36,588 nucleotides of DNA from Nitrospirota bacterium (GTDB lineage Bacteria; Nitrospirota; Thermodesulfovibrionia; Thermodesulfovibrionales; UBA6898): the NCBI GenBank assembly GCA_003252075.1, contig QKDO01000117.1:1-36588 (forward strand), read 5' to 3'. Made by a program: the position numbers and the translations under genes. Shown in pieces: positions 1 through 36,588 of this stretch (positions are counted from its first letter, which is position 1; every line of letters begins with the position of its first letter). Under the pieces are notes generated by a model, which had not been told where the DNA came from, ran no database searches, and worked only from the letters and a program-made list of their open reading frames with translations.

Positions 1-1196
1 TACAACGCCGAGAGGTCCCAGCGGGTGAGCGCTGTCCTGATGCCACTGATGTCTGCCTTCTCTTCAATTGCTTTCATGATCTTGCGCCGGTCTTTGATGT
101 CTCCGAGGAGAATGGCGCCGGAGATAGACTTTTGATCGAAGACCAATTTCTTGTAGATAGACCGTTCCCGGTCGGAGACGACGATGGAATCCTTTTTCCC
201 TTCCGCGTCGATGTCGCCGGCAGAAAAGATGTCTATGCCGGCCACGGTGAGGGTATTGGACATGGTCGTGCCATGATATTCGGCAAAGCCTCCGGCCATA
301 TTGATGCCGGCAACTTCTCCCTGTGCTTCTGCAGCAGGCCATATGCCGTAGCATTTTCCGTTATGCTGGATCAGGTCACCGGCGGCATAGATTCCCGGCA
401 CCCCTGTCTCCATCCGGTCGTTGACCACAAGTCCCCTGTCGATGGTCATGCCGAGCATTTGGGGGAGCTCAAGGTTGTATCTGATCCCCGCAGAGATGAT
501 GATCATGTCACCGGCGATGCGTCTGCCGTCAGCAAGGACAAGTGCCTGAGCCCTGTCCGTTCCCAGGATCTCCGTTATTGTAGCGCCGAGATGGAATACG
601 AAACCCATGGCTTCGAGACGTGACTGCAGCATGGCCGCACCCGCCGGGTCCAGTTGCTTTGGGATAAGACGGGGGAGTACCTCGGCTACTGTTATGCTGC
701 ACCCCGCCTTCATCAGGCCGAATCCCGCCTCGATACCGAGCACCCCCCCTCCGATAAGGATAGCCCGTTTCCCGGTCTTCTTAAGATATTCCGTAATTTC
801 CAGCGCATCTGAGATGCTTCTGAGCGTGAAGACCCCTTTCTTGCCGGCCCCCGGAACGGGAGGGATAAAGCAGTGAGCGCCGGTCGAGAGAAGCAGACGG
901 TCATACCGTAATTCCTCCTTTCCTGATGTAATGACGTTTTTTTGCGCCGCATCTATGGCTGTCACTTTTGTGGAGAGGGAGAGGGTGATGCGGTTGCTGT
1001 CATACCAGGCAGGCTTGTATATGAAGAGTTCGTTCTCGCCAGTTTTTCCCGCAAGGAGCTCCGGCAGCCTGATCCTGCTGTAGAAGGGATAGGGTTCTTC
1101 GGTAATGATCCGGATAGCTGCCGCAGGGGCTGTTTTCCGTATATGCAGGGCCGCAGTTGTTCCTGCCACGCCATTCCCTATGATGAGGTGCTTCAC
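1..1196 (-). CDS. FAD/NAD(P)-dependent pyridine nucleotide-disulfide-type oxidoreductase (3' end cut by window)
   Basis: The translation from a GTG at 1196 is open for 398 codons and runs off the left edge, so the C-terminus is missing. The first ATG, at 1198, is followed at once by TGA, which makes the GTG the start. Visible motifs are an N-terminal FAD dinucleotide fold (GNGVAG, residues 7-12), an internal NAD(P) fold (GGGVLG, 149-154) and the second FAD motif YAAGD (270-274). This is the two-dinucleotide-fold architecture of the NirB N-terminus, rubredoxin reductase and ferredoxin reductase group. No CxxxxC redox disulfide is seen near the N-terminus, so it is not a lipoamide-dehydrogenase-type enzyme. 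It probably passes electrons between NAD(P)H and a small redox protein. The acceptor cannot be named. It starts 12 bases after the DUF6941-like stop and is probably co-transcribed with that gene. Confidence 0.9.
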   Translation of the reverse strand, partial: MKHLIIGNGVAGTTAALHIRKTAPAAAIRIITEEPYPFYSRIRLPELLAGKTGENELFIYKPAWYDSNRITLSLSTKVTAIDAAQKNVITSGKEELRYDRLLLSTGAHCFIPPVPGAGKKGVFTLRSISDALEITEYLKKTGKRAILIGGGVLGIEAGFGLMKAGCSITVAEVLPRLIPKQLDPAGAAMLQSRLEAMGFVFHLGATITEILGTDRAQALVLADGRRIAGDMIIISAGIRYNLELPQMLGMTIDRGLVVNDRMETGVPGIYAAGDLIQHNGKCYGIWPAAEAQGEVAGINMAGGFAEYHGTTMSNTLTVAGIDIFSAGDIDAEGKKDSIVVSDRERSIYKKLVFDQKSISGAILLGDIKDRRKIMKAIEEKADISGIRTALTRWDLSAL

Positions 1197-1207
1197 ATGC
1201 GACGCTC

Positions 1208-1615
1208 TCAGTGGAAGGACTGCTCCTTGACATGGATCACCTGGAGGGGAAGAGAGCTTATTATTTCATTGTCAAGGTAATGTTCGATCCAGTATGTGCC
1301 GGGGGCCTTCAGTTCGACATTCAGATGCACCGAGATATCTCTGTGCTTGTTGACCGTGTCACGAAGGGAGATTTTTGATGAGGTTTCCCTCAGGACCGTC
1401 TTCCTGTCAGGAGACAGGAGCTTTGTGGTCAAGGAGAAATCGCCTCTGCCTTCAGACCATTCGGACATGAGGGCAAGCCGGGGATGGAGCACGGGAAAGC
1501 TCGTTGCATAGATATTCTCGAATAGCCCCATGAGGCTGATCTTGCCTCCTGCCTCCTGTCTGACATCATCACAGATGATCGTGTATGCAAGCGAGGGTTT
1601 TATGCTCTCTGTCAT
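1208..1615 (-). CDS. DUF6941-family hypothetical protein
   Basis: The start chosen is the ATG at 1615 (MTESIKPSLAY), which has GGAG five bases upstream. An in-frame TTG at 1630 would add five residues but has no better ribosome site. The 135-residue protein has no signal peptide or membrane segment. It looks like a single small beta-rich domain, with the opening YTIICDDVRQE-GKISLMGLF that I associate with DUF6941. That family has no assigned function. The gene lies just upstream of the FAD oxidoreductase and is transcribed divergently from the fur/zur gene. The family assignment is from pattern memory and no search was run. Confidence 0.7.
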   Translation of the reverse strand: MTESIKPSLAYTIICDDVRQEAGGKISLMGLFENIYATSFPVLHPRLALMSEWSEGRGDFSLTTKLLSPDRKTVLRETSSKISLRDTVNKHRDISVHLNVELKAPGTYWIEHYLDNEIISSLPLQVIHVKEQSFH

Positions 1616-1648
1616 CTCGGCTCCGTTCAATGAGAGATTTTCTTCAGT

Positions 1649-1654
1649 ATTGTA
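1649..1654 (-). promoter_or_regulatory. Possible -10 box for the minus-strand DUF6941/oxidoreductase unit
   Basis: Reading the minus strand, TACAAT lies about 34 bases before the ATG at 1615, with a weak TTCAAG 16 bases further upstream. The -10 overlaps a small palindrome, TTGTA-TCT-TACAA (1650-1662). Only the -10 resembles the consensus. Confidence 0.3.
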
Positions 1655-1679
1655 TCTTACAAATATGCCCCTTGAAACG

Positions 1680-1705
1680 GCAAGTTCCGCCCGCAGAGAA
1701 CTTGC
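1680..1705. repeat. Perfect 8-bp inverted repeat in the divergent intergenic region
   Basis: GCAAGTTC (1680-1687) and GAACTTGC (1698-1705) are perfect inverted copies separated by 10 bases. The centre-to-centre spacing of the arms is 18 bases, roughly two helical turns. The repeat lies between the divergent oxidoreductase and zur transcription units, so a dimeric regulator could bind here. A weak RNA hairpin is the alternative. Confidence 0.4.
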
Positions 1706-1722
1706 AAGGCCGGATGCGCTTC

Positions 1723-1751
1723 TTGACTTGGCTGGTGATTCTGTGATAAAT
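1723..1751 (+). promoter_or_regulatory. Candidate sigma-70 promoter of the fur/zur-znuACB operon
   Basis: TTGACT (1723-1728) is followed 17 bases later by ATAAAT (1746-1751). GATAAA one base earlier is an alternative -10. The predicted transcription start is near 1758, about 23 bases before the fur/zur ATG and inside the palindrome at 1747-1769. Confidence 0.5.
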
Positions 1752-1769
1752 AGAAACAGTTTTCATTTA
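1747..1769. promoter_or_regulatory. Candidate Fur/Zur operator (imperfect 23-bp palindrome)
   Basis: The sequence from 1747 to 1769 is an 11-1-11 dyad with 9 of 11 pairs matching. Its arms are TAAATAGAAAC and GTTTTCATTTA around A1758. It overlaps the predicted -10 and transcription start of the gene for a Fur-family regulator, the usual place for an autoregulatory Fur/Zur box. The sequence is AT-rich like known Fur-family boxes but does not match the E. coli Zur consensus closely. Function is inferred from position and symmetry. Confidence 0.4.
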
Positions 1770-1780
1770 AGGATGCATGC

Positions 1781-2224
1781 ATGAAACAGGATTTTCAACA
1801 GATACTCAGAGGCCTGAACCTGAAATCAACGCCCAAACGGGTTGTTCTCCTGGAGGTTCTCGATGATGAGTCTGTCTACCTGAGCCCTGAGGATATCTGG
1901 AATAGGATGAAGAAGAGGTTCAGGAGGCTGGGACTTCCCACGGTATATCGCAATCTCGAAGAACTTTATGCGGGCGGGGTAATATCCCGGGTGATCCATC
2001 CGAACAGGCAGCTCTATTACTACCTCTGCAGGAACGAAGAACATCATCACCATTTTATCTGTGTCTCTTGCAGGAGGGTCGTGGACGTCAGTTTCTGCGC
2101 AGAGAAGGAGTTGCAGGATGTTGTGAGAGAGGGCATCCAGGGGAAGGTCCTGTCTCATATACTCCAGATCAATGGCCTCTGCCGTCACTGTCTGCAGAAA
2201 GACGGGGCAGTGCATGCGTATTAG
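1781..2224 (+). CDS. Fur-family metalloregulator, probably zinc uptake regulator Zur
   Basis: This 147-residue protein has the Fur layout: an N-terminal winged helix (residues 1-80, with TPKRVVLLEVL and the recognition segment LPTVYRNLEEL) and a C-terminal dimerization/metal domain. The latter holds HHHHF (88-92), the first CxxC (C94, C97) and the second (C134, C137) of the structural zinc site. The next three genes encode a zinc-type ABC importer, which points to Zur rather than iron Fur or PerR, though the metal cannot be read from sequence alone. AAGG eight bases before the ATG serves as the ribosome site. The stop at 2224 lies 11 bases inside znuA. Confidence 0.85.
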   Translation: MKQDFQQILRGLNLKSTPKRVVLLEVLDDESVYLSPEDIWNRMKKRFRRLGLPTVYRNLEELYAGGVISRVIHPNRQLYYYLCRNEEHHHHFICVSCRRVVDVSFCAEKELQDVVREGIQGKVLSHILQINGLCRHCLQKDGAVHAY

Positions 2225-3188
2225 GAGGAGTGCATGGCTCTTTGTTGCCCTACTCCTCATGATAGCTGCTCTTTCCTGCCGGAGCAGGGAAGATGCGGAA
2301 ACGGGCAAACTATCCGGAAGATTACGTGTTGTGGCGAGCCTGTATCCCTTATATGACTTTGCGCGTGCAGTCGGCGGCGGCAATGCCGACGTATCTCTCA
2401 TGCTTCCGCCGGGTGTGGAACCGCACAGCTTTGAGCCGAAACCTGCGGATATGGTGATGCTGAACAAGGCGGATATTTTCATTTATACAAATCAGTATAT
2501 GGAGCCGTGGGTGGAGGACCTGCTGAAAGGAACTGACCGCGCCCGGTTTCTTATGGTAGATGCAAGCCGGGGGGTGGACTTCTTTGAACAGTCAGAGAGG
2601 AAACATGCGGAGGCAGGGAGATTGCACAGGACCCTGCATGCCCGGGGAGAGGGCGTTGATCCGCATATCTGGTTGGATTTCGGCAACGCAAAGATGATGG
2701 TTGATACCATCCGTGATGCATTCATTATCAGGGACCCGGCCCATAAGGATGCCTATCGCTCGAACGCTGAGCAGTACCGTAGCAAGCTCGATGCCCTTGA
2801 CGGCAAATATCGGAATGCCCTCTCCGGCTGCAAAAAAAAGGTAATGGTGGATGGAGGTCATGCCACCTTCGGCTATCTGGCGAGACGGTATGGCCTGACA
2901 TACGTTGCGGCCTATGGCATTTCTCCTGATGCAGAACCGACAGCCCGGGACCTTGCCCGCATCAGCAGCGTGCTTCGGCAGAACGGGTTGCAGTATCTGT
3001 TTTATGAGGAGCTCCTTACCCCAAGGATTGCCGAAACCCTTGCGCGTGAGACAGGGGCTTCGCTTCTCAGACTCCATGGTGCGCATAACGTCTCGCGCGA
3101 AGAACTGATCGCGGGGACCACGTTCCTTGATTTCATGGAACAAAATCTTGCGCAGATGTTGAGGGGGCTTCAATGTCGGCAACCATAG
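2214..3188 (+). CDS. znuA: ZnuA-type periplasmic zinc-binding lipoprotein
   Basis: Substrate-binding component of the zinc ABC importer. The start is the ATG at 2214, which overlaps the zur stop and gives a clean lipoprotein signal: hydrophobic residues 8-20 ending in a lipobox with Cys22. The longer in-frame extension to 2172 is not needed. Likely metal ligands are His71 (PGVEPHSFEP), His151 (DPHIWLD) and His216 (GGHATFGY). A short histidine-containing loop (H131, H138, H142) sits where the ZnuA metal-trapping loop occurs. The usual C-terminal LDP motif that supplies Asp is replaced by LHGAHNV (287-293), so a His may complete the site. The stop overlaps the znuC start by 16 bases. Confidence 0.88.
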   Translation: MRIRRSAWLFVALLLMIAALSCRSREDAETGKLSGRLRVVASLYPLYDFARAVGGGNADVSLMLPPGVEPHSFEPKPADMVMLNKADIFIYTNQYMEPWVEDLLKGTDRARFLMVDASRGVDFFEQSERKHAEAGRLHRTLHARGEGVDPHIWLDFGNAKMMVDTIRDAFIIRDPAHKDAYRSNAEQYRSKLDALDGKYRNALSGCKKKVMVDGGHATFGYLARRYGLTYVAAYGISPDAEPTARDLARISSVLRQNGLQYLFYEELLTPRIAETLARETGASLLRLHGAHNVSREELIAGTTFLDFMEQNLAQMLRGLQCRQP

Positions 3189-3919
3189 TTGAGTCGCGGA
3201 ATCTTTTCATCAAGTTTGGTTCACTACCGGTGCTGTCGGATGTCTGCTTCTGTATTCAGCATGGTGACTACGTCGGCCTTGTAGGTCCCAATGGCTCGGG
3301 AAAATCAACGCTGATAAAATGCATCCTTGGGCTGTTCAAACCTGAGCGTGGTTCTGTTACTCTTTTTGGCAATGATGCTCTCCTGATGCAGAACCGGGAA
3401 AAGATAGGATATCTGCCGCAGAGAATCGATTTTTTCGACCCGAGATTCCCGTCAACCGTTGCCGAGATCATTTCCCAGGGACTGATCGCCAGTAAAAGGG
3501 CGGGTAAGGACATCGGCAGAAGGCAGACGGACAGTATGCTCGAGCTCCTTGAGATTACCGGGATCAGAAACAGACGCATCGGGGATCTTTCCGGCGGTCA
3601 GCAGCAGAGGGTATTTATTGCCCGGGCGCTTGTCAATGAACCCGATCTTCTCATGCTTGATGAACCGGGCAGCGCCCTGGACCCGGAGACAAGAGATAAC
3701 TTTTTTTCCCTCCTGCGGGCGTTGAATGAAAAAAAGAAGGTGACAATCATCATGGTAACCCATGACATCGGAGGTATCGGGGAGCATGCGTCCAAGCTCC
3801 TGTACCTTGACAAACGGGTCATTTTTTTCGGTGGGTTTGATGAGTTCTGCAGGTCCGAGAACATGGCACAGTTCTTCGGCGCTGCATCCCAACATATCAT
3901 CTGTCACGAACACCACTGA
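3173..3919 (+). CDS. znuC: ZnuC-type zinc ABC transporter ATPase
   Basis: A complete 248-residue ABC ATPase: Walker A GPNGSGKST (38-46), Q-loop Gln83, signature LSGGQ (139-143), Walker B LLMLDEP (159-165) and switch His197 (VTHDIG). It energizes metal import with ZnuA and ZnuB. The protein ends in a short CHEHH tail that could bind metal, an inference from composition only. Start and stop both nest tightly with znuA and znuB, so translation is probably coupled. Confidence 0.92.
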   Translation: MSATIVESRNLFIKFGSLPVLSDVCFCIQHGDYVGLVGPNGSGKSTLIKCILGLFKPERGSVTLFGNDALLMQNREKIGYLPQRIDFFDPRFPSTVAEIISQGLIASKRAGKDIGRRQTDSMLELLEITGIRNRRIGDLSGGQQQRVFIARALVNEPDLLMLDEPGSALDPETRDNFFSLLRALNEKKKVTIIMVTHDIGGIGEHASKLLYLDKRVIFFGGFDEFCRSENMAQFFGAASQHIICHEHH

Positions 3920-3926
3920 GGTAGGG

Positions 3927-4748
3927 ATGGATGTGCTTGAGTTTCTGAGCTATGGATTCATCCGGCGGGCGCTCATTGCAGGCTCACTCATATCAGTCAT
4001 CTGCGCAGTTCTCGGGGTGATTCTGGTTCTTCGGCGATTGTCGCTTATCGGGGACGGGTTATCCCATGTAACGTTTGGGTCTGTCGCCTTGGCTATGGTA
4101 CTCAATGTATATCCTCTTGCCGTGTCCATCCCGGTTGTAGTCGTCTCTTCTCTCGGTATCCTGAAAATGACCGAACGGGCGGGCATATACGGAGATGCTG
4201 CCATCGGTGTTGTTTCTTCGGTCGGCATTGCCTGCGGCATCCTGCTTGCCAGTATTGCCGGAGGGTTCAATGTGGACCTTTTCAGTTATCTCTTCGGAAA
4301 CATACTTTCCATAAGCACCGCGGAGGTCATAACCGCCGTCGTGGTATCCTGTGCTGTGCTTGCCATGGTTTTTCTTCATTTTGAGGAGATGTTCTCCATA
4401 ACCTTCGATGAGGAGTTCGCACGGGCTTCGGGCATACCCGTGGACCGTCTCAATATCGTCATCATGGTACTTACCGCAGTTACGGTTGTCCTTGCCATGA
4501 AGGTCGTGGGGATCATGCTCACTTCTGCTCTCCTTGTCCTGCCGGCGGTCACGGCATTTCAGAATGCCCGGGGATTCAGGAGCGCCATGCTGACGGCGGT
4601 CATCGCATCCCTGGTATCCCTGGTTTCAGGCGTTGCCCTCTCATTTTCCCTCGATCTTCCGGCAGGGGCGTCGATCGTCGTGATCAATGTTGTCTTCTTT
4701 GGCTTTGCGTTTATGGTCCGTCGCATCGCTGAGGGCAGGGCCCGGTAG
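3927..4748 (+). CDS. znuB: ZnuB-type zinc ABC transporter permease
   Basis: A 273-residue polytopic membrane protein of the ABC-3 permease family, with about eight hydrophobic segments and the typical early stretch LRRLSLIGDGLSHVTFG. The start ATG at 3927 (MDVLEFLSYGF) follows GAGGTAGGG. An in-frame extension back to 3762 runs through znuC and is rejected. It forms the channel of the zinc importer. The gene lies 7 bases after znuC. Confidence 0.92.
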   Translation: MDVLEFLSYGFIRRALIAGSLISVICAVLGVILVLRRLSLIGDGLSHVTFGSVALAMVLNVYPLAVSIPVVVVSSLGILKMTERAGIYGDAAIGVVSSVGIACGILLASIAGGFNVDLFSYLFGNILSISTAEVITAVVVSCAVLAMVFLHFEEMFSITFDEEFARASGIPVDRLNIVIMVLTAVTVVLAMKVVGIMLTSALLVLPAVTAFQNARGFRSAMLTAVIASLVSLVSGVALSFSLDLPAGASIVVINVVFFGFAFMVRRIAEGRAR

Positions 4749-4797
4749 CCCGCGTGCACCACCGGCAATTTCCTGGGGAGATCATGCGGGTAACGTA

Positions 4798-6015
4798 ATG
4801 GAGATCATGTCCGGCGAGAGGTTTTCCGCCTTTTCTTTCAGAGACTTCAGGCTCTTCTGGATTGGTCAGATCATATCCCTTTCCGGGACGTGGATGCAGT
4901 CAGTGGCGCAGGGATGGCTTGTTTACAGTTTGACAAAATCCCCTTTGCATCTTGGGATGGTTGCGGCGGCATCCTCTCTTCCCATACTTCTTTTCTCCTT
5001 GTTTGGCGGAGTCATTGCAGACCGGTATCCCAAACGAGACCTCCTGTTGCTTACCCAGGCGCTGTCGATCTTGCCTGCATTGTCTCTCGGTCTTCTCACC
5101 AGCAGCGGCGTAGTGACGTTCTGGCACGTTGCCATGCTTGGTGCCCTGTTGGGGACGATCAATGCCCTGGACATCCCTGTGCGGCAGTCTTTCCTGGCAG
5201 AAATGGTGGGTAAGGGTCATATCGTGAATGCCATTGCACTGAATTCTGCGGCCTTCAATGGCGCACGCATTATCGGTCCTGTTATCGCAGGGATGACCAT
5301 CGCATATCTTGGCATCCCTGCATGTTTTTATCTGAATGCCCTGAGCTTTGTTGCTGTGATCACTGCCCTCTACCGCATAGAGGCAAGAGGCGAGATTCGG
5401 TCAAAATCTGAAGGCATGCGGAGAGATTTTGCGAAGGGTATCAGGTTTGTAGTTGACAGCAGGGATATCCGGAATGTCTTTTCCCTGATCGCGGTGTTCA
5501 GCATCATAGGGCTCCCCTATATCAGCCTTCTGCCGGTTTTTGCCGCGGAGGTGTTTCAACGGGGGGCGAAGGGTTTGGGGTTTCTTGTCGGGTCTTCCGG
5601 TATCGGCGCATTGACTGCTGCCCTCAATATTGCCCTCAGGGGTGATATCAGGAACAAGCCGCGGTTCATGGCATTGACCAGTCTCTGTTTTTCCGCAGCC
5701 CTGCTCGTATTTTCTCTTTCCGGGAAATTCTGGTTCTCGCTACTTGCGATCATGGCCTGCGGATGGGGTATGGTGAGCTACCTTGCGGTTGCGAACAGTT
5801 TTATTCAGATAACGGTGCCGGATGCGCTACGAGGAAGGGTCATGTCCGTTTATTCTCTTGTGTTCCTCGGTACCGTGCCGATAGGCAATGCGATCATGGG
5901 CCTTATTGCAGACCGTATGGGTACGCCCCGCGCGGTTACTGTTTCAGGGGTAATTTGCCTGATCGCAGCGATGATGTACGCCCGCACGCACTTGCAGCCA
6001 CGGGATGCGATATAA
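4798..6015 (+). CDS. MFS transporter (MFS_3 / EntS-like exporter family)
   Basis: The 405-residue protein has about 12 predicted membrane segments and the family hallmarks: N-terminal FRLFWIGQIISLSGTWMQ, then the loop 2-3 signature GGVIADRYPKR. A second RGRVMS and IADRMG follow in the C-terminal half. This is the exporter-type family that includes enterobactin exporter EntS and many uncharacterized drug or siderophore exporters. The start is either ATG 4798 or ATG 4807, neither with a strong ribosome site. It follows znuB by 49 bases, so it may be co-transcribed with the zinc genes, but a role in metal handling is not shown. Confidence 0.85.
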   Translation: MEIMSGERFSAFSFRDFRLFWIGQIISLSGTWMQSVAQGWLVYSLTKSPLHLGMVAAASSLPILLFSLFGGVIADRYPKRDLLLLTQALSILPALSLGLLTSSGVVTFWHVAMLGALLGTINALDIPVRQSFLAEMVGKGHIVNAIALNSAAFNGARIIGPVIAGMTIAYLGIPACFYLNALSFVAVITALYRIEARGEIRSKSEGMRRDFAKGIRFVVDSRDIRNVFSLIAVFSIIGLPYISLLPVFAAEVFQRGAKGLGFLVGSSGIGALTAALNIALRGDIRNKPRFMALTSLCFSAALLVFSLSGKFWFSLLAIMACGWGMVSYLAVANSFIQITVPDALRGRVMSVYSLVFLGTVPIGNAIMGLIADRMGTPRAVTVSGVICLIAAMMYARTHLQPRDAI

Positions 6016-6016
6016 T
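6011..6016 (+). promoter_or_regulatory. Perfect TATAAT seven bases before the tsaB ATG
   Basis: A consensus -10 hexamer overlaps the end of the MFS gene and lies seven bases before the tsaB start. The predicted transcription start would fall on or next to the ATG, and no Shine-Dalgarno is visible, so the message would be leaderless. No good -35 is seen at 16-18 bases. Confidence 0.45.
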
Positions 6017-6023
6017 ACAGACC

Positions 6024-6713
6024 ATGAAGATACTTGCTCTTGAAACGTCCACCATGCTCGGGGGCGTTGCCATTGCTGATGAGAACGGTCTTATCGCCGA
6101 GATCCGGTTAAACGTCAAGACGACGCACTCTGAGCGCATGATGACCGCAATAGATTGGGCGCTGAAACAGTCAGGCGTAACACTTGATGCGATCGATGCA
6201 GTGGCGGCAGCCTCTGGCCCCGGATCGTTCACCGGCCTGAGGATAGGACTGGCTACCGCGAAAGGGCTTTGTTATGCGGCGGGCAAGCCCCTGGTCCTCA
6301 TCCCGACACTCGAAGCCCTTGCATGGAATTTCCCTTACTGCAAGCATCCTGTCTGTGTCATGCTCGATGCACGGAAAGGTGAGGTCTATGCAGCGCTGTT
6401 TCTCTGGAAAGGAGATAGGTTCGTGACCCTGGTGCCGGAGACAGCAATGAGACCCGAGGACCTTTTGCGGGATGGCGACGGTCCCGTTGTCCTTGCCGGT
6501 GAAGGCGCGATGCGGTATTGGGACAGGATTCTGTCTGCACTGGGAGAAAGAGCTCTTGCCGCGCCGTTGCATAAGATGGTGCCGTCTCCTGCGAACATTG
6601 CCCTGCTCGGAGTTCAGAAGGCCCGGCGGTCAGAATATGCTGATCCTGCAACTGCTGAGCCCCTGTATGTCAGGAAATCAGAGGCTGAGGTAAAATGGTT
6701 GAAAAGTCTATAG
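6024..6713 (+). CDS. tsaB: TsaB, tRNA N6-threonylcarbamoyladenosine (t6A) synthesis protein
   Basis: The 229-residue ASKHA-fold protein matches TsaB: N-terminal MKILALETSTMLGGVAI, conserved THSERMM (34-40) and SGPGSFTGLRIGLA (64-77). TsaB is the scaffold that, with TsaD and TsaE, transfers threonylcarbamoyl to A37 of ANN-decoding tRNAs. TsaD and TsaE are not in this window. Catalytic metal-binding histidines of TsaD are absent, as expected for TsaB. The 3' end overlaps rimI by 19 bases; a tsaB-rimI pair is a common bacterial arrangement. Confidence 0.93.
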   Translation: MKILALETSTMLGGVAIADENGLIAEIRLNVKTTHSERMMTAIDWALKQSGVTLDAIDAVAAASGPGSFTGLRIGLATAKGLCYAAGKPLVLIPTLEALAWNFPYCKHPVCVMLDARKGEVYAALFLWKGDRFVTLVPETAMRPEDLLRDGDGPVVLAGEGAMRYWDRILSALGERALAAPLHKMVPSPANIALLGVQKARRSEYADPATAEPLYVRKSEAEVKWLKSL

Positions 6714-7159
6714 CGGAATTTGTCATGAACGACATGAGACCGGAAGACGTTTCTGAGGTGCTGTCTCTCGAACTGGCGTCGTATACGACACCCTGGTCAG
6801 GAACACTCTTCATGAACGAGATATACAAGCCATTGTCCGTGGCGAAGGTGGTGCGGTCCGGAGAAAAAATTGTCGGTTATATCTGCGCTGACCAGGTGCT
6901 TGATGAGGGGCATATCCTCAATGTCACGGTACATCCCGAATACCGCAGAAGGGGTATGGCAGCTCACATGGTCGCTCACGTGATCGGACTGCTTTCAGGA
7001 AGAGCCTGCAAAGCCCTCTTTCTTGAAGTGAGGATCTCGAATGAGGCTGCGCTCCGCATGTACGAAAAGTCAGGCTTCGGCATGATCACGGTACGGAAAC
7101 GTTATTATACCGCTCCGGATGAAGACGCCGTGATCATGAAACTGCAGCTTTCCTTATAA
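6695..7159 (+). CDS. rimI: RimI-type ribosomal protein bS18 N-alanine acetyltransferase (GNAT)
   Basis: A 154-residue single GNAT domain with the acetyl-CoA loop RRRGMA (84-89) after VTVHPEY, the catalytic Glu region LFLEVRISNEAA (109-119) and Tyr123 in LRMYEKSGF. In this family Glu and Tyr act as general base and acid in N-terminal acetylation. The overlap with tsaB supports RimI rather than an unrelated GNAT, though substrate specificity is inferred. It is the last gene of the plus-strand run that starts at zur and is followed convergently by the AmrS gene. Confidence 0.85.
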   Translation: MVEKSIAEFVMNDMRPEDVSEVLSLELASYTTPWSGTLFMNEIYKPLSVAKVVRSGEKIVGYICADQVLDEGHILNVTVHPEYRRRGMAAHMVAHVIGLLSGRACKALFLEVRISNEAALRMYEKSGFGMITVRKRYYTAPDEDAVIMKLQLSL

Positions 7160-7188
7160 ATCCCGCAGACGGATTCCCGGCATTTCCT

Positions 7189-8217
7189 TTATTGCTGCTT
7201 CTCACCTTTATCCCATATGCCGCTGATGCGGGTTTGACATGACGGACAGGTGCCATGGATCATGATATTCGCCTGGATGCTATATCCCAAACGCTGAATA
7301 AGCAGCTCTTTGCAGGAGGGACAGTAGGTATTTTCTCCTCCCTCTCCCGGCACATTTCCTTCATAGACATGCCTGAGTCCTGCTTTGTACCCGATCTCGC
7401 ACGCGTGACGAAGCGTGGCGACGGGTGTCCTCGGTCTGTCAACGAGTTTGTAGGTAGGATAGAACTGGCTTACATGCCAGGGGATGCCGGGATCAACGGA
7501 CACGATGAATTCAGCAATGTCGGTAAGGTCTTTTTCAGAATCATTCAGACCGGGGATGATAAGTGTTGTCACTTCCAGCCAGACACCGAGTTCCTTCATC
7601 AGTATGATCGTATCTTTTACCGGCTGAAGACGTGCACCACAAATTTCACGATAGAATGCGTCACTTCCCTTAAGGTCGACATTGTTGGCATCCAGGAAAG
7701 GGGCAATGAGCCTTGCCGCCTCAGGTCCGGTGTAACCGTTCGAGACAAAGACGTTCTTTAGACCTCTTTCTTTTGCTAACTGTGCGCAGTCATAGGCGAA
7801 CTCGAAGAAGATCGTCGGCTCTGTGTAGGTGTAAGAGACACTTCGGCATCCTTGACGGACTGCAGCATCAACGATCTGGTCAGGATGCATATCCCTGCCG
7901 GGAATGTCGAATGTCCGCTTCTGCGGGTACTGTGATATCTCGTAGTTCTGACAGTGCTTGCATCTGAAATTACATCCAGCCGTAGCGAGAGAAAAGGACG
8001 TCGAACCCGGAAGGAAATGAAAAAGCGGTTTTTTTTCTATGGGGTCAACGTTCATGGAGACGACTTTGCCGTAGACAAGGCTGTAAAGCGTGCCATTCCT
8101 GTTCTCCCGCACTGCACAAATGCCCCGTTGCCCCTTCTTAATGAGACAGGTGTGCATGCACAATCTGCATTTCACTTCTCCGTTGTCACGGCTGTCGTAC
8201 AGGAGGGCTTCTTTCAT
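7189..8217 (-). CDS. amrS: AmrS-type radical SAM enzyme (AmmeMemoRadiSam system radical SAM protein)
   Basis: The 342-residue protein has a cysteine-rich N-terminus (C17, C20, C24, C34), then the radical SAM cluster motif GCNFRCKHC (C82, C86, C89). It ends in a zinc-ribbon-like region with two CPSC pairs, together the typical AmrS layout. It is a relative of pyruvate formate-lyase activating enzymes but lacks a neighbouring glycyl radical enzyme. The AmmeMemoRadiSam A and B partners often found beside it are not in this window. The reaction is unknown to me. The ATG at 8217 has no Shine-Dalgarno; a consensus -10 sits six bases upstream. Confidence 0.88.
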   Translation of the reverse strand: MKEALLYDSRDNGEVKCRLCMHTCLIKKGQRGICAVRENRNGTLYSLVYGKVVSMNVDPIEKKPLFHFLPGSTSFSLATAGCNFRCKHCQNYEISQYPQKRTFDIPGRDMHPDQIVDAAVRQGCRSVSYTYTEPTIFFEFAYDCAQLAKERGLKNVFVSNGYTGPEAARLIAPFLDANNVDLKGSDAFYREICGARLQPVKDTIILMKELGVWLEVTTLIIPGLNDSEKDLTDIAEFIVSVDPGIPWHVSQFYPTYKLVDRPRTPVATLRHACEIGYKAGLRHVYEGNVPGEGGENTYCPSCKELLIQRLGYSIQANIMIHGTCPSCQTRISGIWDKGEKQQ

Positions 8218-8223
8218 GCCATC

Positions 8224-8229
8224 ATTATA
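8224..8229 (-). promoter_or_regulatory. Extended -10 (TGATATAAT) six bases before the amrS ATG
   Basis: On the minus strand TATAAT is preceded by TGA, giving an extended -10, and is followed by six bases and then the ATG at 8217. The transcription start would be at about the first base of the start codon, consistent with a leaderless message. The -35 is not evident. Confidence 0.5.
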
Positions 8230-8263
8230 TCAGGTATTTCCTTAATGTACACTTTGGCCGTAG

Positions 8264-8293
8264 TTGACTTGTATTTTGCGTGAAAGGTAAACT
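8264..8293 (+). promoter_or_regulatory. Candidate promoter of the first FmdB zinc-ribbon gene
   Basis: TTGACT (8264-8269) and TAAACT (8288-8293) are separated by 18 bases. The start would be near 8300, giving a leader of about 27 bases that includes a good GGGAGG ribosome site before the ATG at 8327. Confidence 0.5.
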
Positions 8294-8326
8294 AAGGCTT
8301 AGAAATAATACCTTTGGGAGGTCTGT

Positions 8327-8533
8327 ATGCCTATTTATGAATATATATGTCTGAAGTGCAGCGAACAGTTCTCTCTTCTGCAGCGTGTTACCGGTGACCA
8401 GAAGGAGACAAAATGTCCGAAGTGTTCTTCGGGCGATGTTAAGAAGATGTTGTCATCATTCTGCTGTTCTTCCGGCTCCGGAAAGAGCATTTCACCCGCG
8501 GTTTCCGCAGGCGGTTTTTCCGGCGGCGGTTGA
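8327..8533 (+). CDS. FmdB-family zinc-ribbon protein (small)
   Basis: The 68-residue protein starts with the FmdB hallmark MPIYEY and has two CxxC knuckles, C8/C11 and C30/C33, forming one zinc ribbon. The C-terminal 30 residues are Ser/Gly-rich and low-complexity, ending in GGFSGGG. The family was named for a putative regulator of formamidase and is usually annotated only as a zinc-ribbon protein. GGGAGG lies six bases before the ATG. The gene stands alone between a promoter and a hairpin. A second FmdB-type gene is at 32756-33055. Confidence 0.88.
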   Translation: MPIYEYICLKCSEQFSLLQRVTGDQKETKCPKCSSGDVKKMLSSFCCSSGSGKSISPAVSAGGFSGGG

Positions 8534-8546
8534 GGTGTTTCTTCCT

Positions 8547-8565
8547 GCTGAACCGTCGGTTCAGC
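8547..8565 (+). terminator. Hairpin after the FmdB gene
   Basis: GCTGAACC and GGTTCAGC form a perfect 8-bp stem with a 3-base loop 13 bases after the FmdB stop. It is followed by CCTTTC, a poor T-tract, so termination efficiency is uncertain. Confidence 0.5.
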
Positions 8566-8598
8566 CCTTTCATATGTGCGAGATGACGCTGAAAAGTC

Positions 8599-8627
8599 TT
8601 GACTTTTTGAGTACTTAGCAATAGAAT
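8599..8627 (+). promoter_or_regulatory. Strong sigma-70-like promoter of the response regulator gene
   Basis: TTGACT (8599-8604), a 17-base spacer and TAGAAT (8622-8627) match the consensus at 5 of 6 bases in each hexamer. The start is predicted near 8634, and GAGGTG precedes the ATG at 8657. Confidence 0.65.
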
Positions 8628-8656
8628 TTCTCAAAATACTTTAATTGAGGTGAAGA

Positions 8657-9676
8657 ATGGCTCGCAAGCTGTTACTCGCGGATGACAGTATAACCATACA
8701 GAAGGTGGTGGAGCTGGTACTCGCCGAGGAAGATTTTGAGATAAAATCTGTGAGCAACGGTGAAGACGCCCTGAATATTCTCTCAAGTTTCAAGCCTGAT
8801 ATTGTCCTCGCTGACATAGAAATGCCGAAGGTGAACGGATATCAGCTCTGTGACAGAATCAAGAAGAGCCCCGAGCTTTCGCATGTCCCGGTCATTCTTC
8901 TTGCGGGAGCTTTTGAACCGATTGACGAAGAACTGGCAAGCGAGGTGAGGGCTGATGATTCTGTTATTAAACCATTTGAGTCTCAGGAATTGATCAGCAA
9001 GGTTAATGCCGTGCTTACCATGAGTGCAGCAGATGAAGAAGCGCAGGCAGTTCCTCTGGAGCCCGACGCTGAGGTTGAAGCCGAAGCAGCAGCTGAATCT
9101 GGGGAGGATGTATTCGAACTTGCAGAGGAGACGGAAGAGGCGGCACACGCGGTTGACCGGGAAGAGCCGGAAGAGGACCTCTGGTCCATGGAGGATGTTC
9201 CCGAGGCAGGTGCTGAAGAAAGGATCGATCTCGCCTCAGAGGTAGCTGCAGGCGAGGAGATCGAGCTTCCTGAAGAGAGCATGGCAGAAGAGCCCTTCTT
9301 CACTCCCCTGCGTGAGGAAGTTCCCGGGACCAAGCTGACGGGAGAAATGGTCCCACCGCAGAGCGTTACACCTTCAAAAGAAGAGATGATGTCCCTGTTT
9401 GAACAGACGGTTAGGGATCGCGTCGATACTTTCCTGTCTTCTCTTGATATCAAGGAGACGATCCTGCAATCGCTCATACCGGCAATGAAGGAGTCTGTTG
9501 AAAAGGTTCTTTGGGAGGTTGCCCCAGAGCTTGCGGAGAAGATGCTTAAGGAGATATTGAAGGGGTCAATCTCATCCCTGACCGCAGAGGTTGAAAAGGT
9601 CATTTGGGAGACAGTCCCTGACCTTGCGGGATCGATGATCTCGAAAGAGATCGAAAAGATCAAGTCAGAATTCTAA
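8657..9676 (+). CDS. Response regulator: receiver domain, acidic linker and tandem C-terminal amphipathic helices
   Basis: Residues 1-120 are a receiver domain with acidic pocket D9/D10, phosphoacceptor Asp53 (LADIEMP) and Lys105 (VIKPF). The Thr/Ser that normally couples phosphorylation to output is Ala83. Residues 125-235 are a very Glu/Ala-rich, probably disordered linker. The last 60 residues hold two copies of a helical unit, VEKVLWEVAPELAEKML (from 281) and VEKVIWETVPDLAGSMI (from 312). There is no DNA-binding or enzymatic output domain. The linker-plus-helix layout recalls polar scaffold proteins such as PopZ and the receiver protein RomR; that is an analogy, not an established homology. 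It has its own strong promoter and is followed by a terminator. Confidence 0.85.
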   Translation: MARKLLLADDSITIQKVVELVLAEEDFEIKSVSNGEDALNILSSFKPDIVLADIEMPKVNGYQLCDRIKKSPELSHVPVILLAGAFEPIDEELASEVRADDSVIKPFESQELISKVNAVLTMSAADEEAQAVPLEPDAEVEAEAAAESGEDVFELAEETEEAAHAVDREEPEEDLWSMEDVPEAGAEERIDLASEVAAGEEIELPEESMAEEPFFTPLREEVPGTKLTGEMVPPQSVTPSKEEMMSLFEQTVRDRVDTFLSSLDIKETILQSLIPAMKESVEKVLWEVAPELAEKMLKEILKGSISSLTAEVEKVIWETVPDLAGSMISKEIEKIKSEF

Positions 9677-9698
9677 ACGTTACGATTTTTGATACGGG

Positions 9699-9733
9699 CG
9701 GGGAAGCGGAGCATCCGATTCCCCGTTTTTCTT
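9699..9733 (+). terminator. Rho-independent terminator directly upstream of valS
   Basis: The stem CGGGGAA/TTCCCCG (9699-9705 with 9719-9725) continues past a G/A mismatch into CGG/CCG with a 5-base loop and is followed by TTTTTCTT (9726-9733). It ends three bases before the valS ATG at 9737. It would stop transcription from the response-regulator gene, or act as an attenuator on valS. Confidence 0.8.
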
Positions 9734-9736
9734 GCC

Positions 9737-12391
9737 ATGGCTGAATTAGAGAAGAGCTATCAACCTGAACATACAGAGAAGAAATGGTATGCATTCTGGC
9801 TGAGCAGAGGCCTGTTTACTGCTGACCCTGATGATGCTGCCGAGCCCTTCACGATTGTCATCCCACCCCCGAACGTTACCGGCACACTCCATATGGGACA
9901 TGCCCTGAACGCTACACTCCAGGATATCCTTATCCGCTGGAAACGAATGTCCGGCTATAATGTGCTCTGGATACCCGGTATGGATCATGCCGGTATCGCG
10001 ACGCAGAATGTCGTAGAGCGGCAGATCGCGTCAGAAGGCATCGACCGCCATACTCTCGGCAGGGAAAAGTTCATTGAGCGCATATGGACCTGGAAGGCTG
10101 AGTACGGGGGCAGGATCAGCAATCAGCTCAAAAGGCTCGGTGCATCCTGCGACTGGTCGCGTGAACGGTTTACGCTTGATGAAGGACTCTCCCGTGCGGT
10201 CAATGAGGTATTTGTAAGCCTCTATGAGCAGGGCCTTATTTACCGCGACAACAGACTGATCAATTGGTGTCCGAGATGCCATACCGCACTTTCTGACATA
10301 GAAGTCGAGCATGAGGACATTGAAGGCAGATTGACCTTCATGCGATACCCTTTTGCAGACGGAAGCGGACATATCTCGGTAGCGACGACGCGGCCTGAGA
10401 CCATGCTCGGTGACGCTGCGGTCGCAGTAAATCCTGAAGATACTCGATACCGCTTTGCGATAGGCAAGGCCATAGCCCTTCCTCTCACGGGAAGGAGCAT
10501 CCCGGTCATCGCAGATGCGTCTGTTGATCCGGCCTTCGGCACGGGAGCAGTGAAGGTCACACCGTCGCATGACTTTAATGATGAGGCCATGGCAAAGAGA
10601 CAGTCGCCGGTGCTTCCCTTTCTCACCGTAATAGCTCCTGATGGTACGATGACTGCCGATGCCGGAGAACGCTATGCTGGCATGGACCGCTATGCGTGCA
10701 GGGGGGCTGTCATCAAGGACCTCCGGGATGCCGGATTTCTTGACAAACAGGAAAGGTATAACCACGCGATCAGCCAGTGCTACCGCTGCAAGACGATCAT
10801 TGAGCCGCTGCCTGCACTGCAGTGGTACGTGAAAGTTGGACCTCTGGCGCAAAAGGCCGTGGCTGCAGTACATGACCGGAAAACGGATTTCGTGCCCAAG
10901 GCCTGGGAAAATACCTACTTTGCGTGGATGGAAAATATCAAGGACTGGTGCATATCACGCCAGATCTGGTGGGGGCACAGGATCCCTGCCTGGTTCTGTG
11001 ACTGCGGCGCGGTCATGGTCGCACGTAGAGAGCCTGAGCAATGCGCGAAATGCGGGAACGTCCGTCTCAGGCAGGAAGAAGATGTGCTGGATACCTGGTT
11101 TTCTTCGGCCCTCTGGCCTTTTTCCACCCTGGGTTGGCCTGAGCGGACAAAGGAACTGCAGAAGTACTATCCGACTTCCGTACTGGTCACCGGCTTTGAC
11201 ATCATCTTCTTCTGGGTTGCCCGTATGATGATGCTGGGAATCCAGTTTATGGATGATGTGCCATTCAGGCATGTTTATATCCATGCCCTCGTCAGGGATG
11301 CAAGCGGTCAAAAGATGTCGAAATCCAAGGGTAATGTGATCGATCCGCTCGTTATGATGGACAAATACGGAACCGATGCCTTCCGGTTTACCCTTGCTGC
11401 CTTTGCAGCCCAGGGTCGCGACGTGAAGTTCGCCGAGGAAAGGGTGGAAGGATACCGCCATTTTGTGAACAAGCTTTGGAATGCTGCACGCTTTATCCTT
11501 GCCAACGCCGAAGGGAAAGCTCTTCCCGCATTTCCCGATATGCATGGCCTTGACGTGGGAAGCCGATGGGTCGTCAGCAGGTTGTCGGCAACCACAGAGG
11601 ATGTTCGCAAGGCGCTTGAGGAATACCGGTTCAATGATGCTGCCAGCAGTATGTACCATTTCATCTGGCACGAACTCTGCGATTGGTATATCGAGATGGT
11701 GAAGCCGGTATTGTACGGAGATTCGGGAGAAAAGACGGCTGTTCAGGAATGTCTGCTGTACCTTCTGGAGAGGACGATCAGGTTGCTCCACCCGTTCATG
11801 CCCTTTGTTACCGAGGAGATCTGGCAGACGATGCCTCATGAGGGTATCAGCATTGTCACGGCAGCCTTTCCGGAAGGTATTCCCCGGGACCCTGTCGCGG
11901 AAGATCAGATGGAAGTCCTGATGGAAGCTGTCACTGCGGTCAGAACGATACGTGGAGAGCTTAATTTATCGCCGACGCTGGAGCTGAAGGCCCTGGTGAA
12001 GACACATTCAGATCGCGTGCGTGAAATCCTTGAAGAAAACCTGCTGTTTTTGCAGAAGCTTGCCCGGGCAGATATCCTGAAGATCGGCGCAGATCTGGAG
12101 AAACCGAGCGGGGCGTCTGTTGCGGTAAGATCGTATGTCGAGGTATTCGTTCCTCTCGAGGGATTGCTCGATATCGACCTTGAGATAGAGCGTATCAGGA
12201 AGGAAATGGCAAAGCTCGAGGAAACCGCGGAGTTCCTCGGTAAAAAGCTCCGCAACGAGGACTTTGTCAGCAGGGCTCCCAAAGAGATCGTTGCCAAAGA
12301 GAAGGATAAATATGATGACTGTACGAAAAAGATGGAAAGGATAAAGGAGAATCTTCAGAAGATGCTTGACCTCAAAGGCAAACAGGCATGA
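9737..12391 (+). CDS. valS: Valyl-tRNA synthetase
   Basis: Class I aminoacyl-tRNA synthetase of 884 residues that charges tRNA-Val. The start ATG 9737 (MAELEKSYQPEHTEKKWYAFW) matches the conserved family N-terminus; an upstream in-frame TTG at 9689 would translate through a terminator hairpin and is rejected. HMGH (52-55) is the HIGH signature and KMSKS (526-530) the second ATP-binding signature. The middle third holds the CP1 editing domain, and the last 65 residues form the Val-specific C-terminal coiled coil. No Shine-Dalgarno is visible because the terminator T-tract occupies that position. The stop overlaps nadC by 4 bases. Confidence 0.95.
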   Translation: MAELEKSYQPEHTEKKWYAFWLSRGLFTADPDDAAEPFTIVIPPPNVTGTLHMGHALNATLQDILIRWKRMSGYNVLWIPGMDHAGIATQNVVERQIASEGIDRHTLGREKFIERIWTWKAEYGGRISNQLKRLGASCDWSRERFTLDEGLSRAVNEVFVSLYEQGLIYRDNRLINWCPRCHTALSDIEVEHEDIEGRLTFMRYPFADGSGHISVATTRPETMLGDAAVAVNPEDTRYRFAIGKAIALPLTGRSIPVIADASVDPAFGTGAVKVTPSHDFNDEAMAKRQSPVLPFLTVIAPDGTMTADAGERYAGMDRYACRGAVIKDLRDAGFLDKQERYNHAISQCYRCKTIIEPLPALQWYVKVGPLAQKAVAAVHDRKTDFVPKAWENTYFAWMENIKDWCISRQIWWGHRIPAWFCDCGAVMVARREPEQCAKCGNVRLRQEEDVLDTWFSSALWPFSTLGWPERTKELQKYYPTSVLVTGFDIIFFWVARMMMLGIQFMDDVPFRHVYIHALVRDASGQKMSKSKGNVIDPLVMMDKYGTDAFRFTLAAFAAQGRDVKFAEERVEGYRHFVNKLWNAARFILANAEGKALPAFPDMHGLDVGSRWVVSRLSATTEDVRKALEEYRFNDAASSMYHFIWHELCDWYIEMVKPVLYGDSGEKTAVQECLLYLLERTIRLLHPFMPFVTEEIWQTMPHEGISIVTAAFPEGIPRDPVAEDQMEVLMEAVTAVRTIRGELNLSPTLELKALVKTHSDRVREILEENLLFLQKLARADILKIGADLEKPSGASVAVRSYVEVFVPLEGLLDIDLEIERIRKEMAKLEETAEFLGKKLRNEDFVSRAPKEIVAKEKDKYDDCTKKMERIKENLQKMLDLKGKQA

Positions 12392-13224
12392 TGGATATTC
12401 CCGCGAGTGTGACCCAGCTGTTGCGGCATGCGATAGAGGAAGATCTCGGTCACGGCGATATTACGTCGTCTGTTATTATTCCCGAAGAGAGTGAGGCCAG
12501 GGCGCTTTTCATTGCAAAGGGTAACTTTATACTGGCCGGTTTTCCGTTTGCACAGCTGGTATTTCATCTCCTCGATCCGACGGTAGCATGCAAAACGTTT
12601 CAGGCAGAGGGAGCAAAGGTACGAAGAGGTGATGTGCTGGGTGAGGTCTCGGGAAAGACCCGGCTGCTTCTTGCAGGGGAGCGGACGAGTCTCAACATCC
12701 TGCAGAGGCTCTCCGGCATAGCGACACTTACCTCACGGTTCGTTGAGGCAGTTTCCGGTACGGGCACACGGATATTGGATACGCGCAAGACAACGCCGTG
12801 CCATCGGTTCATGGAAAAATATGCGGTCAGAATGGGTGGTGGCGTGAACCATCGTTTCGGTCTTTATGACGGCATCCTGATAAAGGACAACCATATCGAG
12901 GCGGTTGGGGGTATTCGGCAGGCGGTCTCGCTCGCAAAGACCGGCCATCATCTTGCAAAGATCGAAGTCGAGGTCGAGAATCTGAAGGACCTTGAAGAAG
13001 CCCTTGCTGTCAGACCTGATATCATCATGCTTGATAACATGTCTATTCAGGATATGGCAGCAGCAGTAAAAATTGCTGCGGGCAAGGTTTTGCTTGAGGC
13101 CTCGGGTAATGTCTCGCTCGATAATGTAAGGCAAATCGCAGAGACAGGAGTTGATATGATTTCGGTCGGTGCGCTGACGCATTCGGTCACTGCAGCGGAT
13201 ATCAGTCTCAAGATCGTCCAGTAG
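12388..13224 (+). CDS. nadC: Nicotinate-nucleotide pyrophosphorylase (quinolinate phosphoribosyltransferase)
   Basis: The 278-residue enzyme converts quinolinate and PRPP to nicotinate mononucleotide in de novo NAD synthesis. Family motifs are EEDLGHGDITS (18-28), RILDTRKTTPCHR, MGGGVNHRFGLYDGILIKDNH, EVEVENL and the C-terminal EASGNVSLDN and ISVGALTHS. It starts ATGATGGAT, with the first ATG overlapping the valS TGA, so expression is probably coupled to valS. The upstream pathway enzyme NadA is encoded at 29803-30789. No L-aspartate oxidase or aspartate dehydrogenase gene is visible here. Confidence 0.95.
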   Translation: MMDIPASVTQLLRHAIEEDLGHGDITSSVIIPEESEARALFIAKGNFILAGFPFAQLVFHLLDPTVACKTFQAEGAKVRRGDVLGEVSGKTRLLLAGERTSLNILQRLSGIATLTSRFVEAVSGTGTRILDTRKTTPCHRFMEKYAVRMGGGVNHRFGLYDGILIKDNHIEAVGGIRQAVSLAKTGHHLAKIEVEVENLKDLEEALAVRPDIIMLDNMSIQDMAAAVKIAAGKVLLEASGNVSLDNVRQIAETGVDMISVGALTHSVTAADISLKIVQ

Positions 13225-13502
13225 GTCTTGCAGAGGTCGCCGGTGAAGTGTTCTTAGTCCCCTATCTCCCACATAAGAGCCCTATACAGACCTACAGGAT
13301 CCCTCTCTTCCTTAGCCCGCATTAATCATGCATAATCCGGGCTAGCGCTCTCTTGCCTGTTTCCGATCTGTAGGGTGCAAAGACGAAGAAATTATGCACT
13401 GACAGAGTGCAGAGGTGCGTGTTCCTGCAAGCAGCATCGCCATCACATTCTCTGATGATGCTGCGCAGTCGTCCTTAAGGGAAAACTGCATGAAAAAAGT
13501 TT
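13225..13502. other. 278-base intergenic region without a recognizable gene
   Basis: This gap separates the convergent nadC and RNase Z-like genes. It contains the 32-base palindrome at 13313-13344 and a second dyad, GCAGCATC (13431-13438) with GATGCTGC (13457-13464). A weak GAAAAC/GTTTTC pair lies near the downstream end. No long open frame with a ribosome site, tRNA fold or perfect terminator was found. Confidence 0.6.
13313..13344. repeat. 32-base near-perfect palindrome (REP/MITE-like)
   Basis: TAGCCCG (13313-13319) pairs with CGGGCTA (13338-13344), and the interior is also symmetric, with 13 of 16 positions pairing around 13328/13329. Stand-alone GC-capped palindromes in convergent intergenic gaps are typical of REP elements or the remaining ends of small mobile elements. 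A bidirectional terminator is less likely because there is no T-tract. No second copy was seen in this window. Confidence 0.5.
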
Positions 13503-14480
13503 TCAACAAGAAACCATCCTGCAGAATTCCTCTTTAACCTCTCTGATCAAGTCTTTTTCGTACCCATGGTACCTCGGTGAGAAATGCATGGGATGGAGGT
13601 TCCTTACACCGGCCAGGCGTGCGATGCGGCCGCATTCCCGTGTTGTCAGGTGAAAGCGCTCAGTTGCGAGATCCCTGTGCATTTCCCTGAAATACGCCTC
13701 ACAATACAGTATGTCAGCATGTTCGGCCAGCTCGATCAGTCTCTCGGCATTGGTGCGGCTAATGCCGACATCGGTTGCAAAACATATCTTCTGTCCCCTG
13801 CCTGTCCTTATGATATCGAGCAGCCTCCTGACGGGAAATCGTTTTCCTCCGATAACAAGTGATCCTGCAGGAGTGCCTTCCCTGACTTTCTGCCTGAGTT
13901 CAGTGAGCCAGGGACCAACCGAAAGATTTTTCTTGAGAAGCCTGTCCTTATCGATATTTATGCGGAATGGTTCTTCAAGGGAAAACGCCAAGCAGGGAAT
14001 CCCATGGTCGAGCACCGCTGCTCTGACCGTAAACAACGGTTCTTCAATCAGCACACCGTTGGACGAGGCACGCGGCGCTGTCTGTTTCATGAACCGCGAT
14101 TCAGCGCGAAACTCTGCTCGGCGAAGAAACCTGCCATCATATTCCAGGACAGAGATCACGAGGGGGTATCCCCTGACGAGGTTCCAGGAGTATCCTCTCA
14201 GCTTCCCTTCGACGTTCCTGATGATTCCGGCCGGACCATAAAGCGTGAGGGAGGCTGTTCTTCTCAATGACGCCCTGAGCAGCAGATCAAAACCTATGAA
14301 ATGATCGATATGCGCATGGGAAATGAAAACGTCACTGATGCGGTTGAGCGAGGCAGGAGAAAGAGTGTGGATATCTCCGAGGTCAAAGAGCAGCGACCGC
14401 CTCTCCCTGAGAATCCTCACGTGTAAGCAGGGGTCTCCGAAGGATCCGTTAAGAAGCTTATGATGAAATGCCGGCTTCAT
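13503..14480 (-). CDS. MBL-fold metallohydrolase, ribonuclease Z-like
   Basis: The 325-residue protein has the metallo-beta-lactamase signature SHAHIDH (H55, H57, D59, H60) and further ligands His159 (VLDHG), Asp237 (FATDVG) and His299. The C-terminal FHLTTRECGRIARLAG (276-291) and HPMHFSPRY (296-304) closely resemble the RNase Z motifs HLT-x-x-EAG and THFSxRY. RNase Z trims tRNA 3' ends. The early segment is FDLGDI rather than the usual FDCGEGTQ, and there is a larger middle region, so it may be a divergent paralogue. The ATG at 14480 has no strong ribosome site. It is divergent from galT. Confidence 0.8.
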   Translation of the reverse strand: MKPAFHHKLLNGSFGDPCLHVRILRERRSLLFDLGDIHTLSPASLNRISDVFISHAHIDHFIGFDLLLRASLRRTASLTLYGPAGIIRNVEGKLRGYSWNLVRGYPLVISVLEYDGRFLRRAEFRAESRFMKQTAPRASSNGVLIEEPLFTVRAAVLDHGIPCLAFSLEEPFRINIDKDRLLKKNLSVGPWLTELRQKVREGTPAGSLVIGGKRFPVRRLLDIIRTGRGQKICFATDVGISRTNAERLIELAEHADILYCEAYFREMHRDLATERFHLTTRECGRIARLAGVRNLHPMHFSPRYHGYEKDLIREVKEEFCRMVSC

Positions 14481-14498
14481 TTACGCACATAAGTTCTG

Positions 14499-14507
14499 TG
14501 ATATAAT
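14499..14507 (+). promoter_or_regulatory. Extended -10 promoter for the galT-glgA-kinase operon
   Basis: TGATATAAT (14499-14507) is a perfect TATAAT with the TGn extension. Transcription would start near 14514 and give a leader of about 63 bases. The -35 (TTACGC at 15 bases) is weak, as is common for extended -10 promoters. Confidence 0.55.
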
Positions 14508-14576
14508 AACGAAAATCAGCAATATAAAACATGCAGCTGAGCGGATGTGCCGCGTGCATGCAGAGAGGGAGGTAGT

Positions 14577-15572
14577 ATGCCTGAACTCAGAAAAGACCCC
14601 ATCGTAGGTCGGTGGGTGATTATATCGGTTGAGCGGGGAAAACGTCCGACAGATTTTCTCTCGACAACACAGAGGAAAAAAGGGGGGTTTTGTCCCTTCT
14701 GTCCGGGAAATGAATATACGACACCTCCCGAGATCATGGCCTTCAGGCCGGCCGGTTCATTGGCCAATGGACCGGGGTGGAGCCTGAGGGTAATGCCGAA
14801 CAAATTTCCCGCTCTTCAGATCTATGGCGACCTGAACAGGACCGGCGAGGGCATTTTTGACAAGATGAACGGAGTGGGTGCGCATGAGGTCATCATCGAA
14901 ACGCCTGATCACAATCTCTCTCTTTCTATCATGCAGCAGAAGGCTGTAGAGGATGTGCTCTGGGCAGCATTTCTACGGCTTTCGGACCTGAAAAAAGACC
15001 AGCGCTTCAAGTACTGTCTCGTATTCAAGAACGAAGGCGAGGTTGCCGGCGCATCACTGGAGCACACCCATACGCAGCTGATTGCTCTTCCCATTGTTCC
15101 CAAGTTGGTCAAGGAGGAGCTGGACTCTGCACGGCAGCACTATGAGTTCAAGGAGCGGTGCATTTTTTGCGATGTCATCAATCAGGAGATTGCCGACGGG
15201 AAAAGGGTCATTTATGAGAATGCCAAATATGTTGCGCTTGCACCTTTTGCACCCCGCGCACCATTCGAGACGTGGATACTGCCGAAGCACCATGACTCTA
15301 TGTTCAGGCCCCCGGAGAAAAACTTTTCCGAGCTTGCAGAGATCTTCCAGCGGATCCTGAGGCAGATGGACAGGATCCTTGACACGCCTCCGTACAATTT
15401 TGTTATTCATACGTCACCATTTTATGATGAGATCAATGACTATTATCACTGGCATATAGAGATCGTGCCTAAACTTACGAGGATAGCGGGGTTTGAATGG
15501 GGGTCAGGCTTTTATATCAATCCTACCCCCCCTGAAGAGTCTGCGAAGTTCATGCGTGAGGCCAGGATTTGA
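14577..15572 (+). CDS. galT: GalT-family nucleotidylyltransferase (galactose-1-phosphate uridylyltransferase)
   Basis: The start is ATG 14577, with GGGAGG five bases upstream; the longer frame to 14547 lacks this. The 331-residue protein has the two-HIT-domain GalT layout. Zinc ligands by family analogy are C39 and C42 (CPFC), H103 or H112, and H163. The active-site motif is HTHTQ (163-167) with His165 as nucleophile, where Leloir GalT has HPHxQ. The Thr in place of Pro is also seen in ADP-glucose phosphorylase-like relatives, so the true sugar nucleotide could be ADP-glucose, especially next to glycogen synthase. The stop overlaps the glgA start. Confidence 0.85.
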   Translation: MPELRKDPIVGRWVIISVERGKRPTDFLSTTQRKKGGFCPFCPGNEYTTPPEIMAFRPAGSLANGPGWSLRVMPNKFPALQIYGDLNRTGEGIFDKMNGVGAHEVIIETPDHNLSLSIMQQKAVEDVLWAAFLRLSDLKKDQRFKYCLVFKNEGEVAGASLEHTHTQLIALPIVPKLVKEELDSARQHYEFKERCIFCDVINQEIADGKRVIYENAKYVALAPFAPRAPFETWILPKHHDSMFRPPEKNFSELAEIFQRILRQMDRILDTPPYNFVIHTSPFYDEINDYYHWHIEIVPKLTRIAGFEWGSGFYINPTPPEESAKFMREARI

Positions 15573-17020
15573 ACCTTCTTATCGCATGCTCCGAGGCCGT
15601 TCCGTATGCAAAGACAGGTGGTCTCGCTGATGTAACCGGGGCGCTGCTCAAGGAATTCCGAAAGGACAAGCTGAACGTTTCTCTGATTCTGCCCCTGTAT
15701 TCGGTCATCAGGAAGCGGTTTAGACTGGTTAGGACAGGAAAAACCGTACGGGTCCCCATGGGGAACTTCGAAATCGAAGGGGTCATTTGGGCTTCAGACC
15801 GAGGGAAACGTCCCGAAGCATACTTTGTCGAATGCGATGCCTTTTTTGGCAGGCCTGAGCTTTACGGGACCGGTGAAGGAGATTATACGGATAATGCACT
15901 CCGTTACATCTTTTTCGCGAGGGCGGTCCTTGAGACCTGCCATGCTCTTGGTATTGAGCCGGATATCATACATTGTAATGACTGGCAGACCGGATTGATC
16001 CCGCTGTACCTGAGGACGCTTTACGCTGGATATAAACAATTCAAGAAGACCGTTACACTCCTCACATTGCACAACCTCGGGTATCAGGGCATTTTTGATG
16101 CAGGCGCCATGGCATATACGGGTCTTGGCCGGGAATTTTTTGTTCCTGAGAAGCTCGAGTTCTATGGGCAGCTGAACTTTCTCAAGGCAGGTCTGCTGTA
16201 TGCGGATATTCTCAACACGGTCAGCCCCACCTATGCTGATGAGATACTTACCCCCGAGCAGGGATTCGGCCTTGACGGTATTCTTCGCTTGCGACAGGAT
16301 GACCTGTACGGAATCATTAATGGGATCGACCCTGGTGAATGGGACCCCGCTAACGATTCGCTGCTGCCGGCAGTCTACAGTGTGCAGGAACTCAAGGGTA
16401 AGCAGGAATGCAAGCGGACGTTCTGCCAGCAAGCACGCATCGCAACCTGGAAAGCGCCGCTTCTCGGCATGGTAAGCAGGCTGTCAAGTCAGAAAGGGCT
16501 TGATCTGTTCCTGAGCTCATTTGATGAACTCATAGCCCTGGGTGTTACCATTGCCGTCCTGGGAAAGGGGGATGAAGCCTATCATGCAGCTTTCACCAGT
16601 AAGGCCCGGCAGCACAAGGGAAAGGTACAGATTACGATCGGGTTTGAGGAGACCGTTGCACACCATATTTATGCCGCGGCCGATTTTTTCCTTATGCCGT
16701 CCCAGTATGAACCCTGCGGGATCGGACAGCTTATTGCCATGCGATATGGGACAGTTCCCATTGCAAGAAAGACGGGGGGGCTTGCAGATACCATCGATGA
16801 TTATGATCATCTCCGGGAAAAGGGGAGCGGTATTCTTTTCCGGGACTTCACGCCGGCAGCGCTTCAAGATGCGGTAAAACGCGCCTTGTGTGTCTCTCGG
16901 GATCCGGGGAGCATGACGAAACTTATTCAACAGTGTATGCGCAGGGAGTTTTCCTGGAGAAGTTCAGCTGCAGAGTATCTCGCACTATACGGGAACGCGG
17001 CGAAGAAGGTACTGGCATGA
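15569..17020 (+). CDS. glgA: Glycogen synthase (ADP-glucose type, GT5)
   Basis: The 483-residue GT-B enzyme extends alpha-1,4-glucan from ADP-glucose. It has the N-terminal nucleotide-sugar motif KTGGLADV with Lys15, then NDWQTGLIP, LHNLGYQG and LSSQKGLDL. The C-terminal PSQYEPCGIGQLIAMRYG ends in a second TGGLADT. It begins with TTG at 15569, overlapping the galT TGA (TTGA), and ends overlapping the kinase ATG, so it is translationally coupled on both sides. Position after galT suggests control of storage glycogen by the galT promoter. Confidence 0.94.
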   Translation: MNLLIACSEAVPYAKTGGLADVTGALLKEFRKDKLNVSLILPLYSVIRKRFRLVRTGKTVRVPMGNFEIEGVIWASDRGKRPEAYFVECDAFFGRPELYGTGEGDYTDNALRYIFFARAVLETCHALGIEPDIIHCNDWQTGLIPLYLRTLYAGYKQFKKTVTLLTLHNLGYQGIFDAGAMAYTGLGREFFVPEKLEFYGQLNFLKAGLLYADILNTVSPTYADEILTPEQGFGLDGILRLRQDDLYGIINGIDPGEWDPANDSLLPAVYSVQELKGKQECKRTFCQQARIATWKAPLLGMVSRLSSQKGLDLFLSSFDELIALGVTIAVLGKGDEAYHAAFTSKARQHKGKVQITIGFEETVAHHIYAAADFFLMPSQYEPCGIGQLIAMRYGTVPIARKTGGLADTIDDYDHLREKGSGILFRDFTPAALQDAVKRALCVSRDPGSMTKLIQQCMRREFSWRSSAAEYLALYGNAAKKVLA

Positions 17021-20000
17021 CCCTGCGCAATAAGCTTTCCCTGCTGCTGTCGGTATTCTTATTGATTATTGGGATCCTCGCCTCTGGCTCAATTCTGATT
17101 TTTGATGCACTGAACCAGCATATGATGTCACTCGCCACGGTCAGCGAAGACACAAAGTTGCTGAACGAACTGGACAGGAGCATTGGTGATTTTGTTGAGA
17201 TGGTCAGGGAATGGGGGTTCACCGGTGATATCAAATACAAAAAACTCTACGGCAATAAACTGTCCCAGGTCTACAAGAGTTTTGGAAACCTCAGCGTAAA
17301 ATCTGAGCACCGGGATGTTCTTCAGGTGATAAGCAGAGATTTCCAGAGCATACTGGATTCATCCCGGACTATTCTGAGCAGGCCAGACCTAACCGGCACG
17401 CCGGAGGGTCTTGAATATATAAAGAATATAGAGGCTGTGGCGCTCGATATCATAATGCGGATCGACGGAGCGCAGGAATCTTCCCTCACGGCGATTACCC
17501 ATGCTGTGCTGTCTGCGGAAAAGTCAAAAAAACGGATGATCGCCTATCATGCGTCGCTGATCATCTTCACATTGCTCATGTCGCTGCTTCTTTTCATCGG
17601 CATCCGCAGAACCATATCAGACCCGTTCAACGAACTCTTGAAAGCGACCGGAAAGATCAGCAGGGGGGATCTTTCATATCGGATTCATATGGACAGGGTC
17701 GATGAGTTTGGCATTGTCGCACGCAGATTTGATGATATGGTAGCTGAGCTTGAGTCTTTTACCGTCAAACTGAAGAGCAAATTGGATGAGACGGAACTGC
17801 TTCTCGATATCGCGCGGGTGGCAGGTACAACCCTTGAACTGAAGGCTGTTTTTCAATATATCGTCGAAACCGTTGCCGCAAAAATGCATTACGGCAGTTG
17901 CGCCATCTACATGCGTGGTTTAGACAATGCCACGTTTCATCTTGAGGCTTCAAATGACCCGAAGGATGCGCTGATCAATCAGAACCTCTCACGGGGCGGT
18001 CTTTCTCCCCTGCAAGTTTGCGAAAAACCGGATCAGGTCCTTGCCATGGATTTCCGAGAGGTGATGCTGGGGTTCGGGCTGACAACGGACCGGCAGGAGT
18101 CCGGGGTCGTAGTCCCGATAATTCGTGATGTCACGTGCATTGGTATGATGATCATTCGCAATCAGACAGCATATACATTCTCAGAGGATGAGAAAAAGGT
18201 CCTAAAGATCATTTCGCATACGGTTGCCGTTGTTATCCGCAATGCGGAACTCTATCAGGCAGCAAGGCAGCATGCGGAAAAGATGACGGTCCTCTTTGAC
18301 CTGAGCAGGGCCATTACGTCACTTCTTGACCTTGACACGCTGCTGCGGAAGATCACAGAGGAGATCGCGCGTCTCGTCTCTTCGCGCGGATGCATCATCA
18401 GGCTGCTTGAAGAAGATGCCCTGAAGATCAAATCTTCTTACGGTCTCAGCAGGGATGTCGAGCAGTCTCTCCAGCTGGCACGTGGTGAGGGAATCGCCGG
18501 CTGGGTGGCAGAGCACGGTGAACCGATGCTTGTTGAGGATACCGACCAAATATCTGTGAATATGAAGGTCGCGGGACTTGATATCAAGACCGCGGTGTGT
18601 GTGCCGCTCAAGGTGGGCGATGCTGTTATCGGAACCCTGAGTCTCTATGATAAGCATGATGGCAGGGGTGGGCAGATACCTTTTTCGACAGATGACCTGA
18701 GCACCCTTGAGGGTTTTGCATCGATCTCTTCCATCGCGATCGAGAAAGCGAGGATCTTTGAAGAAGAGATCAGCAGACAGCGACTGGCAGTCGAGGAAAA
18801 GAAGAGGCTCAATATCCTGTTTGACAGTGTGCAGGGGGGTATCATAACGCTCGACCGGAATTTTATCGTCACATCTGCCAACAAATATATAGAGGACTGG
18901 GTTGGAATTCCGTGCAGTGCGCTGATCGGAAAAGACAGTCAGGAGATCTTTCATGAGAAGATCGGCATCTGTCCCCATTGCGCATCTAAGCCTACCTTTG
19001 AAACCGGTGACATCAATTCCATAACCCAGTCCCGTGGCGTGAATTATGCCGAACTCACGGCATATCCGATACGGGATGAAAAGGGCGAAGTAGCTGAATG
19101 TGTTGTCTTCATCATGGACATCACCGAACGGATACTCTATCAGGAAGAAACGCTGAGCCTCTACCGTGAAGTTATCCAGACCAAGGAATACCTCGAAAGC
19201 ATTATCGATAATTCACCTGATGCTATCGTCACCAGCGATCTCGATGGAATCGTCACATCATGGAACGAGGGCGCAGAAAAGATCTTTGGATTTTCAGAAG
19301 AGGAGGTCATCGGAAAGTTTCTGCCATTCATTCCTGACACTATCCGCGAAGGTGAGAACGAGAATATTGCGCGCCTGAAGCAGGGAGAGGTGCTGAAAGA
19401 TATTGAGACGTTGCGAAGGAAAAAGGACGGGGCCATCATCGAGGTCAGCCTTACCCTGTCCCCTATCAAAGACGCGGCAGGAGAGGTGATCGGTATTTGT
19501 GGGATATCGCGTGATATATCAGAGAAGAAGCGCGTTGAAAAGGAACTGATCAGGCGCAGCCAGGAGATGTCGAGGCTTTTCTTTATCAGTTCTGCCATGA
19601 GGAGCACGCTGGAACTCAATAAGCTGCTCAGAATGGTCCTGACCGCCGTTACCATGAGCGATGGTATGGGATTCAATCGCGCAATTCTCTTTTTGCTCCA
19701 TGACGAAGGACGGACGCTGAAGGGCGTCATGGGTGTCGGGCCTGCAACGCCGGAGGAGGCGTGGAGGATATGGGACGATTTATCTCTGAAAAGCAAGACA
19801 CTGGATGATATCATGCAGGATATTGTGAACGCGCCGGTTCAGGAGAAATCATTCCTTGAACGTCTCGCGATGGGTATAGAAATATCCCTTGATGATGAAA
19901 CGATCTTGACGCGGGCGGTGAAGGATAAAGCGCCCTACAACGTCCATGACGTGAGAGCGGAACACCTTGCTGATGCGCTGCTCATCCAGCAGCTTGGCAC

Positions 20001-21210
20001 ACAGGCATATGCTGTCGTACCCCTTGTCTCGCGTGACAAGGTGATTGGACTTATCTGGGTCGACAACTACTTTAACAGAAAAGAAATTTCCGAGGCGGAT
20101 ATGCAGTTCCTGGCAAGTTTTTCGAATCAGATGGCTTCCGCTATAGAAAACGCCCGGCTTTTTGAACAGATGACCATGGCTGAGCAGCAGCTTGAGAATA
20201 TTTTCGCATCGATGTCAGATATGGTGTATTTCAATAGCAGTGATTACGTCATCAAGAGAATCAATAAGGCAGTCATGAATAGGTTGAAGCTTCCTGAAGA
20301 CCAGATTCTTGGAAGGAAATGTTATGAGCTCTTCCATGGCACGTCGGAGCCTTACGTGAAATGTCCTCACCACAAAACGGTAAGTACGAAAAAGGCATAT
20401 ATCGAGGAACTGGACGATCCTCATCTTGGCGGCACCCTTCTTACGTCCAGTTCCCCTATTTTTGATTCTTCCGGTGAGTTTATCGGATCTGTTCATGTGG
20501 TGCGGGATATTACCGAGCTGAAACAGCTGCAGAAGAAGCTTGTGATTTCGGAGAAGATGGCAGCACTTGGAGAGGTTGCTGCGAAGGTAGCGCACGAAAT
20601 CAGGAACCCTCTCGTTTCTATCGGTGGATTCGCCAAAAGGCTCGAGAAGAAGCTTGACGGTAATCTGCAGGAATATGCAGGAATCATTGTGAAGGAGGTA
20701 TCGAGACTTGAAGGTATCTTGAAGGAGATACTCGGTTTTGTCAAGGAAGCGCGTCTGGCAAAAGAACCCGTCGATCTGAATCTGCTTTTGGACGACATTA
20801 TCCGGCTCATGGAGTCAGATATTGAAGAACGCGGCGTTGTCCTGAAGAAGGAATATCGGAAGATCCCTGAGATCTTTGTTGACCCGAACAGGGTGAAGGA
20901 AGCAATTGTGAACATCATCACAAACGCTGTCCAGGCCCTTTCAGGGGCCGGAGCTATAGTTATTCGAACGTTCGCACGGGATCATGAGGTCCTGCTCGAA
21001 ATCCGTGACACAGGCAAGGGTATCCCCAAAGAAGAACTGCCGTCGATCTTCAATCCATTTTATACCACGAAATCATCGGGTACAGGGCTCGGACTTGCGA
21101 TCACGCATCGTATCGTCCAGGAACATAAAGGAAGGATTGAAGTGGAGAGTAAACTCGACGAAGGTACGGTTTTCAGAATTTATCTGCCTATAAAGGAGGG
21201 AACGTCATGA
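17017..21210 (+). CDS. Large hybrid-input sensor histidine kinase (2 TM, HAMP, 3 GAF, 3 PAS)
   Basis: The 1397-residue membrane kinase starts at ATG 17017, overlapping the glgA stop; the in-frame extension to 16888 lies inside glgA and is rejected. Approximate order: TM1 7-29, a helical periplasmic sensor, TM2 174-196, HAMP 197-250, GAF 265-415, GAF 425-585, PAS 600-715, PAS 724-845, GAF 852-1047, PAS 1057-1170, HisKA and HATPase_c. The phosphoacceptor is His1193 (KVAHEIRNP). N and G boxes are NIITNAVQAL, DTGKGIP and GTGLGLAI. Two PAS domains carry CPH motifs (CPHC and CPHH) that could bind a metal or sense redox; this is inference. The partner is probably the adjacent receiver. Confidence 0.92.
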   Translation: MTLRNKLSLLLSVFLLIIGILASGSILIFDALNQHMMSLATVSEDTKLLNELDRSIGDFVEMVREWGFTGDIKYKKLYGNKLSQVYKSFGNLSVKSEHRDVLQVISRDFQSILDSSRTILSRPDLTGTPEGLEYIKNIEAVALDIIMRIDGAQESSLTAITHAVLSAEKSKKRMIAYHASLIIFTLLMSLLLFIGIRRTISDPFNELLKATGKISRGDLSYRIHMDRVDEFGIVARRFDDMVAELESFTVKLKSKLDETELLLDIARVAGTTLELKAVFQYIVETVAAKMHYGSCAIYMRGLDNATFHLEASNDPKDALINQNLSRGGLSPLQVCEKPDQVLAMDFREVMLGFGLTTDRQESGVVVPIIRDVTCIGMMIIRNQTAYTFSEDEKKVLKIISHTVAVVIRNAELYQAARQHAEKMTVLFDLSRAITSLLDLDTLLRKITEEIARLVSSRGCIIRLLEEDALKIKSSYGLSRDVEQSLQLARGEGIAGWVAEHGEPMLVEDTDQISVNMKVAGLDIKTAVCVPLKVGDAVIGTLSLYDKHDGRGGQIPFSTDDLSTLEGFASISSIAIEKARIFEEEISRQRLAVEEKKRLNILFDSVQGGIITLDRNFIVTSANKYIEDWVGIPCSALIGKDSQEIFHEKIGICPHCASKPTFETGDINSITQSRGVNYAELTAYPIRDEKGEVAECVVFIMDITERILYQEETLSLYREVIQTKEYLESIIDNSPDAIVTSDLDGIVTSWNEGAEKIFGFSEEEVIGKFLPFIPDTIREGENENIARLKQGEVLKDIETLRRKKDGAIIEVSLTLSPIKDAAGEVIGICGISRDISEKKRVEKELIRRSQEMSRLFFISSAMRSTLELNKLLRMVLTAVTMSDGMGFNRAILFLLHDEGRTLKGVMGVGPATPEEAWRIWDDLSLKSKTLDDIMQDIVNAPVQEKSFLERLAMGIEISLDDETILTRAVKDKAPYNVHDVRAEHLADALLIQQLGTQAYAVVPLVSRDKVIGLIWVDNYFNRKEISEADMQFLASFSNQMASAIENARLFEQMTMAEQQLENIFASMSDMVYFNSSDYVIKRINKAVMNRLKLPEDQILGRKCYELFHGTSEPYVKCPHHKTVSTKKAYIEELDDPHLGGTLLTSSSPIFDSSGEFIGSVHVVRDITELKQLQKKLVISEKMAALGEVAAKVAHEIRNPLVSIGGFAKRLEKKLDGNLQEYAGIIVKEVSRLEGILKEILGFVKEARLAKEPVDLNLLLDDIIRLMESDIEERGVVLKKEYRKIPEIFVDPNRVKEAIVNIITNAVQALSGAGAIVIRTFARDHEVLLEIRDTGKGIPKEELPSIFNPFYTTKSSGTGLGLAITHRIVQEHKGRIEVESKLDEGTVFRIYLPIKEGTS

Positions 21211-21566
21211 AAATACTTATCGTTGATGATGACCAGAGTATCCTCAGGCTCTATCAGGAAGAGCTTGAAGAAGAGGGGTATGAAATCGTTACGGCCGCAA
21301 GCGGCCAGGAAGGCCTGGAGATATTCGAGAAGGAACAGCCCGATCTTGTGACCCTCGATATTCACCTGCCTGATATCGATGGTATTAAGCTGCTGAGGCA
21401 GATGAAAGAGAAGCGGCCGCGGCTTCCGATCATCATGTCAACAGCATATGATTACCGCGATGACTTTTCCGTCTGGGCTTCCGAGGCGTATATCGTAAAG
21501 TCGTCCGATCTTACCGAACTGAAGGCGACCATTAAGAAGCTTACGGGAAAGGATGAAGGGCATTGA
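21207..21566 (+). CDS. Single-domain response regulator (receiver only)
   Basis: A 119-residue stand-alone receiver with acidic pocket D7-D9, phosphoacceptor Asp51 (TLDIHLPDIDG), Thr79 (STAYD) and Lys98 (YIVKSSD). No output domain follows, so it must act through protein contacts or a phosphorelay. The ATG overlaps the kinase TGA (ATGA), making the kinase its likely phosphodonor. The downstream rlmD start overlaps its stop. Confidence 0.92.
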   Translation: MKILIVDDDQSILRLYQEELEEEGYEIVTAASGQEGLEIFEKEQPDLVTLDIHLPDIDGIKLLRQMKEKRPRLPIIMSTAYDYRDDFSVWASEAYIVKSSDLTELKATIKKLTGKDEGH

Positions 21567-22759
21567 TCGTACAGCCTCTCCTGCCCGCATATGGCGGATA
21601 TACGGTAGCGCGCGGTGAGAGGATTATCCTTGTCAAAGGAGCTATTCCCGGTGAAGTTGTTGAAATAACGGTACAGGAGAAGAAGCGCGACTATACGCTT
21701 GCCGTGGTGACGCAGGTTGTCGAACCTTCCGAGAACCGGGTGGAGCCGAAGTGTCCGGTCTTTGGTATATGCGGAGGCTGCCATCTCCAGTATATTTCCT
21801 ATGATCGTCAGTTACGCATGAAAGAGGAGGTGCTGGTCGACTCCCTGGCGAGGATCGGGAAGGTAGATGTGAACCTGGGACCTTCGCTTTGCGGTGTGCA
21901 ATGGAACTATCGTCATAGGGCACAGTTCAAGGTATCACGGCAGGGAACCATAGGTTTTTTCCGGGAGTCATCGCGCGATGTCGTAGAGTTTGATGGGTGT
22001 CCCCTGATGAAAGATGAGATCAACGGCTTGCTCAAGAACATAAAGGGGCTCGCACTTGCGCAGGGGGTGAAGGAAGTGCACCTTTGCGTCGGAGATGAAG
22101 CGGCGGTCCTGCTGAGATGCGATGATGAACAGGTATGTGTTTCGGAACGTTTCCGATCAATAGGCATTTCGAGTATCGCCTGCAATGATACCCTGACCGA
22201 GGGCGCCGGCTATGTTGGCTTCAACCTTCTGGGGTTGAAGTATACGGTTTCTCCCTGGACATTTTTTCAAGCCCACTGGTCTCTGAATGCAGAGGTCGCG
22301 GAGACCATTGCGCAGGCGGCGGCACCACTGACGAACAGCGCAGTCCTGGATCTGTATGCCGGAGCAGGGAATTTTTCCCTGCCGCTGGCAGAACATGCCC
22401 GGGAGATAATACTTGTCGAGGAGAATTCCCGTGCTGTTGAGGACGGAACGAGAAACCTGAAGCTTAATCGGCTCAAGAATTGTCGTTTTGTGCGGTCCAC
22501 TGCAGAGAAGTACAAAATACCGAAGAAGATAGATCTTCTGATACTTGACCCTCCTCGTTCCGGGATGACGGCTGAGGTGGGGAAAAAAGTGCTCGAAAAC
22601 GCCCCCGACAGGATAATCTACATATCATGCAATCCGTCGACGCTCGCACGGGACGTGAAAAAATTAAGAGAGAAATATGAGATACTATCGGCCCAAATGA
22701 TCGATTTTTTCCCGAATACCTTTCATATAGAGGCGGTTATCTTTTTGCAGGTACGATAA
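21563..22759 (+). CDS. RlmD/TrmA-family 23S rRNA (uracil-5-)-methyltransferase
   Basis: The 398-residue protein begins with TTG overlapping the receiver stop (TTGA). Order: N-terminal TRAM-like region (GGYTVARGERIILVKGAIPGE), a 4Fe-4S site formed by C64, C70, C73 and C146, a Rossmann methyltransferase fold (LDLYAGAGNFSLPLAEH), DPPRSGM, and catalytic Cys356 in YISCNPSTLARDV. It methylates C5 of a uridine in rRNA or tRNA using SAM. RlmD, RlmC and TrmA cannot be separated without alignment; the Fe-S cysteines favour RlmD or RlmC. Its place behind a two-component pair is unusual. Confidence 0.88.
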   Translation: MIVQPLLPAYGGYTVARGERIILVKGAIPGEVVEITVQEKKRDYTLAVVTQVVEPSENRVEPKCPVFGICGGCHLQYISYDRQLRMKEEVLVDSLARIGKVDVNLGPSLCGVQWNYRHRAQFKVSRQGTIGFFRESSRDVVEFDGCPLMKDEINGLLKNIKGLALAQGVKEVHLCVGDEAAVLLRCDDEQVCVSERFRSIGISSIACNDTLTEGAGYVGFNLLGLKYTVSPWTFFQAHWSLNAEVAETIAQAAAPLTNSAVLDLYAGAGNFSLPLAEHAREIILVEENSRAVEDGTRNLKLNRLKNCRFVRSTAEKYKIPKKIDLLILDPPRSGMTAEVGKKVLENAPDRIIYISCNPSTLARDVKKLREKYEILSAQMIDFFPNTFHIEAVIFLQVR

Positions 22760-22791
22760 GCGACAGAGCCGTCGGACGGGAGTATGAGAAG

Positions 22792-23289
22792 ATGCATACA
22801 CTGAGAAAGAGCGAGGAAAGGCCTGCAGACGCGTACCGCGAACTGGTGCTCGCTCAGCATGCGGGATCAAAGAGAGTCCACCAGGAGCTGTTTTTATTTG
22901 ATGACAGCCGCTATATCGTGGCCGGCAATGATATCCTTGCATCCATTCTTTCTTTGGCAGAGCAGGGCGTGGATAAGATGCATATCGTCGCGGACTGGGA
23001 GCATCTGCTTATGGTCGCGCTCTGGATACCGTCTCATCCACCCGTCTTCGATGTCCTGAATCTTCTCAGGAAACACGGCGTATCTGATGACGAGCTGGCA
23101 CCGTTCGGGGCGTCTGATATCAACGACCTTTTTCCCTGGCTCTACTATGGCAGCAAGTTCGATGTGCTGAGGAAGATCTGCAACGCAGCGAAGGCCAAGG
23201 CAGAGTCCCGGGCCAGCAGAAAACATATGCATATCGTCTGCCATCTTGTATCTGAAGAAACATCGAGGATAGCTGCCAGCAGTCTTTGA
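22792..23289 (+). CDS. Hypothetical protein of 165 residues
   Basis: I do not recognize this protein. It is soluble, without signal peptide or membrane segment. It looks alpha/beta, with the block RYIVAGNDILASILSLAEQG (41-60) leading into HIVADWEHLLMVALWIPSHPP. A Lys/Ala-rich helix and HMHIVCHLVSEE follow near the C-terminus. The start ATG 22792 has GGGAG nine bases upstream. It follows rlmD by 32 bases and may be the last gene of the galT operon. Codon usage looks like its neighbours, so it is probably a real, lineage-restricted gene. Confidence 0.7.
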   Translation: MHTLRKSEERPADAYRELVLAQHAGSKRVHQELFLFDDSRYIVAGNDILASILSLAEQGVDKMHIVADWEHLLMVALWIPSHPPVFDVLNLLRKHGVSDDELAPFGASDINDLFPWLYYGSKFDVLRKICNAAKAKAESRASRKHMHIVCHLVSEETSRIAASSL

Positions 23290-23327
23290 AGATGCTGACA
23301 CACCCCGTGAGGGTGATAAAAGAGAGC

Positions 23328-23356
23328 TTGAATATCGTGGTTTTTACTGCTAATGT
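23328..23356 (+). promoter_or_regulatory. Candidate promoter of the REC-GGDEF gene
   Basis: TTGAAT (23328-23333), a 17-base spacer and TAATGT (23351-23356) preceded by TGC form a plausible extended -10 promoter. A short 5-bp hairpin, CACCC/GGGTG (23301-23315), lies upstream, just after the preceding gene. Confidence 0.4.
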
Positions 23357-23380
23357 AAGCAAAGACAAGGAGAGGGAATA

Positions 23381-24337
23381 GTGGTGAAGGCCAAGGTGTT
23401 GCTTGTAGAAGATGATCCTGTTCAGGCTTCGGCCACAAAAGAGGCTCTTTCGAAGGTTGGGTATGAGGTATTGTGGGCAGAGGACGGCATTCATGCGATC
23501 AAGGCAGTCAAGACCGAAAGACCGGATATCATACTGCTCGACGTCATTTTGCCGGGCATGGACGGCTATGAGATATGCAGATGGCTGAAACTCGAGGAAA
23601 CCACAAAAGGCATACCGGTGGTCATGCTGACCGTAAAGAAGGAGCTTTCTGACAAGATATCGGGCCTTCATATCGGGGCTGATGATTATCTGCCGAAACC
23701 CTATAATGAACTCGAGCTTAACGCGAGGATCTACGCGCTGCTCAGGACAAAGGCCCTGCAGGACGAACTGAAACTGAAGAACAGCCAGCTTGAAGAACTC
23801 CTCCATAAAGTGAACTACATGGCGATCACCGATGCACTGACCGGTCTCTTCAACCGGAGGCATTTTCATGACGTGCTGATGAGTGAATATGAGCGGACCA
23901 GGCGCTACAATACACCTTTTTCACTTCTAATGCTGGATATCGATCACTTCAAACGGATCAATGATACCTTTGGGCATTCAGTTGGTGATAGTGTCCTCAG
24001 GGAGGTGGCGGAGATTCTTGGACGTAGTATCAGGGATATCGATACCGCATCACGGTATGGAGGTGAGGAGTTCATGATTATCTTGCCGAGTACAGGAAAA
24101 GATCATGCGGTGATCGTTGCTGAGCGCATGAGGCTGATGATTGCACAGAACGCCTTCAGCAGACTCGACAGAAACATAACCGTGAGTATCGGCATTGCCG
24201 GCATGCCTGATGAAAAAGCAGATAGTGACGAAAAATTGATCAGGTGTGCCGACTTTGCACTCTATCGTGCTAAGGACCAAGGCAGAAACCGAACAATAAC
24301 TGCTGAGGCAGCTGAACTCGAATATGCAGCAGAATAA
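23381..24337 (+). CDS. PleD-like response regulator with diguanylate cyclase (GGDEF) domain
   Basis: The 318-residue protein starts at tandem GTG codons (23381, 23384) behind GGAGAGG. The receiver domain covers residues 4-122, with D11/D12, phosphoacceptor Asp54, Thr84 and Lys106. A coiled-coil linker (124-145) joins a GGDEF domain with ITDALTGLFNRRHF, DIDHFKRINDTFGH and the active-site GGEEF (227-231). The allosteric I-site RDID (218-221) lies five residues upstream, so product inhibition is expected. It should make cyclic di-GMP when phosphorylated. No cognate kinase is adjacent. Confidence 0.93.
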   Translation: MVKAKVLLVEDDPVQASATKEALSKVGYEVLWAEDGIHAIKAVKTERPDIILLDVILPGMDGYEICRWLKLEETTKGIPVVMLTVKKELSDKISGLHIGADDYLPKPYNELELNARIYALLRTKALQDELKLKNSQLEELLHKVNYMAITDALTGLFNRRHFHDVLMSEYERTRRYNTPFSLLMLDIDHFKRINDTFGHSVGDSVLREVAEILGRSIRDIDTASRYGGEEFMIILPSTGKDHAVIVAERMRLMIAQNAFSRLDRNITVSIGIAGMPDEKADSDEKLIRCADFALYRAKDQGRNRTITAEAAELEYAAE

Positions 24338-24431
24338 TGAATCCATTGCCTAGGATCCCCCGCGCCGACTCTCCCATTCATTTTTCTGAGGGCATTGTAG
24401 AAACGGTTTCATGATGTCAGAGGGTTAAGCT

Positions 24432-26363
24432 GTGAGAAAAGGGATCTATCGAGAGATTACGCCACTGGATAAGGCACTGCAGGCGTGGCAGGAAGCCTTG
24501 GAGAAGAGCAACATCACCCTGATGCCGGCAGAGACGGTTAAGGTGGATGAATCTCTCGGAAGAGTCACTGCGGAACCGGTTTTTGCAACGGTTTCGTCAC
24601 CCTATTATCATTCTTCTGCCATGGACGGCTACGCTGTCCGGTTTAAGGAGACCTTTGGCGCCTCTGAGGCATCCCCCAAGACCCTCAGCATTCCTGATCA
24701 TGCGCGCCCCGTAGACACCGGAGACCCTCTCCCTGACGGATTCAGTGCCGTGATCATGATTGAAGACGTGAATCTTGTAAAATGCGGTGGGAGCGACCAT
24801 ATTGAGATTCTGGCGCCGGTGACGCCCTGGCAGCATGTACGGGTGATAGGAGAGGATATGGTAAGCTCTGAAATGATTATCCCGGAGAATCACCGGGTCA
24901 GGCCCGTCGACATTGGCGCACTCCTTTCCGGTGGACATACCGAGATACGGGTGAGAAGAAGTCCAAGGGTTGCGATCATACCTACGGGCACAGAACTTAT
25001 TGAACCCGGCGAGCCCTTGCGGAAAGGAACAATCATTGAGTTCAATTCAAGAATTCTTGCGTCTCTGGTTGCAGAATGGGGAGGCAGGCCCGTGCGGTTC
25101 AGTCCGGTGCCTGATGATCCTGAACGGTTGCAGGAAACGCTAAAAAAAGCATGTGAGCTGTATGACGTCGTCGTCATCAATGCCGGATCGTCAGCGGGCT
25201 CAGAGGATTATACTGCTGCACTGATAAACGATTTGGGTGAGGTTATCCTTCACGGCGTCGATATCAAGCCCGGCAAGCCCGTGATACTCGGTCTGGTCAT
25301 GGGAAGGCCGGTGCTGGGGATACCGGGATACCCGGTCTCTGCTTTCATTACCTTTCATCTCTTCGGGAAGAGACTGATCCATACGTTGCAGGGAATAGAG
25401 CCTCCGGAAACAGAAACAATGACTGCACGGCTTTCGCGACAGGTTGCATCATCGCTCGGACAAGAAGAATTTCTCAGGGTAAAGCTTGGCAGGGTCGGAG
25501 AAAACCTGGTTGCAACTCCGATCAGCAGAGGCGCTGGCATTCTCATGTCCCTTGTTCGTGCTGATGGCCTTGTCAGGATTCCTGCCATGTCAGAGGGATA
25601 CGGGGCCGGTGCCGAGGTTATGGTCGAGATGCTGAGGTCGAAGGATGAGATTGAGAACACCGTCGTATGTATTGGCAGCCATGATAATGCGCTGGACCTT
25701 CTTGCCAACCTGCTTAAGCGGGAACACCCCGGGTTCTCACTCTCTTCTGCGCACGTAGGGTCCATGGGTGGGCTCATGGCAATACGAAACGGAGTGGCTC
25801 ATATTGCAGGTACGCATCTGCTTGATGAGGCAACCGGGCAATATAATATACCCTTTATTATAAAAATGCTTGGCGACAGGAAACTGTTTTTGGTCAATCT
25901 GGTTTATCGCGAGCAGGGATTCATGGTTTTGAAAGGAAATCCCAAGAATATCCGAGGGTTCGGGGATCTGCGGCGACAGGACGTCTGTTTTATCAACCGG
26001 CAGGGCGGGTCCGGTACCCGGCTGCTGACTGACAAGCACCTCAGAGATCAGAACATATCCCCGCACCAGGTGAATGGTTATGGGCGGGAAGAGTATACCC
26101 ATATGGGTGTGGCATCTGCAGTGCTGACCGGCGTTGCTGATATGGGCATGGGAATTCTTGCTGCAGCCCAGGCACTCGATCTTGAATTTATTCCGGTTGC
26201 AAGAGAGCGGTATGACCTTGTTATACCGACCGCCTTTGCGGAGCTACCGCATGTTGCTGCGCTCCTCGATATTATCCGCGGCAGTACTGAATTCCGAAAC
26301 GTGGTGACCGCCCTCGGCGGTTATGACATCTCGGATATGGGCAAAACCGTTTATGCGTCATAG
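24432..26363 (+). CDS. MoeA-type molybdopterin molybdenumtransferase fused to a periplasmic-binding-like domain
   Basis: This 643-residue protein starts with GTG behind GAGGG. Residues 1-405 are MoeA, the enzyme that inserts molybdate or tungstate into adenylylated molybdopterin: SSAMDGYAVR, VDTGDPLPDGF, PTGTELIEPGEPL, NAGSSAGSEDYTAALI and GIPGYPVSAF. Residues 420-640 are a cytoplasmic LysR/PBP-like domain (DNALDLLANLL, INRQGGSGTRLL, GVADMGMGIL). No export signal is present, so the second domain is cytosolic and could sense a ligand or metal oxyanion; that role is inferred. The fusion is known from anaerobic bacteria and archaea. The last 11 bases overlap the ASKHA gene. Confidence 0.92.
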   Translation: MRKGIYREITPLDKALQAWQEALEKSNITLMPAETVKVDESLGRVTAEPVFATVSSPYYHSSAMDGYAVRFKETFGASEASPKTLSIPDHARPVDTGDPLPDGFSAVIMIEDVNLVKCGGSDHIEILAPVTPWQHVRVIGEDMVSSEMIIPENHRVRPVDIGALLSGGHTEIRVRRSPRVAIIPTGTELIEPGEPLRKGTIIEFNSRILASLVAEWGGRPVRFSPVPDDPERLQETLKKACELYDVVVINAGSSAGSEDYTAALINDLGEVILHGVDIKPGKPVILGLVMGRPVLGIPGYPVSAFITFHLFGKRLIHTLQGIEPPETETMTARLSRQVASSLGQEEFLRVKLGRVGENLVATPISRGAGILMSLVRADGLVRIPAMSEGYGAGAEVMVEMLRSKDEIENTVVCIGSHDNALDLLANLLKREHPGFSLSSAHVGSMGGLMAIRNGVAHIAGTHLLDEATGQYNIPFIIKMLGDRKLFLVNLVYREQGFMVLKGNPKNIRGFGDLRRQDVCFINRQGGSGTRLLTDKHLRDQNISPHQVNGYGREEYTHMGVASAVLTGVADMGMGILAAAQALDLEFIPVARERYDLVIPTAFAELPHVAALLDIIRGSTEFRNVVTALGGYDISDMGKTVYAS

Positions 26364-27852
26364 ACCCCTTGCCTTTGGTTTTACCGTGGTTCTTCCCAAA
26401 CCTACACAACAGGACAGAAGTGCTGACGTTGACCGCCTCACTGCCGAACTTGAGCAACGCGGTTTTTATCCGGTACTTGTGCCTCTTGATATCATGCAGA
26501 GGCTGCCCTATGAAATGAGAAGGAATGATTTTGCGCTTGATCTGGTTGTAGGCTGCACAGATTTGGGCTATGTTGTGCTTGACATCAATAACTCGGATAC
26601 GGTGTATGGAATAGCCCTGGATATTGGTACCACGACGATCGAATGCGCCCTTTATGATCTCAATGCACAGAAAAAGATCGCAGTGCTTGATACGGCTAAC
26701 CCACAGGCAGGGTATGGTGAAGATGTTCTGGCGCGTGCTCAGATGGCGATGAGGGGGAGGGGCGAGGATCTTGTTCAGGTGCTCCGCGAAGCGCTTCATC
26801 GCCTGATTCGTGACCTGTGCGACAAGAATCGTGTAGACAGTGAGAACGTTTATGCTCTGACAGTAGCCGGCAACACGTTCATGACGCATTTTTTTTTAGG
26901 GCTTGACGTAGTCAATATACCGATTGCACCAAATACACCAGCAGTCGGACATGCAGTCTTTTGCTCAGCACGGGATGTCGACATCCCCGTGCACCCCAAG
27001 GCTCTTGTCTATGTGTTTCCGAACGCCGGCAGTTATGTCGGTGGCGATATTATCAGCGGTATGATCGCCATGGGGATGCTTGAGCAGACGTCTCCCGTTC
27101 TTTTTCTGGATGTAGGAACGAATGTCGAGATTACACTCGGATGCAAAGAATGGATCATGGTAGGTGCCGGCGCGGCGGGGCCGGCTCTCGAGGGCGGTAT
27201 CTCCGGCATCGGAAGAAGAGCGGAACCCGGAACGATAAGCCATGTCGCTATCGACAGACGGACAGGAGAGCCCCACCTGACCGTAATATCCGGAGGGGAT
27301 CCACATGGGATTTGCGGATCGGGTTTGATAGATCTTGTTTCGGAGCTTTATACCAAGGGTATCATTGATCGTGCCGGGAAGTTCCATAGGGGAAAAGAAG
27401 GGGTTGTGCTCAAGGACGGGGTTGCATCCTATCGGGTTTTCCGATCTTCCGGCAAAGAGTTGCTTTTCACGGAGCATGAGCTTAAGAATTTTTTGCGGTC
27501 TAAGGCAGCAATGTTTGCCTTCCTGTTTGTTTTCCTTAAGTCTGTCGGAATGGGTATCGGTGATATAGACAAAATCTACCTCTCCGGCGCACTTGGGTGT
27601 GGTATCAACCGCGAAAGCGCGGTAAATATCGGAATGCTCCCTGACATAAAACAGGAAAAGATGGTGCCAATCGGCAATTCATCGCTGCGAGGAGCCGCCA
27701 TGCTTCTGATGAACAGTTCCCTTCTCGATGACGTGAGACACATTCGCTCACTTATAACATACCGTCAGATGAGCGAAGACCCTGATCTGCTGAATGTCCT
27801 TCAGGGGGCCCTTTTTATTCCGCATACCGACCCTGAACTATTGAAAGGCTGA
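26353..27852 (+). CDS. RACo-like ASKHA-domain protein (DUF4445 group) lacking the N-terminal ferredoxin domain
   Basis: The start ATG 26353 (MRHRPLAFGFTVV) overlaps the moeA stop. The 499-residue protein has the RACo linker/middle region (residues 1-85) and an ASKHA ATPase core. The core has phosphate-1 motif DIGTTT (90-95), the second FLDVGTN, GAGAAGPALEGG, GGDPHGICGSGLIDLV and YLSGALGCG. RACo proteins reactivate corrinoid iron-sulfur proteins by ATP-driven reduction, using an N-terminal 2Fe-2S domain. That domain is absent here and no cysteine cluster replaces it. No corrinoid protein or methyltransferase is encoded nearby, so the client is unknown. Confidence 0.85.
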   Translation: MRHRPLAFGFTVVLPKPTQQDRSADVDRLTAELEQRGFYPVLVPLDIMQRLPYEMRRNDFALDLVVGCTDLGYVVLDINNSDTVYGIALDIGTTTIECALYDLNAQKKIAVLDTANPQAGYGEDVLARAQMAMRGRGEDLVQVLREALHRLIRDLCDKNRVDSENVYALTVAGNTFMTHFFLGLDVVNIPIAPNTPAVGHAVFCSARDVDIPVHPKALVYVFPNAGSYVGGDIISGMIAMGMLEQTSPVLFLDVGTNVEITLGCKEWIMVGAGAAGPALEGGISGIGRRAEPGTISHVAIDRRTGEPHLTVISGGDPHGICGSGLIDLVSELYTKGIIDRAGKFHRGKEGVVLKDGVASYRVFRSSGKELLFTEHELKNFLRSKAAMFAFLFVFLKSVGMGIGDIDKIYLSGALGCGINRESAVNIGMLPDIKQEKMVPIGNSSLRGAAMLLMNSSLLDDVRHIRSLITYRQMSEDPDLLNVLQGALFIPHTDPELLKG

Positions 27853-27899
27853 AAATACTCGCTTCTGTATGCCTGCTCGCGCAAAAGAGGATGGACGAC

Positions 27900-28409
27900 T
27901 TAACGGCGACCGCGGACTTTTCCATAGCGAATAAACTCCTCCACGAAATGATCACTGAATTTGCCGCTGTTAAGCTCAACTCCGATATCATCGATACTCC
28001 AGAAACGGACCTCGTCGATCTCTTCCCGGCTGATCCGGAACGGACCGCAATGAACGCAGGTGAACGTGCTTACCAGTTCGGTCTCCATCTGATTGCTGAA
28101 AAAATAGTCATAGAGAAAATTGATCGTACACCCTACAATGCCAAGCTCTTCCTGCAGTTCTCGCAATGCCGCCGTGCGGATGTCTTCACTGATATTGACG
28201 TGTCCGCCTACAGAGGTGTCCCATCTGCCGGGGGACGTATCCTTGTTTCGTGAACGCTTCTGGAGCAGAAGTAAACCCTGCAGGTTGAATACCAGCACAT
28301 GAATGACGCGGTGGATGAGAGAGGGATTCCTGTGCAGTTCAGTGCGGCGAGCGGTCCCAATTACCTTTCCGCTCAGGTCGACGACCTCGAAGGATTCGTC
28401 CTGTTGCAT
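27900..28409 (-). CDS. Nudix hydrolase (isopentenyl-diphosphate-isomerase-like subgroup)
   Basis: From ATG 28409 the protein has 169 residues. The Nudix box from G69 to I91 is complete: G69, E75, R83-E84-L85, E87-E88, G90. The N-terminal region (VVDLSGKVIGTARRTELHRNPSLIHRVIHV, given in part) resembles the YfcD and IPP-isomerase-type Nudix proteins. It hydrolyses a nucleoside or other diphosphate; the substrate is unknown. A TTG at 28445 would lengthen it and overlap the upstream gene, but the ATG, five bases after the upstream stop, is preferred. It converges on the ASKHA gene 47 bases away. Confidence 0.88.
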   Translation of the reverse strand: MQQDESFEVVDLSGKVIGTARRTELHRNPSLIHRVIHVLVFNLQGLLLLQKRSRNKDTSPGRWDTSVGGHVNISEDIRTAALRELQEELGIVGCTINFLYDYFFSNQMETELVSTFTCVHCGPFRISREEIDEVRFWSIDDIGVELNSGKFSDHFVEEFIRYGKVRGRR

Positions 28410-28413
28410 GACG

Positions 28414-28953
28414 TCAAGCTTTCTGTTCCACGCGTGATAGGACAAAAGCTTCCTTGGCCTTCCGGTCCTGGCGCGAAAGACTCCGGAGGCGGATGCCGTA
28501 GCCGTTAACCGTGCCGATTTCCCCGGCAGGACAAGAGAAGAATGCGCCCGATTGCTGCCCCGTGACTGATGCCTTCAGGAGCACGCGGTATTTCTGTCGC
28601 CGAGGAATCGATAGCTGAACAGTGATCTTTTCGGCAGGCTGCTCTGTTATAATCTCATTGGAACCGCAACGGGCAGCACGATCAACCCAGAGCGGACTGT
28701 GGGCGCACGTGATCAGCAGTGAAACAATATTCAACTCATTATCTCGACGCATCAGAGAGCAGAGGCTGTCGCCACCAATGTCTGTCGTCTCCAGAGAGGT
28801 GACGATGAAATCCATGGCATGCGCTTTGTCCAGGGCAAGTGCTTCCTTTCCGGACTCCGTCGTAAATATGTCAACGCTTAACCTTTTGAGAATTGACTGT
28901 CCGTGATCGAGAGCGTTGCTAATACTTTCTCCTATAGGAATTATTTTATTCAT
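28414..28953 (-). CDS. Degenerate receiver-like domain joined to an internally shortened PilZ-like domain
   Basis: The 179-residue frame is intact. Residues 1-115 follow a receiver pattern, but the acidic pair is Gly8/Glu9, the phosphoacceptor position is Ser53 (VTSLETTD) and the conserved Lys is Glu104, so it cannot be phosphorylated in the usual way. Residues 117-179 look like PilZ: IPRRQKYRV with the RxxxR motif (R119-R123) at the start and NGYGIRLRSLSRQDRKA at the end. The central strands that carry D/NxSxxG are missing between Cys141 and Ala143. Binding of cyclic di-GMP is therefore doubtful. It may be a decaying gene or a protein-binding remnant. It precedes the Nudix gene by five bases. 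Confidence 0.7.
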   Translation of the reverse strand: MNKIIPIGESISNALDHGQSILKRLSVDIFTTESGKEALALDKAHAMDFIVTSLETTDIGGDSLCSLMRRDNELNIVSLLITCAHSPLWVDRAARCGSNEIITEQPAEKITVQLSIPRRQKYRVLLKASVTGQQSGAFFSCPAGEIGTVNGYGIRLRSLSRQDRKAKEAFVLSRVEQKA

Positions 28954-29069
28954 GTCACAATATGCAGATTACCCTTCAAGGGACTCTCTTCAGCGAACAT
29001 GTAATGTTACCACAAAACTTAAAGTAAAAGCGCTGAAAGCAACCATAACTCATCAAAATAAAAGGAATA

Positions 29070-29098
29070 TTGACTCTGACAAGCATCCGTGGTAAGAT
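29070..29098 (+). promoter_or_regulatory. Promoter placing transcription start at the lytic transglycosylase ATG
   Basis: TTGACT (29070-29075) and TAAGAT (29093-29098) are 17 bases apart. The ATG at 29104 is five bases after the -10, so transcription should begin at or inside the start codon. No Shine-Dalgarno is present. Confidence 0.55.
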
Positions 29099-29103
29099 TA
29101 ACC

Positions 29104-29802
29104 ATGTCAAAAGTAGGTATAGCGTTCGGTGTTCTTGTACTGACAGTGTCTGCGGCATCGGCTGAGATTTACAAATATGTTAATGAGGATGGTGTAGTCT
29201 GTTATACCGACGCACCTTTTGGCAAGAAGTCTCAGTTGATAGAAGAAGACAAGGTTTTACCGAAGAGACAGAAGGCCGACATGCAGACCCGCTCTGATTT
29301 CAGTAGTTATGTGCATCAGGCTGCTGCCAAGTATGACCTGGAACCGGAGTTGATAAAGGCAGTAATATCGACTGAATCGAATGGCAATCACCGCGCCGTA
29401 TCGCGGAAGGGGGCAATAGGGCTTATGCAGCTCATGCCTGCCACGGCGAATGATCTGAACGTCATCAATCCTTTCAATCCCGAAGAGAATATTGAAGGGG
29501 GGACCAGGTACCTGAAACAGTTGCTTGAACGGTTCAACGGCAATCTTACGCTGGCCCTGGCTGCATATAATTCGGGGCCGAAGACCGTGGAGAAATACGG
29601 TGCGGTACCTCCCATCCTCGAAACCCGTCAGTATGTGAAGAAGGTTTTTTCCCTCTATAATGGCAAGAAAACCTATGAATTGTCCGACATGAGCAGTTCT
29701 TCGCAGAAACAGAACTCGCCAATCTATAAGATCGTGCTGGATGACGGAACGATCCTTTTCACGAACGCGACACTCGAAAAGAACAGTAAGACCAGGTTAT
29801 AG
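29104..29802 (+). CDS. Secreted lytic transglycosylase (DUF4124 + SLT domain)
   Basis: The 232-residue protein starts at ATG 29104; the GTG at 29089 lies inside the promoter. A signal peptide (1-20, cleavage after SAASA) is followed by a DUF4124 segment (IYKYVNEDGVVCYTDAP, 22-38). An SLT lysozyme-like domain (70-195) has catalytic Glu91 in VISTESNGN, then GAIGLMQLMPATA, NIEGGTRYL and LALAAYNSG. It cleaves peptidoglycan glycan strands to 1,6-anhydro products in the periplasm. The last 25 residues repeat the DUF4124-like strand pattern (IYKIVLDDGTILFTNA). It ends one base before the nadA ATG. Confidence 0.92.
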   Translation: MSKVGIAFGVLVLTVSAASAEIYKYVNEDGVVCYTDAPFGKKSQLIEEDKVLPKRQKADMQTRSDFSSYVHQAAAKYDLEPELIKAVISTESNGNHRAVSRKGAIGLMQLMPATANDLNVINPFNPEENIEGGTRYLKQLLERFNGNLTLALAAYNSGPKTVEKYGAVPPILETRQYVKKVFSLYNGKKTYELSDMSSSSQKQNSPIYKIVLDDGTILFTNATLEKNSKTRL

Positions 29803-30789
29803 ATGGGTCCAGACACCGCTGCCCTCCGGGATCAGATTCTGAGGTTCAGGGAGGAGAAACGAGCGCTCATTCTCTCCCATAACTATCAGCGCGACGAAGT
29901 GCAGGAGATTGCGGATTTCGTGGGTGACTCCCTTGAACTTTCGCGGATTGCCGCAACGCGGGACTGTAACATGATCGTATTCTGCGGTGTCCATTTCATG
30001 GCCGAGAGCGCGTCAATCCTCTCTCCTGAAAAGACGGTACTGCTTCCGGAACGGGAAGCAGGCTGCCCCATGGCTGATATGATACGGGCTAGTGCCCCTC
30101 GACCTGTCAGAAGCAGATTTCCCGGATTCGAAAACCCTCCGTCCTATGTTTATCCTCCGGAGTTCTCATTGAAGGACATCAAGAAGCAATATCCGGGTGT
30201 TCCTGTGGTCGCCTATGTAAACACAACTGCAGAGGTGAAGGCAGAAAGCGATATTTGCTGTACTTCGGCGAATGTCGTGCGGATCATTGAGTCGCTCCCT
30301 GGTGAAGCGGTCATCTGTGTTCCTGATAAGAATCTTTCGATGTGGGCGGCGAGGAACACAAAGAAGAAAGTTATTGCTTGGGACGGCTACTGCAATATTC
30401 ATGAGCGGGTGACTGTCGAGGATGTGGAGAGCGCACGCAGGAATTATCCGCAGGCTCTTCTCATGGCGCATCCTGAATGCCGTATAGAGGTCCTTGAGCG
30501 TGCAGATCATGTGACCAGCACTTCGGGCATGCTCAGGTTTGCATCGGCATCGCCTGAAGCCGAATTTATCGTAGGGACTGAGATTGGTCTCCTGCACCGA
30601 CTCCGTAAAGAAAACCCTGCTAAGCTGTTTTATCCCCTTAGGAATGATATGGTCTGCCCGAACATGAAGAAGACGACGTTGTACAGCATTCTGAAATCGT
30701 TCCGGGAAAATAGCTACATTGTCAAGGTTCCCGAGCATGTTCGTGTCCCGGCAAAACGCGCTCTCGACAGGATGCTCCAGACAGTATGA
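29803..30789 (+). CDS. nadA: Quinolinate synthase
   Basis: The 328-residue 4Fe-4S enzyme condenses iminoaspartate with dihydroxyacetone phosphate to quinolinate. Cluster cysteines by family pattern are C88 (EAGCPMADM), C197 (DGYCNIHE) and C285 (NDMVCPNMK). Other motifs are SHNYQRDEVQEIADFVGDS, CGVHFMAESA and AESDICCTSAN. Between C88 and AYVNTTAEVKAE there is an extra stretch of about 20-24 residues (about 95-120, Pro/Arg/Tyr-rich) not usual in NadA. The ATG directly follows the transglycosylase stop, without a clear ribosome site of its own, so translation may be coupled. Confidence 0.94.
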   Translation: MGPDTAALRDQILRFREEKRALILSHNYQRDEVQEIADFVGDSLELSRIAATRDCNMIVFCGVHFMAESASILSPEKTVLLPEREAGCPMADMIRASAPRPVRSRFPGFENPPSYVYPPEFSLKDIKKQYPGVPVVAYVNTTAEVKAESDICCTSANVVRIIESLPGEAVICVPDKNLSMWAARNTKKKVIAWDGYCNIHERVTVEDVESARRNYPQALLMAHPECRIEVLERADHVTSTSGMLRFASASPEAEFIVGTEIGLLHRLRKENPAKLFYPLRNDMVCPNMKKTTLYSILKSFRENSYIVKVPEHVRVPAKRALDRMLQTV

Positions 30790-30844
30790 TCATGAAGCTG
30801 ACGCTCATGACCTCCTGCTGGTTTCCGGCATTGGTTTTCTGGTT

Positions 30845-32011
30845 ATGAACCCACTGGAAAAGAAGATCATAGATCGCATCAGAAATGACGGTCCCATGAC
30901 ATTTGAGGCATTCATGGAAATGGCGCTGTATGATCCGGAGCTCGGATATTATGCGTCTGACAGGCCAAGAATCGGCAGAGAAGGGGATTTCTATACCAGT
31001 TCTCATCTCCATCCGGTATTCGGCGCAATAGTGGCGAAACAGATGATGGAAATGTGGATGGTTATGGAAAAGCCGGAAAGTTTTACGATACTGGAAATGG
31101 GTGCCGGCGAAGGATACCTGTGCAAAGACATACTTTCCGGGATTCAGAGGCAGGAGAATGTTTCGCACGCGTCAGGGGCCGGGGGGCTGCATGACGGACA
31201 CGACTTCTATGACCGTGTGCGGTACATAATCGTGGAGAAGAATTCCCGGCAGATGCTGCGTCAGAAAGAACTTCTTGAGGATCATTATGGGAAGGTCTCC
31301 TGGATTGCGCATGTCTGTGATGCCGGGAAAATGACAGGATGTATATTTTCGAATGAACTGCTGGATGCCTTTCCTGTTCACCGCGTCAGAATGGAAGATA
31401 CTCTTATGGAGATATTTATCAATCACGACGGGCATACCTTTCGTGAACAACTGTTTCCTTTGTCGACGGATGAACTTACACAGTATTTTGCGGATGCGGG
31501 AGTGACGCTCAATGCAGGTCATACTTCGGAAGTCAATCTGCGCATGAAGAGCTGGCTGTCTGACATAGATGCCGTGCTCCGCGCGGGTTTTGTATTTACG
31601 ATTGATTATGGACACCCTTCAGAAGAATATTACTGCGAGGACAGGAGCAGGGGAACGCTCATGTGCTACCACCGGCATCAGCTCTGCGAGGACATCTTTG
31701 CGCATATCGGTGAACAGGATATCACCGCTCATGTCGACTTCTCCTGCCTGAAACGGTGGGGAGCAGAAAGGGGGTTTCAAGCTGTGGGGTATTGCAGCCA
31801 GGGTGCATTCCTTCTGGCCAACGGCATTGATCGGGAAATTGCGCGGCTTGCAGAGACATCCCCTGACTACCTGTTCGAACTTGCTAGGATCAAGAAGCTT
31901 TTCATGCCGCAGGGACTTGGCGAATCGCACAAGGTCATGATTCAGTATAAAGGGACTGATTTTCCGAAACTACAGGGATTTTCGATCAGGAACCAGCTGA
32001 GGACGTTGTAA
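30845..32011 (+). CDS. MidA/NDUFAF7-family SAM-dependent methyltransferase
   Basis: From ATG 30845 (MNPLEKKIIDRIRNDGPM) the protein has 388 residues. The longer frame from 30719 overlaps nadA and does not match the family N-terminus. Motifs: YYASDRPRIGREGDFYTSSH, the SAM motif EMGAGEGYLCKDIL, IFSNELLDAFPVHRV and TIDYGHPSEEYY. The eukaryotic relative NDUFAF7 methylates an arginine of a complex I subunit. Bacterial members are uncharacterized but probably modify proteins. There is no good ribosome site. The 3' end overlaps the convergent isomerase gene by 26 bases. Confidence 0.85.
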   Translation: MNPLEKKIIDRIRNDGPMTFEAFMEMALYDPELGYYASDRPRIGREGDFYTSSHLHPVFGAIVAKQMMEMWMVMEKPESFTILEMGAGEGYLCKDILSGIQRQENVSHASGAGGLHDGHDFYDRVRYIIVEKNSRQMLRQKELLEDHYGKVSWIAHVCDAGKMTGCIFSNELLDAFPVHRVRMEDTLMEIFINHDGHTFREQLFPLSTDELTQYFADAGVTLNAGHTSEVNLRMKSWLSDIDAVLRAGFVFTIDYGHPSEEYYCEDRSRGTLMCYHRHQLCEDIFAHIGEQDITAHVDFSCLKRWGAERGFQAVGYCSQGAFLLANGIDREIARLAETSPDYLFELARIKKLFMPQGLGESHKVMIQYKGTDFPKLQGFSIRNQLRTL

Positions 32012-32759
32012 AACGGAGGATGTTCTCCATGCTCCGAATCACATTTTCAGGTGAATGTGCCTCTATGGTATGGATGCAGTCCTTGTTCTTCAGCAGATAA
32101 AAGAACTTTCCAAAGTCGAAGGTCCCTTCACCTACGGGCAGGTGCTGGTCTGAAGTCTTGTCATTGTCATGCAGATGAAGTTCCAGAATATAAGGATTAA
32201 GCGCTTCCATCCAGTCCTCAAGACGAACCTTTGAGAAAAGGTTGCAATGCCCGGTGTCAAAGCAGATGCCGAAATTCACAGAGTTCATTCCCTCCATGAG
32301 CATTCTCAGGTTCGATGGTTCGTCTTCAAAAATATTCTCGATTGCAATTTTGACGCCCATGGACGTTGCGCGCTCATTTACCGGCTGCCAGGTGAGAAGG
32401 CTTTTTTCAAGCCACCAATCCATCTTCAGTGCATATCGCCACTTCTCATACCCTGAATGGAAGACAATTGCCTTCGGTTCGAGAGTTGCGGCGATATCAA
32501 GCACGTGATTGAGTCTCTTGAGCGTAGCTTTCCTGACGAGAGAATCCACTGCTCCGGGAGAAAGATCCATGAATGGCGCATGGAAGGAGAGGGAAGGCTT
32601 GTGGTTGAGCTCCTTCTGCACCTTTTTCAGGTCGGCAGGCGTAATCATATCGAGGGCATCCCCAGCAAAGTAAATCTCAAGGTTAAGGCATCTGTCCCTG
32701 ATGAGCTCAAGATGCTCGGAAAGCCTGCTGAAGGGTATATGGACGTGGGGAGCTATCAC
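31986..32759 (-). CDS. Sugar phosphate isomerase/epimerase-like TIM-barrel protein
   Basis: The 257-residue xylose isomerase-like (AP endonuclease 2 fold) protein starts with GTG at 32759, overlapping the FmdB stop (GTGA). Likely metal ligands lie at the strand ends [27 protein letters not shown] and TIEAHSP, with an earlier [12 protein letters not shown] and VFHSGYEKW. The substrate cannot be assigned; the family includes sugar epimerases and endonuclease IV. It is probably co-transcribed with the FmdB gene. Confidence 0.85.
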
Positions 32760-33055
32760 TTTTCTTTATCTGAAGCAGTTTTCTTTTCGGGTTTCGGCTC
32801 TTTTTGGGGTTCCTTCTTAGCTGGGGTTTCTGACTTTTCCTTCTTGTCCGCACCTTCCTTTGCTTCCTTCTTGCCCTTTTGTGCATAATCCGTCACATAC
32901 CAGCCAGAGCCTTTCAGCACAAAGGATGTGTTCGAAATCATCTTCTTCATGGTCCCACCGCAACTCGGGCAGATGGAGAAGGGTTTATCCGTGATCTTCT
33001 GCATAATCTCATGGTGCCGATTGCATTTTTTACACGTGTACTCATATATTGGCAT
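32756..33055 (-). CDS. FmdB-family zinc-ribbon protein with charged tail
   Basis: The 99-residue protein starts [11 protein letters not shown] and has the two zinc knuckles C8/C11 and C29/C32. The conserved FmdB stretch [13 protein letters not shown] (45-57) follows, then a Lys/Glu/Pro-rich tail (60-99) likely to be disordered. The function of the family is unknown. GGAGG lies ten bases before the ATG. It is the longer of two FmdB proteins in the window; the other, at 8327, lacks the GSGWYVTDY segment. Confidence 0.9.
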
Positions 33056-33090
33056 ATGCGCGTAACCTCCGTAATCACAGCTAACTTGTT

Positions 33091-33119
33091 AATATAACGA
33101 AAAAAACGATAATCGTCAA
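33091..33119 (-). promoter_or_regulatory. Strong promoter of the fmdB-isomerase unit, with overlapping palindrome
   Basis: On the minus strand TTGACG (33119-33114), a 17-base spacer and TATATT (33096-33091) match the consensus at 5 of 6 bases each. The start would be near 33085, giving a leader of about 30 bases. The 11-base palindrome at 33106-33116 overlaps the -35 and could be a repressor site. Confidence 0.65.
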
Positions 33120-33322
33120 TAAAAGGCAGCAAAACACGGATGCATGCGGCCGGTGCTGCGGAGAGAGATGAAAATCTCATTCTTCATAAACGAACTGTAC
33201 TCACCCTAGGGTCGACGAGATGCTCGCAGAGAAAGAAAAATTCTTAGAAAAGCCTTCCCCTGCCGAAAAGAAGGGGCAATCTCTTGGCCTCAAAAAGCAC
33301 CGCTTCTGTATCCGAGATTCTG

Positions 33323-33328
33323 TATAAT
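33323..33328 (+). promoter_or_regulatory. Perfect TATAAT five bases before the coaE ATG
   Basis: The consensus -10 lies five bases upstream of ATG 33334, which predicts a leaderless message. There is no Shine-Dalgarno and no obvious -35. Confidence 0.5.
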
Positions 33329-33333
33329 ATGGC

Positions 33334-33957
33334 ATGCTGAAGGTCGGGTTGACAGGAAACTATGGCATGGGGAAGAGCTCTGTGGCCAAAATGTTCAGAG
33401 ATCTTGGCGCCGCCACAATCAATAGTGATGACATCGTTGCCTCACTGCTGAATGAAGAGTCGGTCAAGGGAAAGATTACGGGACTCTTGGGGGTCGAAGC
33501 CGTTGATGCTGACGGCAGTCTTGACAAGAAGTTTATAGCCAATAAAATATTTAATAACAAAGCCTTGAGAGTGCAAATTGAAGCTATACTTCACCCTTTG
33601 GTCTTTATAAAACTGGATACTCTGATAGCCAGGCTAAGGGGCGGAAAGCGCATTATTATTGTTGAAGTGCCGCTTCTCTTCGAGGGAGAATATCAAGATC
33701 ATTTCAACAGAACGATAACGGTATTTGCAGACAGAAAAACTGTTTTCTCCCGGCTGAGGAAGTCAGGAGTACTGCGAAAAGACGCCCTACTGCGGCTGCA
33801 GAATCAGATGGACATCCGACGCAAGAAGCAGCTCGCAGATTACTGCATCAATAATAGCGGTACCAGAAGACAGACCGAGGCACAGGTCAGGAAGATCTCA
33901 CAGCTGCTCATTGCTGAAAACAGGAGACAACTCAGTAGGGGTCAACATCGATCCTGA
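33334..33957 (+). CDS. coaE: Dephospho-CoA kinase
   Basis: The 207-residue P-loop kinase phosphorylates dephospho-CoA at the 3'-OH, the last step of CoA synthesis. Walker A is GNYGMGKSS (8-16), followed by GAATINSDDIV (25-35), HPLV (86-89) and EVPLLFEG (109-116). The C-terminal tail is basic. The last 26 bases overlap the end of the convergent priA-like gene. Confidence 0.93.
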   Translation: MLKVGLTGNYGMGKSSVAKMFRDLGAATINSDDIVASLLNEESVKGKITGLLGVEAVDADGSLDKKFIANKIFNNKALRVQIEAILHPLVFIKLDTLIARLRGGKRIIIVEVPLLFEGEYQDHFNRTITVFADRKTVFSRLRKSGVLRKDALLRLQNQMDIRRKKQLADYCINNSGTRRQTEAQVRKISQLLIAENRRQLSRGQHRS

Positions 33958-35824
33958 TATCACTCGGCGTCTTACCGATCTTAGCCAGCAAAGAACGTAC
34001 AGCCCTATGCAGCATCTTTCTCTCGGGGTGTCTGATAAGTATTGAGTATTCTATTTTGCCCTTCCTGGTTTTTCTTTCTGTCGGTCCGAGAATTTCAATT
34101 TCCTTTGAGGAAAGGCCGATCAGCCTGACTGCTCTTTCTGGAAGGTCTCCATTATGCGAGACAACAATGTCCATCATCTTTGAGTACGGGGGGAAGCGAA
34201 GGTCCCTTCGCAGGGACAGTTCTTCAGCTGCAAAGGCGGCAAAATCATCGTCCTTTATGTGCCGATAGAGCGGTTCATGTGACAACCGGGTCTGGAGCAG
34301 CAATTCACCGGAGGGATTTACGAGGTCCCGGACAGCGACAATTTCCTGGAAGGCCTTTTCCCGTGCCCTGAAGTCAGGGATGTTCATGCTGATGTCAGGA
34401 TTGAGCATGGCAGCCATGCCGAATTGGGCAGCGCCTCTCAGCACATTGGTCAACATCTTGGTCCCGACCAAAATGCGCGTTTCGTCCTGGGATGCATGTG
34501 CAAGCATATCCCTCGCTGATGTTTTGCGCGCAGCCTTATCACTGTCGAAGCGGACAGTCCCAACACCGAAGAGTTCGCGCATAACTTCTTCGATCTTCTG
34601 TGTGCCTGCCCCCAGGAGTTCAAGCCGGGAGCTTTTGCATTTGCTACATGTTTCGGGAATGGCAACATATCTGCCGCAGTAATGACATCGCAGAAGATTT
34701 TTATCTTTGTGCAGTACAAGCGGTATGCCGCACTCAGTACACCTTTCGGCAGCTCCGCACTCTGCACAATGAAGCATGGTGGAATGTCCTCTCCTGTTCA
34801 ACAAAAAAAGTACCTTATCGTTCCTATGAAGAGCTCCTTTGGCAGCAGCTATGACCGACGATGAAAGGTACGGACGGACCTTATGGGTAAAACGCATATC
34901 GACGGTCCGTACTTTCGGTCTCTTTATTCCTGAGCGCATATCCAGCAGGCGATATTTTCCGCTGAGGGCATTCGCCCATGATTCCATGGATGGCGCAGAG
35001 GAGGTCATCAGAACGGGGATTTGTTCCAGGAAGCCACGCATGATCGCACAGTCGCGTATATTGAGACGTATCCCGTCCTCCAGTTTATACGAACCCGCCT
35101 GCTCGTGTATGATAATGATCAGTTTGAATTTCAGGATTGGAGCGAAGAGGGCAGTACGGGTACCAATCACAATATCATGTCTGCCCGAGACGATGCCCTT
35201 TATTGCTTCTGAGCGCTTACCCGCTGCCATATCGCTGTGCAATATGCAGGCCCTGTCACCGAGGTCCCTCATGGCGCTGAAGAATCGGGTTGCGCCGATG
35301 ATCTCGGGAAAAAGGACTAATGTCTTGACGGTTCTGCGAAGTAATGATGCAGCAAGAGAAAATTCATGCTGCGAAGAGGCTGCATAAAGAAGCGTGGACT
35401 GATATGCATCGCTATCCATAATGCCGGAACAACGTGCAACGTCCTGCTCAGGAATGGATAAAAGCTCATAAGGGGCCAAGGCATGCATAGCAGGGCCTTT
35501 TGGTTTTACTTCCACGAGCATCTCTTGGGGAACTGTCTGCTTAAGAATGAGACCTGCCGGGGCGATATAATAATCTGACATCCACATCAGCAGTTTCATC
35601 ATGGCGGTGCTGAACAGAGGTCTGTTGCCATGTATCTCAGTAATCTCTTTGATGTTTCCGGGAGGCGGGGTTGGGGACTTTCGGCAGAGTATGCCCCTGG
35701 CGATGACATTCCTGAGCGGCGCCGATACGAGCATACCCGGCGTTGCAATCTCTTTCAGAGCCGCCGGGCATCGATAGGTAAGAGGTCCGACGGCGAGGGG
35801 AAAGAGAATATCAACAAATGGCAT
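33932..35824 (-). CDS. PriA-like primosomal protein without functional helicase motifs
   Basis: The intact 630-residue frame has PriA architecture. The N-terminal 3'-end DNA-binding domain covers 1-105 (FVDILFPLAVGPLTYRCP), a helicase-like core 130-510 and the C-terminal domain follows. The zinc-binding insert is complete: C353, C356, C362, C365, C380, C383, C393, C396. The ATPase motifs are lost. Walker A is replaced by YAASSQHEFS (147-156), DEEH by IHEQ (239-242) and the arginine-finger motif GRAGR by AVRDLVNPSG (497-506). Structural remnants (LFPEI, GTRTALFAP, IPDFRAREKAFQ) remain. Helicase-dead PriA is known in Actinobacteria. It probably binds stalled forks and recruits partners without unwinding DNA. 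Confidence 0.88.
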   Translation of the reverse strand: MPFVDILFPLAVGPLTYRCPAALKEIATPGMLVSAPLRNVIARGILCRKSPTPPPGNIKEITEIHGNRPLFSTAMMKLLMWMSDYYIAPAGLILKQTVPQEMLVEVKPKGPAMHALAPYELLSIPEQDVARCSGIMDSDAYQSTLLYAASSQHEFSLAASLLRRTVKTLVLFPEIIGATRFFSAMRDLGDRACILHSDMAAGKRSEAIKGIVSGRHDIVIGTRTALFAPILKFKLIIIIHEQAGSYKLEDGIRLNIRDCAIMRGFLEQIPVLMTSSAPSMESWANALSGKYRLLDMRSGIKRPKVRTVDMRFTHKVRPYLSSSVIAAAKGALHRNDKVLFLLNRRGHSTMLHCAECGAAERCTECGIPLVLHKDKNLLRCHYCGRYVAIPETCSKCKSSRLELLGAGTQKIEEVMRELFGVGTVRFDSDKAARKTSARDMLAHASQDETRILVGTKMLTNVLRGAAQFGMAAMLNPDISMNIPDFRAREKAFQEIVAVRDLVNPSGELLLQTRLSHEPLYRHIKDDDFAAFAAEELSLRRDLRFPPYSKMMDIVVSHNGDLPERAVRLIGLSSKEIEILGPTERKTRKGKIEYSILIRHPERKMLHRAVRSLLAKIGKTPSDIRIDVDPY

Positions 35825-35839
35825 ACAGGATCCGCTAAT

Positions 35840-35857
35840 AAACCTGAGTGCAGGTTT
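35840..35857 (-). terminator. Perfect 7-bp hairpin between ppnP and the priA-like gene
   Basis: AAACCTG and CAGGTTT pair around a 4-base loop. On the minus strand it lies 6 bases after the ppnP stop and 15 bases before the priA-like start. There is no T-tract on that strand, so it may be a weak terminator or an mRNA-stability element. Confidence 0.35.
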
Positions 35858-35863
35858 TACGTA

Positions 35864-36178
35864 TCACGTGATGAATGAGCAGCAATAGTCAGTAAGAGTC
35901 TTGACCTTCATGGTGAATTTAGCTTGTGCAGGAACCGTGAACGACTCTCCCCCTTTTACCTGTATCCAAGTTCCTTCACCGGGGAGAAGAAGATCGAGTT
36001 CTCCAGAGAGGATCTCCATGATCTCCTTGTCTGACGTACTGAACTCGTATTGCCCGGGCTGCATGATTCCGAGCGTCTTTTTTGAGCCGTCACGAAACAG
36101 GATGGTTCTGCTCGTTACACCGCCGTGAAAAAATATATTTGCTTTTTTTATGACGGTTACCTCGTGAAAATCATCCAT
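35864..36178 (-). CDS. ppnP: Pyrimidine/purine nucleoside phosphorylase PpnP (DUF1255 cupin)
   Basis: The 104-residue single cupin shows the family pattern: NIFFHGGVTSRTILF, KTLGIMQPGQYEFST, EIMEILSGELDLLLPG, GESFTVPAQAKFTMKV and a C-terminal DYCCSFI. E. coli PpnP phosphorolyses several nucleosides to base plus ribose-1-phosphate. GAGGTG sits five bases before the ATG. A weak promoter (TTTACT / TAAGAT, 18-base spacer, 36258-36229) could drive it. Confidence 0.9.
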   Translation of the reverse strand: MDDFHEVTVIKKANIFFHGGVTSRTILFRDGSKKTLGIMQPGQYEFSTSDKEIMEILSGELDLLLPGEGTWIQVKGGESFTVPAQAKFTMKVKTLTDYCCSFIT

Positions 36179-36228
36179 GTCTGCACCTCTTTAGTGATTT
36201 GGCTATGCACAGCATTGCGGACTGACGT

Positions 36229-36258
36229 ATCTTACCAGAAGGGCGAAGAGGGAGTAAA
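36229..36258 (-). promoter_or_regulatory. Candidate promoter of ppnP
   Basis: On the minus strand TTTACT (36258-36253) and TAAGAT (36234-36229) are 18 bases apart, downstream of the csp terminator. Each hexamer matches the consensus at four positions. The leader would be about 45 bases. Confidence 0.35.
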
Positions 36259-36279
36259 TGCGGTATTTTCCCGGACAAT

Positions 36280-36309
36280 AAAAAGCCCCCTGACGAGAGG
36301 GGGCTTTTT
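36280..36309 (-). terminator. Rho-independent terminator of the cold-shock gene
   Basis: An 8-bp stem AGCCCCCT/AGGGGGCT with a 6-base loop is flanked by AAAAA and TTTTT, so it can work on both strands. It lies 13 bases after the cold-shock stop and separates that gene from ppnP. Confidence 0.9.
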
Positions 36310-36322
36310 CGAAATTTCTGTG

Positions 36323-36523
36323 TTAGACCTTGCTTACATTGACAGCCTTGAGGCCTTTCGGGCCTTTTTCAGTGTCAAAGCTGACTGCATCGCCCTCGGC
36401 AAGCGATTTAAAGCCGTTGCCCTGAATGGACGAATAGTGCACGAAAACGTCGCTGCCGTCTTCGCTGGTTATGAAGCCAAAACCTTTTGACTCGTTGAAC
36501 CACTTCACTGTTCCATTAGCCAT
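36323..36523 (-). CDS. CspA-family cold-shock protein
   Basis: The 66-residue OB-fold protein has both RNA-binding motifs, KGFGFI (RNP1, residues 13-18) and VFVHYSSI (RNP2, 26-33), with [11 protein letters not shown] at the start. It binds single-stranded RNA or DNA as an RNA chaperone. AAGGAGGG seven bases before the ATG is one of the strongest ribosome sites in the window. The promoter region is partly cut by the window edge; TTGAGA with TAGTCT 17 bases later is a weak candidate. Confidence 0.95.
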
Positions 36524-36588
36524 GATATATCCCTCCTTACGTATAGACTAAAGCCTCAGAAAGCGCTTCTCAACAAAAAAGGCCACAA

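Follow-up and report, generated by a model that had tools for sequence, protein, structure and literature searches.

Why helicase activity is near-universal in bacterial PriA, though E. coli survives without it, is a question that a gene from a Nitrospirota genome brings to the fore. The gene lies in contig QKDO01000117.1 (assembly GCA_003252075.1), in a stretch of 36,588 nucleotides that was analyzed as a whole and is called the window here. It encodes a PriA homologue whose helicase motifs are replaced, and the locus raises the question of what such a protein does and how far the loss extends.

The priA frame runs uninterrupted from its first to its last codon (Table 1), and its product scored 327.7 bits on the PriA equivalog model TIGR00595, above the curated cut-off of 230.35. 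The Pfam models PF17764 (3'BD), PF18319 (Cys-rich) and PF18074 (PriA_C) all exceeded their cut-offs, and no DEAD or helicase domain was detected in the Pfam scan of this protein. The intact frame, the PriA-type N-terminus and the eight zinc cysteines (residues 353, 356, 362, 365, 380, 383, 393, and 396) of the original prediction were confirmed, and the eight cysteines were invariant in 149 of 149 aligned Nitrospirota PriA proteins. Active PriA carries Walker A (GxxGxGKT), the DEEH box and QxxGRxGR, and all three were replaced in the window protein, letter for letter as first described when the translation was read again, so that this PriA orthologue has lost its catalytic motif residues. The wording that all motifs were erased went too far, because it held for motifs I, II, and VI, but GTR (221-223), E241 (the third DEEH residue), the YK...RD that follows the DEEH site, P278 of motif III, and the GT of motif V (454-455) were kept. 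E241 and P278 were each present in all 68 orthologues of the order described below.

Table 1. Coordinates of priA and of its domains and replaced motifs in the window.
Feature	Position	Strand	Basis
priA, helicase-dead PriA homologue; complete 630-aa frame, ATG to stop	33932..35824	minus	TIGR00595 and Pfam
3'-DNA-binding domain, aa 1-100, with invariant W81/Y85	35525..35824	minus	PF17764
Lost Walker A site, aa 147-156 YAASSQHEFS, E154 in the catalytic Lys column	35357..35386	minus	alignment
Lost DEEH box site, aa 239-242 IHEQ, only E241 kept	35099..35110	minus	alignment
Cys-rich zinc-binding insert, aa 353-396, eight Cys	34637..34768	minus	PF18319 and alignment
Lost motif VI / arginine finger site, aa 498-506 VRDLVNPSG	34307..34333	minus	alignment
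PriA C-terminal domain, aa 546-630, R602 in the SSB-tail-binding Arg column	33935..34189	minus	PF18074

The priA gene is flanked by a convergent coaE on one side and a ppnP-like gene on the other, and the 3' ends of coaE (plus strand) and priA (minus strand) share 26 bases (window positions 33932-33957). The order coaE/priA/ppnP was conserved within the genus, and coaE lay beside priA in several relatives. The third-position GC content of priA (0.547) was similar to that of the neighbouring genes, so nothing marks priA as a recent acquisition. The closest named records were Nitrospiraceae bacterium UBA6898 (95% identity) and UBA6905 (72%), and a peptide-pattern scan of the genome collection matched just the two nearest relatives. 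Both named records are metagenome-assembled genomes (MAGs) and the genome studied here is in 146 contigs, which would suit an assembly, binning, or frameshift artefact; this explanation deserves practically no credence and was refuted by the recurrence of the same replaced motifs in 68 independent genomes from 13 families, some of them single-contig, and the conserved gene order with coaE and ppnP also argues against it.

Other genes of the window were recorded as well. A small protein of 99 aa that carries a zinc ribbon (PF09723) at its N-terminus is encoded at 32756-33055 (minus strand); its gene adjoins coaE and a gene with a CbiR-like sugar-isomerase fold, an arrangement conserved in the family. 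A sensor histidine kinase of 1440 aa with several GAF and PAS domains and one HAMP domain is encoded at 16888-21210 (plus strand). The gene at 26323-27852 (plus strand) encodes a RACo-type (AcsV-like) reductive activator of corrinoid proteins; its presence suggests that methyl transfer in this organism is corrinoid-dependent, perhaps as part of a Wood-Ljungdahl pathway.

The alignment used to analyze the extent of the motor loss comprised 68 orthologues of the order (13 families), which by NCBI and GTDB usage is probably Thermodesulfovibrionales, 28 sequences from the remaining orders of its class, and 37 from further canonical families in the phylum. A PriA orthologue was present in 60 of the 61 genomes of the same genus, family, and order. 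The pattern GxxxxGK[ST] was absent from all 68 order members. In the Walker lysine column 56 of them had Glu, 4 had Gln, and 1 had Lys, which was absent from the other 67, and the first DEEH residue was a hydrophobic or small residue rather than Asp in 67 of 68. All eight cysteines were present in 68 of 68. Scores on the PriA model were about 150-370 bits within the order, most members exceeding the TIGR00595 cut-off, in comparison with mostly 500-670 bits in other orders of the class. Both the Walker Lys and the DEEH Asp were kept in 28 of 28 proteins from those other orders, the Walker Lys in 65 of 65 relatives with a live PriA in the phylum, and Lys, DEEH Asp, and motif VI together almost without exception in these 28 and 37 proteins. 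The border of the loss is therefore the border of the order, dead in all 68 members and live in the sister orders, and the distribution of GxxxxGKT, Lys, and DEEH Asp does not agree with recent decay. The comparison with relatives that had been called for revealed no close relative with intact motifs, and the pseudohelicase state would most likely have arisen in the ancestor of the order. The original prediction is corrected in that the loss is not special to this organism: it is common to every sampled order member, and a second one is found elsewhere in the phylum. One PriA of a sister order (L098, from genome G064 of family f14) has IRPGIRKRE in place of GVTGSGKTE and keeps Lys and DEEQ; this sequence is fragmentary or divergent, and may be a fragment, an artefact of assembly, or an additional, more recent loss.

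The Glu in the Walker lysine column, residue 154 of the window protein (35363-35365, minus strand), is more conserved than a released site would be. E154 may contribute structurally to the former nucleotide pocket, and the conservation of a Glu in this P-loop column hints that the site has been put to some new use and was not simply lost. Alternatively, ATP might still be hydrolyzed at a displaced or non-canonical nucleotide site; an ATPase of this sort would also make sense of the strong conservation of E154 and of the presence of E241 in 68 of 68 members. We regard such an enzyme as very unlikely, because the P-loop glycines, the Lys, the first DEEH Asp, and the motif VI arginines are gone and the first DEEH position is hydrophobic or small in nearly every member.

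A search with the PriA model across the entire assembly (2.86 Mb, 96% complete) gave a single full match and four weak matches. The four weak TIGR00595 matches were rejected as a second PriA, as they were Mfd, UvrB, and RecG, and no second PriA was detected across the 61 genomes scanned in the order and class. The search for a second canonical priA, proposed as a check in the original prediction, thus ended with a single copy. Selection was estimated as dN/dS by NG86. The values for the window gene were 0.22, 0.17, and 0.14 against the genus neighbours G005, G007, and G001, respectively, and the median in the order was 0.163 (26 pairs). Live PriA gave 0.096 in the class and 0.222 in other families, and f29/f32, the second dead group, gave 0.182; these are simple per-pair counts from pairs that share branches and serve as rough comparisons. 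The ratio of dN in helicase lobe 1 to dN of the whole gene was 0.56-0.67 in live PriA and 0.90 in the order. The extra constraint on lobe 1 has been lost and the gene as a whole is still constrained, the pattern expected if catalysis alone was released.

The sole PriA is therefore retained under purifying selection, with a dN/dS of about 0.16 that lies inside the range of live PriA and gives no sign of relaxation. The proposal of selection for a non-helicase role is supported by the dN/dS of 0.14-0.22, by the cysteines, and by the lack of a second PriA. Motif loss and rapid change on the branch leading to the order could be taken as marks of a decaying paralogue or pseudogene of canonical PriA, but this highly improbable reading is refuted by the single copy in 61 genomes, by the level of dN/dS, and by an open priA frame in every sampled family.

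The fold was predicted with AlphaFold from 55 sequences (pLDDT 88.4, pTM 0.89). The model has the PriA fold, with a TM score of 0.80 and a Z score of 31.8 over 606 residues in comparison with fork-bound E. coli PriA (8fak), and its best matches among solved structures were all PriA (8fak, 6dcr, 4nl4, 6dgd, and 4nl8; Z 28-32 over 546-606 residues). The pocket for the SSB tail in Klebsiella PriA is formed by W82, Y86, K370, and R697. The role of R697 in this pocket is confirmed by published work (PMC4129139). The matching residues in the order were W81 in 67 of 68 members, Y85 in 65, and K290 in 65, and the R602 column held R or K in 56 of 68. Judged from these residues, the SSB-tail pocket is retained in the order. 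Two further differences were considered and rejected as part of the loss. The Asp of the E. coli 3'-end pocket (D17) is replaced by Thr, which is uninformative about 3'-end recognition because most PriA of the class with a live motor also carry Thr there; and the short winged-helix region is equally short in live relatives of the class.

A second group of PriA proteins lacking Walker A, DEEH, and motif VI was found in families f29 and f32 (L129-L144, e.g., L133:126-2360), with lengths of about 690-770 aa. The genomes of these families, perhaps Nitrospira-like, are 2-4.5 Mb in size. Like the PriA of the order, these proteins have lost all three motifs and have kept the eight cysteines (16 of 16), but the replacement letters differ (e.g., LHAP-W..R and WVEGEED), the P-loop has no 5-residue deletion but is one residue shorter, the N-terminal part is long, and the SSB pocket is unconserved (W in 6 and Y in 7 of 16), unlike that of the order. 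A quick PriA tree joined the two dead groups (84%, long branches), as long branches would, and a careful PriA tree placed them far apart; with PriA alone, one clade of both groups had p 0.087 in the AU test. The RpoB tree placed the order among live orders of its class (support 100 and 97) and grouped f29/f32 with two live families, f33 and f34 (95), and a clade of both dead groups, as a single origin would require, was rejected on it (p 0.00013). The simplest reading of these placements would be two separate motor losses in the phylum, although a dead priA may have been transferred from one group to the other.

The genes for replication restart were also surveyed. The genome contains one DnaB and one DciA, and RecG, Mfd, and UvrB are also present. 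No DnaC/DnaI-type loader rose above background in the genome, an IstB-type match over cut-off being rejected because it is a DnaA; PriC gave zero matches over cut-off in 41 genomes; and no replacement helicase for restart was found. DciA was just as common in relatives with live PriA. Primosomes are still assembled by E. coli PriA ATPase mutants, and the PriA of D. radiodurans neither hydrolyzes ATP nor unwinds DNA and binds forks and DnaB (PMC4504706). DciA and PriA have been proposed to act together (PMC9825169). With DnaB and DciA as the only restart partners found, the E. coli mutants, and the D. radiodurans precedent, the best explanation, which we hold to be probable, is that the sole PriA is a pseudohelicase that would serve as an ATP-independent scaffold for fork recognition and DnaB reloading, probably with DciA. 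Abandoned forks are predicted to be bound through the 3'-end-binding domain, the DNA-contacting core, and the zinc insert, and the pocket of PriA would hold the SSB tail. PriA would then be an ATP-independent platform on which the replicative helicase DnaB is reloaded, probably jointly with the loader DciA. We infer from the sequence that the protein neither hydrolyzes ATP nor unwinds DNA; fork binding and DnaB reloading are suggested by homology and gene content, and partnership with DciA by the presence of its gene.

Restart could also have moved to another helicase (RecG, or DnaB and DciA alone), with PriA recruited to an unrelated DNA- or SSB-binding job. Such a move would agree with the loss of every catalytic residue, with the presence of RecG, Mfd, UvrB, DnaB, and DciA, and with the search for known restart partners, which found none beyond DnaB and DciA. 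We consider it unlikely, because exactly the features for restart have been kept (the zinc insert, the 3'BD, the SSB pocket, and the whole fold) and because E. coli PriA without ATPase loads primosomes (PMC4504706). Dependence of restart on another helicase, as suggested earlier, is possible in principle, but the E. coli mutants make it unnecessary and no candidate helicase was found.

Beyond the scaffold role, a broader reading is that the motor was lost twice independently in the phylum and that the change from Lys to Glu fixed the nucleotide site as a structural switch, locking PriA in one conformation, so that recognition would be ATP-independent and restart left to DnaB and DciA. This reading is tentative, and we would sooner doubt it than rely on it. 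If the double loss and the Glu switch are real, Nitrospirota would be a natural experiment on the purpose of PriA helicase activity. A dead order beside live sister orders, together with a second loss, offers a clean comparison of what else changed along with the loss and of which PriA functions, among fork binding, SSB contact, and DnaB loading, have to be kept. The automatic label "replication restart helicase PriA" would be wrong on activity for the order.

No report of a helicase-dead PriA in Nitrospirota was found in the open-access literature searched, and the titles and abstracts retrieved for PriA with Thermodesulfovibrio were unrelated. The window protein shares with canonical PriA (E. 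coli/Klebsiella; 8fak, 4nl4, 6dgd) the fold over 606 residues, the zinc insert, the 3'BD, the C-terminal domain, and the SSB-pocket residues, but Walker A, the catalytic residues of DEEH, and the arginines of motif VI are missing from it, and the distance from the 3'BD to helicase lobe 1 has a median of 47 residues in comparison with 119 in canonical PriA. The linker by which E. coli PriA holds its winged-helix domain is short here, as it is in live relatives of the class.

Actinobacterial PriA (NCBIfam PRK14873) is likewise divergent, presumably non-helicase, and kept; it has been described as "smaller and very divergent" (PMC1193525), and mycobacterial PriA is listed as essential (PMC5694481). 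The window protein scored 374 bits on general PriA models and at most 137.6 on the PRK14873 models, whose cut-offs are at least 812, and is therefore no actinobacterial copy acquired by transfer. The original prediction had placed the established helicase-dead precedent in Actinobacteria, for which just the wording of PMC1193525 was found; in the literature consulted, the biochemically demonstrated precedent is in Deinococcus-Thermus (PMC4504706).

The PriA of D. radiodurans (PMC4504706) has lost its motor and has been retained with degenerate motifs I and II, as the window protein appears to have been, and in neither case are PriB, PriC, or DnaT partners expected. Deinococcus-Thermus is a different phylum, so the Nitrospirota loss is a separate event. 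The Walker Lys of GKT is changed to Arg in Deinococcus-Thermus, whereas in the Nitrospirota order the whole P-loop is rewritten (an HAPSxxxEYS-like consensus with Lys changed to Glu) and the loss extends to DEEH and motif VI. The helicase-dead PriA is thus of a kind known from Deinococcus-Thermus, and what is new is the double loss at phylum level and the conserved change of Lys to Glu.
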